DNA from: a virus
IMG/VR virus record: IMGVR_UViG_3300028388_004125
Span: 1 to 47,729 of that record
Strand: one strand, 5' to 3'
Length of the DNA stretch: 47,729 nucleotides
The translations under genes were made by a program, and so were the position numbers. The notes under the pieces were generated by a model. That model was not told the origin of the DNA, did not search any database, and saw nothing but the letters and a program-made list of their open reading frames with translations. Position 1 is the first letter of the stretch. Each line of letters starts with the position of its first letter. This document shows positions 1 through 47,729 of this stretch, piece by piece.

Positions 1-90
1 GAATTCTACCCCATCTGTGGTTTTGATTACAATCCCATTAAATACTTCTTCAAGTTGGATTGTGTAATCGTCTCTTACTTCTATTTTCAT
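1..90 (-). CDS. hypothetical protein, 3' part cut by window edge
   Basis: The first 30 codons of a minus-strand gene beginning MKIEVRDDYTIQLEEVF; the rest lies left of the window. Its ATG overlaps the TGA of the preceding gene in the ATGA pattern, so it is the most distal visible member of the small-gene operon read from about 1764 leftwards. The start sits inside a 27-bp sequence that occurs again at the next gene junction upstream. No function is recognisable from 30 residues. Confidence 0.6.
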   Translation of the reverse strand, partial: MKIEVRDDYTIQLEEVFNGIVIKTTDGVEF

Positions 91-111
91 TTCTCTTTGG
101 TGTTAAAGGTT
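85..111 (-). repeat. 27-bp gene-junction direct repeat, copy 1
   Basis: Perfect 27-bp match to 273-299. On the minus strand it encodes the last residues (TFNTKEK) of one gene, its TGA stop, and the overlapping ATG-AAA start of the next, including the purine-rich CAAAGAGAA before the ATG. Confidence 0.85.
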
Positions 112-278
112 GCTGTATTTAGAATTTCTTCTTCGTGAAATTCATATGTAATGACTCTATCTAACTCACCATCCTTTTGAAATTTAACTTTCATTATAAA
201 CGGTATTCCGTCTTTTGGGTGGTCAAACCATTCATTGTCTCTACATATCACTTCAATTATTTCGTAATCCCATTTCAT
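87..278 (-). CDS. small hypothetical protein (63 aa)
   Basis: Encodes a 63-residue acidic protein (MKWDYEIIEVICRDNEW...) that ends in TFNTKEK, the same C-terminal heptapeptide as the upstream 38-residue gene. Start and stop overlap both neighbours by ATGA, indicating translational coupling. No signal peptide, membrane segment or known domain is visible. Confidence 0.65.
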   Translation of the reverse strand: MKWDYEIIEVICRDNEWFDHPKDGIPFIMKVKFQKDGELDRVITYEFHEEEILNTATFNTKEK

Positions 279-299
279 TTCTCTTTGGTGTTAAAGGTT
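273..299 (-). repeat. 27-bp gene-junction direct repeat, copy 2
   Basis: Second copy of the repeat at 85-111, again spanning the end of one gene, the stop codon, and the start of the next. The 188-bp offset equals one small gene, so a duplication-type event followed by divergence of the gene body is possible. Confidence 0.85.
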
Positions 300-391
300 T
301 TAGTCTTATTAATAGACTCTTTCTTTTTATTCTCTTCGTATAGTCTACGACCTTTCCAGTCGTTGTTAAATCTTAATACTTTCTCTTTCAT
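275..391 (-). CDS. very small basic protein (38 aa)
   Basis: A 38-codon frame starting MKEKVLRFNNDWKGRRLYEE and ending KTFNTKEK, with ATGA overlap into the next gene. It starts just after the stop of the lipoprotein gene upstream. It is lysine/arginine-rich and has no recognisable domain. Support comes from the gapless packing and the shared C-terminal heptapeptide with its neighbour. Confidence 0.5.
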   Translation of the reverse strand: MKEKVLRFNNDWKGRRLYEENKKKESINKTKTFNTKEK

Positions 392-392
392 A

Positions 393-632
393 TTATTCCC
401 ATCCTGTTGTGTCCAATGAACGAATGTAATTCAAACGGTCAAGGTCACTTTTTCTTTCATCTTCCTCAGTCCAAATCTTCAAGGTGTCGTTCTGAACTTC
501 CCACCATACCACACAGTCAACACTATCCAACTCAGATAAGTCAACCGTCTTTTCATTCATAGTGATGTTCTTATCAACACTACATTGAATTACAAAGATA
601 AGTAAAATACCAAGAAAACCTAAAAATCTCAT
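393..632 (-). CDS. small lipoprotein
   Basis: A 79-residue protein with a short hydrophobic signal (MRFLGFLGILLIFVIQC) ending in a lipobox-like FVIQC, so the mature protein should begin with a lipidated cysteine and sit on an envelope membrane. The mature part is acidic and has no known fold. Its ATG overlaps the stop of the 28-residue membrane peptide upstream (ATGA). An exported phage lipoprotein could act at the cell surface, for example in exclusion, but nothing in the sequence proves that. Confidence 0.6.
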   Translation of the reverse strand: MRFLGFLGILLIFVIQCSVDKNITMNEKTVDLSELDSVDCVVWWEVQNDTLKIWTEEDERKSDLDRLNYIRSLDTTGWE

Positions 633-715
633 TCTTCTTTTCTATCTTTTAAGATTATAAACAAACCTGTCAGAAAACAAGTTAATAACAATACCATTAT
701 CGGGAACTCAATCAT
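629..715 (-). CDS. tiny membrane peptide (28 aa)
   Basis: Reads MIEFPIMVLLLTCFLTGLFI followed by a short charged tail: a single transmembrane segment. The TGA overlaps the ATG of the lipoprotein gene, and it follows the stop of the 55-residue membrane protein by 2 bp. Tight coupling on both sides is the main reason to accept such a short frame. Confidence 0.45.
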   Translation of the reverse strand: MIEFPIMVLLLTCFLTGLFIILKDRKEE

Positions 716-717
716 AA

Positions 718-885
718 CTAATCCATATCATCTTTAGACATGTGGTTATTTGGTCTTCCCCACAAATCGGTTCTTTTATTCCTACGCTCAAGGTTTGTGC
801 CATAACGGAACACCTCAATAACGATAATCCCAAATAGACAGGTAACCATAAGACAAACTAAAATCCAAACAAAATCTAACATCAT
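718..885 (-). CDS. small membrane protein (55 aa)
   Basis: Begins MMLDFVWILVCLMVTCLFGI, one N-terminal transmembrane helix, followed by a polar basic tail containing NLERRNKRTDLWGRP. The start overlaps the stop of the gene upstream by ATGA. Could be a membrane-active early protein; function unknown. Confidence 0.55.
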   Translation of the reverse strand: MMLDFVWILVCLMVTCLFGIIVIEVFRYGTNLERRNKRTDLWGRPNNHMSKDDMD

Positions 886-1160
886 TCTAAAATTTTTACT
901 TCAGCAGTCGTTTCCAAAATTACTCTTGCCCCACAACTGATTAGGGGTTTTTGGTCACCACTCCCACAGTAAGATAGTTTGGATGGACCGTTTATTTCTA
1001 TTTCGTTACAGTAGTAGTTTTTACTACCAATCTTAATGGTTATTACAGGAAGGTCCGTTTCCTTCGTCTTATTGGACCTAATATGGTGTTGGTTAATGTG
1101 TATCTTCTTAACCTTCGGACCTTCCTCTAATACATCACCATTAACTAATTGTTGTACCAT
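882..1160 (-). CDS. conserved-looking phage hypothetical protein (92 aa)
   Basis: The start MVQQLVNGD was preferred over an upstream ATG at 1196 because the longer form would overlap the preceding gene by 56 bp. The body contains KIHINQHHIRSNKTKE, VITIKIGSKNYYCNEIEING and an ISCGARVILET end. This is the layout of a short beta-rich protein I associate with many environmental phage genomes, but I cannot name the family. Two cysteines flank the C-terminal half. Confidence 0.65.
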   Translation of the reverse strand: MVQQLVNGDVLEEGPKVKKIHINQHHIRSNKTKETDLPVITIKIGSKNYYCNEIEINGPSKLSYCGSGDQKPLISCGARVILETTAEVKILE

Positions 1161-1764
1161 CTTTACGGTATATTTCAACAGTTGCAGCCTTACCACGATT
1201 ATCTAAATGGTCGTATACCTCTAACTCTTTTCCTTTATAAAATACTTTGGAGATAAAATCCCAATCACCATCAGGTGTGCCTATATCACCATGTTGAATA
1301 CAGAAATCTTTTGCCGTTGGTACTTCATCTGATTCAAATATTTCGTATTCACAAATACCACCTTTATTTTCATCAAATATTGCTAGTATATTATCTATCT
1401 CAGACTTATCACCCTCACCTGGTATCGCTAAATAACCCTCATAAGGGATGTCATCCGCAGAATCGCCTAACATTTCGTAGATATCTTCCATGTCTGACGG
1501 TTCGAAGCTTAAAACTTCATTATCGTTGTCATCTTTAAGTGAAAACCAAAGACCACTATTGTCTAATCCACGAGATACGTGGTAAAGGTCAGGATTATAA
1601 AGGTCATCTACTATACCTTCCATTTCGATATCATGACGAACTTCCCATAGTTCGTTAGCACCATTGGTTTCCATTAAATCTTGGATAGATTTAACTTGTT
1701 CATCTGTTAGTGAGTGACCAGTCGCTTCAACCTCCCACCCATACATCTCTAATTTATACTTCAT
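1141..1764 (-). CDS. hypothetical acidic protein (207 aa)
   Basis: First gene of the leftward small-gene operon, directly downstream of a good host-type promoter. It is strongly acidic (runs such as SLKDDNDNEVLSFEPSDMED), with no signal peptide or transmembrane helix, so probably cytoplasmic. Acidic early phage proteins are often inhibitors or DNA mimics, but that is only a possibility here. Confidence 0.75.
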   Translation of the reverse strand: MKYKLEMYGWEVEATGHSLTDEQVKSIQDLMETNGANELWEVRHDIEMEGIVDDLYNPDLYHVSRGLDNSGLWFSLKDDNDNEVLSFEPSDMEDIYEMLGDSADDIPYEGYLAIPGEGDKSEIDNILAIFDENKGGICEYEIFESDEVPTAKDFCIQHGDIGTPDGDWDFISKVFYKGKELEVYDHLDNRGKAATVEIYRKDGTTIS

Positions 1765-1780
1765 TGTTGTTTATTTTTTA

Positions 1781-1811
1781 CAAATGTAATAAAAAAAATT
1801 GATTAAACAAA
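1781..1811 (-). promoter_or_regulatory. host-type (Bacteroidota) promoter for the 1764-1 operon
   Basis: Minus strand TTTG, 19 bp, TACATTTG, matching the Bacteroidota primary sigma pattern TTTG / TAnnTTTG. The -7 box lies 17 bp before the ATG at 1764. The -33 box falls inside the end of the phosphoesterase gene. Confidence 0.7.
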
Positions 1812-2492
1812 TTCTATTTCGTTAGTTTTTGGGTCCCATTCTACAGTCATAGGTTTCTGAGTGAATACATAGTCCTCACCGAGTACCGCAGCGTTGAAGT
1901 AATGTGTCCCTTCATGGAACTTATAACCATACCCACTGTGGATGTGTCCGAACACGTGTATCTTCGGTTTAACGACCTTTAACCGTTCGGCCAACAACTC
2001 ACACCCCAAGTTCATAGATTGTCCCACAACGGTGTCCAAATGACCCCATGCCGGTCCGTGAGTGACCACGATGTCCATGTTGTGTGGAATCATATCCCAT
2101 TTTTCTTTCAACTCCTCACCGTTGCGAGGTAGGTTGAACGCCCAGTTGTAAAACTCAGGTTGCCACGGTGACCCCCATACTTTAACTGAGGTAGAGTAGT
2201 CTTCACCAATCACTTCCAAATCGTCCTGAAGATAAGTGACGTTGGGGTAGTAACTCATAATGTCTTTAGCCAACATTGGGTCATCCTCAAACATCAAGTC
2301 GTGGTTACCTGCAATGACAATCTTATTGGTGTAGTTATCCAAACTATTAAACCAATCAAAGAATCCATCGACCTCATGTTCATATCCTCGTGAGGAGAAG
2401 TCACCAGCATGGACTAATAAATCACCACCTGGCAACTGTGAGGTCACCTGATGATGTTTTGTGTGAGTATCTGATATGAATGTGATTTTCAT
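1803..2492 (-). CDS. calcineurin-like metallophosphoesterase
   Basis: A 229-residue metal-dependent phosphoesterase. The dimetal motifs appear in order: ISDTHTKH (D-x-H), GDFSSRG, GNHD, VTHGPAWGH and GHIHSGYG. The pattern and length resemble the MPPED/UPF0046-type subgroup of small phosphoesterases. The ATG giving MKITFISDTH was chosen; nine further upstream codons (MFIFEKNNK) carry no motif. Substrate unknown; phage enzymes of this fold act on nucleotides, nucleic-acid ends or 2',3'-cyclic phosphates. A TATCTTTG box lies at 2507-2514, with its -33 element unclear. Confidence 0.9.
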   Translation of the reverse strand: MKITFISDTHTKHHQVTSQLPGGDLLVHAGDFSSRGYEHEVDGFFDWFNSLDNYTNKIVIAGNHDLMFEDDPMLAKDIMSYYPNVTYLQDDLEVIGEDYSTSVKVWGSPWQPEFYNWAFNLPRNGEELKEKWDMIPHNMDIVVTHGPAWGHLDTVVGQSMNLGCELLAERLKVVKPKIHVFGHIHSGYGYKFHEGTHYFNAAVLGEDYVFTQKPMTVEWDPKTNEIEFV

Positions 2493-2529
2493 CTTGTTAT
2501 TTTTTTCAAAGATAAACATAATTTTTTAA

Positions 2530-3027
2530 TTAATCCCACCAACCACGGATATTGTGTGAAATGAATTTCCAAACCAACTCTTCAGCTCGCTTTTGTTTTT
2601 CTTGAGACTCTTGGTAAAGTTTTTGTTTGGTTTCTTTCACCTCTTCGGCGTTGTCCCATTTTTCATATACCCATTTGAGTTCGTAAAGAGGTTTACCATC
2701 GTAATTACTTTTATCATCCAATTCGATGAACTCCCAATCCAAAACCTTCTCACCATAAATCTCTTTGAGTTTGTCTTGGTATTCACAACCGTATTCCTCA
2801 TCATAAACCTTTTGAAGAAGTTCAATAGCGGTGCGAATTCGTTTAGCTCGAATGTTTGCATTCATTGTCACTGCTCGGTCAGATTCCATAAAATCTGCGG
2901 TACGTTTGAGTTGGTATTGAAACAACTCAATAGAGTAACGGTAATCAAAGTCATAACCTTTCCAAATCATTGGAAGGAAATCAATAACCCTTTTTACTCT
3001 TCTGAAAAATCTTTTTACTACAAACAT
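2530..3027 (-). CDS. hypothetical phage protein (165 aa)
   Basis: Starts MFVVKRFFRRVKRVIDFLP, a basic amphipathic N-terminus, followed by a largely helical, charged body with WVYEKWDNAEEVKETKQKLY and a C-terminal SHNIRGWWD. Overlaps the gene upstream by 10 bp, so the two are likely co-transcribed. No catalytic motif recognised. Confidence 0.7.
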   Translation of the reverse strand: MFVVKRFFRRVKRVIDFLPMIWKGYDFDYRYSIELFQYQLKRTADFMESDRAVTMNANIRAKRIRTAIELLQKVYDEEYGCEYQDKLKEIYGEKVLDWEFIELDDKSNYDGKPLYELKWVYEKWDNAEEVKETKQKLYQESQEKQKRAEELVWKFISHNIRGWWD

Positions 3028-3383
3028 GTGATTTTCTTTATTTTATATTGTGATGAACCTCCGATGAGTTTCAATCTCATTGAAATTTCCTCGTCAATAG
3101 TCTTATGACCTCTAAACCAATTATTAAGCTGTCTCTTGCTGTAATCCTTTGGTGGATACCAATTCCCTAATGATGACTTAACCTCACCATCAAAGATAAC
3201 ATCAATCTCACTTTCCCTTACGGTTTTAACCAAGTTATTACCGTAAGAATATATATTCTTCTCGTTCTCGAGTATTCTATGACGAGTGATGGTAATTGTA
3301 CCCTTAACAAATTCACTTTTCACTTTGATTTGTGAAATTGCCGGATTATCCTTTAATATTTTAGTCCATTCTCTCGTAGTCAT
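3018..3383 (-). CDS. hypothetical protein (121 aa)
   Basis: First gene behind a strong host-type promoter. The protein (MTTREWTKILKDNPAISQIK...) is basic, with no signal peptide or recognised domain. Its last 10 bp overlap the start of the next gene. Confidence 0.7.
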   Translation of the reverse strand: MTTREWTKILKDNPAISQIKVKSEFVKGTITITRHRILENEKNIYSYGNNLVKTVRESEIDVIFDGEVKSSLGNWYPPKDYSKRQLNNWFRGHKTIDEEISMRLKLIGGSSQYKIKKITCL

Positions 3384-3387
3384 AGGA

Positions 3388-3418
3388 CAAAGATAATAAT
3401 ATAATTTGACTATTCAAA
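3388..3418 (-). promoter_or_regulatory. host-type promoter
   Basis: Minus strand TTTTG, 19 bp, TATCTTTG. The -7 box is only 4 bp from the ATG at 3383, so the transcript would be leaderless or nearly so, or use a later start. Confidence 0.65.
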
Positions 3419-3985
3419 AAGTTCTCTGAGATTTTCTTTTGCTACTAGACTACGAATCTTTGATAGGTAGTTAGGGTCTTCAGCGTAACTCCTACCCAAA
3501 TAAGCTAAATATTCTTCTTCGTTCTTCAATCCTGACAAATATCTACATTGGTAGAATGCATAGTCATAAACACTTTCCCTCCAGTTTTCATAATAAGCGT
3601 GATTGTACTGTGTTCCCTGAGCAGTGGTCACCCTTGTTCTTGCCTGTTTCATACCAAATAAGTTATTATTCTCGTGGAATATCTTTGAGTCAAAATGACC
3701 CGTCTCGATTAATGACTGAGCATAAACAATATGTGGGAATTTCATATTCAACTCTTTCATTAGTAAAACCATTTTATCCTGTGAAAATTCAGAAGTGGTG
3801 TCAGATACATTCAATAGAATGATTTCTTTTTCCTGCGGTGTTAGGTGAACAATTTGGTCTTGTCTCCCTTCTAAATAACCATACATGTAGGATAAAACTA
3901 CAAAAATGATAATAAATAGGGCAATCGGTAATACTCTGACTTTGTTGTAACTTAAGTCAGACTGGTTATAGTAGTAAAATTTCAT
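3410..3985 (-). CDS. membrane-anchored glucosaminidase (GH73-like)
   Basis: A 191-residue protein with a cytoplasmic N-terminus, one transmembrane helix (about residues 18-38, VLPIALFIIIFVVLSYMYGY) and a C-terminal glucosaminidase domain. The domain shows FPHIVYAQSLIETGHFDSKIF and ENNNLFGMK, the hallmark of FlgJ/GH73 enzymes, with the glutamate of IETG as likely catalytic acid; YENWRESVYDYAFY follows. It should cleave peptidoglycan glycan strands from the periplasmic face, as a signal-anchor endolysin or a host-wall remodelling enzyme. The gene follows a 57-residue gene by 1 bp. The window also encodes an amidase, so the phage has two lytic activities. Confidence 0.85.
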   Translation of the reverse strand: MKFYYYNQSDLSYNKVRVLPIALFIIIFVVLSYMYGYLEGRQDQIVHLTPQEKEIILLNVSDTTSEFSQDKMVLLMKELNMKFPHIVYAQSLIETGHFDSKIFHENNNLFGMKQARTRVTTAQGTQYNHAYYENWRESVYDYAFYQCRYLSGLKNEEEYLAYLGRSYAEDPNYLSKIRSLVAKENLRELFE

Positions 3986-3986
3986 A

Positions 3987-4160
3987 TTATTCGGTTTCGG
4001 TTTTTATTGGGTTTCTTGGTCCTGTACTTTGTGGTGGAACGTAGTCATCCCACTCTGAATCGTAACCGATATCAGATGTGTTAGATGGATGACCTTTCCA
4101 TCGTTCCTTAACTGAAGTCTGTGCTGCTTGCGACCCTGAGTCCATCGATTTCTTTGTCAT
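3987..4160 (-). CDS. small hypothetical protein (57 aa) overlapping its upstream neighbour
   Basis: Frame reading MTKKSMDSGSQAAQTSVKER... and ending GPRNPIKTETE, overlapping the 3' end of the upstream gene by 53 bp (38 bp if the second Met is used) in another frame. It fills the gap before the glucosaminidase almost exactly. Hydrophilic, with no known domain. Confidence 0.5.
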   Translation of the reverse strand: MTKKSMDSGSQAAQTSVKERWKGHPSNTSDIGYDSEWDDYVPPQSTGPRNPIKTETE

Positions 4161-4605
4161 AATAATCCTCGCTATTGAAAAATGAAGTACGTTCGATACT
4201 CTCGAAGTACTCTTTATCTGCTACCCATCCATTAGGTTGTCCCCACTCAAGCGCCATTTCAATAAACTCCTCAGAATCAATCTGCTGACCGTACTCATCT
4301 ACAACTCTACCTTTTCTAATGAAATCAAGTAACTCCTCTTTATTTTTGTAATATTTGTTATCGTGGAAGTTCCAACAAAACTTCCAACCCATACTTCTTT
4401 TTCCTAAATGGATAGACATATCCTCGGTAAATTCATCCCACGGACTTTTATCTGACCACATCTGTTCGTTTTCAACAATGAATCGGTACCCAATCATAAT
4501 CATATGAGGGTCCCAACGGTCCATTTCTTGTAAACGCATCATAAACTTTTGGTAAGAACGATTAATATCGTCAACTTTCGGAATTCTATAATAATTTGTA
4601 CCCAT
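4108..4605 (-). CDS. hypothetical phage protein (MGTNYY family)
   Basis: Begins MGTNYYRIPKVDDINRSYQK. Many phage proteins of unknown role begin MGTNYY, usually followed by a metal-binding cysteine cluster, which is absent here. Rich in tryptophan and acidic residues. It is first in an operon of three behind a near-perfect promoter. Confidence 0.75.
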   Translation of the reverse strand: MGTNYYRIPKVDDINRSYQKFMMRLQEMDRWDPHMIMIGYRFIVENEQMWSDKSPWDEFTEDMSIHLGKRSMGWKFCWNFHDNKYYKNKEELLDFIRKGRVVDEYGQQIDSEEFIEMALEWGQPNGWVADKEYFESIERTSFFNSEDYYDKEIDGLRVASSTDFS

Positions 4606-4624
4606 GACTTTTAATTTTGTTCTA

Positions 4625-4656
4625 CAAAGATATGAAAAGTTTATCGTTATTTCAAA
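4625..4656 (-). promoter_or_regulatory. host-type promoter, near-consensus
   Basis: Minus strand TTTG, 20 bp, TATCTTTG, with the -7 box 19 bp before the ATG at 4605. The -33 box overlaps the last codons of the carbamoyltransferase gene. Confidence 0.75.
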
Positions 4657-6494
4657 TACATTTTATCATTCAATACTAAGATATCGACGTCTGAATTTTC
4701 AAATAGTTCCATCACTTCTTCAGGTGTTTCGACAATAGGTTCACCCTTAACATTTAATGAAGTATTCATAACCACAGGAACTCCTGTTATTTCGTAGAAT
4801 GAATTTATAAGGTCATAAAATTTATTATTATCTTCCCTTCTTAATGTTTGTACTCTCGATGTGTTGTCTATATGAACTGCCGATGGTATCTCCTGAGGTT
4901 TTTTACATGGGACGGTATACAACATAAATGGTGATTCAAAGTCCATTTGGAACCACTCCTCTTTATGTTCGTTGAGGATAACAGGTGCAAATGGTCTGAA
5001 CCATTCTCTAAATTTAACCCTACTATTCATAATATCTTTCATATCTTTCCTTCTTGGGTCTGATATAAATGAACGATTTCCTAATGCTCTCGGTCCAAAC
5101 TCACTTCTACCTTGGTACCAACAGATAATCTTACCATTACTGATTTGTTCGGCAACGAATTTTTCATCATAATCAATTGCTTCGTATTCTGTCTCAGGTT
5201 GGTACATGTATTGAAAACCAAGATACATGATTTCATGATTTTTATATTTGTATCGAGGAACACTCAAAATCTGATGAGTAGCGTAAAGTGCAGAACCTGC
5301 AGATACACCGTCGTCCCCACATGCCGGGAACATATGCATTCTTTCAAATGACGTTTCAGTCATAATTTTATAATTTGCATTACAATTCAAAAATGTCCCA
5401 CCAGCAACACACAGGTTTCCGTCATTTATTGTTGATGACTCATCATATAAATCCTGAGAATATTTTACCAAAGACCTTTCAGCGACATATTGAATATCTG
5501 CGGCGATATCCATCACTTCTTGGCTGTCAGATTCTTCTTTGGTATATACCATCTGAAATTCTCTATTGAAATGTTCATATCCTGGTTCTTCATCCAAAAT
5601 TTCAGGTCGGTACCATTTTATATATGGATACTTACCCGACATTTGTAAAAACAACCAATCACAATAATGCATATCCTCAGTTGTACTCCTTTGGTCATAG
5701 GGACGGGTCCACCATTCCCAATTATCTCTCGCTTTTTGACTTATCTTACCGAATGAAGATAAACCCATTAAGGTACCTGCTTTGGTAGTACCAGGTCCTA
5801 TTCCACAAAACTCCGTGGCGACATCATAAAAATTACCATATGTATAACCAGGATTTCTGAATATGTTTAGTCTATGCTCATGACCCCAAAAATAACCACT
5901 ACATGCCCAATGGATATTCATCGAGGCATCAGCAGTAAAAATCATACTGTTATCGAAGGGTGACGTATAATATGCTGAACTAGCATGACAAACGTGATGG
6001 TCAATAAAAAAACCTGGTATTGGTCTATCATAGAAGTCCAATTTCAATAACAGTTCAAAATCATTGATATGTGTTGATTCTGAATTTGAATAAGGAGGTC
6101 TAAATCTATCAATTACATCAGGTAACGTATAACCAAGACCTTCTACGTAAGAAACTCTTCTATTAAAATTGTTAGAATATTCGTCCAAATGATTCAACAG
6201 ATTACTTTCCATTTCTTGTCTACCATAAATGGATAAGGGATACTTATTATCTTCAGGTGAATACAATTTAGCATAATCCATATTACCATGATTCCAATAC
6301 CCCATGGATACATAATCGATATCGTCTAATGTAATATTACTGTAATCTAAAAATTTTAGGAGGTTTTCTTTTGTGATTTTCCAATCCTTTTTGATTCTTG
6401 AAAACCTTTCCATGGATATTGCGGATATTAACTTACCGTCCTTTACTAAACTTAGTGCTGCGTCATGCCCTGTGTGAATACCTAGTACATTCAT
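4647..6494 (-). CDS. carbamoyltransferase, NodU/CmcH/TobZ family
   Basis: A 615-residue O-carbamoyltransferase with the family's two-domain build. The N-terminal Kae1-like ASKHA domain starts MNVLGIHTGHDAALSLVKDG and carries the metal-binding FIDHHVCHASSAYY and the CVAGGTFLNCNANYKI / PACGDDGVSAGSAL blocks. The C-terminal domain has GRSEFGPRALGNRSFISDPR, FREWFRPFAPVI and VPVVMNTSLNVKGEPIVETP. Known members move the carbamoyl group of carbamoyl phosphate (through carbamoyl-AMP) to a hydroxyl of a sugar or antibiotic; phage members have been connected with DNA-base or glycan modification. Full length and apparently intact. No substrate-making partner is adjacent, but RmlC, GT25 and FkbM enzymes elsewhere in the window favour a glycan target. 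Confidence 0.95.
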   Translation of the reverse strand: MNVLGIHTGHDAALSLVKDGKLISAISMERFSRIKKDWKITKENLLKFLDYSNITLDDIDYVSMGYWNHGNMDYAKLYSPEDNKYPLSIYGRQEMESNLLNHLDEYSNNFNRRVSYVEGLGYTLPDVIDRFRPPYSNSESTHINDFELLLKLDFYDRPIPGFFIDHHVCHASSAYYTSPFDNSMIFTADASMNIHWACSGYFWGHEHRLNIFRNPGYTYGNFYDVATEFCGIGPGTTKAGTLMGLSSFGKISQKARDNWEWWTRPYDQRSTTEDMHYCDWLFLQMSGKYPYIKWYRPEILDEEPGYEHFNREFQMVYTKEESDSQEVMDIAADIQYVAERSLVKYSQDLYDESSTINDGNLCVAGGTFLNCNANYKIMTETSFERMHMFPACGDDGVSAGSALYATHQILSVPRYKYKNHEIMYLGFQYMYQPETEYEAIDYDEKFVAEQISNGKIICWYQGRSEFGPRALGNRSFISDPRRKDMKDIMNSRVKFREWFRPFAPVILNEHKEEWFQMDFESPFMLYTVPCKKPQEIPSAVHIDNTSRVQTLRREDNNKFYDLINSFYEITGVPVVMNTSLNVKGEPIVETPEEVMELFENSDVDILVLNDKMYLK

Positions 6495-6531
6495 TGATTA
6501 ATCTTTTTTTAAATGGTATTAAATTTTACAT

Positions 6532-6566
6532 AAAAAAAAAGACCAACACATAAAGTATTGGTCTTT
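6532..6566 (-). terminator. rho-independent terminator
   Basis: Minus-strand hairpin AAAGACCAA / TTGGTCTTT (9 bp, 11-nt loop) followed by a run of nine T. It would end transcripts coming from the FKBP operon and/or the candidate small RNA just upstream. Confidence 0.8.
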
Positions 6567-6653
6567 AATTCGGCGTATTATTTGTCAGTAACCTACGGGG
6601 CTTCAACCCTTCATGCTTTACTCTTCAGTTTTATTGACAATACACCTTCCTTG
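6535..6653 (-). ncRNA. candidate structured small RNA
   Basis: The 181-bp gap between the FKBP and carbamoyltransferase genes looks like a self-contained RNA gene. A TATATTTG -7 box lies at 6660-6667 (no clear -33 box). A nested rod-like fold follows: GGTGTAT/ATACGCC at 6640-6646 with 6572-6578, TGTCA/TGACA at 6635-6639 with 6583-6587, AGTAA/TTACT at 6618-6622 with 6587-6591 (sharing base 6587), and an inner GGG/CCC hairpin. An intrinsic terminator closes it. It does not fit a tRNA cloverleaf. It could instead be a 3'-UTR structure of the FKBP message. Confidence 0.4.
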
Positions 6654-6675
6654 GATATCCAAATATAAATATCCG

Positions 6676-7104
6676 TTACGCAATTTCCATCAACTCAATG
6701 TCAAAATTTAAATCTTGACCTGCTAAAGGATGGTTAAAATCTAATACAATTTCATCATCTTGAACTTCTAAAATGATGGCTTGAAGTGGTTGACCACTTT
6801 CAGTTTGTCCTTGAACCATTTCACCAACTACAAACTCAAAATCAGGTGGGAAATTAGTCTTTGGTACTCCCATGAAAGCCTCAGGGTTTTGTTCTCCGTA
6901 AGCTTCAACTGCTGGGATGTTAACTGTTTTTCTTTCACCAACAACCATATCCATTACTGCCTTGTCAAAGCCTTGAATCATTTGACCAGCTCCTGCTTGG
7001 AATTCAATTGGTTCGTTTCTTTTATATGATGAGTCAAATTCACTTCCATCATTAAGTGTTCCTGTGTAATGTACCTTTACGGTATCTCCTTGTTTTACTG
7101 CCAT
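6676..7104 (-). CDS. FKBP-type peptidyl-prolyl isomerase (SlyD-like)
   Basis: A 142-residue isomerase that speeds cis/trans proline isomerisation and probably has chaperone activity. The FKBP half-domains are clear: VKVHYTGTLNDGSEFDSS at residues 9-26, GAGQMIQGFDKAVMDMVVGE at 38-57, and a C-terminal strand LDFNHPLAGQDLNFDIELME. The insert between them (about 65-115) is the insert-in-flap chaperone region of SlyD proteins; the histidine/cysteine-rich metal tail of E. coli SlyD is missing. Such isomerases are rare in phages. It ends an operon with an FkbM methyltransferase 3 bp upstream and a thioesterase before that. Confidence 0.95.
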   Translation of the reverse strand: MAVKQGDTVKVHYTGTLNDGSEFDSSYKRNEPIEFQAGAGQMIQGFDKAVMDMVVGERKTVNIPAVEAYGEQNPEAFMGVPKTNFPPDFEFVVGEMVQGQTESGQPLQAIILEVQDDEIVLDFNHPLAGQDLNFDIELMEIA

Positions 7105-7107
7105 TTT

Positions 7108-7659
7108 TTATTTTTTTATTGCAATTATATCATTCGAGAATAGTTCACTATGATATCCTTTATCTGCGAGAAAATTCATTGCCAAATTTTCATCACAGTA
7201 GGAGTGTTCCATCTTAATGATGTTTATTTTGTATTTAGTATAATCAATACTTTTAAGAATGTCAAAATCCATTCCTTCAGTATCTATTTTGAGGTAATCG
7301 ATTTCTATGATATCTAATTCTGACATGAGATTTTCGAAAGTTACTAAATCTACATTGAAGATATCTAATTTATTTTTATAGTCATTTGTAGAATCAAATG
7401 TTGTTATGTTTGTGATAGTACCCATTCCATCATAAGACTTATCTTTCCACTCTTGGATGTATTCATCTTTAACTCTTTTGTAGGTGGTCATACCATTATA
7501 CAACCCAACTGCTTTATTGACCTTTGTTAAATTTTCATGTTCTTCGATATTATCCAAAAACTTTTTAAAAGGTTCCACCATCACACCTCTCCATCCAGAA
7601 TCGCAGAGAGGTCTCAGAGTATCAAAGTCACACGTTCCAATTTCTACAAAAGTTTTCAT
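7108..7659 (-). CDS. FkbM-family SAM-dependent methyltransferase
   Basis: A 183-residue methyltransferase of the FkbM type. Motif I is represented by FVEIGTCDFDTL, an acidic motif by GVMVEPF, and the family signature by DYLKIDTEGMDFDILKSID. FkbM enzymes O-methylate sugars and other hydroxyls, often in glycan or natural-product clusters. The start overlaps the thioesterase stop by ATGA and the gene is followed 3 bp later by FKBP, so the three form one operon. Likely partners are the window's other glycan-type enzymes, but the acceptor is unknown. Confidence 0.9.
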   Translation of the reverse strand: MKTFVEIGTCDFDTLRPLCDSGWRGVMVEPFKKFLDNIEEHENLTKVNKAVGLYNGMTTYKRVKDEYIQEWKDKSYDGMGTITNITTFDSTNDYKNKLDIFNVDLVTFENLMSELDIIEIDYLKIDTEGMDFDILKSIDYTKYKINIIKMEHSYCDENLAMNFLADKGYHSELFSNDIIAIKK

Positions 7660-8045
7660 TTGTATTTTTCTTTAACTCGTTGTGAGATGGGAATAGGGTC
7701 GTTGTTCTCATCAATTCTAACAAATTTAATGTTTGTTGATAAAATTACGGTTTGATTTCCTGAATATACATTGTGTGCTCTAGCCTCAAGATACAAAGTA
7801 ATCGATGTATTACCAATCTCTTTTACATCCCCATAAATTTTGAGGAGTTGACTTTCTTTAGCAGGTTTCTGAAAAACACATTCATCAATTTTTACAGTAA
7901 CCATACGTGGTGTATCACATACTTCCATCGCATGTGCTGCAGCACTTGCATCAATCCATGCCATGAGTTTACCACCAAATAGGTTTGCATGAGTCCCTAA
8001 ATCAGACTTTTTAACTAAGTGGGTTGAAATAAGATTCATAATCAT
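7656..8045 (-). CDS. acyl-CoA thioesterase (hotdog fold, YciA-like)
   Basis: A 129-residue single-hotdog protein. THANLFGGKLMAWIDASAAAHA is the characteristic active-site helix region of the YciA/BACH group (N and D of NLFGGKLMAWID), followed by VTVKIDECVFQKPAK, LKIYGDVKEIGNTSI and YLEARAHN. It would hydrolyse acyl-CoA to free CoA and fatty acid. This is an unusual phage cargo gene; possible roles are adjusting membrane lipids or freeing CoA during infection. It opens the three-gene operon with FkbM and FKBP. Confidence 0.9.
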   Translation of the reverse strand: MIMNLISTHLVKKSDLGTHANLFGGKLMAWIDASAAAHAMEVCDTPRMVTVKIDECVFQKPAKESQLLKIYGDVKEIGNTSITLYLEARAHNVYSGNQTVILSTNIKFVRIDENNDPIPISQRVKEKYK

Positions 8046-8086
8046 TGTTTGTTATACAACAATAGACAAAATGACTATTAGGTAAA

Positions 8087-8689
8087 TTATTCAGCAATAG
8101 AAAAATTACCCCAATCTTGTCCCGAAACATCTTTGTTGGGGAATAGAAATTTTATTGTCCTATCACCAAAAGAGATTTCTTTTAAAAATGAAGTAGGGAT
8201 AGCAGCACCACCAGGTACTCTTTCAGGTGTCTCGTCGAAGTTTACTACAATTAAAACACTAACTTCAGGGTAGATTTTAGCTAAATTCCTTTCGAATCTT
8301 TCTAATTCCTTCCATGGACCTCGATTCAGACCTTCATGTTGTAAAGCACAATTTAAGTAAGAGAAGGTTGCTTTGATAGTCTCTCTATCGCAGTTGAATG
8401 CCGCTGCAGGTGCTAAGTGACCTTTGTCGTATGGATTATCTTTATAATCCTCATTATCAGAAGTGTGATACTCAGGCACTTTACGAAAGTCCAAACCACT
8501 ACGTGAAGCATCACCCAAAGGACATCCTACGGTGTATGTGAGTTTTAATGGTTGTTCTAATTCTTCTGAGTACTCAACCTCAAAGATGTCCGTTTTTATT
8601 GTTTTTACGGTCTGTCCAAATAAGGTACCCGAACCAAGCAATAGTAATAGACCAAACAATAATGTTTTCGATAATAGTCTGCATTTCAT
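8087..8689 (-). CDS. exported DNA/RNA non-specific endonuclease
   Basis: A 200-residue nuclease of the Serratia/NucA beta-beta-alpha-metal family. An N-terminal signal peptide (hydrophobic about residues 9-24, ending near LFGQ) predicts export. The active site reads YDKGHLAPAAAF with H91 as general base, and SYLNCALQHEGLNRGPWKELE with N122 as magnesium ligand; the family's DRGH is DKGH here. It is shorter than most members but motif-complete. In the periplasm or outside the cell it could destroy incoming competitor DNA or debris, or scavenge nucleotides. No immunity partner is evident. Confidence 0.9.
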   Translation of the reverse strand: MKCRLLSKTLLFGLLLLLGSGTLFGQTVKTIKTDIFEVEYSEELEQPLKLTYTVGCPLGDASRSGLDFRKVPEYHTSDNEDYKDNPYDKGHLAPAAAFNCDRETIKATFSYLNCALQHEGLNRGPWKELERFERNLAKIYPEVSVLIVVNFDETPERVPGGAAIPTSFLKEISFGDRTIKFLFPNKDVSGQDWGNFSIAE

Positions 8690-8716
8690 ATGTATAAAGT
8701 TTCCCTAATAAGTAGA

Positions 8717-8744
8717 ATAAAAAAGGGGACTGTAAAGCCCCCTT
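8717..8744 (-). terminator. terminator after the beta-helix lipoprotein gene
   Basis: Minus-strand hairpin AAGGGG / CCCCTT with a 10-nt loop, followed by TTTTTTATT. It lies in the gap before the secreted nuclease gene. Confidence 0.75.
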
Positions 8745-8767
8745 CAATGTTTATTATTTATTTTATT

Positions 8768-9775
8768 TTAGAATGCTCCGTTTTTGTAAGAGAATGTCCA
8801 TTCGAATAACATTTCATTTACACCGACCACAAGGTCTTCAACTGTGACTGATGTTGCTGAGTCGGCAGAAACATTGTAGTCTCCGTGAACTGAAACAAAA
8901 CCTGTTGCTTCGTCTCTAAAGTGGAACTCAGCCGTTGATGGTGCATATACTGTACCGTATTCCATTCTGAATGGGTTGTTCATATCACCCTCACCACCAT
9001 CAATCTCTAACGCGTGGTCTGAATCCAAATCACAGATAGCTAAGAAGTTTGATATTGTACCGTCGTATGATTGGTCGATATCAAACGCGTCATCACCCTG
9101 AGCCCATACGATTAAGTTTTGACAATCAACAGTACCACCGAACCATTCGATTCCGTCATCTAAGTTTGCCACCACTTCAATATCTGATATTGTTGTTCCA
9201 TCACCAACACCACCTAATGTTAAACCATTAAGTTCGTTTCCGTCACCCAATAAAGTTCCTGCGTGTCTAATTGAAACAAATTTCAAGATACCTGAATTAT
9301 CGTGAGGGTTTTGTCCACCATAAACCGCAAAGGGTTCGTTCGCTGGTAAACCTTCGATAAGTGCTTCATTTGCGTCTGCCGATATTGGTGCGTTACCTAA
9401 GATAACAACACCACCCCATAATCCTTTATCACTCTCGTCTAAGTTGTTGCCGTTGTCGTAGATTGACGTAAAGATAATTGGGTCATCAGCAGTACCTTGT
9501 GCATCAATCATTCCACCTCTTGACACGATGAGTGCCGTAGATAATGAACCTTGACCGTCTCTCGACTTGATTACTGTACCTGCTTCGATAGTTAATTTAA
9601 CACCATTGTCTACCACTACTTTACCCGCCATTTCATAAACGGTGTCTGAGTACCAATAAGTGTCTTCTGATAATAAACCTGTTACGATTTTTTCTTGAGG
9701 TTTAGGTTTGTCACCTCTTTTTTCACATGAAGTCATCGATAATAGAACTCCAAGTGTAATCAAAACTTTTTTCAT
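8768..9775 (-). CDS. Bacteroidota-type lipoprotein with predicted beta-helix
   Basis: A 335-residue lipoprotein. The start chosen, MKKVLITLGVLLSMTSCEKR, gives a signal peptide with a clear lipobox before the cysteine; an upstream ATG would only prepend 11 polar residues. The mature part has repeated short strands and turns (VVDNGVKLTIEAGTVIK, GGMIDAQGTADDPIIFTS, LWGGVVILGNAPI) typical of right-handed parallel beta-helices, and matches in style large surface lipoproteins common in marine Bacteroidota. It was probably captured from a host. Possible roles are surface display, receptor masking or polysaccharide binding. No upstream promoter of either class is obvious. Confidence 0.85.
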   Translation of the reverse strand: MKKVLITLGVLLSMTSCEKRGDKPKPQEKIVTGLLSEDTYWYSDTVYEMAGKVVVDNGVKLTIEAGTVIKSRDGQGSLSTALIVSRGGMIDAQGTADDPIIFTSIYDNGNNLDESDKGLWGGVVILGNAPISADANEALIEGLPANEPFAVYGGQNPHDNSGILKFVSIRHAGTLLGDGNELNGLTLGGVGDGTTISDIEVVANLDDGIEWFGGTVDCQNLIVWAQGDDAFDIDQSYDGTISNFLAICDLDSDHALEIDGGEGDMNNPFRMEYGTVYAPSTAEFHFRDEATGFVSVHGDYNVSADSATSVTVEDLVVGVNEMLFEWTFSYKNGAF

Positions 9776-9847
9776 AGTCTTATTGTTATTTTGACAATAA
9801 CTACACAAGGTTACGGGTAAAGAAATACAAAATTCACAAACTTAACA

Positions 9848-10279
9848 TTAGGATAACCCGTAGATTTCATTAAATAAATGTATGGTCTCATCTGACACCG
9901 CTTCTATGGTCCAAATCTCTGAGTCATCTCCGTAATGTGCGGTATCGAATCCGACCCAGTATCCATCAGGGAAACTGTTATTATCCATAATATTATCTCC
10001 AAAAGTTAACCCTCCGTGAACACTGACAGGTATATCCATATAGTTCATACCGTAGAATGGGTGACCTTCAACGATACGTACATAACCATTACCCCATCCT
10101 CGTTTAGTAGGACCCCATCGATGAGAACTTTCTAAAAGTTTGATTGGTAAGTCCATATCCAACTCTTCATATGCGGTAAAGATATCGTGATGTCCGATAC
10201 CCATGTAACGGGCATCTAACAATGATTTATCACCTTTGAGTTGTAGTTCCTTCTTGAATATGTCTTTCAGATTGTTCAT
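9848..10279 (-). CDS. hypothetical phage protein (143 aa)
   Basis: Contains GNGYVRIVEGHPFYGMNY, VSVHGGLTFGDN and YWVGFDTAHYGDD, an arrangement I recognise from unnamed proteins of many tailed phages; histidines and aspartates are conserved-looking, suggesting a metal or catalytic site. A TATCTTTG box lies about 20 bp upstream of the start, without a clear -33 partner. Overlaps the gene upstream by 50 bp. Confidence 0.75.
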   Translation of the reverse strand: MNNLKDIFKKELQLKGDKSLLDARYMGIGHHDIFTAYEELDMDLPIKLLESSHRWGPTKRGWGNGYVRIVEGHPFYGMNYMDIPVSVHGGLTFGDNIMDNNSFPDGYWVGFDTAHYGDDSEIWTIEAVSDETIHLFNEIYGLS

Positions 10280-10403
10280 AGTATTCCTGTTCTTCGAGAC
10301 AAAGATAATGCATTTTTTCTATTACATCATCGTCGTTTGGTAAATTATTCAAAAAATATTCTTTTAGTAGTCCCATTTGATTTTTTTTAGTATCTTTGTT
10401 CAT
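10230..10403 (-). CDS. small hypothetical protein (57 aa)
   Basis: Reads MNKDTKKNQMGLLKEYFLNN and is acidic and glutamate-rich towards the end. It overlaps the next gene's start by 50 bp in another frame and begins 14 bp from a divergent plus-strand gene. Plausible coding content, weak evidence otherwise. Confidence 0.4.
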   Translation of the reverse strand: MNKDTKKNQMGLLKEYFLNNLPNDDDVIEKMHYLCLEEQEYYEQSERHIQEGTTTQR

Positions 10404-10417
10404 AATAAACAAATTTT

Positions 10418-10870
10418 ATGAAACGGACAATACTAATACTACTTTTATTGTTGGGTATAAAAGGATACTCACAATCATCAACCGTCGGGTTTATTCCCGA
10501 GACTCAATCTGTCGTACTATGTACTGATAATATTAATCTCACTACAGAATATAGTCCATTTGGTCTTTATACCATTTGGGAACCTGACCAACTATTAAGT
10601 CAGTCCGATTATAGGTATGGTATTCCTCAAACCTTAGGTCTTAATGTTGCATTATTTCAGAATAGTGTGAATGTCGGTGGAGGTGGTACCATTATATGGT
10701 TATCAAATGATGAGGTGGATATCAAACCAAATGTATTATTACGTTTTCACCCATTGAAGATGCTCACCCAAAACAATAGAATGACTGACATTTCTTTGAT
10801 GTTGAATATATCAGAACAAGTTAATTTTGGAATAGGGATATCATTTAGGTATAGATTGAATGCTCTGTAA
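10418..10870 (+). CDS. exported small outer-membrane-like protein
   Basis: A 150-residue protein with a classical signal peptide (MKRTILILLLLLGIKGYSQS, cleavage after YSQ typical of flavobacterial exports). The mature part alternates hydrophobic and polar residues and ends in an aromatic-rich strand, ISFRYRLNAL, as small outer-membrane barrels do. A TATCTTTG box is present at 10391-10398. It could alter the host surface during infection; no family was recognised. Confidence 0.7.
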   Translation: MKRTILILLLLLGIKGYSQSSTVGFIPETQSVVLCTDNINLTTEYSPFGLYTIWEPDQLLSQSDYRYGIPQTLGLNVALFQNSVNVGGGGTIIWLSNDEVDIKPNVLLRFHPLKMLTQNNRMTDISLMLNISEQVNFGIGISFRYRLNAL

Positions 10871-10878
10871 TATTTATA
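10871..10878 (+). promoter_or_regulatory. putative late promoter box TATTTATA
   Basis: Exact TATTTATA 12 bp before the ATG of the metalloprotease-like gene; one of about 16 such boxes ahead of plus-strand genes. Confidence 0.6.
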
Positions 10879-10890
10879 AACATAGTATTT

Positions 10891-11784
10891 ATGAATATGG
10901 GACCAGAGTTTAATGATTATTTGATGGGTATCGGTGAAGAACTTGCTAAATTGGGTGCAAAACCTAAGATGGTTAGTTTCCTTCTTAGAAAGAATTATTT
11001 TAGGATAAAGACCGCATTCTATGAAGATGATAGTCCTGAGAATGTTCTAAAAATATTACAAAAACAAATCTTTGAATCAGTAGACTACATGAATGAGGCA
11101 AAAGTTAAAAGAGATTTAACAGGTTTTGGTCCTGATGATTTTGATGATGGGTCAAACCGTGATAAGGGAGGTAGAGGTACTGTTAAAAGATTTCCGATAC
11201 AGTCAAGTAATGATAGTGTCACCAGAACAGTTGTTAGAGACTTATTGAATGTCATCAAAAAAGGACCTGGTGAATATTATTTACCTGAAGAATTGGTGGG
11301 TGACGAAATGTCATACATCTATGATAACTTTCCTGCTTTCAGTGTGGAGATTACGGTAAAAGAGGATATGTCTATAAAAGGTGACTATATGATGAATGCC
11401 AGTACTGTAGATGATGGTGATATCATTGAGATTGTCTTAATAAAGAACCCAACTAAATTCCCTGAAGCGTATTTTGATTTGGTTGCAGACCTTAATGATA
11501 CTGTCCGTCATGAATTGGAACATGTATTACAAGACTTTGGTTATCGTGATGTTCAATCTGACGACTCAGAAAAACCAACAGATAAAGAATACTACAAACA
11601 AGCCCATGAAGTACCTGCTGAGATTGCGGGTTTCAGAAGAATCGTAAAATTAAGAAGACAATCACCTGAGCAAGTCATCAGAGATTGGTTCAATAGAAAT
11701 AAGGAAGTTCACCAACTACCTGATGAAGATATTGACGAATTAGTATTATATCTAACTGACGAATATAAAAAGAAGTATGGATAA
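10891..11784 (+). CDS. HExxH metalloprotease-like late protein
   Basis: A 297-residue protein whose C-terminal half has a zincin-type site: VRHELEHVLQDFG (HExxH) followed about 30 residues later by HEVPAEIAGFRR, offering a glutamate as third zinc ligand. The N-terminal half is helical and charged, with FPIQSSNDSVTRTVVRDLLN and a beta-rich middle. Phage proteins with this HExxH...E layout are usually left unnamed. A late-type box and the phage context suggest a virion-associated or assembly protease, but it could equally have lost activity. The stop overlaps the next start by 8 bp. Confidence 0.7.
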   Translation: MNMGPEFNDYLMGIGEELAKLGAKPKMVSFLLRKNYFRIKTAFYEDDSPENVLKILQKQIFESVDYMNEAKVKRDLTGFGPDDFDDGSNRDKGGRGTVKRFPIQSSNDSVTRTVVRDLLNVIKKGPGEYYLPEELVGDEMSYIYDNFPAFSVEITVKEDMSIKGDYMMNASTVDDGDIIEIVLIKNPTKFPEAYFDLVADLNDTVRHELEHVLQDFGYRDVQSDDSEKPTDKEYYKQAHEVPAEIAGFRRIVKLRRQSPEQVIRDWFNRNKEVHQLPDEDIDELVLYLTDEYKKKYG

Positions 11785-12196
11785 GAAATTATTTGAAGAT
11801 AACGTAAAATCATCTCTACAGGTGATGTTGTACATTTATCAAACCAAACATGGACGTAATTCAGAACCTCAGGTTAGTAATATACGAATCGATTGGTTTG
11901 GTGATAACGATAGTGCGGTTGAGGTTAATTTCGATACGGAATATATTTTTGAGGTTACAGACCCTGACGTGGGAGTATATATGAAGGCACTTAATGAATG
12001 TGATGACAAACAATACGACTTCTTTACTGGTATTGAATTGAGTGAAAGTGGTGAGTTTGTGAAAAGGTATACACCTATGGATGATAGTGACGATATGGTC
12101 GGTTATTTCAAGGCATCTGAATATGAATGGGGTTATGGTGATGATAAAAATGCTAAGGCCACCTTCAGTTACGGTTACCATTATTTCCCTGAGTAA
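11777..12196 (+). CDS. hypothetical protein (139 aa)
   Basis: Translation probably coupled to the metalloprotease-like gene by an 8-bp overlap. Acidic and aromatic-rich (SEYEWGYGDDKNAKATFSYG), with no signal or membrane segment. Function unknown; it could be a partner or inhibitor of the upstream protein. Confidence 0.65.
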   Translation: MDKKLFEDNVKSSLQVMLYIYQTKHGRNSEPQVSNIRIDWFGDNDSAVEVNFDTEYIFEVTDPDVGVYMKALNECDDKQYDFFTGIELSESGEFVKRYTPMDDSDDMVGYFKASEYEWGYGDDKNAKATFSYGYHYFPE

Positions 12197-12247
12197 AATA
12201 GTTAATAATTTAATTATTTTTTTACATCTTTATCTTTCTGTTCTGAG

Positions 12248-12254
12248 TATTTAT
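12248..12254 (+). promoter_or_regulatory. putative late promoter box TATTTAT
   Basis: GTATTTATTA located 29 bp before the ATG at 12284, matching the core of the plus-strand box set. Confidence 0.45.
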
Positions 12255-12283
12255 TAGTAACGGACCAAAATCCCCTAATTTTT

Positions 12284-12448
12284 ATGACAGACAGAGTTGA
12301 ATATTTTAAGTTTTCGACTCTTGTACGGCCAGAAAAACACTCTTTGGACGAAGCACCTTATGACGCCACCGCGTTCTACGATTGGGACTACGATGACGAG
12401 TTTTTAGAAGACCTACAAGAGTTGGTTTATGGTGAAACATCAGACTAA
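12284..12448 (+). CDS. small acidic hypothetical protein (54 aa)
   Basis: Reads MTDRVEYFKFSTLVRPEK and continues acidic (YDWDYDDEFLEDLQELVYG). It sits between a late-type box and the promoter of the next gene. No recognised domain. A minus-strand frame over the same bases looks like a shadow. Confidence 0.5.
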   Translation: MTDRVEYFKFSTLVRPEKHSLDEAPYDATAFYDWDYDDEFLEDLQELVYGETSD

Positions 12449-12450
12449 AG

Positions 12451-12482
12451 TTTTGATGTTTCTTTTTATTTTCGTATATTTG
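12451..12482 (+). promoter_or_regulatory. host-type promoter on the plus strand
   Basis: TTTTG, 19 bp, TATATTTG, with the -7 box 5 bp before the ATG at 12488. It shows that host-type promoters also occur on the plus strand where small accessory genes are located. Confidence 0.7.
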
Positions 12483-12487
12483 TAAGG

Positions 12488-12829
12488 ATGAGAGAAACCT
12501 TATTAGCCATATTATTCCTTTTAGTTGCCCAAACGGGTGCATGGTTCCAACAATTCGCACAGGTCAGATATCCTTGGTTCAAAGAAAATGTTTGGTTCAA
12601 TGCAATTATATTAGGGGTCCCAATATCTTACATATTCATTTATGGTGCACGGTTTGCATATAGTGCTATGGGTTCCGCATGGGGTGCTAGATTATTGCAG
12701 TTTAGTATGGGTATTTTTGTGATGTTGACATTTAGTTATCTTATTTTAGGTGAAGGTCTTAACACAAAAAATTCTCTTTCACTTTTTCTATGTTTGTGTA
12801 TTGTCTTTATTCAGTTATTATGGAATTAA
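12488..12829 (+). CDS. small multi-spanning membrane protein
   Basis: A 113-residue protein with three to four hydrophobic stretches (residues 3-18, 39-60, 66-88, 95-112), so almost certainly an inner-membrane protein. No known transporter or holin signature; a holin role is possible but no lysis gene is adjacent. Its end overlaps the SAP-domain gene by 10 bp. Confidence 0.7.
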   Translation: MRETLLAILFLLVAQTGAWFQQFAQVRYPWFKENVWFNAIILGVPISYIFIYGARFAYSAMGSAWGARLLQFSMGIFVMLTFSYLILGEGLNTKNSLSLFLCLCIVFIQLLWN

Positions 12830-13143
12830 AAAAAGAAAATCTTAAGAAATTATCATTACAAGAATTAAAAATCTTAGCCAAAAATAATGGTTTACGTTAT
12901 GGGGGTACTAAGACTCAAATCATAAAACGATTGGTTGACCACACCAAACCTGAACCTGTGGTCGTTCATTCACATCCCGCCTCACTATCACCATCAGGTA
13001 GAAAGATTGTCGGTGCAAAAACCACCGAAGGGGATAAACTAATACAATTGGGACAACAGGTGGAAAAGAAACGTGCATTCAAACTTTATTATTCCATGGG
13101 GGTCCATTATTTTGAGGTTAATAAAGAATTCGAATTTATCTGA
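12820..13143 (+). CDS. SAP-domain protein
   Basis: The start MELKKENLKKLSLQELKI was preferred to an in-frame TTT-rich upstream extension. Residues 7-38 (LSLQELKILAKNNGLRYGG, then TKTQIIKRLVDH) form a SAP motif, a helix-turn-helix-like DNA/RNA-binding module that phages and hosts attach to nucleases and nucleoid proteins. The C-terminal part has no recognised domain, but FKLYYSMGVHYFEVNKEF looks beta-rich. Probably binds nucleic acid. Confidence 0.75.
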   Translation: MELKKENLKKLSLQELKILAKNNGLRYGGTKTQIIKRLVDHTKPEPVVVHSHPASLSPSGRKIVGAKTTEGDKLIQLGQQVEKKRAFKLYYSMGVHYFEVNKEFEFI

Positions 13144-13439
13144 TGGTAGACTTTGAACAATTCCCACAATACCTTTTAAAACAATTTAGAATTGAATCAT
13201 TTAGTGACTCTGAAGGAAATAGATTGTTTTTAATCAAGAAAAGAGAAAGGTCTTTGACCCTTAAACATAAGTTTAAGACTGGAAATATCCCACACAAATA
13301 CCAACAAAATAATACATTACAAGAGGCGGAGGAGTCTCTTAAACAATATCTGATTCAGGAGCTTGGAGTTCACCCTCAGGTTCACTCACATCATCGGAAG
13401 TCTTTTTGGAGGAAATTTTTTCGGTCAATTTCTCGATGA
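13143..13439 (+). CDS. small basic hypothetical protein (98 aa)
   Basis: Starts one base before the end of the SAP gene, so translation is likely coupled. Basic, with many lysines and arginines and a C-terminal HSHHRKSFWRKFFRSISR. Its last 101 bp overlap antisense with the 3' end of the minus-strand gene at 13339; one end may be mis-assigned, but both frames look coding. Confidence 0.55.
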   Translation: MVDFEQFPQYLLKQFRIESFSDSEGNRLFLIKKRERSLTLKHKFKTGNIPHKYQQNNTLQEAEESLKQYLIQELGVHPQVHSHHRKSFWRKFFRSISR

Positions 13440-14013
13440 TTTTCTGAAGTGTCACAGCACTTACAGTAATGAAAGATGAATTCATTAACCCTTTCAAAGC
13501 AACCATATCTAAATCTGCGTCAGTTAACATACTCATGATTGCTGGTAAGATTGGTAGTAAAAATGAGAATGATATAACATCTAAGGCTTGATAAGTGGCA
13601 ACACCCAATACATCTAATATTCTTGAAACACGGTCTTTAAGTTTTTCAGTGAATGAGATTGCACTACCTAACTCTTCAATCAAACCTTCCTTTTTCATCT
13701 CTTTATAGATGTTTACATAATCTTTTGTGTTGAAGAATACAATTGAAATTGCAGATAATGTAAGACCAGCAATTTGTGAATCATCTAAACCACTGAATGA
13801 ATTCGCAAGATATTGATTAATTGCGGGTGCCAATGCTCCGATACCTGCACCATAAGTCAACGCAAATCTAAAACTCTTACCAAACTGTTCTGTGGTTTTG
13901 TTGATGGTATCTTTAGTAAAGTCATAAGCTTGTTTAAGTCTATCCTCAACGGCATCCTTAAAACCTTCAGTCAAAATAAGTTGGTGTTGTTCTTCAGTTA
14001 GAATGTATTGCAT
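13339..14013 (-). CDS. membrane-associated late protein with LxE leader
   Basis: A 224-residue protein. It begins MQYILTEEQHQLILTEGF, with two ILTE motifs of the kind used by T4-type prohead protease at capsid-targeting leaders. The body has three or four hydrophobic segments (YGAGIGALAPAINQYLANSF, IAGLTLSAISIVFF, ISFSFLLPILPAIMSML) and an acidic tail. A late-type box read on the minus strand lies 16 bp upstream. It could be an internal head protein delivered to the host membrane with the DNA; that is inference. It overlaps the opposing gene's end by 101 bp. Confidence 0.65.
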   Translation of the reverse strand: MQYILTEEQHQLILTEGFKDAVEDRLKQAYDFTKDTINKTTEQFGKSFRFALTYGAGIGALAPAINQYLANSFSGLDDSQIAGLTLSAISIVFFNTKDYVNIYKEMKKEGLIEELGSAISFTEKLKDRVSRILDVLGVATYQALDVISFSFLLPILPAIMSMLTDADLDMVALKGLMNSSFITVSAVTLQKIIEKLTEKISSKKTSDDVSEPEGELQAPESDIV

Positions 14014-14029
14014 TTATACTCTTTTTAGA

Positions 14030-14036
14030 ATAAATA
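14030..14036 (-). promoter_or_regulatory. putative late promoter box TATTTAT (minus strand)
   Basis: AATATATTTATTC on the minus strand, 16 bp before the ATG at 14013, back to back with the plus-strand box at 14049-14056. The only minus-strand gene with a convincing late-type box. Confidence 0.5.
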
Positions 14037-14048
14037 TATTCTTAAGGG

Positions 14049-14056
14049 TATTTATA
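14049..14056 (+). promoter_or_regulatory. putative late promoter box TATTTATA
   Basis: Exact box 16 bp before the ATG chosen for the PPK2 fusion gene. Confidence 0.6.
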
Positions 14057-14072
14057 CTAAAAGAAAGTGATT

Positions 14073-16541
14073 ATGATGAATCCTGAAGTCAAAGAGGGTG
14101 ACAAGATTGTATTGGTTTATATGAAAGATGAACAAGGTATGACACCTGGCACTAAAGGTGTGGTTACCAGAGTTACGAAAGACCCCTTTGAAGAAGATGA
14201 TTTATTGATTTCTGTAGACTGGGAAAACGGTCGTCCTCTATCTATTGTATCTGCTGAAGATTTGTGGATGTTGGATTCAGAAGAAAAAGAGCCAATTCAA
14301 GAACAAAAATTACCTAACAATGCAAATCCATGTGATAGTGTTGGTGAAGGTTCTGAGTTCTGTAAGAAATTGAGTAATATCTTAAAATCAGGTAGAGGTG
14401 GTAAAGGAGCGAAACTATTCAAAAGAAAATCTTACGAAACATTCACTAAGTTAAGAGATGAGGGTTTTGGTAAAGGTATGGAAGTTCAAACTTTAGAACC
14501 TGGTAATCCTTTTTTCGATGCCCGTATTGATGAATTAAAGAAATTCTTTGGTTTACTCACAAAGTACAGTGCTTGTAGTAAAATGAGAAACGACATCAAG
14601 AATGACATTATCAATGTTAAGAAAAAACAATTGAAGATGATAACAGACGATGAAGAATATTCTATACTTAATCGTTTAGATACTCATTACTCAGGTCAAG
14701 CCTACATTCTTACATTATTGGCCAAAGATTTGGACTTTTATATGATTGATACCTACGATAATGACCAAATTATTGAGGAGGTTGAGTTATTCATATTAAA
14801 TAAGCCACACAGAATCAAAGATAAGATTAATACTTTGATGGATGATGAAAAAGGAAATGTTCAAGATACTTTATCATATTCCAAAATTAAAGGTGGTAGA
14901 GTTGAGTTAGGTGCAGCAAAAGCGTTCGAAAAATTAGGGTATACGGTTTATAACTTTGCAACTGATTTCGGTTTTGTTGACCATTTTGGTGTAGATATGT
15001 TGGTAGAAAAAGATGGTGAAATTCATCCTGTTCAAGTATCATCACAAAGAAAGTTTAGTCCTGAGATTGCGAAATATAATGATATGGATTGTGAGTGTTG
15101 GATGGTATATCAGGATAGGAATAGTGGTAAGTTTAGAAAAGAGACCATTATGGAACAGAGTAAAGAAGATGTTAGTAAAAAATTAATCGACAACAATATT
15201 GAGCCAAGTATCATTGACGACCTTTTAGGTTCACTAACAGATGAAGATATCACTGATTTGGTGATGAGAAATTTGGACCGTAAACTATTCAAAGGTGGGG
15301 ACAAAGAAAAGAACGTCAGAGATTACTTTGAGAAATATATTAAGTCATTAGCCGACAGAACAGAACAAGACCCTAACGATGACTTCGATGTAGAAGATGA
15401 ATTCTTATACGGTGGTGAAGAACCTGAGAAGTCTAAGATTGGTAGAAAACAATTCAAAAACGAGTTATTACCTTTACAGGTTGAACTCCTTAAACTACAG
15501 GAAGATGTTAAGAAAACAGGTAAGGCAATTGCCGTCGTATTTGAAGGTAGAGATTCTGCAGGTAAGGGTAGTACCATCAAAAGAATGGTGGAATACTTGG
15601 ACCCTAAATACTATAACATTATAGCCTTAGGTATCCCAACAAAAGAGGAAAGACAAGATTGGTTTGGTCGTTATGAGAAACACATCGAAAATGGTAAAAT
15701 TAACTTCTTCGATAGAAGTTGGTACAACAGAGGTATTGTTGAACCTGTGATGGGTTATTCTTCTGAGGAGGAATACATCGACTTTATGGAGAATGTAAAT
15801 GACTTTGAACAATCGTTGATTGATAGAGGTATTGAGTTGGTGAAGTTCTGGTTAAGTATCACTCCTGAAACACAGAAGAAGAGATTCCAAATGAGAAAGG
15901 CATCACCACTTAAGTATTGGAAGTTCTCACCGAATGATGAGAAGTCTATCGATAAGTGGGATAAGTATACTGAGTATAAAAACAAGGTATTAAAACAAAC
16001 AAAGGAAGCCAAACCATGGACTGTGGTTGACACCAATGATAAGAGAGCGGGTATTCTAAACGCTTTCAGACACTTATTAAAGGTGGTGGACTACGAGGGT
16101 AAGGATTCGGAGAACGTCGGTTCTGTGTACCCTGAGGTGGTCACAACAATCAAAGAGAAGGAGATGACCGAAGCGGGTAATCACCATTGGACGGACTGGC
16201 AAAGAGTTTCCGATGTGTTGGGTCGTGAGAACAAAATATTGTATGACTTCTTTGAAAAATTAAGATTGTCGAGTGTGATGAATATGTTGGAATCCACTCA
16301 CTTTATTTATTCAGGTTCAGATTATCTTAGACGTTATATTCAGTTTAATCAATATGAAAATTATGACGAGGATAAGTATGAGGAGTTATATGATGCTGCG
16401 GATGAGGCCAAACATGCGATGATTCGTTTGTCCATTGAGTCTTTGGAAAGAAAAGGAAAAGAGACAAGTCTGGAAAATATTAACAGTGAGGTTAAGTTAT
16501 TGGCCAGACAAGCTCTTCAAGCCTTCATTATGATGAAGTAG
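14073..16541 (+). CDS. PPK2 fusion: KOW/DUF4314-like, PD-(D/E)xK-like and polyphosphate kinase 2 domains
   Basis: An 822-residue multidomain protein. Residues 5-65 (VKEGDKIVLVYMKDEQG, GTKGVVTRV) form a small beta-barrel module resembling DUF4314. Residues 275-335 resemble a restriction-type nuclease fold: GRVELGAAKAFEKLGY (E278), DHFGVDMLVEKDG (D308) and HPVQVSSQRK (Q321), but the usual lysine after Q-x is serine. Residues about 465-690 are a polyphosphate kinase 2 domain: AVVFEGRDSAGKGSTIKRMV (Walker lysine K498), FFDRSWYNRGIVEPVMGY lid, VKFWLSITPETQKKRF, and PWTVVDTNDKR. A helical C-terminal region (690-822) is unassigned. PPK2 enzymes phosphorylate nucleotides from polyphosphate. Start ATG 14073 was chosen over an in-frame GTG at 14067. 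It has a late-type box and ends 1 bp from an opposing gene. Confidence 0.9.
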   Translation: MMNPEVKEGDKIVLVYMKDEQGMTPGTKGVVTRVTKDPFEEDDLLISVDWENGRPLSIVSAEDLWMLDSEEKEPIQEQKLPNNANPCDSVGEGSEFCKKLSNILKSGRGGKGAKLFKRKSYETFTKLRDEGFGKGMEVQTLEPGNPFFDARIDELKKFFGLLTKYSACSKMRNDIKNDIINVKKKQLKMITDDEEYSILNRLDTHYSGQAYILTLLAKDLDFYMIDTYDNDQIIEEVELFILNKPHRIKDKINTLMDDEKGNVQDTLSYSKIKGGRVELGAAKAFEKLGYTVYNFATDFGFVDHFGVDMLVEKDGEIHPVQVSSQRKFSPEIAKYNDMDCECWMVYQDRNSGKFRKETIMEQSKEDVSKKLIDNNIEPSIIDDLLGSLTDEDITDLVMRNLDRKLFKGGDKEKNVRDYFEKYIKSLADRTEQDPNDDFDVEDEFLYGGEEPEKSKIGRKQFKNELLPLQVELLKLQEDVKKTGKAIAVVFEGRDSAGKGSTIKRMVEYLDPKYYNIIALGIPTKEERQDWFGRYEKHIENGKINFFDRSWYNRGIVEPVMGYSSEEEYIDFMENVNDFEQSLIDRGIELVKFWLSITPETQKKRFQMRKASPLKYWKFSPNDEKSIDKWDKYTEYKNKVLKQTKEAKPWTVVDTNDKRAGILNAFRHLLKVVDYEGKDSENVGSVYPEVVTTIKEKEMTEAGNHHWTDWQRVSDVLGRENKILYDFFEKLRLSSVMNMLESTHFIYSGSDYLRRYIQFNQYENYDEDKYEELYDAADEAKHAMIRLSIESLERKGKETSLENINSEVKLLARQALQAFIMMK

Positions 16542-16542
16542 A

Positions 16543-16932
16543 TTAGATAGACTCTGCTACTGTAATCTTCTTAATTTCAATCTTCCATCCTGGAACACCC
16601 AACAACTTGAAGAAATCACGAATCTCGTTTCTAACTGCTGAACGAATATCATCATTACGACGACGAGGGTAGCGTTTCATCTCCACAATGTTTCTACCAC
16701 TTCTCTGTTCTGTGTGACGCCAATAACCCCACTGGTATAGATTACCAGAAACTTTCAAGTTCACTTCAACATCGTTGTAGAATTCTGATGATTTGATGTG
16801 AGTGATGCGGAAGTTCAAATCAGTTGCCCCTTTACGTTGTTTTACATTGAAACGTTGAGAACGAATGAAACGACCTAAATCTTTGATTTCTTTGTATTGT
16901 GTTGTGATATTTTCTTGACTGATGAATGGCAT
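16543..16932 (-). CDS. hypothetical basic protein (129 aa)
   Basis: Behind a strong host-type promoter. Very basic (KRYPRRRNDDIRSAVRNEIR), so possibly nucleic-acid binding. No named domain. Convergent with the PPK2 fusion gene with a 1-bp gap and no hairpin between. Confidence 0.65.
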   Translation of the reverse strand: MPFISQENITTQYKEIKDLGRFIRSQRFNVKQRKGATDLNFRITHIKSSEFYNDVEVNLKVSGNLYQWGYWRHTEQRSGRNIVEMKRYPRRRNDDIRSAVRNEIRDFFKLLGVPGWKIEIKKITVAESI

Positions 16933-16955
16933 AACTCTTATCTTTTATTGTGAAA

Positions 16956-16987
16956 CAAAGATATGGAGAAGTTTTTAATAATCCAAA
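16956..16987 (-). promoter_or_regulatory. host-type promoter
   Basis: Minus strand TTTG, 20 bp, TATCTTTG. The -7 box is 23 bp before the ATG at 16932; the -33 box overlaps the stop region of the next gene upstream. Confidence 0.75.
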
Positions 16988-17238
16988 TGGTCGGACAAGA
17001 AAACCGGATTTTGGTCACCAAAAAATCCACCTACAATGTTGTAGTAGAAATATTCTAATGCCTCACCTTCATCCATCATTCCACTTTCCTGTAGGATGGA
17101 TACAATCTTACTTGTTGAATATAATATACGAGGACCTGCACCGAATTCTTCAACGATACCGATAATGGCTTCTTCTAAGCCGTCAAGAAGGATGGCACCT
17201 TCTGCATATTCATGAATTAACTCTTCTGTGACTACCAT
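16975..17238 (-). CDS. hypothetical phage protein (87 aa)
   Basis: The start MVVTEELIHEYAEGAILLDG was chosen; a longer version adds 16 aromatic residues read from the AT-rich leader. Contains LEEAIIGIVEEFGAGPRILY, GMMDEGEALEYFYYNIVGG and PVFLSDH, an arrangement seen in unnamed proteins of T4-like phages. Acidic and probably cytoplasmic. Confidence 0.7.
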   Translation of the reverse strand: MVVTEELIHEYAEGAILLDGLEEAIIGIVEEFGAGPRILYSTSKIVSILQESGMMDEGEALEYFYYNIVGGFFGDQNPVFLSDHLDY

Positions 17239-17286
17239 AGTTGTTTTTTTATAAAAGTAGTAAAAAGATATTTGGTAATCAAACAC

Positions 17287-17294
17287 TATTTATA
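17287..17294 (+). promoter_or_regulatory. putative late promoter box TATTTATA
   Basis: Exact box 16 bp before the ATG at 17311. Confidence 0.6.
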
Positions 17295-17310
17295 AGAAAA
17301 ATACTACATT

Positions 17311-17844
17311 ATGAGAGGTTATACAATGATTTCAGATGAGGAGAGAGCATCAATCCTCAATACACATAGAAGTTTCTATGATGGTTACGCCACAGGAAAT
17401 GTCCCGTCAAATCAAACACCATTGACTGTTGAAGATTTGGCACAGGATAAAAACGGTCTTCAGGTAAGTAATACTGGTGAGGTGAAAGTTTATGATAATA
17501 ACTTACACGAACAAGCGGTTATTGATGCTCCTGATATGGATGTTTCAGATGTTGAACCGGCTTATGACTTTGTATCTGACGGTCCTGAGGACGGTGAGAT
17601 GGTTATGGGTGAGGGTGAAACTTGTCCTTCGTGTGGTAGTCCTGTTGAAGACTGTGACTGTGAAGGTCACGACCACAAGTTAGACGAAAAAGAAATGTGT
17701 GAACAATGTGGTTCAGAGATGGTAGAAGGAGAATGTATGGAATGTGGAATGTATGAGGAAATCGATGAGGACCTCCACGAAGCATTCAAAACTCAGAGAG
17801 ATACAATCTTAGAGAATTTTAACAGGTTTAAGAAATTTAACTAA
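17311..17844 (+). CDS. zinc-ribbon late protein
   Basis: A 177-residue acidic protein with paired treble-cysteine sites near the C-terminus: CPSCGSPVEDCDC and CEQCGSEMVEGECMECG, giving two zinc-ribbon-like knuckles. The N-terminus (MISDEERASILNTHRSFYDG) resembles the short helical leaders on other late proteins here. It is followed by a strong bidirectional terminator and has a late-type box. It could be a virion component or a transcription/DNA-interacting factor; the sequence does not decide. Confidence 0.75.
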   Translation: MRGYTMISDEERASILNTHRSFYDGYATGNVPSNQTPLTVEDLAQDKNGLQVSNTGEVKVYDNNLHEQAVIDAPDMDVSDVEPAYDFVSDGPEDGEMVMGEGETCPSCGSPVEDCDCEGHDHKLDEKEMCEQCGSEMVEGECMECGMYEEIDEDLHEAFKTQRDTILENFNRFKKFN

Positions 17845-17852
17845 AAAAAATA

Positions 17853-17880
17853 AAACCCCTCCAAGTGAGGGGTTTTTTAT
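17853..17880. terminator. bidirectional terminator
   Basis: Hairpin AAAACCCCTC / GAGGGGTTTT with a 5-nt loop and T-runs on both strands, between convergent genes ending at 17844 and 17880. Confidence 0.85.
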
Positions 17881-18071
17881 TATTCAACAGTGAGTTCGGC
17901 TCTACGAACGGTGATATCTCTAATCAACCTTTCATAATTTACTCGGTCTTTGAAGATATCATAATACAATTCACAAAATCTTTGAGCAGTGTCCAATTGA
18001 GAATATGACTCACAAGAATGAATAATGTTTCTTGCCTTATCTAAGGCTTCCATGTTTTTGATAATTTCCAT
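17880..18071 (-). CDS. small hypothetical protein (63 aa)
   Basis: Starts MEIIKNMEALDKARNIIHSC, with its ATG overlapping the stop of the RmlC-like gene (ATGA). Helical, mixed charge. Last gene of a three-gene minus-strand operon (19023 to 17880) that ends at a strong terminator. Confidence 0.6.
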   Translation of the reverse strand: MEIIKNMEALDKARNIIHSCESYSQLDTAQRFCELYYDIFKDRVNYERLIRDITVRRAELTVE

Positions 18072-18709
18072 CAGTATTTACGTTTTAAGAATTTAGGTGC
18101 ATGTTTATCTTTGTACGAAAGTAATAAATCATCTTCACTTTCACAAGGATAATAAAAATCAATTACATCTTTAATAGTTTGATTGTTATCTTCTACGTGA
18201 CGAATGATTGGGTCTGAGTATACAACACTACCTTCGGCGTTTTTGTTGTAATAATTTCCACATTTATAGGTAAATATTGTGTCATCTTGTAATGATAAGA
18301 AACCGTGTGCAAAATATGGTGGAACAAACAATGACAAATGGTTACGGTCATTTAATTCAAAATACTCAAACTTACCGTAGGTATCTGACATCTCCCTTAA
18401 ATCCACCACGAAATCAATTACTGCCCCTTTTAAGACCCTAACTAACTTTGCCTGACCATTGACATCTGTTTGGTAATGAAGTCCTCTAAAAACTCCTTTA
18501 TGTGATACTGACAGGTTATCCTGAACGAAGTATGTTGAATGCATGGTCCCATCATCTTTTAACGCCCACTCAGTTGGAAGGTCATTGATGAGGTTCTTTG
18601 CCGCATAACTTAGTTCATTCCATGTTTCCATAAAATAACCACGATTATCTTTATGGACTGACTCTTCAATCAAATATACGTTATCTAATGATGTTGATAT
18701 TATTTTCAT
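18071..18709 (-). CDS. dTDP-4-dehydrorhamnose 3,5-epimerase family (RmlC-like)
   Basis: A 212-residue cupin epimerase. Family motifs: DNRGYFMETW, QDNLSVSHKGVFRGLHYQ, AKLVRVLKGAVIDFVVDLR, VPPYFAHGFLSLQDDTIFTYKC and a closing DP. The histidine of RGLHYQ is the expected catalytic base. It converts dTDP-4-keto-6-deoxyglucose to the rhamnose precursor, or a related sugar. RmlA, B and D are not in the window, so it would need host enzymes or genes elsewhere. It may adjust host surface polysaccharide or feed virion glycosylation with the GT25 and carbamoyltransferase genes. Overlaps both neighbours by ATGA. Confidence 0.95.
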   Translation of the reverse strand: MKIISTSLDNVYLIEESVHKDNRGYFMETWNELSYAAKNLINDLPTEWALKDDGTMHSTYFVQDNLSVSHKGVFRGLHYQTDVNGQAKLVRVLKGAVIDFVVDLREMSDTYGKFEYFELNDRNHLSLFVPPYFAHGFLSLQDDTIFTYKCGNYYNKNAEGSVVYSDPIIRHVEDNNQTIKDVIDFYYPCESEDDLLLSYKDKHAPKFLKRKY

Positions 18710-19023
18710 TCTTCTACAAAATTGGGTAATGTTTTATTTTCATAATAATCCGCTACAAAATCTCTGATATCATCGGTACAGATATAATCAGAAACGTATT
18801 CATCAAATCCGATTTCCCAGTCTTCGGTATAATGTGATTCTTGAGCATAATCCCAACAATCACGAGACATTTCATATAGACCATTTCTATTAAGCCATAT
18901 ATCAAATTCATCGATATCTATTTTCCCTTCTCTGATATCCAACTCTTGATTTACTGAAAAATACACTGATAATTCAGTATCAAAAATATCATAATCTTCT
19001 ATGATTAACTGATTTTTGTTCAT
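18706..19023 (-). CDS. acidic hypothetical protein (105 aa)
   Basis: First gene of the RmlC operon (ATGA overlap). Extremely acidic: WDYAQESHYTEDWEIGFDE, then DYICTDDIRDFVADYYENK. It shows similar composition and FDxxF..D..dW spacing to the 102-residue acidic protein encoded divergently next to it, so the two may be paralogues. No function recognised. Confidence 0.6.
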   Translation of the reverse strand: MNKNQLIIEDYDIFDTELSVYFSVNQELDIREGKIDIDEFDIWLNRNGLYEMSRDCWDYAQESHYTEDWEIGFDEYVSDYICTDDIRDFVADYYENKTLPNFVEE

Positions 19024-19071
19024 TTACGATATATTTTATATAAAGAATAATGCTAATTAGTAAAAGAAACA

Positions 19072-19380
19072 ATGGAAATAATAGAAATAATATCACATTT
19101 TATAAGTAAGGACTCAAATGTACTCCGTGTTGAGTTTAGATGTATGGGAGATGACCCCGATATGGTAAGAACAGATACCATGGAGTACGAACTTCTCCAA
19201 GAGTATGGGTATGATGACAGTATTTCGTTTGATGGGTTCTATAGTGAATTCGATGAGGAGGAGTGGGATTATGAGGATGAGGATAATGATGAGGTATACA
19301 TTGATGAATCAGACTTATTAGATTTTTTGAATGAATATTATGTCGTTGATGGTAATTTGCCGGACGCAGAATACCTTTGA
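19072..19380 (+). CDS. acidic hypothetical protein (102 aa)
   Basis: Begins MEIIEIISHFISKDSNVLRV and becomes highly acidic (EEEWDYEDEDNDEVYIDESD) before LLDFLNEYYVVDGNLPD. It resembles the divergent acidic gene in composition and in the FV/FL-x-x-YY-x-x-x-x-LP C-terminal ending, suggesting divergent duplicates. Possible DNA mimic or inhibitor. Confidence 0.55.
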   Translation: MEIIEIISHFISKDSNVLRVEFRCMGDDPDMVRTDTMEYELLQEYGYDDSISFDGFYSEFDEEEWDYEDEDNDEVYIDESDLLDFLNEYYVVDGNLPDAEYL

Positions 19381-19383
19381 TGA

Positions 19384-19390
19384 TATTTAT
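19384..19390 (+). promoter_or_regulatory. putative late promoter box TATTTAT
   Basis: GATATTTATTAGT 4 bp before the ATG at 19395, overlapping the end of the acidic gene. Confidence 0.45.
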
Positions 19391-19394
19391 TAGT

Positions 19395-19847
19395 ATGGAC
19401 AACATAAATGACTTATTGGTTAAACTACTCGGTAGAATTAAACTATCCAAACCACGTTTTTTTGGTATGGACAGTGAGAATATTATCGTTGTGGTAAGTC
19501 CATCATTCAAAATCTTTGGAATAAAAAGTAAACCTGAAAGATTATCAAACACCTTCCCATTCAGAAAGGGCTCATTATTGGATACCAAATTATTGGCATC
19601 ATGGGCTAAAGAGAATGAGTACAACATCACTTTCGAGAGTCAGGTTCCCTCGTTGAAAAGAAAGTTATATCAAGCTTTTGGTGATGTTATGGTGGAAGGA
19701 GAGAGTCGGGAAAAGTCGATGACAATAATGGTGATGGAGGAGTTGGAGAAATCCCACCTACCTGAATCGGTTAAAACATGGGCAAAAGAAAATCCTGAGA
19801 AGTTCATTCAAAATATTGAAACCATCCAAGAGATGTTAAAAAAATAA
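19395..19847 (+). CDS. hypothetical late protein (150 aa)
   Basis: The start MDNINDLLVKLLGRIKLS was chosen because it directly follows a late-type box; the alternative ATG is 18 bp upstream in the box itself. The first half is beta-rich (FFGMDSENIIVVVSPSFKIF), the second half helical and charged. Ends at a strong hairpin. Function unknown. Confidence 0.6.
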   Translation: MDNINDLLVKLLGRIKLSKPRFFGMDSENIIVVVSPSFKIFGIKSKPERLSNTFPFRKGSLLDTKLLASWAKENEYNITFESQVPSLKRKLYQAFGDVMVEGESREKSMTIMVMEELEKSHLPESVKTWAKENPEKFIQNIETIQEMLKK

Positions 19848-19872
19848 AAGGAGGGAAAACCCTCCTTTTTTT
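19848..19872. terminator. bidirectional terminator
   Basis: AAAGGAGGG / CCCTCCTTT hairpin with a four-A loop, T-run on the plus side and A-run giving a T-run on the minus side, between convergent genes. Confidence 0.85.
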
Positions 19873-20401
19873 ATGGACCTACTTCGTGGAAGTAGTATTT
19901 GACATCTATTTTGGGACCTTCCGATTTGAAAGGATATTGTCTTACCCAACATTGAAAATCATCGATACCGACCAAAGATAACTCAAAAGACCTGGTCACC
20001 ATATTGGTATACATAAAATGTATTTGTAAATAATCCCATTGTCCTGACAGGATGTCCTGTCTGAGGTCAGCATCTGCGGATTGTTGCCAAGGGTTACCGA
20101 ATACTGTTTCATCCTTATCCCAATAGAATGTCCTTGCTGCGTCTGTCAGTTTGAAACGAGTAACACCCACAGTAAATGAATCCAAAGGTGTAAGTGGTTT
20201 ATACAATGAGAACTCACCACTGTAATATGTGGAGTCCCACCTATCACCAGTTACTAAGTCTTCATATAGCACAATAACCTGGTCAATGACATATTCACCA
20301 TCTATATCGTAATGGGTTGGATATGATTTTTCACAACCGAGTAATAGACTACAAGCCGTGATTATCGAAAATAGTTTTCCAAATCTCATTTTTTTCATCA
20401 T
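19871..20401 (-). CDS. lipoprotein (176 aa)
   Basis: Signal peptide MRFGKLFSIITACSLLLGCE with lipobox LLGC (first or fifth codon Met as start). The mature part (YPTHYDIDGEYVIDQVIVLYE and following) is beta-rich and looks like a lipocalin-style or Bacteroidota lipid-anchored sandwich. Likely anchored in the outer membrane. Overlaps the gene upstream by 53 bp. Confidence 0.7.
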   Translation of the reverse strand: MMKKMRFGKLFSIITACSLLLGCEKSYPTHYDIDGEYVIDQVIVLYEDLVTGDRWDSTYYSGEFSLYKPLTPLDSFTVGVTRFKLTDAARTFYWDKDETVFGNPWQQSADADLRQDILSGQWDYLQIHFMYTNMVTRSFELSLVGIDDFQCWVRQYPFKSEGPKIDVKYYFHEVGP

Positions 20402-20588
20402 TAGTTTTATTCAAAAAGTTAGTTAGTCCTTTGACCCCCTTTAATCGGAGTCTATTTTGTGGTAGTGCACCACCCTCCTCAAAGTAATATAAGATAACGT
20501 CACCGAAATTTTCATACTCTGATATGGTTCCACATTTATTGGATAGTTGGTCTTCTACGACTTCACCTATGTTGTATCTAATCTTCAT
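20349..20588 (-). CDS. small hypothetical protein (79 aa)
   Basis: Reads MKIRYNIGEVVEDQLSNKCG..., beta-rich first half resembling a small SH3/KOW-type barrel, then a helical tail. Driven by a near-consensus host-type promoter. Overlaps the lipoprotein gene's start. Confidence 0.6.
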   Translation of the reverse strand: MKIRYNIGEVVEDQLSNKCGTISEYENFGDVILYYFEEGGALPQNRLRLKGVKGLTNFLNKTNDEKNEIWKTIFDNHGL

Positions 20589-20592
20589 ATTA

Positions 20593-20624
20593 CAAAGATA
20601 TGTTTTATTTTCTTTACTAACAAA
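20593..20624 (-). promoter_or_regulatory. host-type promoter abutting a late box
   Basis: Minus strand TTTG, 20 bp, TATCTTTG. The -33 box ends one base before the plus-strand TATTTATA at 20626. Confidence 0.75.
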
Positions 20625-20625
20625 C

Positions 20626-20633
20626 TATTTATA
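20626..20633 (+). promoter_or_regulatory. putative late promoter box TATTTATA
   Basis: Exact box 15 bp before the ATG at 20649. Confidence 0.6.
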
Positions 20634-20648
20634 GAGAAATGTTTCCTT

Positions 20649-21026
20649 ATGGGATTATTAAATGAAGATATTTCACGTATTAAAGAAATCATGGGACTCA
20701 ATGAAGAGGAGATGATGGAACAGGGTTGTGCTGAGACTGAAAAAGGATGTATCAGAAAAAGAGATGGCGGTTGGGTCATTCTTAACAACAAAAAAGGTGG
20801 GATATGGAGAAAGTGTGATTCCAAAAAACATTGTGAGGATATTCTACAAGCCATGCACGTTGGTGAAGGTGAGATTGACGAACAAGAAGAAGGTGGTGAT
20901 GCACCATCAGGGCCAGCAATGACTACATGGGAAACAGGATTAACAAGAGGTAAAGCCAATCCAATTGATGATACCACAAAGTGGGAATCAGGGATAAATA
21001 GAGGAAAAGGGAATCCGGTATGGTAA
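20649..21026 (+). CDS. late protein with LNE leader and C-terminal repeat
   Basis: The start MGLLNEDISRIKEIMGLNEE was chosen because the longer frame runs through the promoter. The leader closely resembles that of the 433-residue protein downstream (ILNEIHRISTLMG). The middle has four cysteines (GCAETEKGC, RKCDSKKHC). The C-terminus is two copies of a 16-17-residue unit (TTWETGLTRGKANPIDD, then TKWESGINRGKGNPVW). Likely a virion or internal head protein; the repeat may bind another component. Confidence 0.65.
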   Translation: MGLLNEDISRIKEIMGLNEEEMMEQGCAETEKGCIRKRDGGWVILNNKKGGIWRKCDSKKHCEDILQAMHVGEGEIDEQEEGGDAPSGPAMTTWETGLTRGKANPIDDTTKWESGINRGKGNPVW

Positions 21027-22069
21027 ATAATGAAGACATATTAAAAGACATCTTATTGAAGATGAGTTATGACCCATCAAAATCTTTGAATGAGAATATT
21101 GAAGAACAAATGGGTGAGAAGCCGTGGATGACACCTCGTGGAATGTCTTATAGTCAAAATTTGAAGGCACAACAATTAAAACCTCTTAGTAAAGAAGATA
21201 GACACTTGTTAATGGATATTGCCGCTGTTGGGGCATTCTTTATACCTGTAGTTGGTCCGTTCTTATCATTAGGTATAGAATTGGCAAACGCAGGATTATA
21301 TTACTCAGAAGGTGATAAAGAAGGTGCTGGTTTTGCATTGGCATTTGCACTCATACCAATGGGTGAGTTAGTGGGTAAGATACCTGCAGTTAGAAATTTA
21401 GGTAGAAATGGTTTAGCTTCTTTAATAAGAAAGGCGAGAACTGGTGGTAAACTTACGAAGACTGAAGCCGAAGCAGTTGAACAAATCAATAAGAATAAAA
21501 AATGGTTATCATTAAAAGCGGCGAAAGAAGCGTCTAAGATTTTTATCAAAGGTAAATTAAAGAAAGCAACACTGAAAGATATCGTTTATGGTGTGTATAA
21601 ATATGCCAAGAAACACCCTAATAAGTTTAGTTTAGCTAAGAATGGTCTTGTGATTGGTGGTATTTGGTATAGTTACGCTAAGTTGGTTGAAATTTATGGT
21701 ATAGGGCAGGAATCTCAGACACCTCAAATGGCGACTAAGTCTAATGATGATAGTAAAGAACAAGTTGTTACTGATTTTGACCGTGCTTGGGATTATAAAA
21801 AAGATGGTGACAAGTATTATACTAAAAAGAAAGATTCGGACAAATGGATACTGACATCAGGTAATACTGAAAAGGCCATTAGAGAAAAGGTATTTGGTAA
21901 AGACCAATTAAAATATAAGTCATCACTAACACCCGAACAAAAGAAGTTAGAACAACAATATCTAAGTGATAAGGAGGAAATTACGGAACAAGTAACTAAA
22001 CAAGTTGCATCAACGATTAACACCGTTGAAGCCAATAAAGGTTGGGACGATGCATTCTCAGACATATAA
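21020..22069 (+). CDS. late protein with hydrophobic hairpin (349 aa)
   Basis: Overlaps the previous gene by 7 bp. Leader MVNNEDILKDILLKMSYDPS ends in SLNENIEEQ, a possible LxE processing site. Residues 67-115 form a hydrophobic hairpin (DIAAVGAFFIPVVGPFLSLG, GFALAFALIPMGELVGKIP) resembling the pre-toxin transmembrane segment of polymorphic toxins. A basic, lysine-rich helical region follows. Such a build would suit a protein injected with the DNA that inserts into the host membrane; this is inference. Confidence 0.65.
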   Translation: MVNNEDILKDILLKMSYDPSKSLNENIEEQMGEKPWMTPRGMSYSQNLKAQQLKPLSKEDRHLLMDIAAVGAFFIPVVGPFLSLGIELANAGLYYSEGDKEGAGFALAFALIPMGELVGKIPAVRNLGRNGLASLIRKARTGGKLTKTEAEAVEQINKNKKWLSLKAAKEASKIFIKGKLKKATLKDIVYGVYKYAKKHPNKFSLAKNGLVIGGIWYSYAKLVEIYGIGQESQTPQMATKSNDDSKEQVVTDFDRAWDYKKDGDKYYTKKKDSDKWILTSGNTEKAIREKVFGKDQLKYKSSLTPEQKKLEQQYLSDKEEITEQVTKQVASTINTVEANKGWDDAFSDI

Positions 22070-22084
22070 ACATGGTTAACTGAC

Positions 22085-22092
22085 TATTTATA
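22085..22092 (+). promoter_or_regulatory. putative late promoter box TATTTATA
   Basis: Exact box 17 bp before the ATG at 22110. Confidence 0.6.
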
Positions 22093-22109
22093 AATAAAGT
22101 TTATTAATA

Positions 22110-23411
22110 ATGAAAAATAAAATACTTAACGAAATACACAGAATTAGTACTCTCATGGGTAATGAGAATATTTTGTCTGAACAAATAGTACCTAAAATTC
22201 TAAAAAAGTTCTTTAGTGTATTAGATGATGATGCGGCTAGACAAGTATTAAAAGCCACTGATAACTCACAAGATGATTTAATTAGAAAATTAAGGGCCGG
22301 TGAATCTCTATCAGACGATGCAATGGAATTACTATTGAAAGTAATTGACTATGATTTATTAGCAAAAAACTTAGTTGACCAAAAACTATTAGGTGATAGA
22401 TTAAATGTTAACATTGAAAAAATTATTACCGTCCTTAAAGAGAATCCAGGACGTTATGATGAGTTAACAAAAAGAATGGATGATGCCATTGAAACAATGG
22501 GACTTAATAATGAGTTTCCTGATGAATTAATAAGTGCAGTGAAGAAAGATGTTAAAGGTAGAATTGATGATGGTATTGGAAATACTTCGAAAGCTGCGGA
22601 TGATATAGACATCAATGAAATTTTAGGAGAGATGTCTAAAAAGGCATCAAAAGTTAACAACATTGATGATTTTAAGGTGGCATTAAAAGAGTTCTTAACT
22701 GAAAACAGAAAGAGACTAACACCTATGTTTACTTCCCGTGATATTGACCGTTATGTTGAAGAAATTACAGGTCAGTTAGATGTTATCTTATCTAAAGGAA
22801 AAAATAGTAAAAAAATAAAAAATATTGAAAACCTATGGTCTAAACTTCCTTTAAGTGAAAAAGAAAAATTAGCAACTGAAGCGATTGAGAACATAACTAA
22901 AAAATTACCATTGAATTTGAAAAATGCAATAGGTAACCCTAAAAAGTTTATTGATAGAATTATTAAAGGTTCTAATGGTAAGTTTGAATGGTCAACTTTT
23001 TGGTCCAACCTAAAAGGTGTTTATTTTAAGGCGGTTTTATTCCAAATTGCTAGAGAAATTTGGAAAGTTACTGAAGTAAGAGCAAAACAAAAATCAGGAT
23101 ATAAAGTTGGTTATGACGGTTGGGTAGAATCACTTTTAGATGGTAGAAGTTATGAAGAGTTTATTGCTAACTTAGTTATTCCTCCTGTTGAATGGATTGC
23201 ATCAATTAAGTCATGGGCAGATAAAGATACTACTTATGATGAAATTAGAGAAATGTTACCACCATCATATAGAGATAATTTCTATCGTGAGGAAAGTGGT
23301 AGTATGTTTATTGAAAAGGCGGGTGTGAAATATCCTGTGTATGTTAAGGATAATTATGTGGCCATTGAAATTGACGGTTCTCCGTATAAACTTGAAGATG
23401 TTGAATTTTAA
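22110..23411 (+). CDS. large helical late protein (433 aa)
   Basis: Leader MKNKILNEIHRISTLMGNEN continues to ILSEQ, giving a candidate LxE cleavage site near residue 24. The body is almost wholly helical and charged, with one moderately hydrophobic amphipathic stretch (FKAVLFQIAREIWKV) and a small beta C-terminus (VYVKDNYVAIEIDGSPYKLE). No catalytic motif. Possibly a virion internal or tail-associated protein. Confidence 0.65.
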   Translation: MKNKILNEIHRISTLMGNENILSEQIVPKILKKFFSVLDDDAARQVLKATDNSQDDLIRKLRAGESLSDDAMELLLKVIDYDLLAKNLVDQKLLGDRLNVNIEKIITVLKENPGRYDELTKRMDDAIETMGLNNEFPDELISAVKKDVKGRIDDGIGNTSKAADDIDINEILGEMSKKASKVNNIDDFKVALKEFLTENRKRLTPMFTSRDIDRYVEEITGQLDVILSKGKNSKKIKNIENLWSKLPLSEKEKLATEAIENITKKLPLNLKNAIGNPKKFIDRIIKGSNGKFEWSTFWSNLKGVYFKAVLFQIAREIWKVTEVRAKQKSGYKVGYDGWVESLLDGRSYEEFIANLVIPPVEWIASIKSWADKDTTYDEIREMLPPSYRDNFYREESGSMFIEKAGVKYPVYVKDNYVAIEIDGSPYKLEDVEF

Positions 23412-23414
23412 GAT

Positions 23415-24782
23415 ATGGAAGGATTAAAGAAAATTTTAGTAAGTGAACAATTAAAACCTAAACCAGGTGCTACACCTATTGGTGAAGACCCTCAGCAGTC
23501 ACAACAACCTGACCCACAACAATCACAACAACCTGACCCTCAGCAGTCACAACAACCTGACCCAACACCTACAGTGACGAGAGATAACACTCCTGACCCA
23601 ACACCATCAGTTACACCATCAGTTACACCTCCAGCACAAACATCAAAAAAGACTGAAATCGAACAAAGAATTCTTGAATTGATTGTAGATATGGAAGTTA
23701 TGGATATGGACGAGAAAGACCTCACATCCAAATTGACCGATGAAGATAAGAAAGATTTGGTTAGTAAGATTATTCAACTTTATGATAGAACATTTAATGG
23801 TGATTTCAGTAAATTAAAAATGGAAGATTTGGATGAGACCGTAGCCAATTTTTTAGTTAAGTCATTAATAGATAAAGGTGGTAGACCTTATTACATCCAA
23901 TATACTCCTGAGTTGGGTTATGATATAAATACACAGTTGAGAGAATCGGTTGGTTTAGAAAAAGTATTATATGAACAAGTATTGACAGGTGATAAGCAAA
24001 GAGTGTACATAGAATACGGTGATAATAATAGTATCTTATTTACAAGTGGCGATAAAGCACAAGAAAACTCTACACGTACTTGGAATATGAAGTACGGTCA
24101 AGAGGTCAAACCTGAGGAACCTGTCAAAACGACAGAACCTCAAAAGGACGAAGAACCTGAAAAGAGACCCGAAGATGAAATGGGTGTCAAAAACAATAAG
24201 TTATTGAATGACATTTATAAGAAGGCAGGTAATGAAGGTATCGATGCCGTCAAAGACTTAATACAGAAAAACTTTACTGACCGTCAGAAAAGAATCATTA
24301 AAAGTATGAATGGTGAAGGTTATTCTTTGTTGAGACCTATAAATCCTGAAATGTATGAGGTTGTCGATGTGAAAACCAAATATAGTGAAGATTTAGAACC
24401 TTTCAAAGAGTTCAAAATGTATAAAGTCAAAACTTCAGGTGTTGATGTTAAAAGTAGGGCTAAGTCGATTAGTGAGTTAGCAAAACTACAAAAAATTACA
24501 AAACCTCAGTGTAAAGAATTGATTGAACAATACCATGAAATGGGTAGTGTTGGTGATTTTGATATTAGTGATGAAGAATTGAAAAGTGCAGCAAGACAGG
24601 TATATAGATGTCAAAGACAACACAAATTCGGTGGCTTATTTGACTTCGCTAACATCGGCGATAAACTTGATGATATAGGTAGTACCAAGTGGTCACAAGA
24701 CCCAGAATCGGGTAGATTTGCAATCGACTATAACAACAGAACTGTAGGTAATAGTGACAGCGGTGTAATTCCTTTGAAATAA
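23415..24782 (+). CDS. late protein with Pro/Gln repeat linker (455 aa)
   Basis: Follows the previous gene by 3 bp. Leader MEGLKKILVSEQLKPKPG carries a candidate LVSE site, then three identical DPQQSQQP octapeptides and a PTPSVTPSVTPP linker (residues 25-75). Two globular regions follow: residues 80-225 and 270-420, the latter with FTDRQKRIIKSMNGEGYSLL. A second acidic Pro/Glu linker (EPQKDEEPEKRPEDE) lies between. No enzyme motif recognised. Confidence 0.65.
   Translation: MEGLKKILVSEQLKPKPGATPIGEDPQQSQQPDPQQSQQPDPQQSQQPDPTPTVTRDNTPDPTPSVTPSVTPPAQTSKKTEIEQRILELIVDMEVMDMDEKDLTSKLTDEDKKDLVSKIIQLYDRTFNGDFSKLKMEDLDETVANFLVKSLIDKGGRPYYIQYTPELGYDINTQLRESVGLEKVLYEQVLTGDKQRVYIEYGDNNSILFTSGDKAQENSTRTWNMKYGQEVKPEEPVKTTEPQKDEEPEKRPEDEMGVKNNKLLNDIYKKAGNEGIDAVKDLIQKNFTDRQKRIIKSMNGEGYSLLRPINPEMYEVVDVKTKYSEDLEPFKEFKMYKVKTSGVDVKSRAKSISELAKLQKITKPQCKELIEQYHEMGSVGDFDISDEELKSAARQVYRCQRQHKFGGLFDFANIGDKLDDIGSTKWSQDPESGRFAIDYNNRTVGNSDSGVIPLK
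23487..23558 (+). repeat. three 24-bp tandem coding repeats
   Basis: Three in-frame 24-bp units encoding DPQQSQQP. The outer two are identical and the middle one differs only at synonymous third positions, so the peptide is kept under selection and the copies are not a recent slippage product. Confidence 0.85.
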
Positions 24783-24783
24783 T

Positions 24784-25371
24784 ATGAAAAATCTTAAGAA
24801 ACATTTACAAGAAATAGAAGACAATAGAAGTAAGAGAATTTCTGAATCTTCAATAATCAATACTAGATTAATTAATTCAGGTACATTACCTAAATTGGTT
24901 TCTGAAATCAAATATATGAAGACTCAGAAGTTTGATGTGAAACTCATTAATGAAAATCTTATTTCAGTTTTAAATCAAATGTTTCAAGAAGACGGTCCAC
25001 AATTTATGGAAACTGTAAAAAAGAAACTAACTGAGTTTTTGATGAATAAATTAAATATTAGTGAGTTCGAGCAAAAGGTATTGGAGAAAGCAATTGGTGA
25101 TACAGATGTTGATGATGTGCCGAAGTTATTTACTGAACCAAGATTCTTAGCATCAAAACTAGCTGAGGTGTATAGTGAAGACTTCTCAACGGATTATTTA
25201 GAAACATTACCTGAGTTTATGAAAAGCAAAGTTGCAAAACTAGCTCAGGACCCAAATAACGAAAAAGAATTAGAGGACATGTTCGTTGACATGTTAAATC
25301 CATTGATGGGTGACATAAGCTCGAAAATGGAACTGAAGATGAAGGATATTAGAGATAATATCGTTTCATAA
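24784..25371 (+). CDS. helical late protein (195 aa)
   Basis: Starts 1 bp after the preceding stop. Leader MKNLKKHLQEIEDNRSKRIS continues to ESS, with candidate LQE and ISE sites. The rest is acidic and helical (LTEFLMNKLNISEFEQKVLE), ending KMELKMKDIRDNIVS. Last gene of the 20649-25371 late cluster, closed by a terminator. Confidence 0.6.
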   Translation: MKNLKKHLQEIEDNRSKRISESSIINTRLINSGTLPKLVSEIKYMKTQKFDVKLINENLISVLNQMFQEDGPQFMETVKKKLTEFLMNKLNISEFEQKVLEKAIGDTDVDDVPKLFTEPRFLASKLAEVYSEDFSTDYLETLPEFMKSKVAKLAQDPNNEKELEDMFVDMLNPLMGDISSKMELKMKDIRDNIVS

Positions 25372-25408
25372 ACAAACCAAAAGGAAAGGGAGGTGAGTTT
25401 ATCTAAGG

Positions 25409-25437
25409 AAGGTGTTCGTGAGGACACCTTTTTTTTT
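25409..25437 (+). terminator. terminator of the 20649-25371 cluster
   Basis: AAGGTGT / ACACCTT hairpin with an 8-nt loop and a T-run on the plus strand only. Confidence 0.8.
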
Positions 25438-25927
25438 ATGTGAAAAATTCACCCTTAAATCCATTCCATAGGTCTTCTATGTAATCATCCACAATTTTTG
25501 AGAACAATTCTGGTACATATGGTTTGTACCTTAACTTCATTCCCGCTTCTTCAGGTGTATTGTCTCCTTTGAGTGAATTACATCTATGACAAGAGGTTGC
25601 AAGATTATCCCATTGATTACTACCCCCTTTAGATTTTGGGATGACGTGGTCTACGGTAAGGTTTTTATTTGACCCACAGTAAAGACATGAGTAGTCGTCT
25701 CGTTTGAATAGCCTACGACGAGTAACACCAATACTTGATGGTCTATAACGAATATATTGTTTTAATCGTATCACCAATGGTCTAACGAAGTTACCCACTG
25801 ATGTGATTATATCATCTCCCTTTTGTAATACTTCTGCCCTTCCTTTTTGTACTAAAATGAACCCACGACGAAGTGAGGTTACGTTCAGTGGTGTGAAGTC
25901 AGAATTCAATACCAATACCTTATCCAT
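25436..25927 (-). CDS. HNH endonuclease
   Basis: A 163-residue nuclease. The C-terminal HNH domain has YSCLYCGSNKNLTVDHVIPK, GGSNQWDNLATSCHRCNSLK: two CxxC zinc-knuckle pairs and catalytic DH...N...H residues. The N-terminal part (VLVLNSDFTPLNVTSLRRGF) is the usual companion region of this bacterial/phage HNH family. No flanking intron or intein is apparent, so it may be a free-standing homing or host-DNA nuclease. Its promoter is a good host-type match, implying early expression. Confidence 0.9.
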   Translation of the reverse strand: MDKVLVLNSDFTPLNVTSLRRGFILVQKGRAEVLQKGDDIITSVGNFVRPLVIRLKQYIRYRPSSIGVTRRRLFKRDDYSCLYCGSNKNLTVDHVIPKSKGGSNQWDNLATSCHRCNSLKGDNTPEEAGMKLRYKPYVPELFSKIVDDYIEDLWNGFKGEFFT

Positions 25928-25948
25928 AGATTAACTATAATGTATTCA

Positions 25949-25980
25949 CAAATATAAACATAATGCCCTTATGAATCAAA
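25949..25980 (-). promoter_or_regulatory. host-type promoter abutting a late box
   Basis: Minus strand TTTG, 20 bp, TATATTTG; the -33 box ends 4 bp before the plus-strand late box at 25985. Confidence 0.75.
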
Positions 25981-25984
25981 GGTA

Positions 25985-25991
25985 TATTTAT
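25985..25991 (+). promoter_or_regulatory. putative late promoter box TATTTAT
   Basis: GTATATTTATGG, 32 bp before the endolysin ATG. Confidence 0.5.
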
Positions 25992-26023
25992 GGATAATAA
26001 ACAAATTAATAAATCTTAAAAAA

Positions 26024-26905
26024 ATGTTATTAAAAATTGGTTCGAGAGGACAACAGGTTAAAGACCTTCAAGAATTTTTGGGAGCAGATGCGGATGGTAT
26101 TTTCGGTAAAGGAACTGAGGCGGCAGTTAAAGAATGGCAAACCGCTAATGGTTTGGGTGCTGATGGTCTTGTGGGTCCTGCCACTTGGGATGCTATGGGT
26201 CTTGCTACTACTGATGATTCAGAAAAAACTTTTGAAACGTCGAACGGGTTAATCGTAAACAGACACTTCTTACCTCAAGGTGAGTATAAAAACGGTCCAA
26301 CAAACAAAGAGTATTTGTTCTTACACCACACAGCTGGATGGCACAATCCATTTAATGTAATTGACCAATGGGGAAGAGATTCTCGTGGCGCGGTTGCAAC
26401 AGAGTTTGTATTGGGTGGTCCTTCAGTGAAGGGTAACAACGACGAGTTTGATGGTGTAATGGTTCAAGCATTTCCAGAGGGTGGTTATGGATGGCATTTA
26501 GGTAAAAATGGCTCACAACATATGCATACTCATTCTGTGGGAATTGAAGTTTGTAACTTCGGTTGGATTAAAGACGGTAAGACTTATGCTGGTACTAAGG
26601 TTGCAGATTCACAATTGGTGGAATTAGACAAACCATTCAGAGGTTTCAAAACTTGGCACAAATATTCTGATGACCAGATTGAAGCGTTGGATAAGTGGAT
26701 TCGTTGGATTGGTGAAAGAGACGGTATTGATATCAGAGCTGGTCTTCCATCATTAGTTAAGGAAAAAGGTGCAGATGCATTTGAATTTAACGAAGACGCG
26801 TATTATGGAAAGGTTAAAGGTATTTGGACACACACCAATACACGTAAAGACAAATTTGATATGTTCCCACAACAAGAGTTGTTGGATATGTTGATGTCTT
26901 TGTAA
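26024..26905 (+). CDS. N-acetylmuramoyl-L-alanine amidase endolysin
   Basis: A 293-residue modular lysin. Residues 1-60 are a peptidoglycan-binding domain (IGSRGQQVKDLQEFLG, ADGIFGKGTEAAVKEWQ, DGLVGPATWDAMGL). Residues 95-285 are an Amidase_2/PGRP zinc amidase: LFLHHTAGW (zinc-ligand histidine), HSVGIEVCNFG, and WTHTNTRKDKFDMFPQ (second zinc histidine and catalytic region). No signal peptide, so release needs a holin or another export route. It cuts the amide bond between MurNAc and the stem peptide. Behind a late-type box, as expected for lysis. Confidence 0.95.
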   Translation: MLLKIGSRGQQVKDLQEFLGADADGIFGKGTEAAVKEWQTANGLGADGLVGPATWDAMGLATTDDSEKTFETSNGLIVNRHFLPQGEYKNGPTNKEYLFLHHTAGWHNPFNVIDQWGRDSRGAVATEFVLGGPSVKGNNDEFDGVMVQAFPEGGYGWHLGKNGSQHMHTHSVGIEVCNFGWIKDGKTYAGTKVADSQLVELDKPFRGFKTWHKYSDDQIEALDKWIRWIGERDGIDIRAGLPSLVKEKGADAFEFNEDAYYGKVKGIWTHTNTRKDKFDMFPQQELLDMLMSL

Positions 26906-26931
26906 TACCTCTAATAATTTTATTTTAATAG

Positions 26932-26960
26932 ACCCACCACTACGGTGGGTTTATTATTTT
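26932..26960 (+). terminator. terminator after the endolysin gene
   Basis: ACCCACC / GGTGGGT hairpin with a 5-nt loop followed by TTATTATTTTA. Confidence 0.75.
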
Positions 26961-26995
26961 ATACTAAATCTTATTTTTACTGAAAAAACAAACTT

Positions 26996-27760
26996 ATGTA
27001 TATAGACAAAGTATACATCATCTCTATAGACCATAGGGAAGAATATGTTGAGGAATTATTGAAAACTGCAAAATTACTCCCATTACCTGATGGGTGTGAG
27101 GTTGAGGTCTTCGAAGGATATGTAGGTAAAAGACTCATAGAAGAAGAAGGTCAGGAATATACTTTGTATGATGGTTGGGAACTACCTGAATCCACAATAA
27201 AATATGATTTTTGGAATAGACCAACCACATATGGTGAGGCTGGAGGTATGATATCACATACTCGTTGTTGGGAAGATGCATATAAAAATGGATATAATAC
27301 TATTATGATTTTGGAGGATGATTTTATTCCTCGTATTCCTATTGATTGGTCTATCTTTGATGAGATGGATGATTATGAATGGGACCTTTGTTTGATGTCA
27401 CATAATTCACTTCACCGTATTTTTAAGAAATTGATTGATACTAAACGTATCGGTAAAAAACATTTTGTTAGACCATCTGCATTTTATAATACACACACTT
27501 ATATACTTAAAAGAACGGGAATCGAAAAATTAGTTGAACAACACTTACCGATATTGAAACAGAATGTTATTGTTAGTGATGAATTCTTATCTGCGGTTAT
27601 TTCATCACATCCAAGGGCTGATATCAGAAGGATGTTTGTATCAAACTTGTCTGCAATTGCAACAAAGATAGATTTTACGGGACAGTCAAGATTTCAAGAT
27701 TTGGGTAACTCATTGACTGAACCGACTGATGATGACCTAAAAAGGGAGAAGGGGTCCTAA
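26996..27760 (+). CDS. glycosyltransferase family 25 (LPS-type)
   Basis: A 254-residue GT25 transferase. It starts with VYIISIDHREEYVEELL and has TYGEAGGMISHTRCWEDAYK followed by YNTIMILEDDFIPRIP, whose EDD provides the metal/nucleotide-sugar site; the rest follows the family layout. GT25 enzymes transfer hexoses, often galactose, onto lipooligosaccharide or proteins. It could glycosylate host surface sugar to block reinfection, or phage structural proteins. No late box of the standard type was found upstream; a short AT-rich leader precedes the ATG. Convergent with the lectin gene, overlapping by 4 bp. Confidence 0.9.
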   Translation: MYIDKVYIISIDHREEYVEELLKTAKLLPLPDGCEVEVFEGYVGKRLIEEEGQEYTLYDGWELPESTIKYDFWNRPTTYGEAGGMISHTRCWEDAYKNGYNTIMILEDDFIPRIPIDWSIFDEMDDYEWDLCLMSHNSLHRIFKKLIDTKRIGKKHFVRPSAFYNTHTYILKRTGIEKLVEQHLPILKQNVIVSDEFLSAVISSHPRADIRRMFVSNLSAIATKIDFTGQSRFQDLGNSLTEPTDDDLKREKGS

Positions 27761-27769
27761 TACCCCTTC
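27748..27769. terminator. hairpin at convergent stop codons
   Basis: GAAGGGGT / ACCCCTTC, 8 bp with both genes' stop codons in or next to the loop. No T-run, so termination strength is uncertain. Confidence 0.45.
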
Positions 27770-28458
27770 ACAAAAATCTTCTCTATTTCACCATTTGTTT
27801 GTAAAACATAATAACCTTTTAGGTTTTGATAATTTAAATCATTACCTTCGTAGATTAGGTTTCCTTTCCAATCCCATAGTCGGTAGTAATTCAAAGTATT
27901 TTCTTCAATTCCTATAGAGTTACCTGTCCCTGACCCAACACTTCCACCACCGTTGTTACCATTACCCGTAGACCCACCACCAGTTGAGGTTGGTGTTGGT
28001 ACCTTAAAAAGGTATCTAAAGTAGTCATTTATATTGGTGGCATCATTCCACTTACCTCGTTCTCCAAAGTTAAACATAATGTAATTCTCATCAGTACCCC
28101 CATTTGGTTCACAGTACAATGAATCACAATACCAATTACTATAATTGAAAGATGTTGAGTCCATCCATCTGTAGGTTCCTTCAGTTGTTGTATCGTGACC
28201 ACCTAACCAACAATATACATCGTAACCAAAAAGGTAGTTTAGAGAATCGGCAAGTTCATTATTTTCACGTGAATTAGATATTGATAGTACATGAATATTT
28301 GTATCTATACTTTGGATATGGTTTTCCGCACCCCAAAAGGTATACATCTGATTTGACACGTAATAGTCGTTTCCTTGCCAGGACATTACTTTGGTGGCAA
28401 ATGAATAAGTTTGTGAAAACAAACTAAACGGTAGTAATAATAAGATTAAGTTTTTCAT
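27757..28458 (-). CDS. secreted C-type-lectin-fold protein with sorting-domain-like tail
   Basis: The start MKNLILLLLPFSLFSQTYSF gives a clean signal peptide; ten upstream codons are ignored. Residues 20-160 show the C-type lectin layout: early Ala/Glu helix with DTNIHVLSISNSRENNELAD, VYCWLGGHDTTTEGTYRWMD, YSNWYCDSLYCEPNGG, and GKWNDATN before the last strand. A Gly/Ser/Thr linker (about 165-190) leads to a C-terminal YYRLWDWKGNLIYEG and GYYVLQTNGEIEKIFVKGY, which resembles the end of type IX secretion sorting domains, although their opening YPNP block is absent. Probably displayed on or released from the host cell. Confidence 0.75.
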   Translation of the reverse strand: MKNLILLLLPFSLFSQTYSFATKVMSWQGNDYYVSNQMYTFWGAENHIQSIDTNIHVLSISNSRENNELADSLNYLFGYDVYCWLGGHDTTTEGTYRWMDSTSFNYSNWYCDSLYCEPNGGTDENYIMFNFGERGKWNDATNINDYFRYLFKVPTPTSTGGGSTGNGNNGGGSVGSGTGNSIGIEENTLNYYRLWDWKGNLIYEGNDLNYQNLKGYYVLQTNGEIEKIFVKGY

Positions 28459-28486
28459 AAAAAGATAAGGGGGAGTTTCCTCCCCC
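28459..28486 (-). terminator. terminator after the DUF6011-like gene
   Basis: Minus-strand GGGGGAG / CTCCCCC hairpin with a GAAA tetraloop, then TTATCTTTTT. It lies right before the lectin start codon, so the lectin gene probably has its own promoter or is read through. Confidence 0.8.
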
Positions 28487-28495
28487 ATTTTTAGA

Positions 28496-29245
28496 TTAGA
28501 GTTTCAACAATACTGCTGCGTGACCGTTCCATTCTTTGATTTGACGTTTTGGAATCCAAAACTCGAAAGTCCCAACCTCATCGATGCGTTCTGCCATTTG
28601 TTGCTTGAACTGAGGGATGTCTTTACGAGATGCTGGGTGTGGGACACCTACGTACTTAGCACATACCGGACCTACACCTGTTAATTGAGACATATCATCG
28701 GTGAGGGTACGTCCACAACAACGACAGATACCACCGTTCTCTTTTGTAAGTTTTGCTTCCAACTTCATAGCCTTCTCAGAGACAGTGATAACTTTTGTTA
28801 CATCAACCAAGATTGGGTGGAAGTCCAATTCATATTCTTTTTTGATGTCCATTGCGATGTTGCGACCCAATTTGATGGTATTCCCAACCAAGTCGATGTT
28901 GAGGTCTTTTTGAGACTTCTTAGCTTTCTCACGTGAGATTGCGTTGTTGGCTGCATTCACTTGCTTTTCAGTTAGACGACGGTACTTGTTGTATTTTGCT
29001 TGGATATCTTTTACGAATTTCAACTCACCATCGTAGTTGACAATGTTTTGAATAGTTTGTGGTAATTCTTCTACCTTCACTTCTGATTGACGTACTTCGT
29101 TCATAATAATCTTTTCTGCGAATGATTTCTGCTTCGGTGTTAGACGACCCCATTTAGCTAATCCTGGCTTGAGGTTTTTGATAAAGGTGCTTGTTCCTTC
29201 GTAGTTTCTTACTTTTTCTTCGATGTTGATTCCTGTTACTGTCAT
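28496..29245 (-). CDS. DUF6011-like zinc-binding phage protein
   Basis: The start MTVTGINIEEKVRNYEGTST was chosen, as the longer frame reads through the promoter. A 249-residue protein with two similar helical repeats (YEGTSTFIKNLKPGLAKWGR...LTPKQKSFAEKII and YDGELKFVKDIQAKYNKYRR...LTEKQVNAANNAI), then a zinc site CRCCGRTLTD...TGVGPVCAKYVG typical of DUF6011. The LTxKQ repeats look like helical DNA- or primase/helicase-associated modules. Strong host-type promoter; probably an early DNA-metabolism accessory. A duplication within the gene is likely. Confidence 0.75.
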   Translation of the reverse strand: MTVTGINIEEKVRNYEGTSTFIKNLKPGLAKWGRLTPKQKSFAEKIIMNEVRQSEVKVEELPQTIQNIVNYDGELKFVKDIQAKYNKYRRLTEKQVNAANNAISREKAKKSQKDLNIDLVGNTIKLGRNIAMDIKKEYELDFHPILVDVTKVITVSEKAMKLEAKLTKENGGICRCCGRTLTDDMSQLTGVGPVCAKYVGVPHPASRKDIPQFKQQMAERIDEVGTFEFWIPKRQIKEWNGHAAVLLKL

Positions 29246-29276
29246 GATGGTGGGTTTATGTTTCTTATTAACAATA

Positions 29277-29307
29277 CAAAGATAAGTCTTCTTTCCCAAT
29301 TACACAA
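29277..29307 (-). promoter_or_regulatory. host-type promoter abutting a late box
   Basis: Minus strand TTG, 20 bp, TATCTTTG; the -33 box ends one base before the plus-strand late box at 29309. Confidence 0.7.
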
Positions 29308-29308
29308 C

Positions 29309-29315
29309 TATTTAT
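29309..29315 (+). promoter_or_regulatory. putative late promoter box TATTTAT
   Basis: ACTATTTATTTAG, 29 bp before the ATG at 29345. Confidence 0.5.
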
Positions 29316-29344
29316 TTAGGAATAAACATCTTAATATATCTATT

Positions 29345-29599
29345 ATGTACATATGTAGACATGCAACCACAAAGGCAATCGTTTTCGCAACGACTTCGGG
29401 TGAAATTTCAATCACAACAACAGGTTTAACCTCAGTATCTGCAGAAGAATTTACTGGCGTTGCTGAAGGATGGGGTAGTGATGACGGTTATGAAGTTATA
29501 AACTTAACAAATTCTGATGTGGACTTACCTTCTGATTATGCGGGTAATGTTTATATGTTGATTGAAGACGGTGATTCGTATCGTTTTGACAGAATCTAA
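29345..29599 (+). CDS. small late protein (84 aa)
   Basis: The start MYICRHATTKAIVFATTSGE was chosen after the late box; the longer frame runs through promoter DNA. Beta-rich, acidic C-terminal half (YVM/YMLIEDGDSYRFDRI). It looks like a small structural or decoration protein, but there is no family match by eye. Followed by a bidirectional terminator. Confidence 0.6.
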   Translation: MYICRHATTKAIVFATTSGEISITTTGLTSVSAEEFTGVAEGWGSDDGYEVINLTNSDVDLPSDYAGNVYMLIEDGDSYRFDRI

Positions 29600-29618
29600 C
29601 ATATAAAACTATTATGAA

Positions 29619-29650
29619 AAAAATAAGGGGACATTACGTCCCCTTTTTTA
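29619..29650. terminator. bidirectional terminator
   Basis: AAGGGGAC / GTCCCCTT hairpin with a 5-nt loop and T-runs on both strands between convergent genes. Confidence 0.85.
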
Positions 29651-29899
29651 ATTTATTGCTCCCATCACTCGTTTCATAAACCCATTCAGGGCGTCACGTT
29701 GTGGGGTACCGTCTTTTATCTCTTTCATCACCTCTTGGGCTCCTGAGATATTCGAGATGAGCTCACCGATGACTTCCATTTCTTCATCTTTGAGTCCTCT
29801 TGCTTCTGAGATACAAAGAAGAACGTCAATCGTTTCGTCTAAGTAGTCTTCATCAAATTCACCTGATTCTACAATCGTTTTAATTATTGGTAACTTCAT
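29648..29899 (-). CDS. small hypothetical phage protein (83 aa)
   Basis: Acidic helical protein (MKLPIIKTIVESGEFDEDYL...) with LLCISEARGLKDEEMEVIGE and a C-terminal NGFMKRVMGAIN. Its start overlaps the thioredoxin gene by 20 bp, so it is the last gene of the peroxiredoxin/thioredoxin operon. Phage genomes carry unnamed proteins with this MKRVMG ending; role unknown. Confidence 0.65.
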   Translation of the reverse strand: MKLPIIKTIVESGEFDEDYLDETIDVLLCISEARGLKDEEMEVIGELISNISGAQEVMKEIKDGTPQRDALNGFMKRVMGAIN

Positions 29900-30191
29900 T
29901 TAATACGTCTTGTATAACTTCAATTTTATTACCCTGAGACTGTTTTACCAATTTACCGTCAACGAACCCAGCGAATGTGGGTAGGTTGGATACGTCTGCA
30001 AACTGACGAGTACCAGGTAGTTTCTCTGCATCCACATAAAGGAATGCGATGTCTTCATTTTCAGTTGACAGTCTTTTGAACTTAGGTTTGGTAAGTCTAC
30101 AGTTACCACACCATCCAGCACCGTACTGAACCATTACTTTTTTGTTTGAGGACAATACCTCACCCAAATTGTCTTGTGTTAACTCTGTCAT
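29880..30191 (-). CDS. thioredoxin-like protein, WCGNC active site
   Basis: A 103-residue single-domain thioredoxin. The active site is AGWCGNC (C28 and C31) instead of WCGPC; the cis-proline loop SNLPTFAGF is present and FLYVDAEKLPG gives the central strand. Gly-Asn between the cysteines should change redox potential from the classical protein. It starts 1 bp after the peroxiredoxin gene, so it is the obvious electron donor for it; thioredoxin could also feed ribonucleotide reductase or serve as a polymerase factor as in T7. Cytoplasmic, no signal peptide. Confidence 0.95.
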   Translation of the reverse strand: MTELTQDNLGEVLSSNKKVMVQYGAGWCGNCRLTKPKFKRLSTENEDIAFLYVDAEKLPGTRQFADVSNLPTFAGFVDGKLVKQSQGNKIEVIQDVLNEVTNN

Positions 30192-30192
30192 C

Positions 30193-30828
30193 TTAATTGT
30201 TACTTAAATACGTTGATACTCCATCACGAGTAGCTGACATTGCTTCTTTACCTTCTTCCCAGTTCGCAGGACATACCTCACCGTGTTTTTGAACGTGAGA
30301 ATATGCATCAATCAAACGAATGTATTCATCTACGTTTCTACCTAACGGCATATCGTTTACTGATTCGTGAAATACTTTACCGTCTTCATCAATTAGATAA
30401 GTTGCACGGTAAGTAACGTTATCACCTTCAATTACGATACCACCGTTGGTTGCGTCAAAAGTCTCTGTCAGGTCTAAGATACCTAATCTGTTTGACAATT
30501 CACGAGTGGTGTCTGCAATTAATGGGAATGTAACACCCTCGATACCACCATTATCCTTTGGTGTGTTTAACCATGCAAAGTGAACTTCTGCGGTGTCACA
30601 AGATGCTCCGATGACCATTGTGTTACGGTCTTCAAAATCCTTTAATTTCTCTTGGAAGGCGTGAATCTCTGTTGGACATACAAATGTAAAATCTTTAGGG
30701 TACCAGAACAATAAGACTTTCTTAGATTCTGATTTTGCCTTTTCAACGACACTCAATTTGAATGTATCACCCATCTCATCGATGGCGTTGACTGTGATGT
30801 TTGGGAATGGTTTTCCTACGTAACTCAT
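30193..30828 (-). CDS. typical 2-Cys peroxiredoxin (AhpC/Prx)
   Basis: A 211-residue peroxidase. The peroxidatic cysteine C51 sits in YPKDFTFVCPTEI (PxxxTxxC motif), and the resolving cysteine is in HGEVCPANW near residue 186; VIGASCDTAEVHFAWLNTPK and FPLIADTTRELSNRLGIL are typical family blocks. The full C-terminal arm is kept. It reduces hydrogen, organic and peroxynitrite peroxides, recycled by thioredoxin, encoded next to it. Phage peroxiredoxins are very unusual, suggesting that infected cells face oxidative stress that limits the burst. No clear promoter box of either class is seen upstream; the tmRNA terminator lies 38-68 bp upstream. Confidence 0.95.
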   Translation of the reverse strand: MSYVGKPFPNITVNAIDEMGDTFKLSVVEKAKSESKKVLLFWYPKDFTFVCPTEIHAFQEKLKDFEDRNTMVIGASCDTAEVHFAWLNTPKDNGGIEGVTFPLIADTTRELSNRLGILDLTETFDATNGGIVIEGDNVTYRATYLIDEDGKVFHESVNDMPLGRNVDEYIRLIDAYSHVQKHGEVCPANWEEGKEAMSATRDGVSTYLSNN

Positions 30829-30865
30829 AATATAAATGTTTTATTATAAAAATATGTTATTAAAC

Positions 30866-30896
30866 TAAAAAGTCCAATAGAATTACTCTATTGGAC
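30866..30896 (-). terminator. terminator of the tmRNA gene
   Basis: Perfect 10-bp hairpin GTCCAATAGA / TCTATTGGAC with a 5-nt loop, then TTTTTAG, 9 bp after the CCA end of the tmRNA. Confidence 0.9.
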
Positions 30897-30904
30897 CTTA
30901 GCTT

Positions 30905-31294
30905 TGGTGGAGGTGGCGGGTTTCGAACCCGCGTCTTGCTCGCACCACCCATAAAGGACTACACGTTTAGGTCAGTATTTTCTAATACTCCGAAACTTGT
31001 TGGTTTGTTCTTCACCATCGTAAACCAACGACCAATGGACGATTCAATTTAGGGTTTAATCGTTTCTCAACCTCAACTGCGGACTTCTGTTCAAAGGTAT
31101 ATGTCCTGACCGACCCGTTTCACTGTTGCGTCTTACGCTACAGTTACTTCTTCAGTGCGGATAAGACCGACAGCCTGAAGTTTTGCGATTGTTTCGCCTG
31201 TTAAAAAAATTGTCACCATAGATTAAAGTGATAGATAACATCTCACTACGTGCCCCGTATGACTGTCTACGCCAATCAATTCCAACTCACCCCC
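30905..31294 (-). ncRNA. ssrA: tmRNA (transfer-messenger RNA), one-piece
   Basis: A 390-nt tmRNA that would rescue stalled ribosomes. The acceptor stem GGGGGTG pairs with CACCTCC (one G-U), followed by discriminator A and an encoded CCA. The T-arm is GCGGGTTCGAAACCCGC. The 5' D-like region has GGAATTGATTGGC. An mRNA-like segment follows, with a tag frame at 31133-31198. The tag stop lies in the loop of a CTGT-A-GCGT / ACGC-A-ACAG hairpin, as helix 5 of tmRNAs does, and pseudoknot-forming sequence follows. It has its own promoter and terminator. Bacteria already have ssrA, so a phage copy suggests a separate purpose or tag. Confidence 0.95.
31133..31198 (-). other. tmRNA tag-peptide reading frame (atypical)
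   Basis: The most likely frame begins at GGC and gives GETIAKLQ at the start and EEVTVA at the end, 21 residues before TAA. GET matches the opening of Bacteroides tags. Yet it is more than twice as long as the usual 8-10 residues and ends TVA instead of the ALAA degron. A second frame one base on (AKQSQNF... to TAA) is open too but does not place its stop in the helix 5 loop. Confidence 0.6.
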
Positions 31295-31323
31295 ATATTT
31301 CAAAGAACTCTTTTTTCTGAGTA

Positions 31324-31353
31324 CAAATATAAATACTTTTTTTGTTCTGACAA
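31324..31353 (-). promoter_or_regulatory. host-type promoter of the tmRNA
   Basis: Minus strand TTG, 19 bp, TATATTTG, about 30 bp before the mature 5' end, which allows a short processed leader. The -33 box ends 2 bp before the plus-strand late box at 31356. Confidence 0.75.
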
Positions 31354-31355
31354 TA

Positions 31356-31363
31356 TATTTATA
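31356..31363 (+). promoter_or_regulatory. putative late promoter box TATTTATA
   Basis: Exact box 16 bp before the ATG at 31380. Confidence 0.6.
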
Positions 31364-31379
31364 GAAAAAGAATTTAATT

Positions 31380-32627
31380 ATGGGAAAGAAAACCATTCGT
31401 TTAACGGAAGCCGATATAGAAAAGTTGGTTCAGAAAGTATTAGCTGAACAAACAGAAGTTGCAAATGCAAACCAAAAAATATTAACATTACCAAACTTTA
31501 GTAATTTATTCAAGATTGGGGAATACAAAGATGTTGATAATAAGATTAAACAATCGGTTGAGAGTCAAAAACCAAAAATCATACAGTTTATGAAGGATAA
31601 CCCTCAAAACCCTGATTTTGTTGCCGAAATTATGGCTGGTGAATCTCAAATTACTAACCCAAAAGGTTTTGAAGAAAAAGGTTCATTAGCTTTGGCACGA
31701 GCAAAGACTGTTTCAGAAATCATCAATGAAGTTATGTCCGAATTGATTTCGAAAGGTTATCTTGATGTGGTTGTCCCAACAATTGATAAAGTAAAAATTG
31801 GTTCCACAAAATACGATAGAACAGAATTTGCAAACGCTTGTGGAAGTAGAAAAGAAAAAATGAACTCTACTGAGTGTCAAGACTACCTAAAACCTTATAA
31901 CAAGGAACAATTTATAACAATTAAAGTCACAGGTAAGGGTGAAAGTTTGATTTGTAATGAAGAATTAAAAATTGACGGGAGAAAAATGCCACCACCTAAC
32001 TTCGAATATATTTATGATAAAGCTTTGGGTGTTAACAGAGATATGACAGGTATTAAGTTTAAGGGTTTTACTATACCTGATAGACCTATCATTATTTCTG
32101 ATAGTGGAAAAAGAGCGGTCCCTCCGTATTTCACAAGAGAAGATGTTTCAAGTAATCGTGCAGAAGAAAGACGATTTTATTTAGAATTGGCCATGTTAAG
32201 ATTTTTGTATCCGGGTTCACCAGCGTTTGAAGGGGTAGAGACTGTGATTCTTTACCAAGAAAATAAAGATATGCCGAGATTCTATAGGTATCTTCAGAGA
32301 AAGGCAAAGGATAAGAAAGATAGGGATGGTAGTAGTGTATTAGGAAAACAGTTCATAAAAATAGCTGAGAGTGTTGGGGGTGACCAAAATGCTGAGATAT
32401 CGAAAGTAATTGATGAAATTAAAAATAACGATTTCCATTTGAACCAAGAAATTTTCAGAAATAACTTCGAAAACCTTTTCAAACCAATGTGGGGTCAATG
32501 TCCTAAGATTAAGACTCAGTCTGCTGCGGTATTTAGTGTAAATAGAGAAATGTCTAAAACAGTAAGAGTTGGTTCATTTGCACCTTTAGACAAAACAATT
32601 TTCTCAATTACACCTGTTTGCTCTTAA
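31380..32627 (+). CDS. large late protein with LTE leader (415 aa)
   Basis: Leader MGKKTIRLTEADIEKLVQKV continues to LAEQ; it holds LTE and LAE motifs suited to prohead-protease cleavage. Residues 75-190 have GSLALARAKTVSEIINEVMS...LDVVVPTIDKVKIGSTKYDR...EQFITIKVTG, which looks like an OmpA-type fold by eye. The C-terminal half (FYLELAMLRFLYPGSPAFEG and so on) is unassigned. It could be a virion protein with a peptidoglycan-interacting domain. Convergent with the next minus gene, overlapping by 4 bp. Confidence 0.65.
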   Translation: MGKKTIRLTEADIEKLVQKVLAEQTEVANANQKILTLPNFSNLFKIGEYKDVDNKIKQSVESQKPKIIQFMKDNPQNPDFVAEIMAGESQITNPKGFEEKGSLALARAKTVSEIINEVMSELISKGYLDVVVPTIDKVKIGSTKYDRTEFANACGSRKEKMNSTECQDYLKPYNKEQFITIKVTGKGESLICNEELKIDGRKMPPPNFEYIYDKALGVNRDMTGIKFKGFTIPDRPIIISDSGKRAVPPYFTREDVSSNRAEERRFYLELAMLRFLYPGSPAFEGVETVILYQENKDMPRFYRYLQRKAKDKKDRDGSSVLGKQFIKIAESVGGDQNAEISKVIDEIKNNDFHLNQEIFRNNFENLFKPMWGQCPKIKTQSAAVFSVNREMSKTVRVGSFAPLDKTIFSITPVCS

Positions 32628-32962
32628 TTGATATTCCGTTCTTTGAAGGTACTAAGGTCTCTGGCAATGCGATTTACAACATTACCCTCCGAGTCTAAAA
32701 CTTCATACAAGACATAGTATCTTTTTTGGTTGGAGTATGTCATATCTTGACGCACCATTACTACATGAACATTATCTTTTGCCTTTGTTTTGATAAAGTT
32801 TAATTCAGTAATTTCATTTTTATTTGGTTGGTAATTATTCAACTCACCATCTTCAGTCCATGCTGCTCTCCACATATTACATGTGCCAGTCTTTGTGCAT
32901 GTCTGAGAAAATACAGGACTTGAAAGTAGGACGAATAAAATTATGTTGATTATCTTTTTCAT
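32624..32962 (-). CDS. small periplasmic protein (112 aa)
   Basis: Signal peptide MKKIINIILFVLLSSPVFSQ with cleavage after FSQ, a flavobacterial pattern. The short mature part has two close cysteines (TCTKTGTC, possible disulphide) and beta-rich sequence (HVVMVRQDMTYSNQKRYYVL). Behind a host-type promoter, so probably early. May act in the periplasm against superinfection; function unknown. Confidence 0.7.
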   Translation of the reverse strand: MKKIINIILFVLLSSPVFSQTCTKTGTCNMWRAAWTEDGELNNYQPNKNEITELNFIKTKAKDNVHVVMVRQDMTYSNQKRYYVLYEVLDSEGNVVNRIARDLSTFKERNIN

Positions 32963-32981
32963 ATGTTTCTTATTTATACTT

Positions 32982-33013
32982 CAAATATAAGGGTTATTTA
33001 TCAATTATCCAAA
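32982..33013 (-). promoter_or_regulatory. host-type promoter near a late box
   Basis: Minus strand TTTG, 20 bp, TATATTTG; the late box of the divergent gene starts 8 bp beyond. Confidence 0.75.
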
Positions 33014-33021
33014 CTGTCAAG

Positions 33022-33029
33022 TATTTATA
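33022..33029 (+). promoter_or_regulatory. putative late promoter box TATTTATA
   Basis: Exact box 10 bp before the ATG at 33040. Confidence 0.6.
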
Positions 33030-33039
33030 GTTAACTTTT

Positions 33040-34896
33040 ATGATTAAATTTCAGAACATACTGCTTGAAGGTAAAAAGGAGAACCTTATAGATAAATACA
33101 AGGACAGTCCTACCTTTGCCGATGCCCCTGAGTTGTTGGAGAAACTTATTGACGGTGACCCTTCAGCAACCAAAAAGTATTCTGAGTGGATGATTAAGCA
33201 AATGATTAGTCTCGGTGACCCAATTACATTCTCAGTTGCCGACAATGTAAATTTGTTCATTGACCTTATTGAAAGTTTCCATAAGAGTGCCACGGCAATC
33301 AAACCCGAAGATATTGATTATGCCGAGTCGACATCATCATTTGTTGACGCATCTAAGATTAAATCATCACCTAAAGACATCAACAAATATAGTATTTGGG
33401 GATTACAATCGGTTATGAATGCTGTCCGTCAGAGACAAATCATGACCCAAAAAGAAAAGGAAGTTAAGAACGAGTCAGATAGAATATATGAAGATAATAG
33501 ATTCTTAATTGTCCAACCGTATTCTCACGGTGCTTCATGTTATTATGGTGCAGGAACCAAATGGTGTACAACGACAAAAGGAGATACCCGATATTTTGAC
33601 AAATACTCAGAAGAAGGAAACCTCTTTTATATCATTGATAAGACATCGAAAGATTCCACATGGGGTAAGATGGCCTTATTTGTGAGAAGTAACGGTAGAA
33701 CGGAGGTATATGACCAAAAAGACTCTGTAAGAAGTTTAGATGTATTGTTAGATAGATTCTCACCAATTCAAGAACAAATCAGAAAGTTGGTTAAAGGAAA
33801 CAAACATTACGAAACATTAAAAGGTATACAAGAAGGAAAGATAGACCACATCAGAGGTAGAATACAAAGTGACCATTTGGTTAAGATTGAAAAAGAAGGT
33901 GATGATAAGTTTGTGGTAAAACTCAAATTTGATGGTCCTGAAGAATTCCTTAAGTTTTTTGAGGAAGATGTCGATGAAGGTGACCTTAGATTCATTAGTG
34001 ATGTTATTGACCCACCTTACGGTTCTGATTTAAGTCTATACGACCCTTATAACTTTGATGATGATTTCATTGAGGGTTATGTGTTTAATTATTTTTCAAA
34101 CGAACATTTGAAAGCACTAAAAGAAATTATTGAAATTTATGACCCTGAGGTGTCAAACCTCATTGTTGATAATAATGGTACCTATAGTATCAAACAGGAT
34201 GGTGAAAAAGAGTTGGCCAAATTTATGAAGGATAAATTGGGAGACGACTTTATGAGTAATTTAAGTGAAACTTACTCTATTGCCCAAAACGAGGCCATGC
34301 AAACAGGTACTCAGAAAGAATTTATAGAAGAGTTATGTGATGTGTTGTCTGAAATAGGTTTCCGTAAAAATAATTCTGAAAGTTGTTTTTACAACTACAA
34401 TATTGATTTGGATGAATTATTAGAATTATTTGAATCTGAGAATTACCTGAAGGATTTGAATCTTACTGATATGCTGAAAAATGTAATACCACATAGAGTT
34501 TCATTCCCTATAGATTATCCATACGAATATATCTATAACAATTTCGACAGTGATACCTTTGATAACTTTTTTAATAATGATTTATCAAACTTATTAGAAA
34601 AAGAATATGATAAATTGGATGATGCCGATTTCTTCTTAGACTTCGACCAGTACCTAAATGTTATGAATAGAGTGAAGGAAATGTTTGGTAGATTTGGAAA
34701 GAATAATCCAATACCAACATCTGAAGACGCGAATATTAGGATTGATGGTGTGGACCCAGAAACTAATAAAGTGAAATTTACTCTTAGTAGATTTAATTCC
34801 GATATAGATTCTTTTGAAACAAAAAAAGGAAAGTCGAAACTTTCCTCTATTATTTCTTTGATGAATAACTATCAGTTATTCGACCCCTTTGAGTAA
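33040..34896 (+). CDS. large late protein with YGAGTKWCTT domain (618 aa)
   Basis: Leader MIKFQNILLEGKKENL closely copies the length and pattern of T4 capsid-targeting leaders (hydrophobic then LLE before G), predicting cleavage after residue 10. Residues 150-235 hold RFLIVQPYSHGASCYYGAGT, KWCTTTKGDTRYFDKYSEEG and NLFYIIDK, a domain with invariant W-C seen in unnamed proteins of many phages. The remaining two-thirds are very acidic with FDxxF-type repeats. A candidate internal head protein delivered into the host. Convergent with the peptidase gene, overlapping 21 bp. Confidence 0.7.
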   Translation: MIKFQNILLEGKKENLIDKYKDSPTFADAPELLEKLIDGDPSATKKYSEWMIKQMISLGDPITFSVADNVNLFIDLIESFHKSATAIKPEDIDYAESTSSFVDASKIKSSPKDINKYSIWGLQSVMNAVRQRQIMTQKEKEVKNESDRIYEDNRFLIVQPYSHGASCYYGAGTKWCTTTKGDTRYFDKYSEEGNLFYIIDKTSKDSTWGKMALFVRSNGRTEVYDQKDSVRSLDVLLDRFSPIQEQIRKLVKGNKHYETLKGIQEGKIDHIRGRIQSDHLVKIEKEGDDKFVVKLKFDGPEEFLKFFEEDVDEGDLRFISDVIDPPYGSDLSLYDPYNFDDDFIEGYVFNYFSNEHLKALKEIIEIYDPEVSNLIVDNNGTYSIKQDGEKELAKFMKDKLGDDFMSNLSETYSIAQNEAMQTGTQKEFIEELCDVLSEIGFRKNNSESCFYNYNIDLDELLELFESENYLKDLNLTDMLKNVIPHRVSFPIDYPYEYIYNNFDSDTFDNFFNNDLSNLLEKEYDKLDDADFFLDFDQYLNVMNRVKEMFGRFGKNNPIPTSEDANIRIDGVDPETNKVKFTLSRFNSDIDSFETKKGKSKLSSIISLMNNYQLFDPFE

Positions 34897-35958
34897 GAAG
34901 TTTTCCCTTAAGATTTTATAAAGTTCGACAGCGTCGTCCTCATCTAAGTATAGGACATCACCAGTGTGATTACTCTCAATGGTAACTCCACCCCATTCAA
35001 CAACTACTTTGTGGTCATTCAACTCATAGGTCTCTTCATCTAATCCATCGAACAGGGTATTATCCCAATCACCCGAGTCGTCTTCGGTATCATCAAGATT
35101 AAACAAACCTCCATAAGTGTATACTGGTGGTTCGTAGGCGTATTCTTGCTTTTCATACCCAAACTCGTTGACCAAGTTAATACCTGTTCTGATGGCCTTG
35201 TCCACATCGTCCAATACTACGAATTCGTTGGGAGTGTGCATTTGGTAATACCCACAGGAAAGATTGATACAAGAAACGTCACTCTTCTTCTTAATCTGAG
35301 ACACGTCAGTATAAGGGTGTGACTGTTGTTCCATATCCGTTTCCATGGTTTTCTGAATTACGGGTAGAGCTCTATTGATGAATTCCCCGTTTTCCTCAAA
35401 CAGGCGAACTCCCGAGCAAACCTCGGTAATCAGATGGTTACCAGGTGCATCGTATTGAACGACATATCCTACATTGTTAAGAAACTTGACATCACATTTG
35501 CTGGACCCGATACAACCAGTCTCCTCAGAGACGAAAAACCCTACTTTTACATTTGACAGTACTCGGAGTAATTCCAAACAAATAAAGATGCCACACTTAT
35601 CATCACCACCGATACCCGTTGGATTTCCGTCAGGAGTGTAAGCTTTCAGGACATCGTATTGTGTATCATCAAATGTCCGTCCGAAGGTAGGTGGTTTGGG
35701 AAGTGTTTGTTCCTTAACAACAATTTCAGGAACCATGGCATGTACAGTATCCGTATGTGCCACAAACATTGGGAAGTAACCGTTAAAACCATCTTGACGT
35801 TTTGTGGCGTAGATGTTGTTCATCTCATCGGTGTAGTATTCTACCCCGTCCATACTATCTAAGACCCAAGAAAGGTATTCTACCATCTTGTCCTCTTGAT
35901 AGGTTTTTGAAGGAACCGATAAGAGTTCTTTGAAACGATTTAATGTAATGTTGTCCAT
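34876..35958 (-). CDS. M20-type metallopeptidase (peptidase T-like)
   Basis: A 360-residue zinc aminopeptidase-like protein. The start MDNITLNRFKELLSVPSKTY was chosen. Metal and catalytic residues appear in order: FVAHTDTVH (H68, D70), IGGDDKCG (bridging D119 or D120), VSEETGCIGS (E145 general base, E146 ligand), QYDAPG (D170), and QMHTPNEFVVLDD with the last ligand histidine. This is the PepT/M20 layout, though an acidic C-terminal extension replaces the family's usual end. Such enzymes trim short peptides to amino acids. It lies beside the ClpC-type unfoldase gene, so it could finish protein breakdown. It has its own promoter. Confidence 0.9.
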   Translation of the reverse strand: MDNITLNRFKELLSVPSKTYQEDKMVEYLSWVLDSMDGVEYYTDEMNNIYATKRQDGFNGYFPMFVAHTDTVHAMVPEIVVKEQTLPKPPTFGRTFDDTQYDVLKAYTPDGNPTGIGGDDKCGIFICLELLRVLSNVKVGFFVSEETGCIGSSKCDVKFLNNVGYVVQYDAPGNHLITEVCSGVRLFEENGEFINRALPVIQKTMETDMEQQSHPYTDVSQIKKKSDVSCINLSCGYYQMHTPNEFVVLDDVDKAIRTGINLVNEFGYEKQEYAYEPPVYTYGGLFNLDDTEDDSGDWDNTLFDGLDEETYELNDHKVVVEWGGVTIESNHTGDVLYLDEDDAVELYKILRENFLLKGVE

Positions 35959-35976
35959 GTGTCCTTTAATTTGATA

Positions 35977-36008
35977 CAAATATAGTATCTAATTTCTTAA
36001 CTTCCAAA
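35977..36008 (-). promoter_or_regulatory. host-type promoter of the peptidase gene
   Basis: Minus strand TTTG, 20 bp, TATATTTG, with the -7 box 18 bp before the ATG at 35958. Confidence 0.75.
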
Positions 36009-36020
36009 TCGGAAGGGATA

Positions 36021-38039
36021 TTAATTTACCCCTTCCTCAATGATTACTTCTTCTTCATTCATCTTCAGTTCGTAGTTACGTCCGATTTTAATCTTCTGAC
36101 GTAATACCTCTTCTGAGATGTAATCCTCGATTTTCTCTTGGATTGCTCGTTTGATAGGACGTGCTCCGTATTTTTCATCGAAACCTACGTCAGCCAACAT
36201 ATCTCTTACTTCATCAGTGAAGTTGATGTGGTAACCGAGTTTGTCCAAACGTTTGGTTAGTTTTTCCAATTCGATGTCCACGATTGAACGTACTTCTTTC
36301 TCTTTTAGAGGGTTGAAGACAATCACTTCATCGAGACGGTTCAAGAACTCAGGGGTGAAGTGGTTTTTAAGTTCTTTTTGTAGGAGAGCCTTTTTCAGGT
36401 CCTCATCACCACTCATTCTTGCTGAGGTATCAAATCCGACACCTGCTCCGAAGTCTTGTAGTTTCTTCACACCCAAGTTTGAAGTCATAATAATCAAACA
36501 GTTCTTAAAGTTGATTTTACGACCGAAACTGTCCGTGAGGTGACCATCGTCCAACACCTGTAGTAATAGTGAGAAGATGTCCTTGTTTGCTTTTTCAATC
36601 TCATCAAACAATACTACTGAGTAAGGTTTGTTTTTGACTGCTTCGGTAAGTTGACCACCTTCGTTGTGACCCACATATCCTGGAGGGGAACCGATGAGAC
36701 GTGACATGGTGTACTTCTCTTGGTATTCACTCATATCCACACGGATGAGAGCTTCTTCATCTCCGAAGATTTGTTTTGCCAATTGTTTCGCCAAGTGAGT
36801 TTTACCCACACCTGTTGAACCCAAGAAGATAAACGAACCGATTGGTCGGTTGGGGTCCTTAATCCCCACACGGTTTCTACGGATAGCTTTTGAAATCTTT
36901 TTGACTGCCACCTCTTGTCCGATAACTGATGTGTTCAGATTACCTTCCAAATCCAAAAGACCTTCCATTTCGTTTTGGTTCAGTTTGGATACAGGAATCT
37001 TAGTCATGTTTGAAACTACATCATATACCATATCTTCAGTGATTTCTTGACGTTCTTCGTCTTGTCTCTTTTCGAAATCGGCTTTTACCTTATCGAGTTC
37101 TTTCAAGACCTTTTTCTCTTTGTCTCTAAGGTGTGCCGCCTTCTCATAATCCTGAGCCTTGACCACGTTGATTTTTTCCTGTTTAATCTGATTTGCCTTC
37201 TCTTTGAGTTTTTCAATCTCTTCAGGAAGTTTCACAGAAATCTGACTACGAGCACCCACCTCATCCATGATATCAATTGCCTTATCAGGGAATTCACGGT
37301 CGGTAATGTAACGGTCAGCCAAATATACACAAGCCTCCAACGACTCTTTCGAGTAGTTTACCTTATGGTGCTTCTCATAACGAGACTTTAGGTTATCCAA
37401 GATAATCATGGTCTCCTCAGGGGTGGCACCATCCACCATTACTTTTTGAAAACGACGTTCCAATGCTCCGTCTTTTTCAATGTTCTCACGATATTCATCG
37501 AGAGTGGTTGCACCGACACATTGTAGTTCACCACGCGCCAATGCTGGTTTGAAGATGTTGGAAGCGTCCAATGAACCTGATGAGTTACCTGCCCCGATGA
37601 TGGTGTGAATCTCATCGATAAACACAATGATATCAGGGTTATCATGCAACTCGTCCAAGATTACCTTAAGACGCTCCTCAAACTGTCCACGATACTTTGT
37701 CCCTGCAACGATGGATGTCATATCCAAAGATACGATACGTTTGTCACAGAGGTTACGAGGACAATCACCTTCGTAAATCTTCATTGCTAATCCTTCAACG
37801 ATTGCAGTTTTACCACAACCAGGTTCACCAATGATGATGGGGTTATTTTTCTTTCTACGAGAAAGGATTTGAGCGATACGGTCAATCTCACGGTCACGAC
37901 CCACAACAGGGTCCAACTTACCTTGTTCCGCTAAACGGATAAGGTCACGTGAGAAATTATCCAACACAGGTGTTCCTGATTTTGGTCCTCTTTCCTTTTT
38001 TCCTTTTGAACTTTCGTTCGGGTCTACAGATTCAATCAT
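36021..38039 (-). CDS. ClpC-type AAA+ unfoldase lacking the N-domain
   Basis: A 672-residue two-ring Hsp100 unfoldase. The start [18 protein letters not shown] was chosen. D1: GEPGCGKT at 71-78 and VFIDEIHT at 139-146. Middle domain with a UVR-type motif ([16 protein letters not shown], 295-310). D2: GSTGVGKT at 407-414, [10 protein letters not shown] at 475-484, and FLNRLDE with the arginine finger near 568. VGF at 534-536 matches the ClpP-docking tripeptide of ClpC. The roughly 150-residue Clp_N adaptor/substrate domain is absent; the chain begins with about 45 residues before D1. It could plug into host ClpP while escaping host adaptors. Phage-encoded ClpC with ClpP docking is unusual. Confidence 0.95.
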
Positions 38040-38064
38040 AGTTGTTCTTTTTATTTTGACTCTA

Positions 38065-38072
38065 CAAATATA
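38065..38072 (-). promoter_or_regulatory. -7 box of the clpC-like gene
   Basis: Minus strand TATATTTG 25 bp before the ATG; only a poorly spaced TTTG (15 bp) is found for -33. A second -7-like TATCTTTG on the same strand lies further upstream, at about 38192. Confidence 0.45.
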
Positions 38073-38109
38073 AGACAATTTCTAATACAAACTACACCAT
38101 TTCCAAAAT

Positions 38110-38147
38110 TGTCAGTTAATTTTCAAAAAACTGACAGAATGACAGTT
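38110..38147. promoter_or_regulatory. operator-like repeats between clpC-like and UVR genes
   Basis: TGTCAGTT at 38110-38117 and AACTGACA at 38129-38136 form a perfect inverted repeat 11 bp apart, with a third half-site TGACAGTT at 38140-38147. The position in a divergent control region suggests a regulator-binding site; a hairpin in the clpC leader transcript is an alternative. Confidence 0.45.
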
Positions 38148-38224
38148 ATACATTCGTTTTTCAGTTTTGGCATACTTTTCCTTTATGGAACTACAAAGAT
38201 AATAAAAAAATTAAAACCAACACT

Positions 38225-38578
38225 ATGTTTAACAGAAAAAGTATTTTTGATGAAATTTTTAGAGAATTCGAATCTATGTTCGATAACGTTGAACCAACTT
38301 ATTACAAGGTGGGACCTAACGGATTTTATTTTACCTACACCACCAAATCAGGTGATAACTCAACAGATGAATTATATTCCTTAAAATCTGAGCTCCAAGA
38401 TGCTGTTGAGAAACAAGAATTTGAGAAGGCTGTTGAACTTCGTGATAAGATTAAATCATTGGAGGAAAACAGTGAAAAGATTCAAGAGTTGAAGTCGAAA
38501 CTTCAGAAATCTATTGAAAAGGAAGATTTCGAGAAAGCAATTGAATTAAGGGATAAAATAAAAAAGTTACAGTCCTAA
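38225..38578 (+). CDS. double-UVR-motif protein (McsA-like adaptor candidate)
   Basis: A 117-residue protein. After an N-terminal region of about 50 residues it has two UVR motifs: residues 53-80 (LKSELQDAVEKQEFEKAVEL) and 89-116 (LKSKLQKSIEKEDFEKAIEL), each ending RDKIK. UVR motifs mediate UvrB-UvrC contact and, in McsA and ClpC, adaptor-unfoldase contact. No zinc-cysteine clusters of McsA are present. It is divergent from the clpC-like gene, whose product itself has a UVR-type motif, so a dedicated adaptor/activator for that unfoldase is the simplest reading. Ends at a strong terminator. Confidence 0.8.
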   Translation: MFNRKSIFDEIFREFESMFDNVEPTYYKVGPNGFYFTYTTKSGDNSTDELYSLKSELQDAVEKQEFEKAVELRDKIKSLEENSEKIQELKSKLQKSIEKEDFEKAIELRDKIKKLQS

Positions 38579-38586
38579 ATTAAAGA

Positions 38587-38609
38587 CCCCGAGAAATCGG
38601 GGTTTTTTT
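38587..38609 (+). terminator. terminator after the UVR gene
   Basis: CCCCGA / TCGGGG hairpin with a GAAA tetraloop and seven T, immediately followed by the late box of the next gene. Confidence 0.9.
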
Positions 38610-38610
38610 A

Positions 38611-38617
38611 TATTTAT
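38611..38617 (+). promoter_or_regulatory. putative late promoter box TATTTAT
   Basis: TATATTTATTGG 4 bp before the ATG at 38622; it starts the rightmost late block. Confidence 0.5.
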
Positions 38618-38621
38618 TGGT

Positions 38622-38918
38622 ATGAGAATACCGTGGTTAGAATACATTAAGGAGTTTGGTGACTTAGAGTCAATTGAGAAAGCATTCGTTCAAATGAGAA
38701 TGGCACTTAGTGATGCGGGTTTTAGTCAAGAGGACTTGACAAGTATCTCATCGGCACCTGCCGAAGTCTTTATGATGAGAGACAATCTCATTCAAAAGAT
38801 TCAAAATACGAGAGACCAATTAGAAAGACACGGTATGTGGAATGATGATGTCAAAAAGAATTTTGATAGTTACATTTCAAGAAAGTTGTCTAAGTTAGAA
38901 GAAAAATATCCTTTATAA
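38622..38918 (+). CDS. small helical late protein (98 aa)
   Basis: Reads MRIPWLEYIKEFGDLESIEK and is all-helical and mixed-charge (MRDNLIQKIQNTRDQLERHG). Begins right after a late-type box and ends 1 bp before the KTSC gene. Function unknown; a small structural or chaperone-like protein is possible. Confidence 0.6.
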   Translation: MRIPWLEYIKEFGDLESIEKAFVQMRMALSDAGFSQEDLTSISSAPAEVFMMRDNLIQKIQNTRDQLERHGMWNDDVKKNFDSYISRKLSKLEEKYPL

Positions 38919-38919
38919 T

Positions 38920-39168
38920 ATGGCAATCAAAAGTGAAAAAATCGTAGGGAAACAAATCATCAATGAAATTGAATCGTCAAACCTAACAAAGACCGTTTAT
39001 AACTTAGATAAGAAGACCTTAGTAGCCACTTTCAAAAATGGTGCAGAATACGAATATCAAGATGTTCCACACAAAGTATATACTAAATTCAGAATGGCAG
39101 AATCCCAAGGTAGATTCTTTAATGTCGAGATTTCCAAGAACTACAAGTACGAAAAAGTTATAAAGTAA
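38920..39168 (+). CDS. KTSC-domain protein
   Basis: An 82-residue protein made up mainly of a KTSC domain: VYNLDKKTLVATFKNGAEYE, YQDVPHKVYTKFRMAESQGR, FFNVEISKNYKYEKV. The namesake lysine-threonine-serine-cysteine positions are partly changed, since the usual K-T-S-C block reads QGRFFNV here. KTSC modules occur in phage and RNA-associated proteins without defined activity. Co-transcribed with the 98-residue gene. Confidence 0.75.
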   Translation: MAIKSEKIVGKQIINEIESSNLTKTVYNLDKKTLVATFKNGAEYEYQDVPHKVYTKFRMAESQGRFFNVEISKNYKYEKVIK

Positions 39169-39176
39169 CTTCCATA

Positions 39177-39184
39177 TATTTATA
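39177..39184 (+). promoter_or_regulatory. putative late promoter box TATTTATA
   Basis: Exact box 4 bp before the ATG at 39189; such a short leader would place the transcription start at or next to the start codon. Confidence 0.5.
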
Positions 39185-39188
39185 TGTT

Positions 39189-39938
39189 ATGGAACAGAAT
39201 GCAAGAATTATTTCAAGTTTTTATGTTCAGGATGAATTGAATCCTGAAATTTGGGATACGTTAGAAGATGGGTCTTATGTAATGAAGGATGAGGTCCGTA
39301 ATTCTTTACTTGCAATATCTAATGAATTTGTTGATTTTTTAGGGTTAGATATATTTGTTTCTGACATTACAATGACAGGTTCATTAGCAAACTACAATTG
39401 GTCAGAGTTCTCTGACATTGACTTACACATCATGTATGACTTCACAGAAGCGGGTGAACAAAAAGAATTGTACAAAGAACTATTCAAATTAAAAAAGACC
39501 TTATTTAATTCTACTCACGATATTACCGTTAAAGGATACGAAGTCGAATTATATGTTCAGGACTCCTCAGAACCACACTTTTCTACAGGTGTATATTCTG
39601 TGATGTTTGATGAATGGATTAATGAACCAACACCTGAGAGTGTCACATTAGACGAAGAGAAATTAGAAGAAAAAGCCAATCAATGGATGGAAATCATTGA
39701 TACCGTAATTGAAAATGTTTCTGATGATGAGTTAGAAAGTGCATTAGAAACAATAGACAAAGTCAAAGACAAACTAAAAAAATATAGAAGTTGTGGTTTG
39801 GAAAGAGAGGGTGAATATTCCTATGAAAATTTAGTATTCAAGTTTTTAAGAAGGAATGGATACATCCAAAAACTATTCGATTTTACAAATGAACTCGTAG
39901 ATAAAAGATTGTCTTTAGAACAAGAAACTAACTCATAA
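39189..39938 (+). CDS. nucleotidyltransferase (pol beta superfamily)
   Basis: A 249-residue protein with the minimal nucleotidyltransferase core: ITMTGSLANYNWSEFSDIDL (G-S plus D-x-D) and a third acidic residue in VKGYEVELYV. An acidic helical region follows (SDDELESALETIDKVKDKLK). Members add nucleotides to RNA, proteins or small molecules; MNT-like relatives serve as antitoxins that AMPylate. No HEPN-type RXXXXH partner is adjacent. A late-type box suggests action late in infection or packaging in the virion. Confidence 0.8.
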   Translation: MEQNARIISSFYVQDELNPEIWDTLEDGSYVMKDEVRNSLLAISNEFVDFLGLDIFVSDITMTGSLANYNWSEFSDIDLHIMYDFTEAGEQKELYKELFKLKKTLFNSTHDITVKGYEVELYVQDSSEPHFSTGVYSVMFDEWINEPTPESVTLDEEKLEEKANQWMEIIDTVIENVSDDELESALETIDKVKDKLKKYRSCGLEREGEYSYENLVFKFLRRNGYIQKLFDFTNELVDKRLSLEQETNS

Positions 39939-39943
39939 CAATA

Positions 39944-39981
39944 CCTAAATATAGGAAAAAATGACAAATCCTATATTTGGG
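39944..39981 (+). terminator. long imperfect hairpin after the nucleotidyltransferase gene
   Basis: CCTAAATATAGGA pairs with TCCTATATTTGGG (13 bp with one G-T) around a 12-nt loop. Only a weak T-rich tail follows, and a late box comes right after. Confidence 0.45.
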
Positions 39982-39983
39982 TA

Positions 39984-39991
39984 TATTTATA
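39984..39991 (+). promoter_or_regulatory. putative late promoter box TATTTATA
   Basis: Exact box 14 bp before the ATG at 40006. Confidence 0.6.
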
Positions 39992-40005
39992 TATAAAAAT
40001 GTATT

Positions 40006-40152
40006 ATGGGACAAGGATGTGACCCGGCAACGGAATATAAAGCTTTCTCAGGTTCTACTGAAACAGTTCACGCAGTTTACAGTAGGGCTGATGGGACTGA
40101 AGTGGTACAATGTAGTACAGTTAAACTCGGTGGAAACGGAGTTTTTAATTAA
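40006..40152 (+). CDS. tiny late protein (48 aa)
   Basis: Starts MGQGCDPATEYKAFSGSTET and ends KLGGNGVFN, correctly spaced from an exact late box. Small, polar and probably beta-rich. A longer overlapping frame (64 residues from 39977) runs through the promoter and is less likely. It could be a virion decoration peptide. Confidence 0.6.
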   Translation: MGQGCDPATEYKAFSGSTETVHAVYSRADGTEVVQCSTVKLGGNGVFN

Positions 40153-40178
40153 ACAGAAAAAAACAAAATAGTATAAAA

Positions 40179-41375
40179 ATGGGAGACTTAAAACCTATCG
40201 GAAGTGAGAAATTACAGGGTGAAGAAAAACTAAGACGCATCATGGAAATCGCACGTTTCGGCGAAGTAGAACGTTCGACTTCGAATGTGAACGAGACTGT
40301 TGACTATACAAGACAGTTAGCAGATGGTAAATATTATAGTATCATTCACGAAAAGAATGGATACATCATCAAATCAGGATTGAACGAATCTGAGATGGAT
40401 TATGCTGAAAGAATTGAAAACAGACGTTATCATTCTTCTTATTCTAAAGCCTTGAAGAAATTGAATCTAATGGCTAAAGAATTAAACACTCTACACGAAA
40501 ACGAAGAAGGTTTAGAATTATTCGGTGAGCAAGACAAGAAGTTTGTTTTGAAAACACCAAAACCTGAAGTTGAAGCACCAGCACCGTCACCTGAACCAGA
40601 AATGGATTTAGATTTGGACATGGGTTCTGAAGGTGGTGAAGAGGAACTTGATTTGGACATGGACTTAGGTATGGACGATGAAGGTGGTGAAGAAGAATTA
40701 GATATGGATTTAGACTTAGACGCTGAAGCTCCCGCAGACGAAGAAGAAATCTCAATCAAAGAAATTCAAAAACTAACAGGTAAGTTAGGTCAAAAATTAA
40801 GAACTATCGACCAACAAGATGGTTTGACATCAGAAGATATCAAATATGTATTAAACTCTATTATCTCAGCAGTTGATTTGGAAAAATTGAGTGAAGAAGA
40901 TAAAGAAGATATTTTAGAAAACTTTGAAGAAGATGAAATCGACTACGGTGTTGACGATGAGGCTGACTTAGATGTTGACGCTGGTGAAGAATTAGATTTG
41001 GACATGGACTTAGATATGGACATGGAAGAACCAATGGAAGAATCAGCTGAGGTAGGTGAGAAAGTAATGGATGAAATCTTTGCAGAATCTAAAATCGACA
41101 AAGTATTATCAAAGTACTTCGTAGTGAGTGACGAAGAAAAAACATTGACTGAATCAAAAAACATCAAAAACTTCTTAGTTGAGAAAATTCAGAAAGTAAC
41201 AGTAAGAAAAGAAATGAAGTCAATGTGTGAAACAGTAGAACAAGAATTGACTGCAGATTTCTTATTAAAAGAAAACAAAACAATTAAGTTTTTAGGTAAG
41301 ACAAACAAAGGTAACTTAGTTTTTGAGAACGATGGTCAACAGATTAAAGTTTCTCAAAAGGGTGAGTTATTATGA
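40179..41375 (+). CDS. acidic low-complexity structural-type protein (398 aa)
   Basis: A virion-region protein with a folded N-terminal part (residues 1-125, VDYTRQLADGKYYSIIHEKN), then two extremely acidic stretches made of repeated DLDMDL units (about 142-190 and 268-292), separated by a helical domain (DEEEISIKEIQKLTGKLG), and a C-terminal domain with FLGKTNKGNLVFENDGQQIK. Acidic repeats of this sort appear in scaffold or DNA-end-interacting proteins. It begins the operon leading to the terminase; ATGA overlap with the next gene. Confidence 0.7.
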   Translation: MGDLKPIGSEKLQGEEKLRRIMEIARFGEVERSTSNVNETVDYTRQLADGKYYSIIHEKNGYIIKSGLNESEMDYAERIENRRYHSSYSKALKKLNLMAKELNTLHENEEGLELFGEQDKKFVLKTPKPEVEAPAPSPEPEMDLDLDMGSEGGEEELDLDMDLGMDDEGGEEELDMDLDLDAEAPADEEEISIKEIQKLTGKLGQKLRTIDQQDGLTSEDIKYVLNSIISAVDLEKLSEEDKEDILENFEEDEIDYGVDDEADLDVDAGEELDLDMDLDMDMEEPMEESAEVGEKVMDEIFAESKIDKVLSKYFVVSDEEKTLTESKNIKNFLVEKIQKVTVRKEMKSMCETVEQELTADFLLKENKTIKFLGKTNKGNLVFENDGQQIKVSQKGELL

Positions 41376-41779
41376 ATTTAGTATACGTTAACGAACTCGG
41401 TCCCAACTTTAAGGGAGATAACATTTACGAGTTTATTTTTAGTGACGTTGACGATGTATGGGGTGAAGATTGGGATAAGGAACCAGCAGGTGGAGACCCA
41501 ACTCCACCCCTTATACATTTTATAAAGAAGGTTGGAGTGTTGAAGAACTCAGGTATTCAATTGAACCTTATTCAGAACTCTGACTTTTTCTCTGTGTATG
41601 ACGCGGTTGAAAGAGTAATTGCTTTAGCGTGGGAAGATAGTGACACAGAAGCCGTAGTTGACGATAAGTACACCAGATTGGTTTTTCATTATGGTGATAC
41701 CGTCAAGCAAGTGGAAGATAAAATTTACGAGAGAGACATCGTATTAACATACGAAAAAAATATTGCAAGTTATGAATAA
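41372..41779 (+). CDS. hypothetical packaging-region protein (135 aa)
   Basis: Reads MNLVYVNELGPNFKGDNIYE, then WGEDWDKEPAGGDPTPPLIH. This looks like the start of unnamed proteins located near terminase genes in T4-like phages. Coupled to both neighbours by overlapping stop/start. Role unknown. Confidence 0.7.
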   Translation: MNLVYVNELGPNFKGDNIYEFIFSDVDDVWGEDWDKEPAGGDPTPPLIHFIKKVGVLKNSGIQLNLIQNSDFFSVYDAVERVIALAWEDSDTEAVVDDKYTRLVFHYGDTVKQVEDKIYERDIVLTYEKNIASYE

Positions 41780-42620
41780 CAAGAAGGTTGCAAGTTTATT
41801 GAACAAAGGTATCAAGTTCGAAACACTTAAGATGTTGAATGAAACTCAGATTGATACATTATATACTGCCGTAATTGGTGAACAAGAGAGTTTAACTGAT
41901 AAAGTTGATGATGTTCAACAAATGAAAGCGGAATTATCACAATTAAATCAGGCGATTGACCAAACCATTCAAAAGATTGGTGAGGAAGAGAATGAAGATG
42001 GGTTAGAAGATTTAGCTCGTCAAGATTACACTGGTCAAGAAGGTCCACATGATGAAAAAGACATGGCACCTGATGGTATGGATGATGATTCTGATAATAA
42101 CCGTCAAATGATGGGTGAGGTAGAAGAGGTTAATCCTTGGGCAATCTGTACATCGTCTTTAGGTTTAGAAGGTCGTGAAAGAGATTCTTACAGTAAATCT
42201 GAATCTGCTAAGTTTGAAAGATGTGTAAGAGATGTCAAAAAACAGAACGAAATTAGACAAATCGAAGAATCTATAGTATCTTTGGTGAAGAAATACGTAC
42301 CGAAGACTATGAGTAAGAAAGATTTAATGAATTTATTGGAACAGGGACCTGGTACGAAGGAAGCTCCTGTGAAGACACCTACAAGGACTAAACCTGAAAG
42401 AAAGACACCTTATAAGCCGAAACATAAACCGGCTCCAAAAGCGGGTGAAACAGAAACAGCACCTTCAAGAGTTAAACCTGGTACTATTGAAAAACCAGAA
42501 AGAAAGACTCCATACAAACCAAAACACAAACCAGCACCTAAGGCAGGTAAAAAAGAATTACCAAGTTTTTTGAAGTTTAACACATTAAATATACAATTTA
42601 GAGATGAGCAAGAAGATTAA
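41772..42620 (+). CDS. packaging-region protein with basic proline repeat (282 aa)
   Basis: The ATG giving MNNKKVASLLNKGIKFETLK was chosen over an upstream in-frame TTG. The N-terminus is helical with LNETQIDTLYTAVIGEQESL, then an acidic segment, then two identical 19-residue basic repeats (KPERKTPYKPKHKPAPKAG) near the C-terminus. The lysine/proline tail could bind DNA or the acidic protein encoded nearby. Overlaps both flanking genes, which points to coordinated translation. Confidence 0.65.
   Translation: MNNKKVASLLNKGIKFETLKMLNETQIDTLYTAVIGEQESLTDKVDDVQQMKAELSQLNQAIDQTIQKIGEEENEDGLEDLARQDYTGQEGPHDEKDMAPDGMDDDSDNNRQMMGEVEEVNPWAICTSSLGLEGRERDSYSKSESAKFERCVRDVKKQNEIRQIEESIVSLVKKYVPKTMSKKDLMNLLEQGPGTKEAPVKTPTRTKPERKTPYKPKHKPAPKAGETETAPSRVKPGTIEKPERKTPYKPKHKPAPKAGKKELPSFLKFNTLNIQFRDEQED
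42390..42446 (+). repeat. 57-bp coding repeat, copy 1 (basic Pro/Lys unit)
   Basis: Encodes KPERKTPYKPKHKPAPKAG; the second copy at 42492-42548 is identical in protein but differs at several synonymous sites. Confidence 0.8.
42492..42548 (+). repeat. 57-bp coding repeat, copy 2
   Basis: Same 19-residue unit as 42390-42446 with synonymous differences, 34 residues further on. Confidence 0.8.
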
Positions 42621-43887
42621 TGAAGCACCAATTGACTACGGAGATAGACCAGAAAGAATGGCTCCTGATATTCAGGCAAAGATTCAAGGTCGTGAGACTC
42701 CGTTATCTGATAACCCCGCTTTGGATATCGATGTGGATGGTGATGGTGTTGTATCATCATTTGAAGAATTATTGGCGTCGAAAAGATTCAAAGACGTTGT
42801 AGATAAGGTAAAACAATACACAGGTATTACTGACATCTCTAATCAGAATGCGTTGATGCAGTTGCAGATGATGTTACAACAAGCGGTTCAAGACGTTAAA
42901 TCTATCGAGAACGAAAACGAAGAGTATCTTGAAAACTTAGCCGTCGATTTGGTTAAGAAAGAAATGTCACTTCCTGACGAAGCATTCCAATTCGATGTGG
43001 AGTTGTTATCAGGTATGGGACAGATTGATACTTCTAAAATGAGACCATCATCAGAAGAACCTGATGAGGAGGATATCATGAAGATGTTCGGTAATCAGGA
43101 TGCCGATGATATGGAGGACGACATCGAAGCATTTATGGATGCAATGGATAAGTTCGACATGGAGAAAGCAAAAAGACGTTTCATCAATTCCCTAATTCAA
43201 GGGGCATCTAAAAAAGGTCACTATATGTTCAACTTGGTTCGTGAAGAATTGGACCGTTTGGACCCAAGACTACTTAACCTTTACGGTGTGTTAATGTCTA
43301 TTGCAGACTTGATGTACTGGATTGTTCCTGACCAAATGACACAGATGATGGCAGGTGCAGGTGAGGGTGTTCAAGGTTCTGAAGAGGTTGACGATACTAC
43401 GGACCCACCAACGATTAAAGCAAAGGGATTATTCTTCCCTGTATTGATTCACGAGTTAATCAAAGGCGTATACGAGGTATTAGGTACACAAGGTTTACCT
43501 GACGACCCTAAGGCTGCAGAGATGGTTATGGGTTCTCAAGATACCTTACCATATGAGATTTGGGATTTAAGATTAGGTCCTGTCATTTGGGAAAGATTTA
43601 CCGCAGCGTATCCTGAAGACCTTTATGAGGATGATATGAGAGAAATTCAGAATTATTTATTCTCACGTTTCTCAGCGTTGTCTACAGAGGAGTTCTTTGA
43701 GGTGGCAAGAGAAATCATTGGTGACTCAGAGAAAGGTCAGAAAATTGTACAGAGAATGGTTGATGAAATCGTTGAAGAACTTCGTCAGTACGACTTGGAC
43801 GATGCGTTGTCTGGTACTGTTGATGTGGATGATGATGATGATGAGTTCAGAGACTTCTTAGGTGGTCTCGGAATTGATTTATCATAA
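42604..43887 (+). CDS. packaging-region protein with EF-hand-like loop (427 aa)
   Basis: N-terminus MSKKINEAPIDYGDRPERMA; residues about 41-54 read DVDGDGVVSSFEEL, a textbook EF-hand calcium loop (D1, D3, D5, S9, E12), suggesting calcium binding. A glutamine-rich helix (LMQLQMMLQQAVQDVKSIEN), a very acidic stretch and a larger helical domain (RRFINSLIQGASKKGHYMFN, VREELDRLDPRLLNLYGVLM) follow. Position directly before the terminase suggests a head or neck component; not matched to a T4 gene. Confidence 0.7.
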   Translation: MSKKINEAPIDYGDRPERMAPDIQAKIQGRETPLSDNPALDIDVDGDGVVSSFEELLASKRFKDVVDKVKQYTGITDISNQNALMQLQMMLQQAVQDVKSIENENEEYLENLAVDLVKKEMSLPDEAFQFDVELLSGMGQIDTSKMRPSSEEPDEEDIMKMFGNQDADDMEDDIEAFMDAMDKFDMEKAKRRFINSLIQGASKKGHYMFNLVREELDRLDPRLLNLYGVLMSIADLMYWIVPDQMTQMMAGAGEGVQGSEEVDDTTDPPTIKAKGLFFPVLIHELIKGVYEVLGTQGLPDDPKAAEMVMGSQDTLPYEIWDLRLGPVIWERFTAAYPEDLYEDDMREIQNYLFSRFSALSTEEFFEVAREIIGDSEKGQKIVQRMVDEIVEELRQYDLDDALSGTVDVDDDDDEFRDFLGGLGIDLS

Positions 43888-43908
43888 ATAAATCTTATTT
43901 TTTGATTT

Positions 43909-45684
43909 ATGGGTTTAAGTAGAGAACAGGTATTGGTCGAGTATGCAAAGATTGTGAAAGACACTTCCTATGCTCTTAAAACCTATCTTCAAACCTACGA
44001 TAATACACAATCACGTTATGTTCCTTTGGAGTTGTTTCCCGACCAAGATAGGTTGATATATGACTACGATAACTTTGAGGAAAATATTGCAATCAAATAT
44101 AGGCAAGCAGGTGTATCTACGGTAACCGCTGCATGGTCATCAAAAAAGTTGGTCACAGCAAAAAAGAGTAAACCTGAAAAGATTCTAATTATTGCAAACA
44201 AATTGGATACGTCCATGGAATTTGCAAATAAGATTAGGTCGTTTGTTGACCAATGGCCTGAATGGTTGGGTGTTAAGTTCTCGGCTGATAAAAATTCACA
44301 AAGACACTTTAAGTTAACTAATGGATGTGAGGTAAAAGCCGTTGCAACATCAAAGGATGCTCTGCGTGGTTATACTCCAACAATCCTAATATTTGATGAA
44401 GCTGCGTTTATCGATGCTGATGATGACTTCTGGTCTGCGTGTATGGCTTCATTGTCTACGGGTGGTAAAGTAATCGTAATATCCACACCCAACGGTTTCG
44501 ACCCTATCTATTATGCTATATATGACCAATCATTAAGAGGGATGAACGACTTTAAGATTACCGATATGTATTGGTACCGTGACCCTCGTTATGCCAAGAA
44601 ACTGCAACTGATTAAATGTACAGATATTGTCCATTATATGTTGAACCGTGAAGACTACAAAGATGAAGAGGTTGTTATCGATTATTCACACATTGACCCA
44701 AGAGAAAGGGACTTTGATGAGATTTCTAAAAAGTTTGATGAAGGGTACAAACCCTATTCATTGTGGTTTGAAGCAATGGCTAAAAAACTGAAGTTTGATA
44801 GACGTAAGATTGCTCAGGAGTTGGAATGTAATTTCTTAGGGTCAGGGGATAATGTTATTCCTAACGAAACTATTGAAAAAATCAAAGACCGTGAAATCCG
44901 TAATGCTGAGAATAAGTTTATGGGTGGTGCAATGTGGCAATGGAAAGAACCAATACCTGGTCATAAATACATTATGGGTATTGACGTATCTCGTGGTGAT
45001 AGTGAGGATTTTACTACATTCTGTATTATCGACTTCGATGAAAGAGAACAGGTATTGGAATACTTAGGGAAGATACCACCTGATGTCGCTGCTGAGATTG
45101 CTTTCAAATGGGCAACTATGTATTCTGCATTTGTGGTTATTGATATCACTGGTGGTATGGGTGTATCTACAGCAAGAAAACTTCAAGAGATGGGTTACCA
45201 AAACTTATATGTTGAAGGGGTGAATGCCGCTGATAAGTGGAAATATAATCCGAAAGCTTTAGAGAAGATACCAGGTTTGAACTTTAATAGTAAAAGGGTT
45301 CAGATTGTTGCTGCTTTTGAGGAAGCCTTAAGACATGGGTATGGTGTACGTTCAACCAGATTATTACACGAATTGAATACGTTTGTTTATGTAAACGGTA
45401 GACCTGACCACTTAAAAGGACAACACGATGATTTGATTATGGCGATGGCTATGGCAATTTACGTTGGTGAAAATTCATTCTCCTCTTTGGAGAAGGTAAC
45501 CGAACAAACAAAGGCGATGGTGGACAGTTGGATGGTACAAGAAACTCCAGTTAAGAACCCTGTTAATGATTATAACCCTACATTAAGTGCGATGAGAAAC
45601 GACCCTTATGGTAGACCACACAATGGAGGTACGTCAAAAAGTGATTATGAAAACTATTTATGGTTATTCGGAGGTAGAAGATAA
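43909..45684 (+). CDS. terminase large subunit (T4 gp17-like)
   Basis: A 591-residue packaging motor and nuclease. ATPase half: YRQAGVSTVTAAW in the Walker A position (residues 64-76), ILIFDEAAFID Walker B with catalytic glutamate, and VISTPNG coupling motif. Nuclease half: MGIDVSRGDSEDFTTF, FVVIDITGGMG and GQHDDLIMAMAMAIYV supply the RNase-H-type acidic residues. The usual Walker lysine is replaced by valine; a nearby arginine (R65) may substitute, as in other T4-like terminases with an arginine-first P-loop. Cuts and translocates concatemeric DNA into proheads through the portal encoded next. No late box was found in the 21-bp gap before it. Confidence 0.95.
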   Translation: MGLSREQVLVEYAKIVKDTSYALKTYLQTYDNTQSRYVPLELFPDQDRLIYDYDNFEENIAIKYRQAGVSTVTAAWSSKKLVTAKKSKPEKILIIANKLDTSMEFANKIRSFVDQWPEWLGVKFSADKNSQRHFKLTNGCEVKAVATSKDALRGYTPTILIFDEAAFIDADDDFWSACMASLSTGGKVIVISTPNGFDPIYYAIYDQSLRGMNDFKITDMYWYRDPRYAKKLQLIKCTDIVHYMLNREDYKDEEVVIDYSHIDPRERDFDEISKKFDEGYKPYSLWFEAMAKKLKFDRRKIAQELECNFLGSGDNVIPNETIEKIKDREIRNAENKFMGGAMWQWKEPIPGHKYIMGIDVSRGDSEDFTTFCIIDFDEREQVLEYLGKIPPDVAAEIAFKWATMYSAFVVIDITGGMGVSTARKLQEMGYQNLYVEGVNAADKWKYNPKALEKIPGLNFNSKRVQIVAAFEEALRHGYGVRSTRLLHELNTFVYVNGRPDHLKGQHDDLIMAMAMAIYVGENSFSSLEKVTEQTKAMVDSWMVQETPVKNPVNDYNPTLSAMRNDPYGRPHNGGTSKSDYENYLWLFGGRR

Positions 45685-45713
45685 AAGATTTAATTATTGT
45701 AGGAAATTACTAC

Positions 45714-45721
45714 TATTTATA
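45714..45721 (+). promoter_or_regulatory. putative late promoter box TATTTATA
   Basis: Exact box 12 bp before the portal ATG. Confidence 0.6.
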
Positions 45722-45733
45722 TAAAAACAAAAA

Positions 45734-47611
45734 ATGGCTGAGAATAACTATACTGTATGGCAGAGATTAACCAAAGTTTTTGGTCCCGATTCTACATTGG
45801 ACCAACAGCCTCCTGTATACAAATTTGATAAGAAGGAGTTACTTAAAACTCCTGACAAAAATGAGTACGAAAGAGAAAAACTTCAAGCTCAACAAACTCT
45901 ATACCTTGGTCAACAATGGCAGAAGGTAGAAAATAATTTATATACCCAAGCTGTTTATTATGAGCCAACGAGACTTGCGGCGTTCTACGATTACGAGAGT
46001 ATGGAATATACTCCTGAGATTTCTGCTGCACTTGATATCTATGCTGAAGAATCTACAACAGCAAATGAAGATGGTTACATCCTTCAGGTATATTCAGAAA
46101 GTAAAAGAATCAAATCAGTATTAACTGATTTATTCAACAATAGATTGGACATCGATACCAACTTACCGATGTGGACAAGAAACACTGCTAAGTATGGTGA
46201 CAACTTTGTATACTTAAAGTTGGACCCTGAAAAAGGTGTTATGGGTGGTCAACAATTACCAAACATTGAAATCGAAAGATTGGAAAGAGGTATGAAGTCG
46301 GCACCAAGTCAATACGGTGTCCAACAACCAAGTGGTGAGTCAAATGAAGAGGTATTGAAATTCAAATGGAAAGTAAAAGACATGGAGTTCAATACGTGGG
46401 AGATTGCTCACTTTAGATTATTGGGTGATGACCGTAAGCTTCCTTATGGTACTTCTATGTTGGAGAAAGCCAGAAGAATTTGGAAACAACTTATCTTATC
46501 AGAAGATGCGATGTTAATCTATAGAACATCAAGAGCACCTGAAAGAAGAGTATTCAAAGTATTCGTAGGGAATATGGATGACAAAGATGTCGAACCGTAT
46601 GTACAACGAGTCGCCAACAAGTTCAAACGTGACCAGGTCGCAGACCCATCTACGGGTAATGTTGACCTACGTATGAACCAAATGGCTGTTGACCAAGATT
46701 ACTTTATTCCTGTTCGTGACCCTAACGCTCCGAACCCTATCGATACTTTACCAGGTGCACAGAACTTGTCAGAGATTGCGGATATTGAATACATCCAAAA
46801 GAAACTATTGACCGCTCTTCGTGTTCCTAAAGCTTTCTTAGGTTTTGAGGAAGTTACTGGTGAGGGTAAGAACTTAGCGTTACAGGATATCCGTTTTGCT
46901 AGAACTATCAATAGAATTCAAAAGTCTATGATTCAGGAGTTGAATAAGATTGCAATCATTCACTTATACATCTTAGGATTTGAGGACGAGTTACAAAACT
47001 TCCAATTGGCTTTGACTAACCCATCATCACAGGCAGACTTGTTGAAGGTGGAACAATGGCAACAGAAGATTCAATTGTACCGTGACGCAACTACTGACCC
47101 AGGAAACGGTATCTTACCTGTTTCATCGTCATGGGCTAAGAAACATATCCTTGGATTCTCTGATGAGGAAATCAAACTTGACTTGCAACAACAACGTATC
47201 GAAAGAGCTGTTGCTGGTGAGTTGGAGAAAACTCAAGAAGTTATTATCAATACGGGTATCTTTGATAACCTTGACAAACTATATGGTCAGAAAGGTACAA
47301 CACCTGAAGCAGGTGCCGGTGAAGAAGGAGGAGACGACTTCGGAGGTGGTGGTGACTTCGGTGGTGGAGGTGACTTCGGTGGAGGAGATTTAGGTGGAGA
47401 CCTCGGAGGTGACTTGGGCGGTGAACCGGCCGGTGAAGTTGAAACTGGTGGTGAACCTGAATTGGCTCCTGAGACATTCGTAAAAAATAAAGACTTAGAT
47501 TTAATCTTAGAAGATATGACATTATTCGGTCAAGATGAAACGATTGACCTATCAAAAGGTAGAGAGTCATTAGGTGAGATGGAAGAAAAGTTGAACGACT
47601 TACTTAAATAG
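45734..47611 (+). CDS. portal protein (T4 gp20-like)
   Basis: A 625-residue portal vertex protein forming the dodecameric ring for DNA packaging. gp20-type blocks: EISAALDIYAEESTTANEDG, LPYGTSMLEKARRIWKQLIL, EDAMLIYRTSRAPERRVFKV, DTLPGAQNLSEIADIEYIQK and KLLTALRVPKAFLGFEEVTG. After about residue 525 comes a glycine/aspartate-rich tail (FGGGGDFGGGGDFGGGDLGG and similar) absent from T4 gp20, followed by a short acidic helical end. The tail may be flexible or serve as a docking segment. Behind an exact late box. Confidence 0.95.
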   Translation: MAENNYTVWQRLTKVFGPDSTLDQQPPVYKFDKKELLKTPDKNEYEREKLQAQQTLYLGQQWQKVENNLYTQAVYYEPTRLAAFYDYESMEYTPEISAALDIYAEESTTANEDGYILQVYSESKRIKSVLTDLFNNRLDIDTNLPMWTRNTAKYGDNFVYLKLDPEKGVMGGQQLPNIEIERLERGMKSAPSQYGVQQPSGESNEEVLKFKWKVKDMEFNTWEIAHFRLLGDDRKLPYGTSMLEKARRIWKQLILSEDAMLIYRTSRAPERRVFKVFVGNMDDKDVEPYVQRVANKFKRDQVADPSTGNVDLRMNQMAVDQDYFIPVRDPNAPNPIDTLPGAQNLSEIADIEYIQKKLLTALRVPKAFLGFEEVTGEGKNLALQDIRFARTINRIQKSMIQELNKIAIIHLYILGFEDELQNFQLALTNPSSQADLLKVEQWQQKIQLYRDATTDPGNGILPVSSSWAKKHILGFSDEEIKLDLQQQRIERAVAGELEKTQEVIINTGIFDNLDKLYGQKGTTPEAGAGEEGGDDFGGGGDFGGGGDFGGGDLGGDLGGDLGGEPAGEVETGGEPELAPETFVKNKDLDLILEDMTLFGQDETIDLSKGRESLGEMEEKLNDLLK

Positions 47612-47614
47612 TAA

Positions 47615-47622
47615 TATTTATA
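47615..47622 (+). promoter_or_regulatory. putative late promoter box TATTTATA
   Basis: Exact box starting 4 bp after the portal stop, pointing into the next gene off the window edge. Confidence 0.5.
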
Positions 47623-47696
47623 AAATAAAAGAATTATATGATCTTATAAAGAATAGCGAAAATAATTTTAAAAAAATTGATACTGTATCACTAAAG

Positions 47697-47729
47697 ATGC
47701 TTGATAAAATCTATCATCAATATAATATA
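47697..47729 (+). CDS. start of next gene, cut by window edge (tentative)
   Basis: A frame open from 47616 to the edge (KIKELYDLIKNSENNFKK...) has its only ATG here (MLDKIYHQYNI). In T4-like order a prohead core or protease gene follows the portal. Too short to identify, and the start is uncertain. Confidence 0.3.
   Translation, partial: MLDKIYHQYNI

Follow-up and report, generated by a model that had tools for sequence, protein, structure and literature searches.

A class I polyphosphate kinase 2 in a mosaic phage protein with junction motifs resembling prohead-protease sites: a candidate head-packaged cargo polyprotein

The internal head proteins of phage T4 enter the prohead core through a capsid-targeting sequence (CTS), after which N-terminal peptides are lost (PMC9958956). 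Cleavage by the gp21 protease occurs at I/LxE sites, which in T4 Alt are ITE-6 and LTE-619 (PMC5694885). A second group of relevant systems is formed by the polyvalent proteins described by Iyer et al. (2017; PMC5512222), mosaic multidomain phage proteins with variable modules that presumably accompany the DNA into the host; the paper stresses their embedded peptidases and does not mention polyphosphate. In polyphosphate kinases of the PPK2 family an Asn following the Walker B motif marks class I (PMC8776046, PMC11641546). For most of the class I enzymes that have been characterised, phosphorylation of ADP or GDP is described, and some form polyphosphate from ATP (PMC8776046). PPK2 genes have also been assigned to viruses; two papers (PMC9636769, PMC13188868) report them as metabolic genes of the infected cell and, in the passages concerned, describe neither their architecture nor packaging in virions.

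The window analysed here is the whole 47,729-nucleotide stretch of IMG/VR record IMGVR_UViG_3300028388_004125, a 47.7-kb virus fragment with T4-type portal and terminase genes. One of its genes encodes an 822-residue protein with the modules listed in Table 1. The initial annotation had proposed three parts, and the KOW/DUF4314, nuclease-like and PPK2 regions were all recovered; the helical C-terminal tail had been missed and the (I/L/M)xE motifs at the module edges overlooked. DUF4314 was matched in Pfam at residues 7-63 with 29.8 bits, just above the cut-off of 27, and in PHROGs the protein matched only DUF4314-like families of unknown function, with no PPK2 family among them. Four modules in one chain and mosaic variation among relatives are the trait of polyvalent proteins, but the motifs found here suit a separate prohead protease rather than embedded peptidases. 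Some other candidate assignments were rejected: a Peptidase M41 match for residues 261-344 scored below cut-off and overlapped the PD-(D/E)xK core, inspection by eye found no Cys/Ser...His-Asn junctions of an intein in the 822-residue protein, and for a group I/II intron the only Rfam match in the window was a tmRNA.

Table 1. Features of the polyprotein candidate and associated elements, in window coordinates
Feature	Position	Strand	Basis or remark
TATTTATA box, probable late promoter element	14049..14056	+	24 nt upstream of ATG
Whole ORF, polyprotein candidate	14073..16541	+	open for 822 aa
KOW/DUF4314 module, res. 1-65	14073..14267	+	Pfam; 90% identity to L002 KOW
Junction 1, Ile-Gln-Glu, res. 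75-77	14295..14303	+	putative prohead-protease site; PIQE conserved in L013
PD-(D/E)xK-fold region (predicted), res. ~78-361, core ~267-361	14304..15155	+	model comparison
Junction 2, Ile-Met-Glu, res. 359-361	15147..15155	+	putative protease site
PPK2 unit, res. 362-690, including a helical extension at its N-terminus	15156..16142	+	class I signature DRSWYN at 547
Junction 3, IKE (res. 693-695) and MTE (res. 698-700)	16149..16172	+	putative protease sites
Helical C-terminal module, res. ~701-822	16173..16538	+	homology, predicted structure
Second carrier gene (N-domain, MNE/A linker, HELEH zinc-peptidase-like domain)	10891..11784	+	comparison with L031, L088

The PPK2 domain (res. 458-678) was recognised in Pfam with E=5.5e-73 and 245.7 bits, against a cut-off of 22.3. 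Walker A (GRDSAGKG at 492), Walker B and the lid region are intact, the core aligns with 229 bits to the F. tularensis enzyme (FtPPK2, 5ll0), which is among the nearest relatives of solved structure, and the Asn after Walker B that characterises class I is present in DRSWYN. Profile match, motifs and alignment agree with the earlier description of a complete domain. Judged from these features the kinase is apparently intact and of class I. A complete domain with a class I signature makes polyphosphate + NDP -> NTP the likely reaction, in line with the conversion of host polyphosphate into NTP suggested initially. Similar to the class I enzymes of F. tularensis (PDB 5ll0/4yeg) and S. meliloti (3czq), the phage unit shows alignable Walker A, DRSWYN and lid segments; unlike these, it has an N-terminal helical extension, is embedded in a larger chain and lies on a separate, mostly viral branch of the phylogenetic tree. 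A 100/100 branch has 29 viral and 3 bacterial rows on one side and the remaining bacteria together with Moraxella phage Mcat6 on the other, the viral rows not being strictly one clade.

Some individual records deserve mention. The bacterial rows that group with viral PPK2s in the tree (L159, L224, L238) are cellular records of Crocinitomicaceae, Neomarinimicrobiota and Thalassotalea, which may represent a donor, a phage remnant or contamination. In the Mcat6 record (KR093630.1, L006) an unannotated PPK2 is present, which clusters with the bacterial enzymes and may stem from a host flank. One huge phage harbors a second, divergent PPK2-like gene of 33% identity (L010; LR756501.1, 447910-448626, minus strand).

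The region between KOW and PPK2 had been described as PD-(D/E)xK-like with serine at the position of the catalytic lysine. Its structural model, built from an alignment of two sequences (overall pLDDT 52, most of the core ~70-87), has I-Ssp6803I and archaeal Hjc resolvases as best PDB matches. The best Foldseek matches are PD-(D/E)xK enzymes with probabilities of 0.99-1.0 and E-values of only 5e-3 and weaker, and comparison with Hjc gave a VIA Z of 6-7 over model residues 196-297. These predictions lend moderate support to a PD-(D/E)xK core fold. A profile search against solved structures with KOW plus the nuclease-like region as query gave no match. The putative core residues are E278, D308 and Q321, followed by a conserved R326-K327 pair; the catalytic Lys position is Ser323, three and four residues ahead of this pair, and is Ser as well in contig L013, the sole relative found with this module. 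In the relatives L016, L019 and L027 PPK2 is preceded by a different cargo, in which the pattern FEG...D...S(V/L)K is conserved; read by eye, this pattern appears to be an intact PD-(D/E)xK motif. The C-terminal module is predicted to be helical (pLDDT 81) and is homologous to the second half of a 196-residue gene product of the syntenic phage L002. A PDB fold search with this module returned nothing significant, which says nothing for a new fold; the best structural match in BFVD was A0A6J5LBF1, a 200-residue 'DUF4314 domain-containing protein' that lacks the length for a PPK2.

Comparison with this syntenic phage revealed an empty site. The L002 contig (genome G001, 297 kb, viral) shares ~77% DNA identity with the window on both flanks, and its gene at the same locus encodes only KOW-LNE-tail. 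Homology ends at window position 14276 and resumes at 16170, the intervening 1.9 kb corresponding to 18 nt around a Leu-Asn-Glu in L002; the difference may have arisen by insertion, by loss or by both. Contig L013 has KOW and the nuclease-like region, without PPK2 and tail. Scanning IMG/VR with two short PPK2 patterns yielded at least 298 stretches encoding relatives. Among the best 80 of these 298, which were examined, the order KOW-[cargo]-PPK2-tail occurs in L016 (1018 aa), L017, L018, L019-L021, L023-L026 and L028, and likewise in L082, which encodes (nearly) the same protein as L019-L021; the cargo between KOW and PPK2 is present in some fusions and missing in others. The start of the L022 sequence is missing, and most others of this set are stand-alone PPK2s. 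The PPK2 unit also occurs in a second, unrelated carrier: in L031 and L088 it lies, bounded by xE motifs, between the N-terminal domain and a HEMEH zinc-peptidase-like domain (a label given by motif, with no Pfam match). This carrier is found without PPK2 in the window, L002 and L013, the window copy having an MNE|A linker. Lysozyme or cell-wall hydrolase domains follow PPK2 in the viral proteins L059, L067 and L091.

The motifs (I/L/M/V)xE at the junctions resemble the site of the T4 gp21 prohead protease; of those in the 822-residue protein, IQE 75-77 matches the (I/L)xE processing motif and IME and MTE are near-matches with Met. At junction 1, [IL].E is present in 10 of 11 non-redundant KOW linkers as compared to a mean of 3.6 in shuffled sequences, and 0 of 5000 shuffles reached 10; none of the control patterns was significantly enriched, the nearest being E.[IL] with P=0.10. 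The eleventh linker (L088k) has its border, set by a pattern, at the wrong W, and LLE is present there too. At junction 2, [ILM].E or a similar motif directly precedes PPK2 in the 12 upstream contexts, which were listed by hand; the nuclease-like region of L013 ends in LLE. At junction 3, every one of the 13 fusions has [ILV].E after the PPK2 C-terminus, compared with 27% of windows placed at random in these proteins; the controls [ILV].D, [ILV].K, [ILV]..E and [ILV]E stay close to background or fall below it. The junction windows were set after the motif had been spotted by eye, and the P values are not independent because the sequences are related. Across the whole 822-residue protein (I/L/M)xE occurs 12 times, against 14 expected from composition, and some of these copies lie inside domains; therefore position, not number, carries the argument. 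Genome-wide, the density of [IL].E near N-termini is only mildly raised and is partly matched by controls.

A candidate protease is found in related phages. Of 19 records, 9 have a Peptidase S77 (gp21-type) match above cut-off and 12 a gp23 match; no gp21-type protease is encoded on the 47.7-kb window, itself a fragment, and G001, G002, G003, G006 and others possess one. In G001, G006, G008, G009, G013, G014 and G015 the gp23 propeptide has HLINE at its end, and the next residue is A or S. The 822-residue protein begins with KOW and has no short T4-type N-terminal capsid-targeting sequence. Many stand-alone viral PPK2s, some of them from huge phages, begin with peptides such as MINNFIKFINEE that are similar to T4 capsid-targeting sequences. 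Among 20 stand-alone viral PPK2s, 17 have [IL].E in the first 40 residues (11.8 after shuffling), a weak signal; with the stricter CTS-like pattern F[ILVM].E at residues 3-18, applied post hoc after this weak test, 11 of 65 viral and 0 of 79 bacterial PPK2s were positive. In 200 kb of the huge phage LR756502, F[ILVM].E occurs in 15 of 223 genes versus 3.7 in shuffled sequences, and F[ILVM].D in 0. Recurring N-terminal peptides, for example MGLLNEDISRIKEIMGLNEE and MAKKIIRLTESDIQKIVRNILNE, which are possibly targeting signals, were also seen in many genes of the window and G001. In the huge phages L116 and L117 an ORF just upstream of gp23 contains a repeated YSEYIAENLDKNI-like unit and is likely a scaffold with many possible cut sites.

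The T4 late promoter element is TATAAATA, to which the TATTTATA box of Table 1 is probably related. Of the 60 window genes, 9 have this box in sense orientation, its start lying 12-25 nt upstream of their ATG (0.41 expected within 45 nt), and in G001 it lies within 45 nt upstream of 47 of 296 genes (1.72 expected), including those for portal and prohead protease and, as far as resemblance can tell, tail sheath and tube. The sharing of the box with portal and protease genes of this phage group upholds the late-type promoter that the initial annotation had noted. An exact copy is located 18-26 nt upstream of the KOW gene in the window, L002, L016 and L013; in L017, L018, L019 and L028 a close variant takes the place of the exact 8-mer. 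Genes with the late-type box and genes with an N-terminal [IL].E are weakly associated (Fisher P=0.024).

We lean slightly towards the view that a T4-type phage makes this protein late, as a cargo polyprotein that is packaged in the head, cut in the prohead and delivers PPK2 for NTP synthesis. This reading draws on the empty site, the recurrent fusions, the second carrier, the junction enrichment and the gp21 and gp23 proteins of relatives, as well as on the CTS-like N-termini, the lysozyme/hydrolase fusions, the class I signature and the late-type box. KOW/DUF4314, the PD-(D/E)xK-fold domain, the class I PPK2 and the helical tail would be translated late as one chain that enters the prohead core, a targeting role of KOW being assumed. 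A gp21-type prohead protease would then separate the modules at (I/L/M)xE sites, and the freed PPK2 (~39 kDa) would be injected along with the DNA and make NTPs from host polyphosphate and NDPs as infection starts. We infer that the protein is packaged, cleaved and injected and that the enzyme is active, as well as its physiological role, packaging mostly by analogy with T4 sequences and energy supply from the enzyme class. Similar to T4 internal head proteins and Alt, the system shows I/LxE motifs, a late-type box, a gp21-type protease and gp23 in relatives, and CTS-like N-termini on some huge-phage PPK2s; it differs in its PPK2 cargo, in having several cassettes per chain and in the KOW module that replaces the short CTS. 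The earlier suggestion that the protein might be carried in the virion fits the CTS-like N-termini and the junction motifs, by the same analogy.

The protein could instead remain uncut, as a multidomain enzyme that the producing cell synthesizes late, with KOW and the nuclease-like region binding nucleic acid while PPK2 supplies NTPs locally as the product of an auxiliary metabolic gene. The single open frame and the late-type box agree with this, as do viral ppk2 transcripts reported in metatranscriptomes (PMC13188868), but the xE motifs at the junctions and the CTS-like N-termini of some stand-alone PPK2s do not, and modules that are swapped, missing or placed in another carrier imply that PPK2 has no fixed partnership with a DNA binder, which leaves this possibility rather doubtful. 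The idea of a single enzyme whose neighbouring modules tether it to DNA is weakened likewise: modules that are independently gained and lost cassettes, split by motifs resembling prohead-protease sites, are more likely cut apart. Packaging in the head without cleavage between the modules, as a polyvalent protein injected whole, has precedents in known polyvalent proteins with unrelated domains and in the N4 virion RNA polymerase, which is packaged unprocessed (PMC5512222); it is unlikely in view of the junctions, where (I/L/V)xE is enriched and the controls stay close to background.

Any of these delivery models is compatible with a different role of the enzyme, in which PPK2 works predominantly in the reverse direction, or serves as a counter-defence by removing polyphosphate, and alters host stress signalling and not NTP pools. 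Synthesis of polyphosphate from ATP by some class I enzymes would allow this, but phosphorylation of ADP or GDP is what most characterised ones catalyze (PMC8776046); sequence cannot decide the direction, and we regard such a role as quite improbable. In a metagenomic contig one might suspect that separate genes were joined by an assembly artefact or by chance read-through, and the closest syntenic relative lacks the middle of the protein. This explanation is largely refuted and has a negligible probability, and the assembly fusion of two genes that the initial annotation had named as a possible error does not apply: the 822-residue ORF is real and no assembly join, because KOW-PPK2-tail fusions occur in other contigs, long ones included, from different metagenomes.

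The claim that no phage protein with this architecture had been described holds in so far as we found no description; it is qualified by the other IMG/VR contigs with KOW-PPK2-tail, in which the fusion sought in further phage DNA was indeed found, and by the viral ppk2 genes reported earlier (PMC9636769, PMC13188868). In the literature within reach, which excludes many subscription papers, we found nothing relevant on polyphosphate kinases of virions, on phage DUF4314 or on polyproteins as head cargo, and no report of the KOW-PPK2-tail architecture or its packaging in virions. If the packaging model is true, phages deliver an energy-salvage enzyme of their own to the cell instead of awaiting its expression, viral ppk2 has to be seen as an entry factor and no longer as a late auxiliary gene, and phages possess a modular head-cargo polyprotein with cassettes that are movable at protease sites. 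Tentatively, and with somewhat less confidence than for the general model, such a polyprotein, cut by the prohead protease, may load a polyphosphate-driven NTP generator into T4-type virions for infecting energy-poor, polyphosphate-rich hosts. The question is broad, since at least 298 IMG/VR stretches encode PPK2 relatives.

Other genes of the window were noted in passing. Positions 4647-6494 (minus strand) encode a Nol-like carbamoyltransferase. The tmRNA, a phage form at 30905-31294 (minus strand), has an unusual predicted tag, AKLQAVGLIRTEEVTVA, and a TATTTATA box on the minus strand at 31335-31328; it might pair with a ClpA/ClpC-like AAA ATPase encoded at 36021-38078 (minus strand; PHROG 'ATP-dependent protease').
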